Assembly: GCA_030685015.1 (NCBI GenBank) | Contig: JAUXWS010000071.1 | Coordinates: forward strand, 1 to 21,820 | DNA length: 21,820 nt | DNA from: a bacterium | GTDB lineage: Bacteria > CAIWAD01 | Direction: 5' to 3' | In this document: positions 1 through 21,820 of the stretch, piece by piece | How positions within the stretch are numbered: the first letter of the stretch is position 1 | Layout: each line of letters begins with the position of its first letter | Notes under the pieces: generated by a model | Told to the model about the DNA's origin: nothing | The model's input: the letters and a program-made list of their open reading frames with translations, nothing else | The model's database searches: none | Program-made: the position numbers and the translations under genes

Positions 1-145
1 CGACTTCGTCGATCGCTACAATGCCCATTGGCGGCTCGAAAAGCTGGGCTATCTGACTCCCTTCGAGGCCCGTCAAGCCGCCACCGTCAGGCAGGTCGCC
101 TGATGTCTAAAACCGTGTCCAAAGAACCGGGGGCGACACACGCTC
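1..145 (+). mobile_element. Right end of an IS3-like insertion sequence (left part outside window)
   Basis: The window opens inside the 3' end of a transposase reading frame. After its stop codon at 101-103 comes about 35 bp containing GTGTCCAAAGAACCGGGGGC at 115-134. This resembles the terminal inverted repeats of many IS3-family elements, which carry a TGTCC...GGGGGC-type end. The exact boundary cannot be fixed because the left end and the target duplication are not in view; it probably lies between about 135 and 150, just before the stop codon of the proline dehydrogenase gene. The IS family assignment is an inference from the protein tail and this end sequence. Confidence 0.55.
2..103 (+). 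CDS. IS3-like transposase, C-terminal 33 residues (truncated by window start)
   Basis: The frame starting at base 2 is open to TGA at 101-103 and reads DFVDRYNAHWRLEKLGYLTP and then FEARQAATVRQVA. The pattern of Tyr-Asn, a short basic-aromatic stretch, Leu-Gly-Tyr-x-(T/S)-Pro and a following Ala/Glu-rich helix is the usual C-terminal tail of the DDE integrase core in IS3-type and related transposases. There the element supplies the strand-transfer activity for its own movement. None of the DDE catalytic residues lie in this fragment, so neither activity nor completeness can be judged. It reads convergently toward the proline dehydrogenase gene. Confidence 0.6.
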   Translation, partial: DFVDRYNAHWRLEKLGYLTPFEARQAATVRQVA

Positions 146-153
146 TGGAAAGT

Positions 154-1059
154 TCAATGGCGGCGGAAGAAATCCCGGATGAAATGCATGACGAGGTCGG
201 GGTTCTCCTTGAGCCGCCGGGTGCTGTAGGCGAACCAGGCCTCGCCGAAAGGCACATAGACCCGCAACTTGTGGCCCTGGGCCACGATGCGGCGACGGAG
301 GGCCGGCAGGACACCCAGCAGCATCTGAAACTCGTAACGATCGCGCGGCAGGCCCAGGTCTGCGATGATGCGCATGGCGCCATCCACCAGGAACTGGTCG
401 TGGGTGGCGATGCCGACGTAGTTGCCCGCCTCCAACAGGGCCTTCAGACAGCGCAGGTAGTTGTCGCGGATCTCCTGGTGGCCGTGGAGGGCGAGGTGGG
501 CCGGCTCCTTGTAGATGCCCTTGCAGAGGCGCAGGTGGGTGCGCGCCGGGATGAGGCGGCCCTGGATGTCATCCATCGTCCGCCGCAGGTAGGCCTGGAT
601 CACCACCCCCACATGGCCGGGAAAGTCCCGCTGCAGCTCATCGTGGAGATCGAGCGTGGCGGTGGTCCAGGGCGTGTCCTCCATGTCGATGCGCACGAAG
701 TTCCCGTGCTGGGAGGCCCGGGCCAGGATGCGCCGGCAGTTGGCCCGGCACAGTTCCAGATCGAGGGCCATGCCCATCTGGGTCGGCTTGACGCTGACAT
801 TGGCGTCCAGCCCTTCCGCGGCGATGCGGTCCAGCACCTGCAGGTAGAGGTCGGCATAGGCCGTCGCCTCCTCCGGGCGCAGGATGTGCTCCCCCAACAC
901 GTCAAGAGTCAGGCAGCAGCCTTCCGCCATCAGCTCCCGGCCGACGCGCACGGCGTCGTCCAATTGCTCGCCGCTGATGTAGTGCCGGGACAAATGGCCG
1001 ACCAGGCGCTTGGGGAAGTAGGGCAGTGTATTGGCAACCAATTGGTTGAAGGCGGACAT
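154..1059 (-). CDS. Proline dehydrogenase (single-domain PRODH)
   Basis: 301 residues. FAD-dependent oxidation of L-proline to 1-pyrroline-5-carboxylate, the first step of proline catabolism, normally feeding electrons to membrane quinones. The length fits the monofunctional PRODH barrel rather than bifunctional PutA. Visible family motifs are VSVKPTQ (Lys91), a DMED segment near 125-128, GVVIQAY (151-157), RLCKGIYKE (177-185), ATHD (218-221), YEFQMLLG (242-249) and the proline-carboxylate-binding YSTRRLKENP with Arg281/Arg282. The start is ATG at 1057-1059, chosen because a GGAGGA ribosome site sits just upstream; an in-frame ATG at 1122 lies inside the folC end and has no family support. 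It lies 19 bp downstream of folC on the same strand, so the two are probably cotranscribed. The partner P5C dehydrogenase is not in the window. An IS end lies within about 10-20 bp of the stop codon; the C-terminus looks near normal in length. Confidence 0.93.
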   Translation of the reverse strand: MSAFNQLVANTLPYFPKRLVGHLSRHYISGEQLDDAVRVGRELMAEGCCLTLDVLGEHILRPEEATAYADLYLQVLDRIAAEGLDANVSVKPTQMGMALDLELCRANCRRILARASQHGNFVRIDMEDTPWTTATLDLHDELQRDFPGHVGVVIQAYLRRTMDDIQGRLIPARTHLRLCKGIYKEPAHLALHGHQEIRDNYLRCLKALLEAGNYVGIATHDQFLVDGAMRIIADLGLPRDRYEFQMLLGVLPALRRRIVAQGHKLRVYVPFGEAWFAYSTRRLKENPDLVMHFIRDFFRRH

Positions 1060-1078
1060 GGATCCTCCGGTTAAGGGG

Positions 1079-2410
1079 TCAGGATTTTGATAGCTCACCG
1101 CCCCGACGGCCGTACTCCGCATTGAGACGCTTCATCAGCGGGTCCGGGTTGAGGGCCTGATCGATCGTGTAGGCGCTGCCGGTGATCACCACCAAATCCC
1201 GGTGGCCCCGCCGTGCCTCGGCCCGGGCCAGGGCCTTCCGCGGGTCGGGCACCACCTCCGTCGCCAATGCGGGATAGGCGTCACGGCACTCCGCGGCCAG
1301 TTGCTCCGGATCGCGGCCGGCATAGGAGGCGCTTGTGAAAATGACGCAAGCTGTTCGATGGACCAGCGGCGCCAGCATGGGGGCCAAGGGACGGTTGCGG
1401 CTGGCGCCGAAGACCAGGAGGAGGGGCCGCCCGGGATGGCGCAGCTCCAACTCGGCGGCCAAGGCGGCCAACTTGTCCGGATTGTGGGCCACGTCGGCCA
1501 GCAGGTGCGGACCGGCCTGCCAGAAGCGACCGGGAAGCGGAGCGACGTCCAGCATGCTTGCCAGGGCGGCCGCGGGATCCAGCTCCGGCGCCACTATCCT
1601 GATGACGGTGGCGGCCAGGGCCAGATTGAGCCAGCCATGGGGTGGCCGTGTTCCGGCGACGCCCAGGCTGTCCGCCAGAGCCCGCGTCTCCTCCTCCTGC
1701 CGCGGTCCGACCAGATGGAGGGGCGACTTCTCCTCTTCGGCCACGCGGCGCACCACCGCCAACCCTTCGCCGGTGGCCGCCGTCACCAGCGGAACCCCCG
1801 CGCGGGCGATCCCCGCCTTCTCCAGGGCCCGTTGCCACACGCAATGACCCAGGGTCTCCGGGTGGTCGCGTCCCACGTTGGTCAGCACACAACAGACGGG
1901 CGTGATGGCCATGGAGGGGGCGTAGCGCCCGCCCACTCCTGTCTCGACCAGACCCCAGCGCAAGCCGGCCTCGGTAAAAGCGTGGAGGGCAAGCAGGATG
2001 CCGGCCTCGGCAAAGCTCAGGCAGCGGTCGGGATCCGGCTCGCCACGATCGAGGGAATGGGGACGCACCACCGTGCGCCACAGGCGGGCCCACTCCCTCC
2101 TCGGCAGGGGCCGGCCGCCGATGGTGCAGCGTTCGATGAAGTCGAAGAGGTGCGGATTGGTCATGGCACCGGCGCCACCCGCCGGATGGAGAGCGGCCTC
2201 GAGCATGCGGCAGACGGTACCCTTGCCATTGGTGCCCGCCACGTGGATCAGGCGGGCGGGATGCCCCTGCGGCCAGAATCCCTCGATGGATCGCTGGAGC
2301 CAGCGGATGCGCAACAACTTGCGGGCGGCCCACTGGTCGTGATACAACTCGTCGACGGTGCTGAGGTAGGAGGGATCGAAGTCGGGGGGGAGCGGGTCCA
2401 GCTCCGTCAT
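1079..2410 (-). CDS. folC: Dihydrofolate synthase / folylpolyglutamate synthase (FolC)
   Basis: 443 residues. A cytosolic Mur-ligase-type ATP-dependent enzyme that adds glutamate to dihydropteroate and/or to reduced folates. The P-loop is HVAGTNGKGT (residues 56-65; Thr replaces the usual final Ser). Also present are the Mg-ligand region VETGVGGR (155-162), GRDHPETLG (180-188), LEKAGIARAG (196-205) with the Lys normally carbamylated in this family, a C-terminal ADVAHNPDK domain motif and VFGASRNR. One oddity is that the GGRxDATN signature reads GGRYAPSM, so the usually invariant Asp is missing. The start at 2408-2410 has GGAG six bases upstream. It is divergent from the flavoenzyme gene (135 bp apart) and followed by PRODH. 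A monofunctional FPGS or DHFS or a divergent paralogue is possible. Confidence 0.88.
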   Translation of the reverse strand: MTELDPLPPDFDPSYLSTVDELYHDQWAARKLLRIRWLQRSIEGFWPQGHPARLIHVAGTNGKGTVCRMLEAALHPAGGAGAMTNPHLFDFIERCTIGGRPLPRREWARLWRTVVRPHSLDRGEPDPDRCLSFAEAGILLALHAFTEAGLRWGLVETGVGGRYAPSMAITPVCCVLTNVGRDHPETLGHCVWQRALEKAGIARAGVPLVTAATGEGLAVVRRVAEEEKSPLHLVGPRQEEETRALADSLGVAGTRPPHGWLNLALAATVIRIVAPELDPAAALASMLDVAPLPGRFWQAGPHLLADVAHNPDKLAALAAELELRHPGRPLLLVFGASRNRPLAPMLAPLVHRTACVIFTSASYAGRDPEQLAAECRDAYPALATEVVPDPRKALARAEARRGHRDLVVITGSAYTIDQALNPDPLMKRLNAEYGRRGGELSKS

Positions 2411-2545
2411 GGGAGACTCCCGGATTCCGAGGGACTGTGCTGGCCGGACCTCCCGCGCCGCGCTTCAATATCGCACCAGGACCGCTTACCTACATTGGCC
2501 GGCGCGGCCTCCGGGAAGTCCGGAGCCCGGTCCTGGAAGGAGACC
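2411..2545. promoter_or_regulatory. Divergent intergenic region between folC and the flavoenzyme gene
   Basis: 135 bp separate the two divergent start codons, so promoters for both directions should lie here. No near-consensus sigma70 pair is visible. The segment 2464-2497 is the least GC-rich part and holds TACATTG at 2491-2497, 49 bases before the flavoenzyme ATG. A similar TACCTTG occurs at 5469-5475 ahead of the 5518 gene. I take these as weak -10-like candidates only. Confidence 0.35.
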
Positions 2546-4030
2546 ATGGCCGAGCGACTGGTGATCATCGGTGGCAATGCGGCCGGGTTGGCCGCCGCCC
2601 TGGCGGCGCGCCGCCGTCACGCCGCCCTCGACATCCTTGTCCTGGCGGCGGAGTCCGCGGTCTCCTTCGGCGCCTGTGGCATGCCCTACAACCTGGCCGA
2701 TCCCGCCCGTGCCGCGGAGGATCTCCAGGTCCGTCCGCTGGCCGCTTTCCGGGAGGCGGGCATCCAGGTGGCGCTGGGCCATCGCGTCCGTCACGTGGAT
2801 CTGGAGCGGGGCATCCTGCGGGTGGAGAGGCGTGAGGCAGGCGGGGAGCAGGAGCTGACCTGGGACCGCCTGGTGGTCGCCAGCGGGGCGCAAGGCCGCG
2901 CCCTGGCCCTGCCCGGACTGCCGGAGACGGCCATTCATCAATTCCGCTCCCTGGACGACCTGCGCCGGCTGAAGGCCTTGTGCCACCCGCCGGCCACGGC
3001 CGTGGTGGCGGGGGCCGGACTGGTGGGTGTGGAGCTGTGCGAGGCGTTGCGCACGCTGGGGCTGGATGTGGTCCTCGTCGATCCCCTTGACCTGCCGCTC
3101 AACCCCTTTCCCCGACCCATCCGGTTGGCGGCCCGCGACGAACTGGAGCGGCATGGCGTCGAGCTTGCGTTGGGTGGACAGCTGATCGCCGGCCGGATCG
3201 TGGACGGCTTGCCGCCGCATCTGCTGTTGGACCTGCGGTCCGAAAGCGGCGGGGCGAGGCGGATCCGGGCGCAGTTGTTGATCAATGCCGCGGGCCAACG
3301 GCCCGCAACGGGTTTCCTGCAGGGAAGCGGGCTGCTGGACGATGGGGGCGCCCTGCCCGTGGACGAGACGATGCGCACGGGCCATGCGCGGGTGTGGGCG
3401 GCCGGCGATTGTGTCACGAGATCGCCCGTGGTTCCGCCGCTACACGGCGAAAGCGGCTTCGTCTGGAATCCGCAGGCCCGCGAGGCGGTGGCCGGCGGCC
3501 GCGTGGCCGGCTGGAACGCGGCCGCCGGCCCAGGCGATCACCGTCGCCTGGCGCCAGGACCACAGACCATGATCGTGCGTTGTTTCGGATTGGAGTTGGC
3601 CCGCTGCGGCCGTCTGTGGTTGCGGGAAGAGCCGGACCCGGTGGCGCCGGAGCCGTCCAGGGAGGAAATCGTACGCGGCCTGCTCGGTCTGGGCGGTCTG
3701 ACCGGGCCACGCTCCAACATGCCGGCCGCTTCCGCCGCGTTGCGGCGTGCCCACGCCGCCGCCCGCACCCTGGGCCATGCCATGCCCGGCTCCGGGCGTC
3801 TCGAAGTATGGCTGGAAGCGGCGGCCGACGGCCTCCTGCGCGGAGGCGCCATCCTGTCGGAAGGGGGGGGCGGCGCCCAGCGCATCAATGTGCTGGCCGC
3901 CCTGCTGCAGTCGGGGGGCACGGCGGAGGATCTGGCCGGCCTGGACCTGGCCTACAGCCCGCCCTTCGGACCGCTGGCCGACCCGCTCATCCAGGCCGCC
4001 CGGCGCCTGGGGCGCGCCCTGGCGCCATGA
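2546..4030 (+). CDS. FAD/NAD(P)-dependent disulfide oxidoreductase, CoA-disulfide-reductase-like
   Basis: 494 residues. A member of the single-cysteine branch of the pyridine-nucleotide disulfide reductases, which includes CoA-disulfide reductase, NADH oxidase/peroxidase and persulfide/polysulfide reductase. Motifs are the FAD dinucleotide site VIIGGNAAG (6-14), redox Cys44 in SFGACGMPYN, the NAD(P) site VVAGAGLVGVE (153-163), the second FAD motif VWAAGDC (283-289) and a C-terminal dimerisation domain ending in LAYSPPFGPLADPL, which in this family carries a Tyr/Pro-Pro-Phe active-site loop. The start ATG at 2546 follows GGAAGGAGA; the frame is open far upstream but only as antisense of folC. 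It is likely cytosolic, in redox or low-molecular-weight thiol homeostasis or sulfur metabolism; the substrate cannot be told from sequence. There is a run of eight G at 3863-3870 inside the frame. It converges on the next gene without a gap. Confidence 0.85.
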   Translation: MAERLVIIGGNAAGLAAALAARRRHAALDILVLAAESAVSFGACGMPYNLADPARAAEDLQVRPLAAFREAGIQVALGHRVRHVDLERGILRVERREAGGEQELTWDRLVVASGAQGRALALPGLPETAIHQFRSLDDLRRLKALCHPPATAVVAGAGLVGVELCEALRTLGLDVVLVDPLDLPLNPFPRPIRLAARDELERHGVELALGGQLIAGRIVDGLPPHLLLDLRSESGGARRIRAQLLINAAGQRPATGFLQGSGLLDDGGALPVDETMRTGHARVWAAGDCVTRSPVVPPLHGESGFVWNPQAREAVAGGRVAGWNAAAGPGDHRRLAPGPQTMIVRCFGLELARCGRLWLREEPDPVAPEPSREEIVRGLLGLGGLTGPRSNMPAASAALRRAHAAARTLGHAMPGSGRLEVWLEAAADGLLRGGAILSEGGGGAQRINVLAALLQSGGTAEDLAGLDLAYSPPFGPLADPLIQAARRLGRALAP

Positions 4031-4753
4031 TCAGAAGATGATGCCGAACTTGAACAGCTCCACGTCGAGCAGGTAGTCCTCGCCCAGCAGGCCGTCGTTG
4101 CGCAGGTCCACGTCCTCGCCCCCGAAGTAGCGGCCCAGGAGCAGGTTGCAGTTCCAATAGAGCCGCGATGAACGGGCGCGGAATCCGAAACCCCCGTATA
4201 CACCCACCTTGTCCACGGTGAGCCGCTCGCCATCGTCCAGCTCCCAGTCGAAGGGATTGTTACTCGTCCGCCCGCTCAGCCAAGCCTGGCGCATGCCCGC
4301 CACCCAGTAGAATCCCGAGCGACGGCGGCTGAGATAACTGCGCAGTTGCAGGTCCACCAGCGTGGCACGAAAATCAGTGTCGTCATTGACACTGCGATGC
4401 CAGATGGGCATCACCACCTCCAGCCGCGAGCGCGGAGGGAACCAGATCAGGGATCCGCTGTACATGCGCGTGTCGCCCGCCGTGCTGGCCAGGGCCAGAG
4501 GCACGTTGACGGCGATGGCAAAGGCGCCGTCGGGGAAGGGATCGATCTGCAGGATCTCGCGCTTCAGTTGCTCCTGCCCCTTGAGCAGCTCCTGCTGCTG
4601 GACAAGCAGGGTGTCGAGCTTCTCGTCCATCGTGCGTGGGGCGGCCTGCTCGGCCGCGCGGGCACTTGGGACTAGGAGCAGCGCGATGAACAGGAGGAGG
4701 AGCACCGGACCAGCTTGTTCCATCAACGGCAGGGGAGGTCTGAATGCCTTCAT
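4031..4753 (-). CDS. Secreted/outer-membrane protein of unknown function with coiled-coil N-terminus
   Basis: 240 residues. I do not recognise the family. Visible parts are a signal peptide with a long hydrophobic core (PVLLLLFIALLLVPSARA, cleavage probably just after ARA near residue 33) and then a Gln/Leu/Lys-rich heptad-like segment (MDEKLDTLLVQQQELLKGQE, continuing with QLKREIL). The remainder is rich in alternating hydrophobic and aromatic strands (GSLIWFPP, LQLRSYL, GFYWVAGMRQAWL, VGVYGGFGF, LYWNCNLLLG) and ends in a hydrophobic FGIIF, the pattern of a small outer-membrane beta-barrel. The start ATG at 4751-4753 is preceded by GAGGAAAC. It lies 41 bp downstream of the UPF0316 gene on the same strand, so the two are a likely pair. 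A periplasmic beta-rich protein is the alternative. Confidence 0.7.
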   Translation of the reverse strand: MKAFRPPLPLMEQAGPVLLLLFIALLLVPSARAAEQAAPRTMDEKLDTLLVQQQELLKGQEQLKREILQIDPFPDGAFAIAVNVPLALASTAGDTRMYSGSLIWFPPRSRLEVVMPIWHRSVNDDTDFRATLVDLQLRSYLSRRRSGFYWVAGMRQAWLSGRTSNNPFDWELDDGERLTVDKVGVYGGFGFRARSSRLYWNCNLLLGRYFGGEDVDLRNDGLLGEDYLLDVELFKFGIIF

Positions 4754-4794
4754 GCTTGTTTCCTCAACTGGTGCGTGGAGGCGAGCGTCGGTCA

Positions 4795-5364
4795 CTATTT
4801 CTTTTTCATCCAGGCCCGCCACCCGGTCGCGCTGGGTAGCGGCAGGGGCTGCATTGTACTGCTTTCGAAGGCTGGTTCCACCACAAAGAAGAGCTTGGGA
4901 TCGATCCGGCGGCCCAGCTCCACCCAGCGTGCCACGTCCTTGCGCTCGCAGAGGAAGTAGAGGAGCAGGCGCTCCCCGTCCCGCCCCTCGCCCCGGAAGA
5001 CGGTGACGGGCTGTCCGGCTTCGCGCAGTTGACGGGCGATCTCCCCTCCCTCGGCGGAGATGATGCGCAGGACTCGCCGACCCATGGCCAAGCGCCGCTC
5101 CACCAGGATGCCCACGGCGTTGCCCGAGGCGAAACCTCCCGCGTACATGAGCAGGATGAACGGATTGTGCGAGGCCGTCTGGATGACCTGGCTGATGGCG
5201 AAGACCCAGATCAGCACTTCGAAGAAGCCCAGCACCACCGAGATGCGGATGTGGCCCGCCACCACGGCCAGGGTGCGCACCGTTCCCATGGACACGTCGA
5301 TGATGCGCAGGAGGAAGACGAGCAAGCCCAGCTGCCAGGGGGAAAGCAGGTTCAGCCAATCCAT
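4795..5364 (-). CDS. UPF0316 / DUF2179-domain inner-membrane protein
   Basis: 189 residues. The N-terminal half has three predicted membrane segments: about 12-37 (GLLVFLLRIIDVSMGTVRTL), about 43-63 (VLGFFEVLIWVFAIS) and about 70-92 (FILLMYAGGFASGNAVGILV). These are followed by a soluble C-terminal domain with RVLRIISAEG and LLLYFLCERKD. The order (R-x-x-D-x-S-x-G-T-x-R-T in helix 1, FFEVLIWV in helix 2, G-x-x-x-G-N-x-x-G in helix 3, then a DUF2179-like domain) matches the UPF0316 family, whose function is not established. The start ATG at 5362-5364 has GGAGG upstream. It precedes the coiled-coil/barrel protein gene and is divergent from the M2-like gene. Confidence 0.85.
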   Translation of the reverse strand: MDWLNLLSPWQLGLLVFLLRIIDVSMGTVRTLAVVAGHIRISVVLGFFEVLIWVFAISQVIQTASHNPFILLMYAGGFASGNAVGILVERRLAMGRRVLRIISAEGGEIARQLREAGQPVTVFRGEGRDGERLLLYFLCERKDVARWVELGRRIDPKLFFVVEPAFESSTMQPLPLPSATGWRAWMKKK

Positions 5365-5517
5365 CACGCGCCTCCATGATCCGGGCCGGGCCGTCCATCG
5401 CCGGCCTCCGCCACCGTCAATGTGCCGCCCGCGTGCCGCCCCCGCAAGCGGGCCGCCGGGGCGAGCCCTACCTTGAGTGTGCGCAGCGGAGGTGCAAGGG
5501 CGGCAAGGAGGAGAAGG
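5365..5517. promoter_or_regulatory. Divergent intergenic region between the UPF0316 gene and the M2-like gene
   Basis: 153 bp separate two divergent starts, so promoters for both should lie here. TACCTTG at 5469-5475 is 43 bases before the 5518 start and resembles TACATTG ahead of the flavoenzyme gene. No consensus -35 is visible. The strong AAGGAGGAG ribosome site is at 5506-5514. Confidence 0.35.
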
Positions 5518-7089
5518 ATGTTCATCGATGAAGCCCGCCATCTGGTTCGCGCCCATGCCATGGCGCAGCGGGAGTTGTTGACGGCCTGGGAGAGAATCCG
5601 GCTGGACTTCCTGGGCGGGCGGGCGGATGGCGAGGCGATGGTGGCCGCCCGCCAGGCCCGTTGGCGGACCCAGGCCGATCAAGCTCTCTTCCTCCAGGTG
5701 CAGGAGGCCGCGCTGGGATCCATGGATGACGAAGGCCTGGACCAGCAGGTGCAGGCCCTCTTCATGGAACTGGCGGCCTGTCATGGCGAGCCCGCACTCC
5801 GCCAGCGGCAGGACCGCCTGCTCACGGGTCTGGAATCCCGTTGGCTGGAGCGGCCGGCACCGGCCGGGGGCCGCCCCATGGACCGGCGCGATCTGGAGCA
5901 GGTGCTGGCCCGGGCGCGGTTGGGGGAGGAACGCCAGGTGGCCTGGGTGGCCTTGTGCGCCCCGGTCCGTGCCGGAGCCGCCGAGGCTTTGGAGTGGCTG
6001 CGGCTGGAATCGATGGCGGCGCAGGCGGCGGGCTATCCCTCGCTGCCCGAGGAGCAGGGCCAGCGCCTGGGCCTGTCTCCCGGCGCCGTGAGGGTCTGGC
6101 TGGACCTCTTGTCCTCCACGTTGGGAGCCGGGATCCGGCGGGCGGCCGGCGAGGTGCTGGCGGAGACGGCCTCCGGCCTGGGACGAGCGGCCGACCAGCT
6201 GGACACGGCCGCCCTGGGCGCCCTCTACCCGGCCGGGACGGCAGGACGCGCCGGCCTGGGCGAGCCCGCCTTCCTGCAAGCGCTGCAGGAACGCGACCCG
6301 CTCGAGCTGCTGCGCGACAGCGCTGATTTGCTGGGCCTGGAGATTGAGGAAGCGCTGGCTCGCTGGGTCACGCGTGTTCCCTGGCTTCCCGCCGCCCTGG
6401 AGGAGATGGTGGAGGGGCCGGCGGGATACTGGCCGGTCGTGCTCTTGCATGTGTCGCCTGACTGGCGGTGCGCCTGCACCGCCCTGACGGCGCTGGGGCG
6501 GACTCTGGGCTGCCGGGCCGGCGCCGTGCTCGCGCGGCGGGCGGACGAGGAGGAGGGACCGGCCTTCCCCCTGGAGGCCCTGTTGGGCGAAACCTTCGGC
6601 GCCATGCTGGCCCGCTTGCCGGGTTCCCCGGACTGGACGGAGCGTTTGCTGGAACAGCGGCATCCCGCCGCCGGAGCTTGGTGGCAACGCCGCGCCCTGC
6701 TGGCGCTGGGGGAGGACCTGCTACGCCTGGAGTGGCTGATCCAGGCCCCGGACCTCTCCCTGACCGAGGCCGGGGAGCTGTGGCTGGTCCTGCGCGAGCA
6801 ATGGCTGGCGCTGCCGGCCCGTTCGGATGAAGCGGAGCTGTGGGCGGCGGACCCCCTGCTGACCCTGCGTCCCCGGGAGGCCGTCCAGCGGGTGGCCGCC
6901 CGGATCCTGGGCGCCTCGCTGCGGGCCGAGTGGGGCGGTTCCGAGCCTGGTGCGGATCCGGAACTGGGCGGCCGCCTGCTCGACGCCTGCACGGCGCCCC
7001 CCGCGCCCGAGGGCTGGGGCGAGGCGCGGGAGCGGCTGCTGGACCTGCTCGATCCGCGCCACCTGGCGGCGGAGAGCGGCATCGCCTGA
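5518..7089 (+). CDS. M2/M3-type metallopeptidase homologue lacking the HExxH zinc site (pseudoprotease)
   Basis: 523 residues, cytosolic, no signal peptide. From family memory, the whole length follows the layout of bacterial M2 (ACE-like)/M3 peptidases. A segment RDLEQVLARARLGEERQVAW plus a following Leu-rich helix and AAGYPSL matches the 'eL...s.D...R..aW.A...vg' and 'RNe.Ar.lGy' region. DPLELLRDSADLLGL (near 262-276) matches the helix before the active site. However, the catalytic HExGH position reads TALGR (324-328); the downstream Glu is kept as E358 in GETFGAML, and the C-terminal PVYYHNYLLG-like segment is replaced by PREAVQRVAARILG. It therefore probably cannot bind zinc or cleave peptides. 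The start ATG at 5518 has a strong AAGGAGGAGAAGG, and the frame is intact. clpB follows after 139 bp on the same strand. A role as a substrate-binding or adaptor protein is inference only. Confidence 0.75.
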   Translation: MFIDEARHLVRAHAMAQRELLTAWERIRLDFLGGRADGEAMVAARQARWRTQADQALFLQVQEAALGSMDDEGLDQQVQALFMELAACHGEPALRQRQDRLLTGLESRWLERPAPAGGRPMDRRDLEQVLARARLGEERQVAWVALCAPVRAGAAEALEWLRLESMAAQAAGYPSLPEEQGQRLGLSPGAVRVWLDLLSSTLGAGIRRAAGEVLAETASGLGRAADQLDTAALGALYPAGTAGRAGLGEPAFLQALQERDPLELLRDSADLLGLEIEEALARWVTRVPWLPAALEEMVEGPAGYWPVVLLHVSPDWRCACTALTALGRTLGCRAGAVLARRADEEEGPAFPLEALLGETFGAMLARLPGSPDWTERLLEQRHPAAGAWWQRRALLALGEDLLRLEWLIQAPDLSLTEAGELWLVLREQWLALPARSDEAELWAADPLLTLRPREAVQRVAARILGASLRAEWGGSEPGADPELGGRLLDACTAPPAPEGWGEARERLLDLLDPRHLAAESGIA

Positions 7090-7170
7090 CGGCCGCTCCT
7101 GGCCCGGTCCTTGCTTCTTCCAGGCCGATTGCTTCCGCCAATGGCCGGAGCGGAACCCTGCCGCCCGCGC

Positions 7171-7199
7171 TGGCAGGGAATGGCAGGAGTGGCCTGCCA
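7171..7199 (+). promoter_or_regulatory. Leader hairpin with short repeat upstream of clpB
   Basis: TGGCAGG occurs twice in tandem (7171-7177 and 7181-7187). The second copy forms a perfect 7-bp inverted repeat with CCTGCCA at 7193-7199 (loop AGTGG), ending 18 bases before the clpB ribosome site. It could be an mRNA leader structure. I see no CIRCE or sigma32-type element in the 139-bp gap. Confidence 0.35.
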
Positions 7200-7228
7200 A
7201 CCTGGCGGAGCCCTGACAAGGAGAGCCC

Positions 7229-9862
7229 ATGTTGTCCATGGACCGCTTGACGCACCGCACGCAGCAGAGCCTGGAACAGGCGGCCGGGCTGGCCGCCACC
7301 CTGGGCCACCAGCAGGTGGAGACGAATCATCTGTTGCGCATCCTGGCGGGCGACCCGCAGAGCGTCCTCGCCACCGCTCTCAGGAAGCTGGGTCTTTCCC
7401 TCCCCGAGGCGCTGGCCGCCTTCGACGAGCGTGTGGCCCGCCTGCCCAAGGTGGAAGGGGCCGGGCAAGTCTACCTCTCGCGGCTCCTCACCCGCCTGCT
7501 GGGGGAGGCCAAGAATCAAGCCGACCGCCTGGGTGACGAGTACGTGGCGACCGAGCACATCCTCCTGGCCGCGCTGGAGGAGTCGGCGCGCACCCGGGCG
7601 GAAGACGGCGCCGGCTGGCTGCGCGCCCATGGTCTGGACGCCGAGACCCTGCTCCGCCTGCTCAAGGAGATCCGCGGCCACCAGACGGTGAGCGATCCCG
7701 ACGCCGAATCCCGCTACCAGGCCCTCTCCAAGTACGCCGTGGACCTGGTCGAGCAAGCGGAGAAAGGCCGCCTCGATCCCATCATCGGGCGCGACGAGGA
7801 GATCCGCCGCGTCATCCAGGTCCTCTCCCGTCGCACCAAGAACAACCCCGTCCTCATCGGGGATCCGGGTGTGGGCAAGACGGCCATCGTCGAGGGCATC
7901 GCCCTGCGCATCAAGGACGGCGACGTCCCCGAGAGCATGAAGGACAAGCGCCTGCTCGCCCTCGACCTGGGCGCGCTGGTGGCCGGCGCCAAGTTCCGCG
8001 GCGAGTTTGAGGAGCGCCTCAAGGCGGTGTTGAAGGAAGTGGCCCGCTCGGAGGGACGCAGCATCCTTTTCATCGACGAGCTGCACACGGTGGTGGGAGC
8101 GGGGGCCGCCGAGGGCTCCATGGACGCCGCCAACTTGCTCAAGCCGATGCTGGCCCGCGGTGAGCTGCGCTGCATCGGCGCCACTACCACGGCCGAGTAC
8201 CGCAAGCACATCGAGAAGGACGCCGCCCTCGAGCGCCGTTTCCAACCGGTCATGGTGGCGGAGCCAGACGCCGAGAGCACGATCAGCATCCTGCGCGGAC
8301 TCAAGGAGCGCTACGAGCTGCATCACGGCATCCGCATCAAGGACGCCGCCCTGGTGGCGGCCGTGGAGCTGTCCGGCCGCTACATCGCCGACCGCTTCCT
8401 GCCGGACAAGGCCATCGACCTGATGGACGAGGCGGCCAGCCGGTTGCGCGTCCAGATCGACTCGCTGCCCGAGGAGCTGGACGAGACGGAGCGGCGTGTC
8501 CGCCAGCTGGAGATCGAGTCCCGCGCCCTGCGGCTGGAGGATGACAATGAGAGCCAGGAACGTCTGGTGGCCGCCGAGCGGGAACTGGTCGACCAGAAGA
8601 GCGTGGCCGCCGCCCTGCGCGACCAGTGGCAGCGGGAGAAATCCCACATCCAGCAGTTGAGCGACGTCAAGGAGCGCATCGAGAAGACGCGCCTCGAGCT
8701 GGAGGAGGCCGAGCGTCGCGGCGACTACGACCTCGCGGCCCGCCTCACCCACGGCACCCTGCGCCAGCTGGCTGGGGAGAAGGCGGAGCGCGAGCGCGCC
8801 CTGGATGAGGCGCGCCGGGAGCATGGCCTGCTCAAGGAGGAGGTGGGGGCGGAGGACATCGCCGAGGTGGTGTCGCGCTGGACGGGCATCCCCGTCACGC
8901 GGCTGGTGGAGAGCGAGCGCGACAAGCTCTTGCATCTCGAGGACCGCCTGCGCCGCCGGGTGGTGGGCCAGGATCGCGCCCTGGAGGCGGTGGCCGCCGC
9001 CATCCGCCGCAGCCGCAGCGGACTGGCCGATCCCAACCGCCCGCTGGGGAGCTTTCTCTTCCTGGGCTCGACGGGCGTGGGCAAGACGGAACTGGCCAAG
9101 GCCCTGGCCGAGGAACTCTTCGACGACGAGCGGGCCTTGTTGCGATTCGACATGAGCGAGTACATGGAGAAGCACTCGGTGAGCCGGCTCATCGGCGCCC
9201 CGCCCGGCTACGTGGGCCACGAGGAGGGCGGCCAGCTCGCGGAGGCCCTGCGCCGCCACCCCTTCTCCGTGCTGCTCTTCGACGAGATCGAGAAGGCCCA
9301 TCCGGACGTGCTCAACGTCCTGCTCCAGCTGCTCGACGACGGGCGCCTCACCGATGCCAGGGGCCGTCTTGTGCGGGGCACCAACTGCGTCCTCATCATG
9401 ACCTCCAACCTGGGCGGGCAGCGCATGGCCGAGCGCCTGCGCGGACAGCCCGGCGCCGATCCCCTGCTGGCCGGCATGGAGCTGGAGGAGGAGGTGCTGG
9501 AGCTGCTGCGCGCCACCCTCAAGCCGGAGTTCCTCAACCGCATCGACGACGTGGTTGTCTTCCGGTCGCTGGACCGCGCGACCCAGGCCCGCATCGTGGA
9601 CCTGCAGCTGGACCGGGTCCGTGCCCGGCTGGCTCCGCACAAGGTAGAGCTGGAGGCGGAGCCGGCAGCGCTTGAGCGCCTGGCCGAGCTGGGCTTCGAC
9701 CCCGTCTACGGGGCGCGGCCCGTCAAGCGCCTTATCCAGAAAGAGGTGGTGGATCGGGCCGCCCAGCTCTTCATCTCGGGAGGGATTCAAGGCGGACAGC
9801 ATCTGCGCCTCGCCTGTGACGGGGCGGGGGGCTTCTCCTTGCGGCCTGTCCCCCCGGCCTGA
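7229..9862 (+). CDS. clpB: ATP-dependent protein disaggregase ClpB
   Basis: 877 residues, a hexameric AAA+ chaperone that pulls polypeptides from aggregates together with DnaK. The order is a Clp N-domain (two repeats, about 1-145), then AAA-1 with Walker A GDPGVGKT (211-218), Walker B FIDELH and the pore loop [11 protein letters not shown] long coiled-coil M-domain rich in Arg, Glu and Leu follows (about 410-530). AAA-2 has Walker A GSTGVGKT (613-620; Ser where Pro is common), pore loop [12 protein letters not shown], Walker [11 protein letters not shown] and the C-terminal FLNRIDD and YGARPVKR sensor region. The M-domain identifies ClpB rather than ClpA/ClpC. The start ATG at 7229 has AAGGAG seven bases upstream; the in-frame ATG at 7238 is less well spaced. 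It is preceded by the M2-like pseudoprotease gene. Confidence 0.97.
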
Positions 9863-9905
9863 CAGCCTGCCTGGCTTGTCCACTGGCGCAGGAAAACTTT
9901 GCCGT

Positions 9906-9930
9906 GGTGTCCGACCATGGGTCGGACACC
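9906..9930. repeat. Palindromic repeat copy 1 (REP-like)
   Basis: A perfect inverted repeat: arms GGTGTCCGACC (9906-9916) and GGTCGGACACC (9920-9930) around ATG. The flank AACTTTGCC upstream and TG downstream are shared with copy 2, so the repeated unit is about 40 bp. Confidence 0.85.
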
Positions 9931-10085
9931 TGATCCGGGACGTGGACACCAGCCGGCCTCCACCCACCCGCCGCCAACGACCGTCCGCACCGCGTGTCGC
10001 CCGCGAACCTGGGGCGATGGGGAGGCCGGCGACGGCAGCTTCGCCTGTGGCGCAGGCAGGCATCGCCATGGGCAACTTCTGCCAG

Positions 10086-10110
10086 GGTGTCCGACCCTTG
10101 GTCCGACACC
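10086..10110. repeat. Palindromic repeat copy 2 (REP-like)
   Basis: Arms GGTGTCCGACC (10086-10096) and GGTCCGACACC (10100-10110) surround CTT, with one mismatched pair compared with copy 1. It lies in the same orientation and exactly 180 bp from copy 1, with a similar flank AACTTCTGCC upstream. It ends 43 bp before the lpxH-like start. Confidence 0.85.
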
Positions 10111-10153
10111 TGTCCATCGATCAGACACTTCCCGCGGTTTCCGAACTTCCTTC

Positions 10154-10915
10154 ATGAAGCCGGTTTTTCTGGTGAGCGACATCCATGCCGGAATCCGCGA
10201 CGACGGGGACGAGGCCCCCCGCCTGGCGGATTTCCACGCCTTGCTGGAGCGGGCCCGGAGCGAGGGTTCGGAGCTGGTCGTGCTGGGCGACCTCTTCGAC
10301 TTCTGGTTCCAGTGGCGGGAAGTGGTGCCCAGCCGCCACCTGCCCTGGCTGGAGGCGCTGCGCCAGACGACGCGGGGAGGCCTGCCCGTCACGCTCCTGC
10401 CGGGCAACCACGACTTCCACCTGACCGGCCTGCTGGAAAGCCATGTCGGCCTGCACCTGCCCGGCGACGGGGAGCGGCGCGACCTGCTGGGGACCCGCGC
10501 CCTGCTGCATCACGGCGACGGGCTGGACCCCCGCGAGCGTGGCTACCGGCTCATGCGGAGGGTCTTCCGCAGCCGCTGGGCACAGGCCGCCTTCCGCTGG
10601 CTGCACCCCGACCTGGGCATGCGCCTGGCCGACCACATGGGCGGCGGCGACCGGCAGCGCACCTGGAGCGGGGAGGACTTGTGCGCCTACCTGCGCCGGG
10701 CATTGCCGGAGGTGCTGCGGGAGGATGACGGCCTCATGGTCATGGGCCACGTCCATGCGGCCGGCCGCTTCCATTGGCGGCAAACGCTGGTGGTCACCCT
10801 GCCTCCCTTCATGAGTCCGGCCCGCGGCCACGCCACCTGGGACGGTGCGGAGTTGGCCTTCCATTACCTGCATCCCCATCTGGCGGTGGATGCCGTCGAG
10901 GAGAGCCTGGCATGA
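10154..10915 (+). CDS. lpxH: Calcineurin-like phosphoesterase, probable UDP-2,3-diacylglucosamine diphosphatase (LpxH-like)
   Basis: 253 residues. A metallophosphoesterase with all metal-site blocks: SDIH (D9, H11), GDLFDFW (D46, D49), GNHD (84-87), HHGD (119-122) and GHVH (198-201). The stretch ERGYRLMRRVFRSRW and then LHPDLGMRLADHM follows the LpxH-type insert region, where the acylated UDP-sugar is bound. The predicted reaction is hydrolysis of UDP-2,3-diacylglucosamine to lipid X plus UMP in lipid A synthesis, at the inner face of the cytoplasmic membrane. GNHD rather than the GNRD of E. coli LpxH points to a divergent subgroup, so another UDP-sugar or phospholipid substrate is possible. 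The start at 10154 is set by the motif position; I see no good Shine-Dalgarno sequence there. It overlaps the next gene by 4 bases (ATGA). Confidence 0.85.
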   Translation: MKPVFLVSDIHAGIRDDGDEAPRLADFHALLERARSEGSELVVLGDLFDFWFQWREVVPSRHLPWLEALRQTTRGGLPVTLLPGNHDFHLTGLLESHVGLHLPGDGERRDLLGTRALLHHGDGLDPRERGYRLMRRVFRSRWAQAAFRWLHPDLGMRLADHMGGGDRQRTWSGEDLCAYLRRALPEVLREDDGLMVMGHVHAAGRFHWRQTLVVTLPPFMSPARGHATWDGAELAFHYLHPHLAVDAVEESLA

Positions 10916-11676
10916 GCATCACCTGGGACGACCTGAGGCGTGAGCTGGAGCAGGGCGGTCCCGCCGCCGCCATGGACCTGGTGCGCAGCGGAGAGGACTC
11001 CGCGTGGATCGAGGGCTGGACGGTCCTGCTGCAGGGCGCCGGCCAGCAGCCCTGGTCCGGCCGCTCCTTCGACGCCTTGATCGAGTTGTATCACGCCGCC
11101 ATGGCCGATGCGATCACCCTGGCAGAGCGCCACCGCGCCGGGCAGTCGGGGCAGGCCGAGCGGCTGACCGACCAGGCCAACATCTGGTCCTACAACCTGG
11201 CGGCCGACTTGGCCGAATGCTGGCCCGGCGACGAGGCCCCGCGGGAGCGTCGCCACCTCGAGGCCGGCCTCCAAGCCGCGCTGGACTGCCTGGCCTGGCG
11301 CGAACAGCTGGACAAGGGGGATTTTCCCTTCGCCCTCGCCTGGTGGGCGCGCGGCATGCACGAGCTGTCTCTGGGCCGACCCAAAGAGGCCATGGCCAGC
11401 TTCTCCCGGGCCGTCGAGCGGGGCCGCGCCCTGGCGCGCGCCGAGGGACGCGACGAGGCGGCGACGGCCGACTCCGTCTACATGCTGCTGTTGAACGAGG
11501 GCTACCTGGGCCTTGCCGAGACGGCGGCCGGGATTGGCACCGGCCGTGAACGGCTGGAGCGCGCGCTGGCCGCCTTCATCGCCCAGGCGGCCAAACGACC
11601 GGAGGAGGCCGAGGACGCCGCCTTCGGGATGGACCAGCTGCGCTGGGTGGCCAAACGCATCCTCCCGGACGCCTGA
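10912..11676 (+). CDS. Unrecognised cytosolic alpha-helical (TPR-like) protein
   Basis: 254 residues, no signal peptide or membrane segment. I do not recognise the family. It is rich in Ala, Leu, Glu and Arg. The pattern looks like stacked helices, for example FALAWWARGMHELSLGRPKE followed by AMASFSRAVERGRALARAEG, which has TPR-like spacing. A Trp-rich N-terminal part precedes it (TWDDL, WIEGWTVLL, PWSGRSFDALIELYH). The start ATG overlaps the stop of the lpxH-like gene (ATGA), with GAGGAG at 10898-10903; the end overlaps the PBP start (TGATG). This tight coupling between a lipid A gene and a peptidoglycan synthase suggests an envelope-related role, but that is inference from position. Confidence 0.75.
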   Translation: MSITWDDLRRELEQGGPAAAMDLVRSGEDSAWIEGWTVLLQGAGQQPWSGRSFDALIELYHAAMADAITLAERHRAGQSGQAERLTDQANIWSYNLAADLAECWPGDEAPRERRHLEAGLQAALDCLAWREQLDKGDFPFALAWWARGMHELSLGRPKEAMASFSRAVERGRALARAEGRDEAATADSVYMLLLNEGYLGLAETAAGIGTGRERLERALAAFIAQAAKRPEEAEDAAFGMDQLRWVAKRILPDA

Positions 11677-13820
11677 TGCCGCCACGCCTGCCGACGCCGC
11701 GAAGGGAGGACCGCCCGGGGCTGATCGCCCGCCACCCCCTGGCCTTCTTCCTGCTCGCCCTGCTGTCGCTCATGGCCAGCCTGGGCGGCGCCGGCCTGTG
11801 GTGGCTGTGGCAGGGCCTGCCCTCTGTCGAGAACCTGGAACGCTACCGGCCCCTCCTCTCCAGTCGATTGCTGGACCAGAAGGGCCGCCTCATCGGTCAG
11901 TACTTCCTGGAGAAGCGGGATCAGGTGCCGCTGGAGGAGATCTCGCCCTGGCTGGTGGAGGCGCTGGTGGCCACCGAGGACCGCCGCTTCCGATCGCATT
12001 GGGGCGTGGACCTGGTGCGGGTGGGCACCGCCGCCGCGGTGGACCTGGCGACCCTGAGCTATGCGCAGGGGGCCTCCACCATCTCCCAGCAGCTGGCGCG
12101 CAACCTCTACCTGACCCGCGAGAAGCGGTTGACGCGCAAGTTGCGCGAGGTCCTGACCGCCATCCAGATCGAGCGCCACTACTCCAAGGACGAGATCCTT
12201 GAGATGTATCTCACCCAGGCCTACTTCGGCCATGGCGCCTATGGCATCCAGCAGGCCGCGCAACGTTTCTTCAACACGGACGCGCGCCAGCTGGACGCCG
12301 CCCAGTCCGCCCTCCTCATCGGTCTGCTCAAGGCGCCGCGCCGCTACTCGCCCTACCATCGCCCGGAGCAGGCCCTGGCCCGCCGCAACACCATCCTCCA
12401 CCTGATGCGCCGCCACGAGGTCCTGCGCGACGACCAGCTGGCCGAGGCCCTGGCCCGTCCCCTGGGGGTGGCGACCGGCGACCGGTCGCTGGCGGGGCGC
12501 GCCCCCTACTTCATGGAGTACGTGCGTCTGCAGCTGGAGGACATGCAGGAGCGCCTGGGGGTGGACATCTACCGGGACGGGCTGGAGATCCGCTCCACCC
12601 TCGACCTGGACATGCAGCAGGCGGCGGAGGAGGCCTGCGCCGCGGGCGTGGCCCGCCTGGATTCCATTTCCATGGCCAGCTTCCTGCGCCGCGACTGGCT
12701 GGCCTGGGCCCGCACCGAGCATCCCGGCTGGAGCGAGGACCGGCTGCGCGCCCTGCGACGTGATCCCGCCCACCAGGTCCTGCTCGACAGCCTGCTGTTG
12801 GTGCAGGCCGCCTTGGTCGCCCTGGAGCCTGGATCGGGCGCCATCCGGGCACTGGTGGGTGGCCGGGATTTCGAGCGGAGCCGCTACAACCGGGTCGTGC
12901 AGGCCGTGCGGCAGCCAGGGAGCGCCTTCAAGCCTTTTGTCTACACCGCCGCCATCGACAACGGCTATCCGCCCACCTTCCGCATCTCCAATGGACCGCT
13001 CTCGGTGGAGGACGGCACGGGCAAGCTGTGGTCGCCCCAGAACTACGACGGCAAGTTCGGTGGCATGACCACCCTGCGCAACGGCCTCAAGGAGAGCTAC
13101 AACTTGGTGGCCGTGCGCCTGCTCATGGACGTGGTGCCGCCTGATCTGGTCGTCCGCTACGCGCGGCAAATGGGCATCAGCACGCCCATCCACACCGATC
13201 TGGCCATGGCGTTGGGAGCGAGCGGCGTGCGCCCGCTCGAGCTGGTCTCCGCCTACTCCTGCCTGGCCAATGGCGGCATCCACCACACACCCTTTTCCGT
13301 GCTGGAGCTGCGGGACAGGCAGGGCCATGTGGTCTGGCGGCACCGCCCGGCCAGCCGCGAGGCGCTTTCCGGCGCCACCGCCGCCCTGATGACGGACATG
13401 CTAGGCACGGTGATGGACGAGGGGACGGGATCCTCGGCGCGCTGGCGTCACAACTTCCGCGCCCCGGCGGCAGGCAAGACGGGGACGACCAACGCCTACA
13501 CGGATGCCTGGTTCGTGGGCTACACACCCCTGTTGGCCTGCGGCGTCTGGCTGGGCCACGACGACCCGCGCTTCAGCCTGGGGTCGGGCATGGCCGGCGG
13601 CCAGGCCGCCCTGCCCGTCTGGGCGCAGTTCATGCGTGAGAGCTATCTCCGCCTCCAGCTGCCGGAGCTGCCCTTCGAGCGGCCGGCGAGCATCGTCGAG
13701 CTGGACATCTGCGCCGATTCATACGAACTGGCGGGGCCTTTCTGCCCGCACACGATTCGCGACCGCTTCCTGAAGGCCTACCAGCCGACCGGCGGCTGCA
13801 CGCTTCACCGGATCAACTGA
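11676..13820 (+). CDS. mrcA: Class A penicillin-binding protein (PBP1A-type, bifunctional peptidoglycan synthase)
   Basis: 714 residues. It polymerises lipid II (glycosyltransferase) and cross-links stem peptides (transpeptidase) in the periplasm. A cytoplasmic tail of about 22 residues and one membrane anchor (LAFFLLALLSLMASLGGAGL) come first. The GT51 domain has ATEDRRFRSHWG (catalytic Glu101), QGASTISQQLARNLYL and EILEMYLTQAYFG. The transpeptidase has S416-x-x-K419 in PGSAFKPF, S474-Y-N476 and K601-T-G in AGKTGTTNAYTDAWFVGYT. A stretch of about 50 residues around 330-375 (WLAWARTEHPGWSEDRLRAL) sits between the domains. The start is set by the TGATG overlap with the preceding gene; no independent Shine-Dalgarno is seen, so translation is probably coupled. 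The length is a little shorter than E. coli PBP1a. Confidence 0.95.
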   Translation: MPPRLPTPRREDRPGLIARHPLAFFLLALLSLMASLGGAGLWWLWQGLPSVENLERYRPLLSSRLLDQKGRLIGQYFLEKRDQVPLEEISPWLVEALVATEDRRFRSHWGVDLVRVGTAAAVDLATLSYAQGASTISQQLARNLYLTREKRLTRKLREVLTAIQIERHYSKDEILEMYLTQAYFGHGAYGIQQAAQRFFNTDARQLDAAQSALLIGLLKAPRRYSPYHRPEQALARRNTILHLMRRHEVLRDDQLAEALARPLGVATGDRSLAGRAPYFMEYVRLQLEDMQERLGVDIYRDGLEIRSTLDLDMQQAAEEACAAGVARLDSISMASFLRRDWLAWARTEHPGWSEDRLRALRRDPAHQVLLDSLLLVQAALVALEPGSGAIRALVGGRDFERSRYNRVVQAVRQPGSAFKPFVYTAAIDNGYPPTFRISNGPLSVEDGTGKLWSPQNYDGKFGGMTTLRNGLKESYNLVAVRLLMDVVPPDLVVRYARQMGISTPIHTDLAMALGASGVRPLELVSAYSCLANGGIHHTPFSVLELRDRQGHVVWRHRPASREALSGATAALMTDMLGTVMDEGTGSSARWRHNFRAPAAGKTGTTNAYTDAWFVGYTPLLACGVWLGHDDPRFSLGSGMAGGQAALPVWAQFMRESYLRLQLPELPFERPASIVELDICADSYELAGPFCPHTIRDRFLKAYQPTGGCTLHRIN

Positions 13821-13899
13821 GGGGCGGATCCGGCCGGCCCGCCCGCGACCTGCGGTGACGGAACATCGTCCACGCGACGTCCTTGACTGGGAGGAGATG

Positions 13900-14661
13900 A
13901 TGAGAGCACAATGGTTTTTGACGCTGTTTGTCCTGCTGGCGGCTTGGCCGGTGCGCGGCCAGGCCACTGATGCGGCGGCCTTGATCGCCCGGTGCGACGA
14001 CGCCTGCGCCCGCTACGACCTCGAGCAGTCCCAGGCCCTGGCCGTCCAGGCCCTGGCCGCGGCGCCGAGCGCTTATGATGGCATGTGGCGTCTGGTGCGG
14101 GCCCAGGTGGATCTGGGCGAGCAGGCCCAGGACGCCGGGCGCGACGAGGAGGCTGAAGCCTGGTTCACGAAAGCCCTGGCGCAGAGCAAGGAACTGGCCG
14201 CCCGCCACCCGGGACAGAGCATGGCCCACTACTACCGGGCCTTGGCCCTGGGCCGGCGCGCCCTCTTCGCCGGCAGCCGTGAGGCCGTCCAACTGTCCCA
14301 GGATGTGGAGAAGGCGGCGCTCAGGGCCCTGGAGCTGGACCCCGGCAATAGCCGGGCGCACGGCCTGATTGGGCGCTACTACCGCGAAATGGCCCACCTG
14401 AGCTGGGTGAAGCGCAAGCTGGCCGAGACCCTCTTCGGCAAGCTGCCCGAGGGGGGCGACGAGCTGGCCCTGGCCCACCTGCGCCAGGCCGTCGCCCTGG
14501 AGCCGGGCTGGGTCTTCGCCTGGTTCGAGCTGGGCGAGACGCTGTCGGTGATGGGCCGCCCGGCCGAGGCGCGCGAAGCCTTCACCAAGGCCGTCCAATT
14601 GCCGAAGACAGACCACCGGGACGACCGGCTCAAGGCCGAGGCCCGGCGCCGGCTGGGTTGA
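13900..14661 (+). CDS. Secreted tetratricopeptide-repeat protein
   Basis: 253 residues. The N-terminal signal peptide is MRAQWFLTLFVLLAAWPVRG with cleavage probably after GQA. The mature part is alpha-helical, with TPR-type units: AEAWFTKALAQSKELAARHP, a central MAHYYRALALGRRAL, ALRALELDPGNSRAHGLIGR, and a clear C-terminal pair LAHLRQAVALEPGWVFAWFE and LGETLSVMGRPAEAREAF. The likely location is the periplasm, as a protein-protein interaction scaffold; the partner is unknown. Of the tandem ATGs at 13897 and 13900 I prefer 13900, because GGAGG at 13890-13894 is then five bases away. It begins 79 bp after the PBP gene and its stop overlaps the ubiE start by one base. Confidence 0.85.
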   Translation: MRAQWFLTLFVLLAAWPVRGQATDAAALIARCDDACARYDLEQSQALAVQALAAAPSAYDGMWRLVRAQVDLGEQAQDAGRDEEAEAWFTKALAQSKELAARHPGQSMAHYYRALALGRRALFAGSREAVQLSQDVEKAALRALELDPGNSRAHGLIGRYYREMAHLSWVKRKLAETLFGKLPEGGDELALAHLRQAVALEPGWVFAWFELGETLSVMGRPAEAREAFTKAVQLPKTDHRDDRLKAEARRRLG

Positions 14662-15485
14662 TGGCCGACCGATCCGCCGAGGGCACGGAGGCCGACCGCC
14701 TGTCCCGTGAGACCGGCGCCCGCCGCAAAGCCGGCGTGGGCGCCATGTTCGACCGCATCGCGGCGCGCTACGACCTGCTCAACCATCTGCTAAGCGGCGG
14801 CACCGATCTGCTCTGGCGGCGTCACGCCGTGCGCGCCCTGGAGGTGAAGGCCGGCGGTCTTTATCTGGACCTGGCCGCGGGAACAGGCGATTATGCCTTC
14901 ACCATCCTGGCCCGCCAGCCTGACTGCCGCGTGCTGGCCCTGGATTTGGCGCCGCGCATGCTGGAGCGCATGGGGGAGAAGGCGCGGCGCCGTGGTCTGA
15001 CGGAGCGGGTATGCCTGCTGCGGGGCGACGGAGAACGCCTGCCCCTGGCCGACGCCAGTCTGGACGGGTTGGCCATCGGCTACGGCATCCGCAACTTCCC
15101 GGACAAGCGCCAGGCTCTGCTCGAGTGCGGACGAGTCCTCAAAGCGGGCGGCCGCCTGGCCATCCTCGAACTGGCCGGCATACCCCATCCCCTGCTACGG
15201 CGCCTCTTCGGCCTCTACTTCCGGCTGCTGCTGCCCGTCATTGGCCGCCTCGTCTCCGGGGATGCCATGGCCTACTCCTACCTGCCGGCCTCGGTGGAGC
15301 AATTCCCTCCACGGGAGCAGTTCCTGGCCTGGATGCGCGAAGCAGGGCTGGCCGACGCCCATTGCCGTGAACTGAGTCTTGGCGTCTCCACCCTCTTCAT
15401 CGGGACGCGTCTGACCGGACCGACCACGCTGGTCGAGGGGAACATCGCCGCACCTGATGAAACCACAGCCAGGCAGAAATTCTGA
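14661..15485 (+). CDS. ubiE: Demethylmenaquinone / ubiquinone biosynthesis C-methyltransferase (UbiE/MenG)
   Basis: 274 residues. A SAM-dependent methyltransferase that adds the C-methyl group in the last step of menaquinone (and, where present, ubiquinone) synthesis at the membrane face. Family signatures are MFDRIAARYDLLNHLLSGG (29-47), SAM motif I LDLAAGTGDY, GDGERLPLADASLD, IGYGIRNFPDKRQALLE (family consensus AFGLRNV-type) and YSYLPASVEQFP. About 24 residues (LTGPTTLVEGNIAAPDETTA and a few more) extend past the usual C-terminus. The start ATG at 14661 overlaps the upstream TGA (TGATG); a TTG one codon earlier is possible. A species using menaquinone is likely, but no other quinone genes are in view. 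Confidence 0.93.
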   Translation: MADRSAEGTEADRLSRETGARRKAGVGAMFDRIAARYDLLNHLLSGGTDLLWRRHAVRALEVKAGGLYLDLAAGTGDYAFTILARQPDCRVLALDLAPRMLERMGEKARRRGLTERVCLLRGDGERLPLADASLDGLAIGYGIRNFPDKRQALLECGRVLKAGGRLAILELAGIPHPLLRRLFGLYFRLLLPVIGRLVSGDAMAYSYLPASVEQFPPREQFLAWMREAGLADAHCRELSLGVSTLFIGTRLTGPTTLVEGNIAAPDETTARQKF

Positions 15486-15750
15486 CGGATTGGCCGGGTC
15501 GCCCGTCCATGCCGGTTTACACCGAGTCCTGTCAACGATATCCGAATATCTCAGTGTCAGCCCTGTTCGAAATCCGGCGTCCGGCCTGCTCCAATCTCTG
15601 TGCAGCAGGTTGTTAAGCTGTTGTGAGATATGCATATAGCAACCAAGGCTGGCTGGTCCATTCTTTGCAGTGCCATCATTCCCGATTGCTGTCACGCAAC
15701 GGGTCCTACAGAAAGCCATCCTATCGCGTCAATTATTGAAAGGGTACCCG
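15486..15750 (+). promoter_or_regulatory. AT-richer upstream region of the secreted 787-residue protein
   Basis: 265 bp with clearly lower G+C than its neighbours. It contains an imperfect palindrome GATATCCGAATATC (15537-15550), a perfect palindrome ATATGCATAT (15628-15637) and a possible promoter TTGTTA (15610-15615) with 17 bases to CATATA (15633-15638). The ribosome site GAAAGGG lies at 15738-15744. The secreted protein gene therefore probably has its own promoter. No terminator of the preceding operon is obvious. Confidence 0.4.
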
Positions 15751-18114
15751 ATGAGCAAGCAACTCCTGTTGACCCTGCTGGTGGCGGGCGTGGCCGGTGC
15801 GGCCGTCGTCACGCCGCCGGTGGTCCATCCCCAGGCCGCTGCGGGAAGGGTCATTCCGGTGACCGTCACGAATCTGGACACGGGCGTGTCCGAGCGTGTG
15901 GACCGCGACGTCTCCTATGATTTCAACGGCGACACCCAGGGCTGGAACAGCTTTGGCACCGGCCGCCAGGAGGATACCTGGCATGTGGAGCCGGTGGGAC
16001 ACGGCGGCACTTACACGAACACCTGGTGGAGCGCCAACGCCGGCGTGGGCGGCTACCTTAACAGCAGCTTCGTCTATCTGCAGACGCCGGCCATCAATCT
16101 GGCGGGGGCCGTCAACCCCACGCTCAGCTTCGCCCTGTACTACGCCACGGAAGCCCCGGGCGGCGAACCGGTGGGCTACAACGGCTGGGACGGCTGCAAC
16201 GTGTGGGCCTCCACCAACGGCGGCGCCACCTGGAACGTGATCAGCGGCACCCCGGCCTACACGGCCAGCAGCTCCTACGCCTTCGGCGTGGAGTTCGGCA
16301 TGGGGCCCAACATCCCGCAGTGGGGCGGCACGGCCGCGAACTGGGCCAACGCCAGCTTCAGCCTCAACTCCTTCGTGGGCCAGAGCGACGTGCGCCTGCG
16401 CTTCGTCATGTGCGCCGACCCGGCCTATGACTACACGGACAACCCGGCCATGACCGGCATGTGGGTGGACAACATCGTGGTGGCGGCGGCCGGCACCCTG
16501 TGGGCCGACGACGGCGTCAACAACACGGGCGGCGCTCCCGTCCACGGCTACTATGTCTACGGCAACGAATGGGCCCACACCGGACAGGAGTGGCGTTGCA
16601 CCAATGGCGTCAACCTGGGCTGCTACGTGGTTAGTCCCTGGATCACCTACACCCCGCCCTCCATCATCGAGGTGGTGCAGGACATTCGTTGCGACCTGCC
16701 AGACAGCGACGGCAACAACGACGGCTTCCTTGAGGACTACTTCTACATCGAGTGGACAGCCGACGGCAGCACCTGGACGACCCTGACCTACGACTACACA
16801 GGCGCTTCGCGTCCGGACTGGCAGAACCAGTACTACACCTACACGAACAGCGACGTGTTCAACGGCGGCCTGCGCTTCACCCGTTCCACCGGCACCCAGG
16901 TCAAGCTGCGCTATCGCATCCGCACGGACGGCGACAACGATGGCGGCCAGGGCACCGGCCTCTGGGTGGACAACGTGGAGGTGACGACGGCCAACGTGCC
17001 GACCAACGACCTGGCCATGAAGAAGTTCTGGATCAACTATCCGCGCAACGTGGGCGTGACCCAGTATCCCAAGGGCGAGATTTCCAACGAGGGAGCCGCC
17101 CAGCAGACCAACGTGCGCGCCTCCTGGACCGTCTACAACGCCACGACCAACGCCGTGGTGAAGGCCCACTCTTTCATGAACAACACGGCGGCCACCATCG
17201 ATCCACTCACCAGCATCCGCGTGGAGCAGACCTCGGCCGCACCAGCCACCTGGAAATGGACGCCGGCCACGGCCGAGAACTACACGGTGAAAGTCTACAC
17301 CACGCTGGCCAGCGACGCCAACCGCGCCAATGACACCCTGACGGTGCCGGTGTCCGTCTTCGAACCCAACATCGGCTTCCTCCGGTACGACTACAGCACC
17401 TCTTCGGCCTGGACCCTTTCCCAGAACGACGGGGAGGACGGTGCCCTGGTCCGCTACGATCCCATCAGCGAGCCCTGGACGGCCCAGTTCCTCTTCGCCC
17501 GTCTCTACAGCCTCGTGGCGGGCGACCAGGTGAACATCGTGGTGCACGCCGCCGGCCCCAACGACGACACGCCGGGCGCCCTGCTGGGCGAGTACACGAC
17601 CACGGTCACGGGCCCCGAGGACGTCTACCCCAACTACCTGATCCGCTACGTGGGCACCATTCCGCACCTGCGCTGCATGGACCAGCCGGTGTGGGTGGGC
17701 GTGCGCACCAACACCCACAACGTCACCGGCGTGGTGGGCCTCTCCGCGGATAACGGCGGCCCCTACTGGGTTGGTCATACCTACCGCTACGACTACGAGA
17801 CCAACATCGCCACGCCCTGGAACGGCGACCTCAACATGTGGCTGCAGGTGGACTGGGGCGTCGAGTCCGAGATCCCCTTCACCATCGAGCTGGACGGCGC
17901 CCGCGTGGGCAGCAACTACGTCCTGAGCTGGAATTCCCCCGGCCCGGTGGACGGCTACCTGGTCTACCGCAGCGCGGACGGCTACTTCACTCCGGGAACC
18001 CCGGTGGCGAACCTGCCCAAGGAGACCACCACCTGGTCGGATCCCCTGGTTCCGACCGGCCGCTTCTTCTACAAAGTGGTGGGCTACAACGGCCTCTGTT
18101 CCGTCGCGGAATAG
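15751..18114 (+). CDS. Large secreted multidomain beta-sandwich protein, function unknown
   Basis: 787 residues. The signal peptide region is MSKQLLLTLLVAGVAGAAVV, with cleavage probably in the following Ala-rich stretch. Two MAM/jelly-roll-like modules follow: about 45-270 (YDFNGDTQGWNSFG ... GMWVDNIVV) and about 285-435 (WRCTNGVNLGCYVVSPW ... GLWVDNVEV), both closing with W-V-D-N-(I/V)-x-V. They resemble the non-catalytic modules of immune-inhibitor-A-type secreted proteins. Next come a CARDB-like segment (about 440-545), another beta domain rich in Trp/Tyr, and a C-terminal fibronectin-III-like module (YVLSWNSPGPVDGYLVYRSA, FFYKVVGYNG). No HExxH or serine-protease motif is seen and no clear sorting tail. 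The start ATG at 15751 follows GAAAGGG. Codons are strongly C-ending, which suggests good expression. An adhesin or surface-layer-like role is possible but unproved. Confidence 0.88.
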   Translation: MSKQLLLTLLVAGVAGAAVVTPPVVHPQAAAGRVIPVTVTNLDTGVSERVDRDVSYDFNGDTQGWNSFGTGRQEDTWHVEPVGHGGTYTNTWWSANAGVGGYLNSSFVYLQTPAINLAGAVNPTLSFALYYATEAPGGEPVGYNGWDGCNVWASTNGGATWNVISGTPAYTASSSYAFGVEFGMGPNIPQWGGTAANWANASFSLNSFVGQSDVRLRFVMCADPAYDYTDNPAMTGMWVDNIVVAAAGTLWADDGVNNTGGAPVHGYYVYGNEWAHTGQEWRCTNGVNLGCYVVSPWITYTPPSIIEVVQDIRCDLPDSDGNNDGFLEDYFYIEWTADGSTWTTLTYDYTGASRPDWQNQYYTYTNSDVFNGGLRFTRSTGTQVKLRYRIRTDGDNDGGQGTGLWVDNVEVTTANVPTNDLAMKKFWINYPRNVGVTQYPKGEISNEGAAQQTNVRASWTVYNATTNAVVKAHSFMNNTAATIDPLTSIRVEQTSAAPATWKWTPATAENYTVKVYTTLASDANRANDTLTVPVSVFEPNIGFLRYDYSTSSAWTLSQNDGEDGALVRYDPISEPWTAQFLFARLYSLVAGDQVNIVVHAAGPNDDTPGALLGEYTTTVTGPEDVYPNYLIRYVGTIPHLRCMDQPVWVGVRTNTHNVTGVVGLSADNGGPYWVGHTYRYDYETNIATPWNGDLNMWLQVDWGVESEIPFTIELDGARVGSNYVLSWNSPGPVDGYLVYRSADGYFTPGTPVANLPKETTTWSDPLVPTGRFFYKVVGYNGLCSVAE

Positions 18115-18138
18115 CCTGGGCCGCACCCTCGGATTTTT

Positions 18139-18174
18139 GGCGCCCCGTCGCATCCGCGGCGGGGCGCCTTCTCT
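18139..18174 (+). terminator. Probable intrinsic terminator after the secreted protein gene
   Basis: A perfect 9-bp stem, GGCGCCCCG (18139-18147) with CGGGGCGCC (18160-18168) and a 12-base loop, lies 25 bases after the stop codon. It is followed by TTCTCT, a weak T-rich tail. A run of five T precedes the stem. Confidence 0.65.
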
Positions 18175-18213
18175 CCCGGCCGGGCGGGACACCATGTTCA
18201 GGCCCTCAATAAA

Positions 18214-18242
18214 TTGACTCTCGTCGGCGGGCACTCTATCTT
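18214..18242 (+). promoter_or_regulatory. Sigma70-type promoter for tRNA-Pro and leuS
   Basis: TTGACT (18214-18219) and TATCTT (18237-18242) are separated by 17 bases, with AATAAA just upstream of the -35. Transcription should begin near 18249, about 13 bases before the tRNA. Confidence 0.75.
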
Positions 18243-18261
18243 ATCCGCTTGCCAAAAAGTC

Positions 18262-18335
<74 letters not shown>

Positions 18336-18346
18336 TATCCACCTGT

Positions 18347-18389
18347 GAAATCCGCCGGGCAGCGACCAGCACGCGACCCAGCGGATTTC
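18347..18389 (+). promoter_or_regulatory. Inverted repeat between tRNA-Pro and leuS
   Basis: A perfect 9-bp pair, GAAATCCGC (18347-18355) and GCGGATTTC (18381-18389), encloses 25 bases and ends 14 bases before the leuS ribosome site. In RNA this would form a hairpin separating the tRNA from the mRNA. A processing site or a translational control element are both possible. No T-tract follows, so it is not an ordinary terminator. Confidence 0.55.
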
Positions 18390-18412
18390 GCATATCTGGT
18401 TGCGGAGGCCCC

Positions 18413-20938
18413 ATGTCGACCTACGAGCCCGCCGCCATCGAGGCCCGCTGGCAGGCCCATTGGCTGGAGCACAGAACCTTCAAGAGCGAGGTCGACCCCG
18501 CCCGGCCCAAGTATTACGTCCTCGACATGTTCCCCTATCCCTCGGGAGACGGGCTGCACGTGGGCCACCCGGAGGGCTACACGGCCACCGACATCCTGGC
18601 CCGCTGGAAGCGCATGCAGGGCTTCAATGTGCTGCATCCCATGGGTTGGGACGCCTTCGGCCTGCCCGCCGAGCGTCATGCCGAGCGCACGGGCCAGCAC
18701 CCCGCCGACATCACGGCGCGCAACTGTGCCAACTTCAAGCGGCAGATCCAGAGCCTGGGCCTCAGTTACGACTGGGATCGGGAGCTGGCCACGACCGACC
18801 CCGACTACGTGCGCTGGACCCAGTGGATCTTCCTCCAGCTCTTCAACAAGGGCTTGGCCTACCCCGCCGAGGTGGCGGTCAACTGGTGCCCGGCCCTGGG
18901 CACCGTGCTCGCCAACGAGGAGGTCAAGGACGGGCGCTACGTGGAGACGGGGGATCCGGTCGAGAAGCGCCGCATGCGCCAGTGGATGCTGCGCATCACC
19001 GAGTATGCGGAGCGGCTGCTGCAGGATCTGGAGGAGGTGGACTGGCCCGAGGGCATCAAGACCATGCAGCGGGAGTGGATCGGGCGCAGCGAGGGCGCTG
19101 AAGTGGTCTTCGCCGTGGCCGACCAGCCGGCCGAGTTCACGGTCTTCACCACGCGCCCGGACACGCTCTTCGGGGCCACCTACTGCGTGCTGGCGCCCGA
19201 GCATCCACTGGTGGACCGCATCTGCACAGCCGACCAGCGCGCAACGGTGGAGGCCTACGTCAAGGCGGCCCAGGCCCGCAGCGATGTGGATCGGGCCGAC
19301 ACCTCCCGCGAGAAGAGCGGCGTCTTCACGGGCGCCCACGCCCTCAACCCGGTGGACGGCCGACGCTTGCCCATCTGGGTGGCGGATTACGTGCTGGGCG
19401 GCTACGGCAGCGGCGCCATCATGGCCGTGCCCGGCCATGACCAGCGCGACTGGGACTTTGCCCGCGCCTTCGGCCTGCCCATCGCCGAGGTGGTGTCCGG
19501 CGGCGATGTGACGACCGGCGCCTTCACCGACAACGAGGAAGGCGTCCTGGTCAACTCCGGCCTGTTGGACGGACTGAAAGTGCCGGAAGCGAAGCGTCGC
19601 ATCACGGCCTGGCTGGAGGAGCAGGGCCGCGGCCGGGGGATGGTCAACTACAAGCTGCGCGATTGGCTCTTCAGCCGCCAGCGCTACTGGGGCGAGCCTT
19701 TTCCGCTCCTGCAGGCCGCCGACGGCACGGTCCGGGCCGTTCGCGAAGTGGACCTTCCCGTGCAGCTGCCCGTGTTGGACAACTTCAAGCCGACGGAGGA
19801 CGGGCGGCCGCCCCTGGCCCGCGCCGGCGACTGGTGCCGCGTGACCGATCCGGAGACAGGCGAGGTCCTCCTGCGTGAGACCAACACCATGCCCCAGTGG
19901 GCCGGATCCTGCTGGTATTATCTGCGCTTTTGCGATCCGCGCAACCAGGAGCGAGCCTGGTCGGAAGAGGCCGAGCGCTACTGGATGCCCGTGGACCTCT
20001 ACGTGGGGGGCGCCGAACATGCGGTGCTGCACCTGCTCTACGCCCGCTTCTGGCACAAGGTGCTGTATGATCTGGGTCAAGTGCACACGCGCGAGCCCTT
20101 TCGCAAGCTATTCAACCAGGGCATGATCCTGGCGGAAAGCTATCGGGACGGCCGTGGCAAGTATCTCAAGCGCAGCGAGGTGGAGCGTGACGGCCGGGGC
20201 TGGCGCGTCATTGCCACGGGCCAGCCGGCCGAGGCGCAGATCGAGAAAATGAGCAAGTCGCGCCTCAACGTGGTCAACCCGGATGACATGGTCGCCCGCT
20301 ATGGAGCGGACGCCATGCGGCTCTACGAGATGTTCATGGGTCCCCTCGACCGGGACAAGCCCTGGACGGAGGAGGGCATCCGCGGTTGTTACAACTTCCT
20401 GCGCCGGGTCTGGAGTTTCTTCATCGGGAGCGACGGCGGGTTGTCGCCCCGCCTGGCAGCCGGAGAAGCCGGCCCCGACCAGCTTGCCCTGCTCCACCGC
20501 ACCATCCGGGCGGTCAGTCTGGATCTGGAGGGTCTGAAGTTCAACACCTGCATCGCGCGCCTGATGGAGTTACAGAACGAGATCATGAAGCAGGACGTCC
20601 TCCCGCGCTCCCTGGCCGAGACCTACGTCCTGCTGCTCTCACCCTTTGCGCCCCACCTGGCCGAGGAGCTGTGGGCGCGGCTGGGCCATGGCGGCACCCT
20701 TGCTTATGAGGCCTGGCCCACCTGGAATGAGGAGTTCTGCCAGGCGGCCAGCCTGGAGGTGGCCGTGCAGGTCAACGGCAAGGTGCGTGCCACGCTGGCC
20801 GTACCGGCGGACATGGCCGACGATCAGGTGCTGGAGCTGGCCCTGGCCCATGAGCGGGTGACGCCTTGGCTGGAGGGCAAGACCCTGCGCTTCCGCAAGC
20901 GCGTGGCTCCGGGGGTCGTCTCCATTGCCGTCACTTGA
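18413..20938 (+). CDS. leuS: Leucyl-tRNA synthetase
   Basis: 841 residues, cytosolic class Ia synthetase charging tRNA-Leu. The nucleotide-binding HIGH-type motif is HVGH (49-52) within SGDGLHVGHPEGYTATD. The zinc-region/CP1 editing domain has FTTRPDTLFGATYCVLAPEH and AVPGHDQRDWDFA (post-transfer hydrolysis of mischarged Ile/Val/norvaline). KMSKS is at 612-616 (EKMSKSRLNV). NTMPQWAGSCWYYLRF and the C-terminal domain (VAVQVNGKVRATL) complete the bacterial form. The length is close to that of bacterial LeuRS. The start ATG at 18413 has GGAGG four bases upstream. Transcription probably comes from the promoter before tRNA-Pro, giving a tRNA-Pro and leuS message. Confidence 0.98.
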   Translation: MSTYEPAAIEARWQAHWLEHRTFKSEVDPARPKYYVLDMFPYPSGDGLHVGHPEGYTATDILARWKRMQGFNVLHPMGWDAFGLPAERHAERTGQHPADITARNCANFKRQIQSLGLSYDWDRELATTDPDYVRWTQWIFLQLFNKGLAYPAEVAVNWCPALGTVLANEEVKDGRYVETGDPVEKRRMRQWMLRITEYAERLLQDLEEVDWPEGIKTMQREWIGRSEGAEVVFAVADQPAEFTVFTTRPDTLFGATYCVLAPEHPLVDRICTADQRATVEAYVKAAQARSDVDRADTSREKSGVFTGAHALNPVDGRRLPIWVADYVLGGYGSGAIMAVPGHDQRDWDFARAFGLPIAEVVSGGDVTTGAFTDNEEGVLVNSGLLDGLKVPEAKRRITAWLEEQGRGRGMVNYKLRDWLFSRQRYWGEPFPLLQAADGTVRAVREVDLPVQLPVLDNFKPTEDGRPPLARAGDWCRVTDPETGEVLLRETNTMPQWAGSCWYYLRFCDPRNQERAWSEEAERYWMPVDLYVGGAEHAVLHLLYARFWHKVLYDLGQVHTREPFRKLFNQGMILAESYRDGRGKYLKRSEVERDGRGWRVIATGQPAEAQIEKMSKSRLNVVNPDDMVARYGADAMRLYEMFMGPLDRDKPWTEEGIRGCYNFLRRVWSFFIGSDGGLSPRLAAGEAGPDQLALLHRTIRAVSLDLEGLKFNTCIARLMELQNEIMKQDVLPRSLAETYVLLLSPFAPHLAEELWARLGHGGTLAYEAWPTWNEEFCQAASLEVAVQVNGKVRATLAVPADMADDQVLELALAHERVTPWLEGKTLRFRKRVAPGVVSIAVT

Positions 20939-21024
20939 ATGGCAGGCGGGTCGCGAAGAGAATCTGAATAGCGATCCGGCCTCTGCCACAGCGGGAAATT
21001 ATGGGGTGGCGCTTTCATTTCTTC

Positions 21025-21052
21025 TTGACAATCTGAGCACGAACGCTATATT
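21025..21052 (+). promoter_or_regulatory. Strong sigma70-type promoter of the tRNA-Tyr/Gly/Thr and tuf cluster
   Basis: The -35 is a perfect TTGACA (21025-21030) and the -10 is TATATT (21047-21052), with 16 bases between them. Locally AT-richer DNA (GGAAATTATG, TTTCATTTCTT) lies upstream and may act as an UP element. The expected start is near 21059. Confidence 0.85.
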
Positions 21053-21109
21053 CAACGTTCTTCGCCGTTTCCTGTGCCAGGGATCCATGTGCGGATGCAG
21101 CGGGGATGG

Positions 21110-21140
21110 CAAGAAACCCTTGTCAGTCAGTCGTTTCTTG
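21110..21140 (+). promoter_or_regulatory. Leader hairpin just before tRNA-Tyr
   Basis: CAAGAAAC (21110-21117) and GTTTCTTG (21133-21140) form a perfect 8-bp inverted repeat with a 15-base loop, ending 7 bases before the tRNA. It is probably a processing or folding element of the tRNA precursor. Confidence 0.5.
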
Positions 21141-21147
21141 AAATGCT

Positions 21148-21230
21148 GGTAGGGTGCCCGAGTGGTTAAAGGGAGCAGACTGTAAATCTGCCGGCGAATG
21201 CCTACGTAGGTTCGAACCCTACCCCTACCA
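21148..21230 (+). tRNA. tRNA-Tyr (anticodon GTA)
   Basis: A class II tRNA of 83 bases with a long variable arm. Acceptor arms are GGTAGGG (21148-21154) and CCCTACC (21223-21229), with discriminator A. The anticodon stem is GCAGA/TCTGC with loop CTGTAAA, and the T arm is GTAGG-TTCGAAC-CCTAC. CCA is not encoded. Confidence 0.97.
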
Positions 21231-21296
21231 TTTGGTCGGCGGCTTGGCGGGCGGAACAGGCGGCGCGCCGCCCAAGGCCCTGCGGTTTGCCAGCGT

Positions 21297-21369
21297 GCGG
21301 GAGTAGCTCATTTGGTAGAGCATCAGCCTTCCAAGCTGAGGGTAGCGAGTTCGAGCCTCGTCTCCCGCT
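21297..21369 (+). tRNA. tRNA-Gly (anticodon TCC)
   Basis: Acceptor arms GCGGGAG (21297-21303) and CTCCCGC (21362-21368) pair perfectly, with discriminator T. The anticodon stem TCAGC/GCTGA has loop CTTCCAA. It reads GGA/GGG codons. CCA is not encoded directly after the discriminator. Confidence 0.97.
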
Positions 21370-21385
21370 TCCACACTTTGATCCT

Positions 21386-21458
<73 letters not shown>

Positions 21459-21480
21459 TCGGGTTGCGACAGCATGGGAT

Positions 21481-21514
21481 CCGCCGTTCGGTGGTTTTTT
21501 TTTGTCGGACGGCG
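21481..21514 (+). promoter_or_regulatory. Alternative hairpins between tRNA-Thr and tuf (possible attenuator)
   Basis: Hairpin A is CCGCC (21481-21485) with GGTGG (21490-21494), loop GTTC and one G-U pair, followed at once by nine T (21495-21503), which is the form of an intrinsic terminator. Hairpin B is CGCCGTTCG (21482-21490) with CGGACGGCG (21506-21514), nine pairs including one G-U, with the T-run in its loop. The two share bases and cannot form together. B is longer and could act as an antiterminator or processing stem. Confidence 0.5.
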
Positions 21515-21547
21515 TGAGCGGGTTGATGTCAAACGCGGAGTGACGCA

Positions 21548-21820
21548 ATGGCCAAGGCAAAATTCGAGCGTACCAAGCCGCACGTGAACGTGGGCACGAT
21601 CGGTCACGTGGACCATGGCAAGACGACGCTGACGGCGGCGATCACGCAGGCGCTGGCGAAGAAGGGGCAGGCGGAGTTCCGCAGCTTCGACTCCATCGAC
21701 AACGCTCCCGAGGAGCGCGAGCGCGGCATCACGATCGCGACGGCGCACGTGGAGTACCAGACGGACGCGCGGCACTACGCGCACGTGGACTGTCCGGGCC
21801 ACGCGGACTACGTGAAGAAC
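21548..21820 (+). CDS. tuf: Elongation factor Tu, N-terminal 91 residues (cut by window end)
   Basis: A GTPase that delivers aminoacyl-tRNA to the ribosome. The G1 loop GHVDHGKT (19-26), effector/switch I region [15 protein letters not shown] (57-71 or so) with the invariant Thr62, and G3 [11 protein letters not shown] (81-91) are all canonical. The start ATG at 21548 has GGAG at 21537-21540. It follows tRNA-Tyr, tRNA-Gly and tRNA-Thr, the order known from tufB operons, so it is probably transcribed from the promoter at 21025-21052, with possible control at the hairpins after tRNA-Thr. Confidence 0.98.

Follow-up and report, generated by a model that had tools for sequence, protein, structure and literature searches.

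A putative M2 (ACE-like) pseudopeptidase maintained within one bacterial genus directly before clpB

The window, by which we mean the whole 21,820-nt stretch of bacterial DNA that was analysed, encodes what sequence comparison places as a full-length homologue of M2 (ACE-like) peptidases that has lost its active site, has been maintained and is restricted to one genus. We consider it probable (roughly 80%) that this is an M2-derived protein whose active site was lost in the ancestor of the genus and whose shell was kept for a non-catalytic job. The features on which the analysis bears are the following.

4846..5373, minus strand: DUF5698/DUF2179 membrane protein gene, divergent, a conserved neighbour
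5505..5511, plus strand: Shine-Dalgarno-like AAGGAGG, recognised in the sequence, with a 6-nt spacer to the ATG of the pseudopeptidase gene
5518..7089, plus strand: putative M2 (ACE-like) pseudopeptidase gene, ATG start, TGA stop, 523 aa, assigned by hhalign to an M2-like profile, with orthologues in two same-genus genomes
6487..6501, plus strand: codons 324-328, TALGR, at the HExGH position, zinc ligands and general base erased (alignment and residue table)
6589..6591, plus strand: codon for E358, at the alignment position of the Glu that serves as third zinc ligand in the M2 TTEA motif
6850..6897, plus strand: codons 445-460, with D445, L447, A455 and R458 where M2 has Lys, His, Tyr and Tyr (alignment and residue table)
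7229..9862, plus strand: clpB, 877 aa, with Clp_N, AAA, AAA_lid, AAA_2 and ClpB_D2-small, a conserved neighbour in the same order in L002 and L003/L008

The reading frame is intact, as the original prediction had it, with zero internal stops across its 523 aa, and the ribosome site described there is the AAGGAGG ending 6 nt before the start codon. GC content by codon position (0.815, 0.535 and 0.866) shows the pattern usual for genes of GC-rich genomes. The predicted placement directly before clpB was also borne out, the two genes being co-directional and separated by a 139-nt spacer. A consensus scan, which is little informative for the host organism, revealed no promoters or terminators around the gene. 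In the spacers between the pseudopeptidase gene and clpB of L007 and L008 we observed repeated CTGACAG/TTGACAG-like words, of which the window has one CTGACA, and these words are a possible candidate regulatory site. Further along the window are two genes whose products have no Pfam match: one at 10774-11676 (plus strand), encoding a protein of at most 300 aa between an lpxH-like phosphoesterase gene and a penicillin-binding-protein gene, and one at 15670-18114 (plus strand), encoding a probably secreted 814-aa protein (no match at E 0.001).

Single-sequence database searches miss the family of this protein, and it is profile comparison alone that places it. Searched by itself, the window protein gave no match in Pfam (best E 0.14, unrelated), NCBIfam or PDB sequences, and fell short of PF01401. 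When the alignment of the window protein with its two orthologues (hereafter, the trio) was compared by hhalign with profiles of 11 bacterial M2-like peptidases and of 17 M2-like sequences, the results were 97.6% (E 3.8e-12, 489 columns) and 98.1% (E 6.4e-14, 492 columns), respectively; ten column shuffles and the reversed alignment gave 0-0.2%, and a ClpB decoy profile 0.3%. The comparison set can be taken as bona fide M2, since 11 of its 11 members match PF01401 and its profile retrieves the structures of ACE and ACE2 with E down to 1e-42. Even without a profile, one active M2-like protein used as the query retrieves the G002 orthologue (phmmer against a small search set, 25 bits, E 6.6e-8), and the trio profile, run against 386 genomes, picked out 20 places outside the genus below E 1e-4, of which the 16 that were checked all lie in M2-like proteins. 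On this profile evidence, the window protein is a full-length M2 homologue whose similarity to the family goes beyond chance. The original prediction, which had spoken of an M2/M3-type homologue and proposed profile-profile comparison as a check, was therefore right about M2, but kinship with M3 found no support. M3 (PF01432) belongs to the same clan and shares the general helical plan of M2, but its profile shows no detectable similarity to the trio (0.4%) and the window protein has no PF01432 match; kinship with M32-like peptidases was likewise rejected (0.3%). AlphaFold2, run on the shallow three-row alignment with either the window protein or the G002 orthologue first, predicted helices at a pLDDT of only 42 and 44, too low for a usable model, and no relatives with which to enlarge this alignment turned up in scans of viral contigs.

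As for the active site, the zinc motif is erased, as had been claimed for the window protein. At the position of HELGH in the active M2-like protein L025, the trio has TALGR (window), HSLGE (G002 orthologue) and ELLGR (G001 orthologue), and HExxH, which might have shifted elsewhere, is absent from all three proteins. The later Glu that was said to be kept, E358, is a Glu in the window protein only; the orthologues have Cys350 and Arg319 at this third zinc-ligand position. The altered C-terminal segment that had been pointed out is confirmed by alignment, with PREAVQRVAARILG of the window protein standing in place of PVYYHNYMLG of bacterial M2 peptidases. The matches of the M2 profile to ACE structures give the correspondence of four M2 positions (Lys, His, Tyr and Tyr), which we take to be Lys511, His513, Tyr520 and Tyr523 in ACE numbering. 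In the trio, the Lys of AAKIH is replaced by Asp in all three proteins and its His by Leu, Gly and Ala; of the two Tyr of PVYYHNY that correspond to Tyr520 and Tyr523, the first has become Ala, Ser and Val, and the second Arg throughout. Some 54 distinct other relatives found with the M2 profile, ranging from M2 through M3-like, all keep HExxH. To judge from these alignments, none of the three species retains the catalytic or the substrate-anchoring site, and the predicted protein cannot act as an ACE-type peptidase because the zinc, catalytic and carboxylate-anchoring residues are absent.

The trio samples a single genus, and all three sequences come from draft genomes. The search for orthologues with the same loss and the same clpB neighbour, which the original prediction had suggested, yielded one in each of two same-genus genomes, 49% and 41% identical to the window protein, and a scan of GTDB contigs returned the same two (on DYSB01000010.1 and CAIWAD010000074.1). 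No orthologue was found in a sister genus of the family (G003) or in another family of the class (G004). All three species share a gene order in which the divergent DUF5698/DUF2179 gene is followed by the pseudopeptidase gene and clpB, whereas in G003 clpB has different neighbours and the DUF5698 gene lies on a separate contig. In the window (4034-4657, minus strand) and in G002, this block is preceded by the gene of an outer-membrane-like protein without a Pfam match, which belongs to the conserved block beyond DUF5698 and has its equivalent in L002. Phylogenetically, the trio is a single, long-branched clade (support 100/100), so one loss of the active site is the simplest account.

One rival reading is that the gene is a decaying relic, inactivated in the ancestor of the genus and now near-neutral, which time has not yet broken. 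Its rate of change lends this some weight: the protein changes at about double the pace of its neighbours, with NG86 dN/dS of 0.57-0.67 among the three pseudopeptidases against 0.27-0.35 for neighbour genes (one lpxH-like pair, at 0.55, stands above the others) and amino-acid identity of 37-49% against 60-77%, and its former catalytic positions are free to drift, the residues differing from one species to the next. However, dN/dS is below 1 in all pairs, codon positions 1 and 2 are more conserved than position 3, and blocks such as MFIDEAR are strictly conserved. Moreover, frames of 490-523 codons have stayed intact in three species at dS of about 0.9-1.1, although a neutral simulation, in which 20-41% of sites were substituted at random under the base composition of the gene itself, led us to expect 5-9 stops, with a probability of finding none of at most 0.003; the real genes have 0. 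The intact frames, the dN/dS below 1 and the missing stops together argue that selection acts on the protein, though less strongly than on its neighbours, and constraint on it is moderate. The relic reading is thus unlikely, and the three orthologues favour the maintained, genus-restricted M2 pseudopeptidase that had been proposed for the window protein and that the trio appears to represent.

Two further readings were weighed. Since the M2 scaffold is kept at full length, the trio might still bind C-terminal peptides in the manner of ACE, which is the strict form of the peptide-binding guess in the original prediction; yet the equivalents of the ACE substrate anchors are replaced in the trio, so that the ACE carboxylate pocket is gone, and binding of this kind is unlikely, more so than the relic. 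Alternatively, the proteins might be hydrolases that use another catalytic or metal site on the same fold, for which the charged residues conserved in the trio near the former cleft (R340, E344, E345, D445, R451, R458 and R462) could be invoked. But no His or Cys is invariant across the trio alignment, which makes a relocated zinc site unlikely and leaves no classical zinc or cysteine site, and we know of no M2-fold peptidase that uses another mechanism. This is the least probable of the readings weighed here.

The reading we favour, that of an M2 shell retained without catalysis, would proceed as follows. A soluble protein that lacks a signal peptide and has the helical scaffold of M2 peptidases would have lost its zinc site, its catalytic residues and its substrate-anchoring residues in the genus ancestor, and moderate purifying selection would then have retained the shell for a non-catalytic job. 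That job may be the binding of a protein partner, or a scaffold role, through conserved residues peculiar to the genus, namely the MFIDEAR N-terminus, R340/E344/E345 and D445/R451/R458/R462. The pseudopeptidase is unlikely to regulate an active relative, since no PF01401 match, and hence no active M2 enzyme, was found in any of the genomes G000-G004. The fixed place directly before clpB, which supplies a concrete candidate partner, points to protein quality control as a starting point, the connection to ClpB being conserved adjacency of co-directional genes within one genus only. We tentatively suggest, as a possibility well short of an even chance, that the partner comes from protein quality control, the pseudopeptidase being, for instance, a substrate- or ClpB-binding accessory. 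The bolder version, in which a bacterial ACE-fold protein has turned into an accessory that serves the ClpB disaggregase alone and without enzymatic activity, so far in this genus only, is more doubtful; if true, an inactivated peptidase would have given rise to a novel type of chaperone cofactor. On the subject of ClpB, we also observed, at G000:C59:67185-68141, a 1185-aa open frame, part of which shares 40% identity with residues 538-865 of ClpB; no obvious counterpart of this frame turned up in the four other genomes of the phylum.

Among known proteins, the closest are the bacterial M2-like peptidases of PF01401 (e.g. L025, L026 and L086), with which the trio aligns over its full length and to whose active members it is 14-19% identical. 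These active members keep HE(L/F/Y)GH, TEA and P-YY(H/Q)NY, none of which is found in the trio, and some carry a signal or lipoprotein sequence, which the trio does not. The characterised bacterial ACE is XcACE of Xanthomonas (PMC3235092). In the literature that we searched, with partial coverage, we found no description of an inactive bacterial M2 protein, and the words angiotensin and ACN-1 are absent from the main text of a 2024 review of metallopeptidase pseudoenzymes (PMC11266112). That three species of the genus retain the gene intact suggests a non-enzymatic job for the pseudopeptidase, one not described in that literature. Bacterial peptidase folds have been repurposed for sensing or metal binding in CspC (PMC6636752) and MamO (PMC4794232), but these belong to serine-protease families whose folds are unrelated to that of the pseudopeptidase. 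Parallels exist among animal M2 proteins retained despite missing essential active-site residues, namely ACN-1 of Caenorhabditis elegans, which is essential for moulting, and ANCE-2, -3, -4 and -5 of Drosophila (PMC1325048, PMC3235092). Whereas these are animal proteins, the Drosophila ones being described as secreted, the window protein is bacterial and has no signal peptide, and we infer that the loss in the trio was independent of the animal losses. The present case suggests that bacteria, and not just animals with their ACN-1 and ANCE-2 to -5, can retain the M2 scaffold for a purpose other than catalysis.
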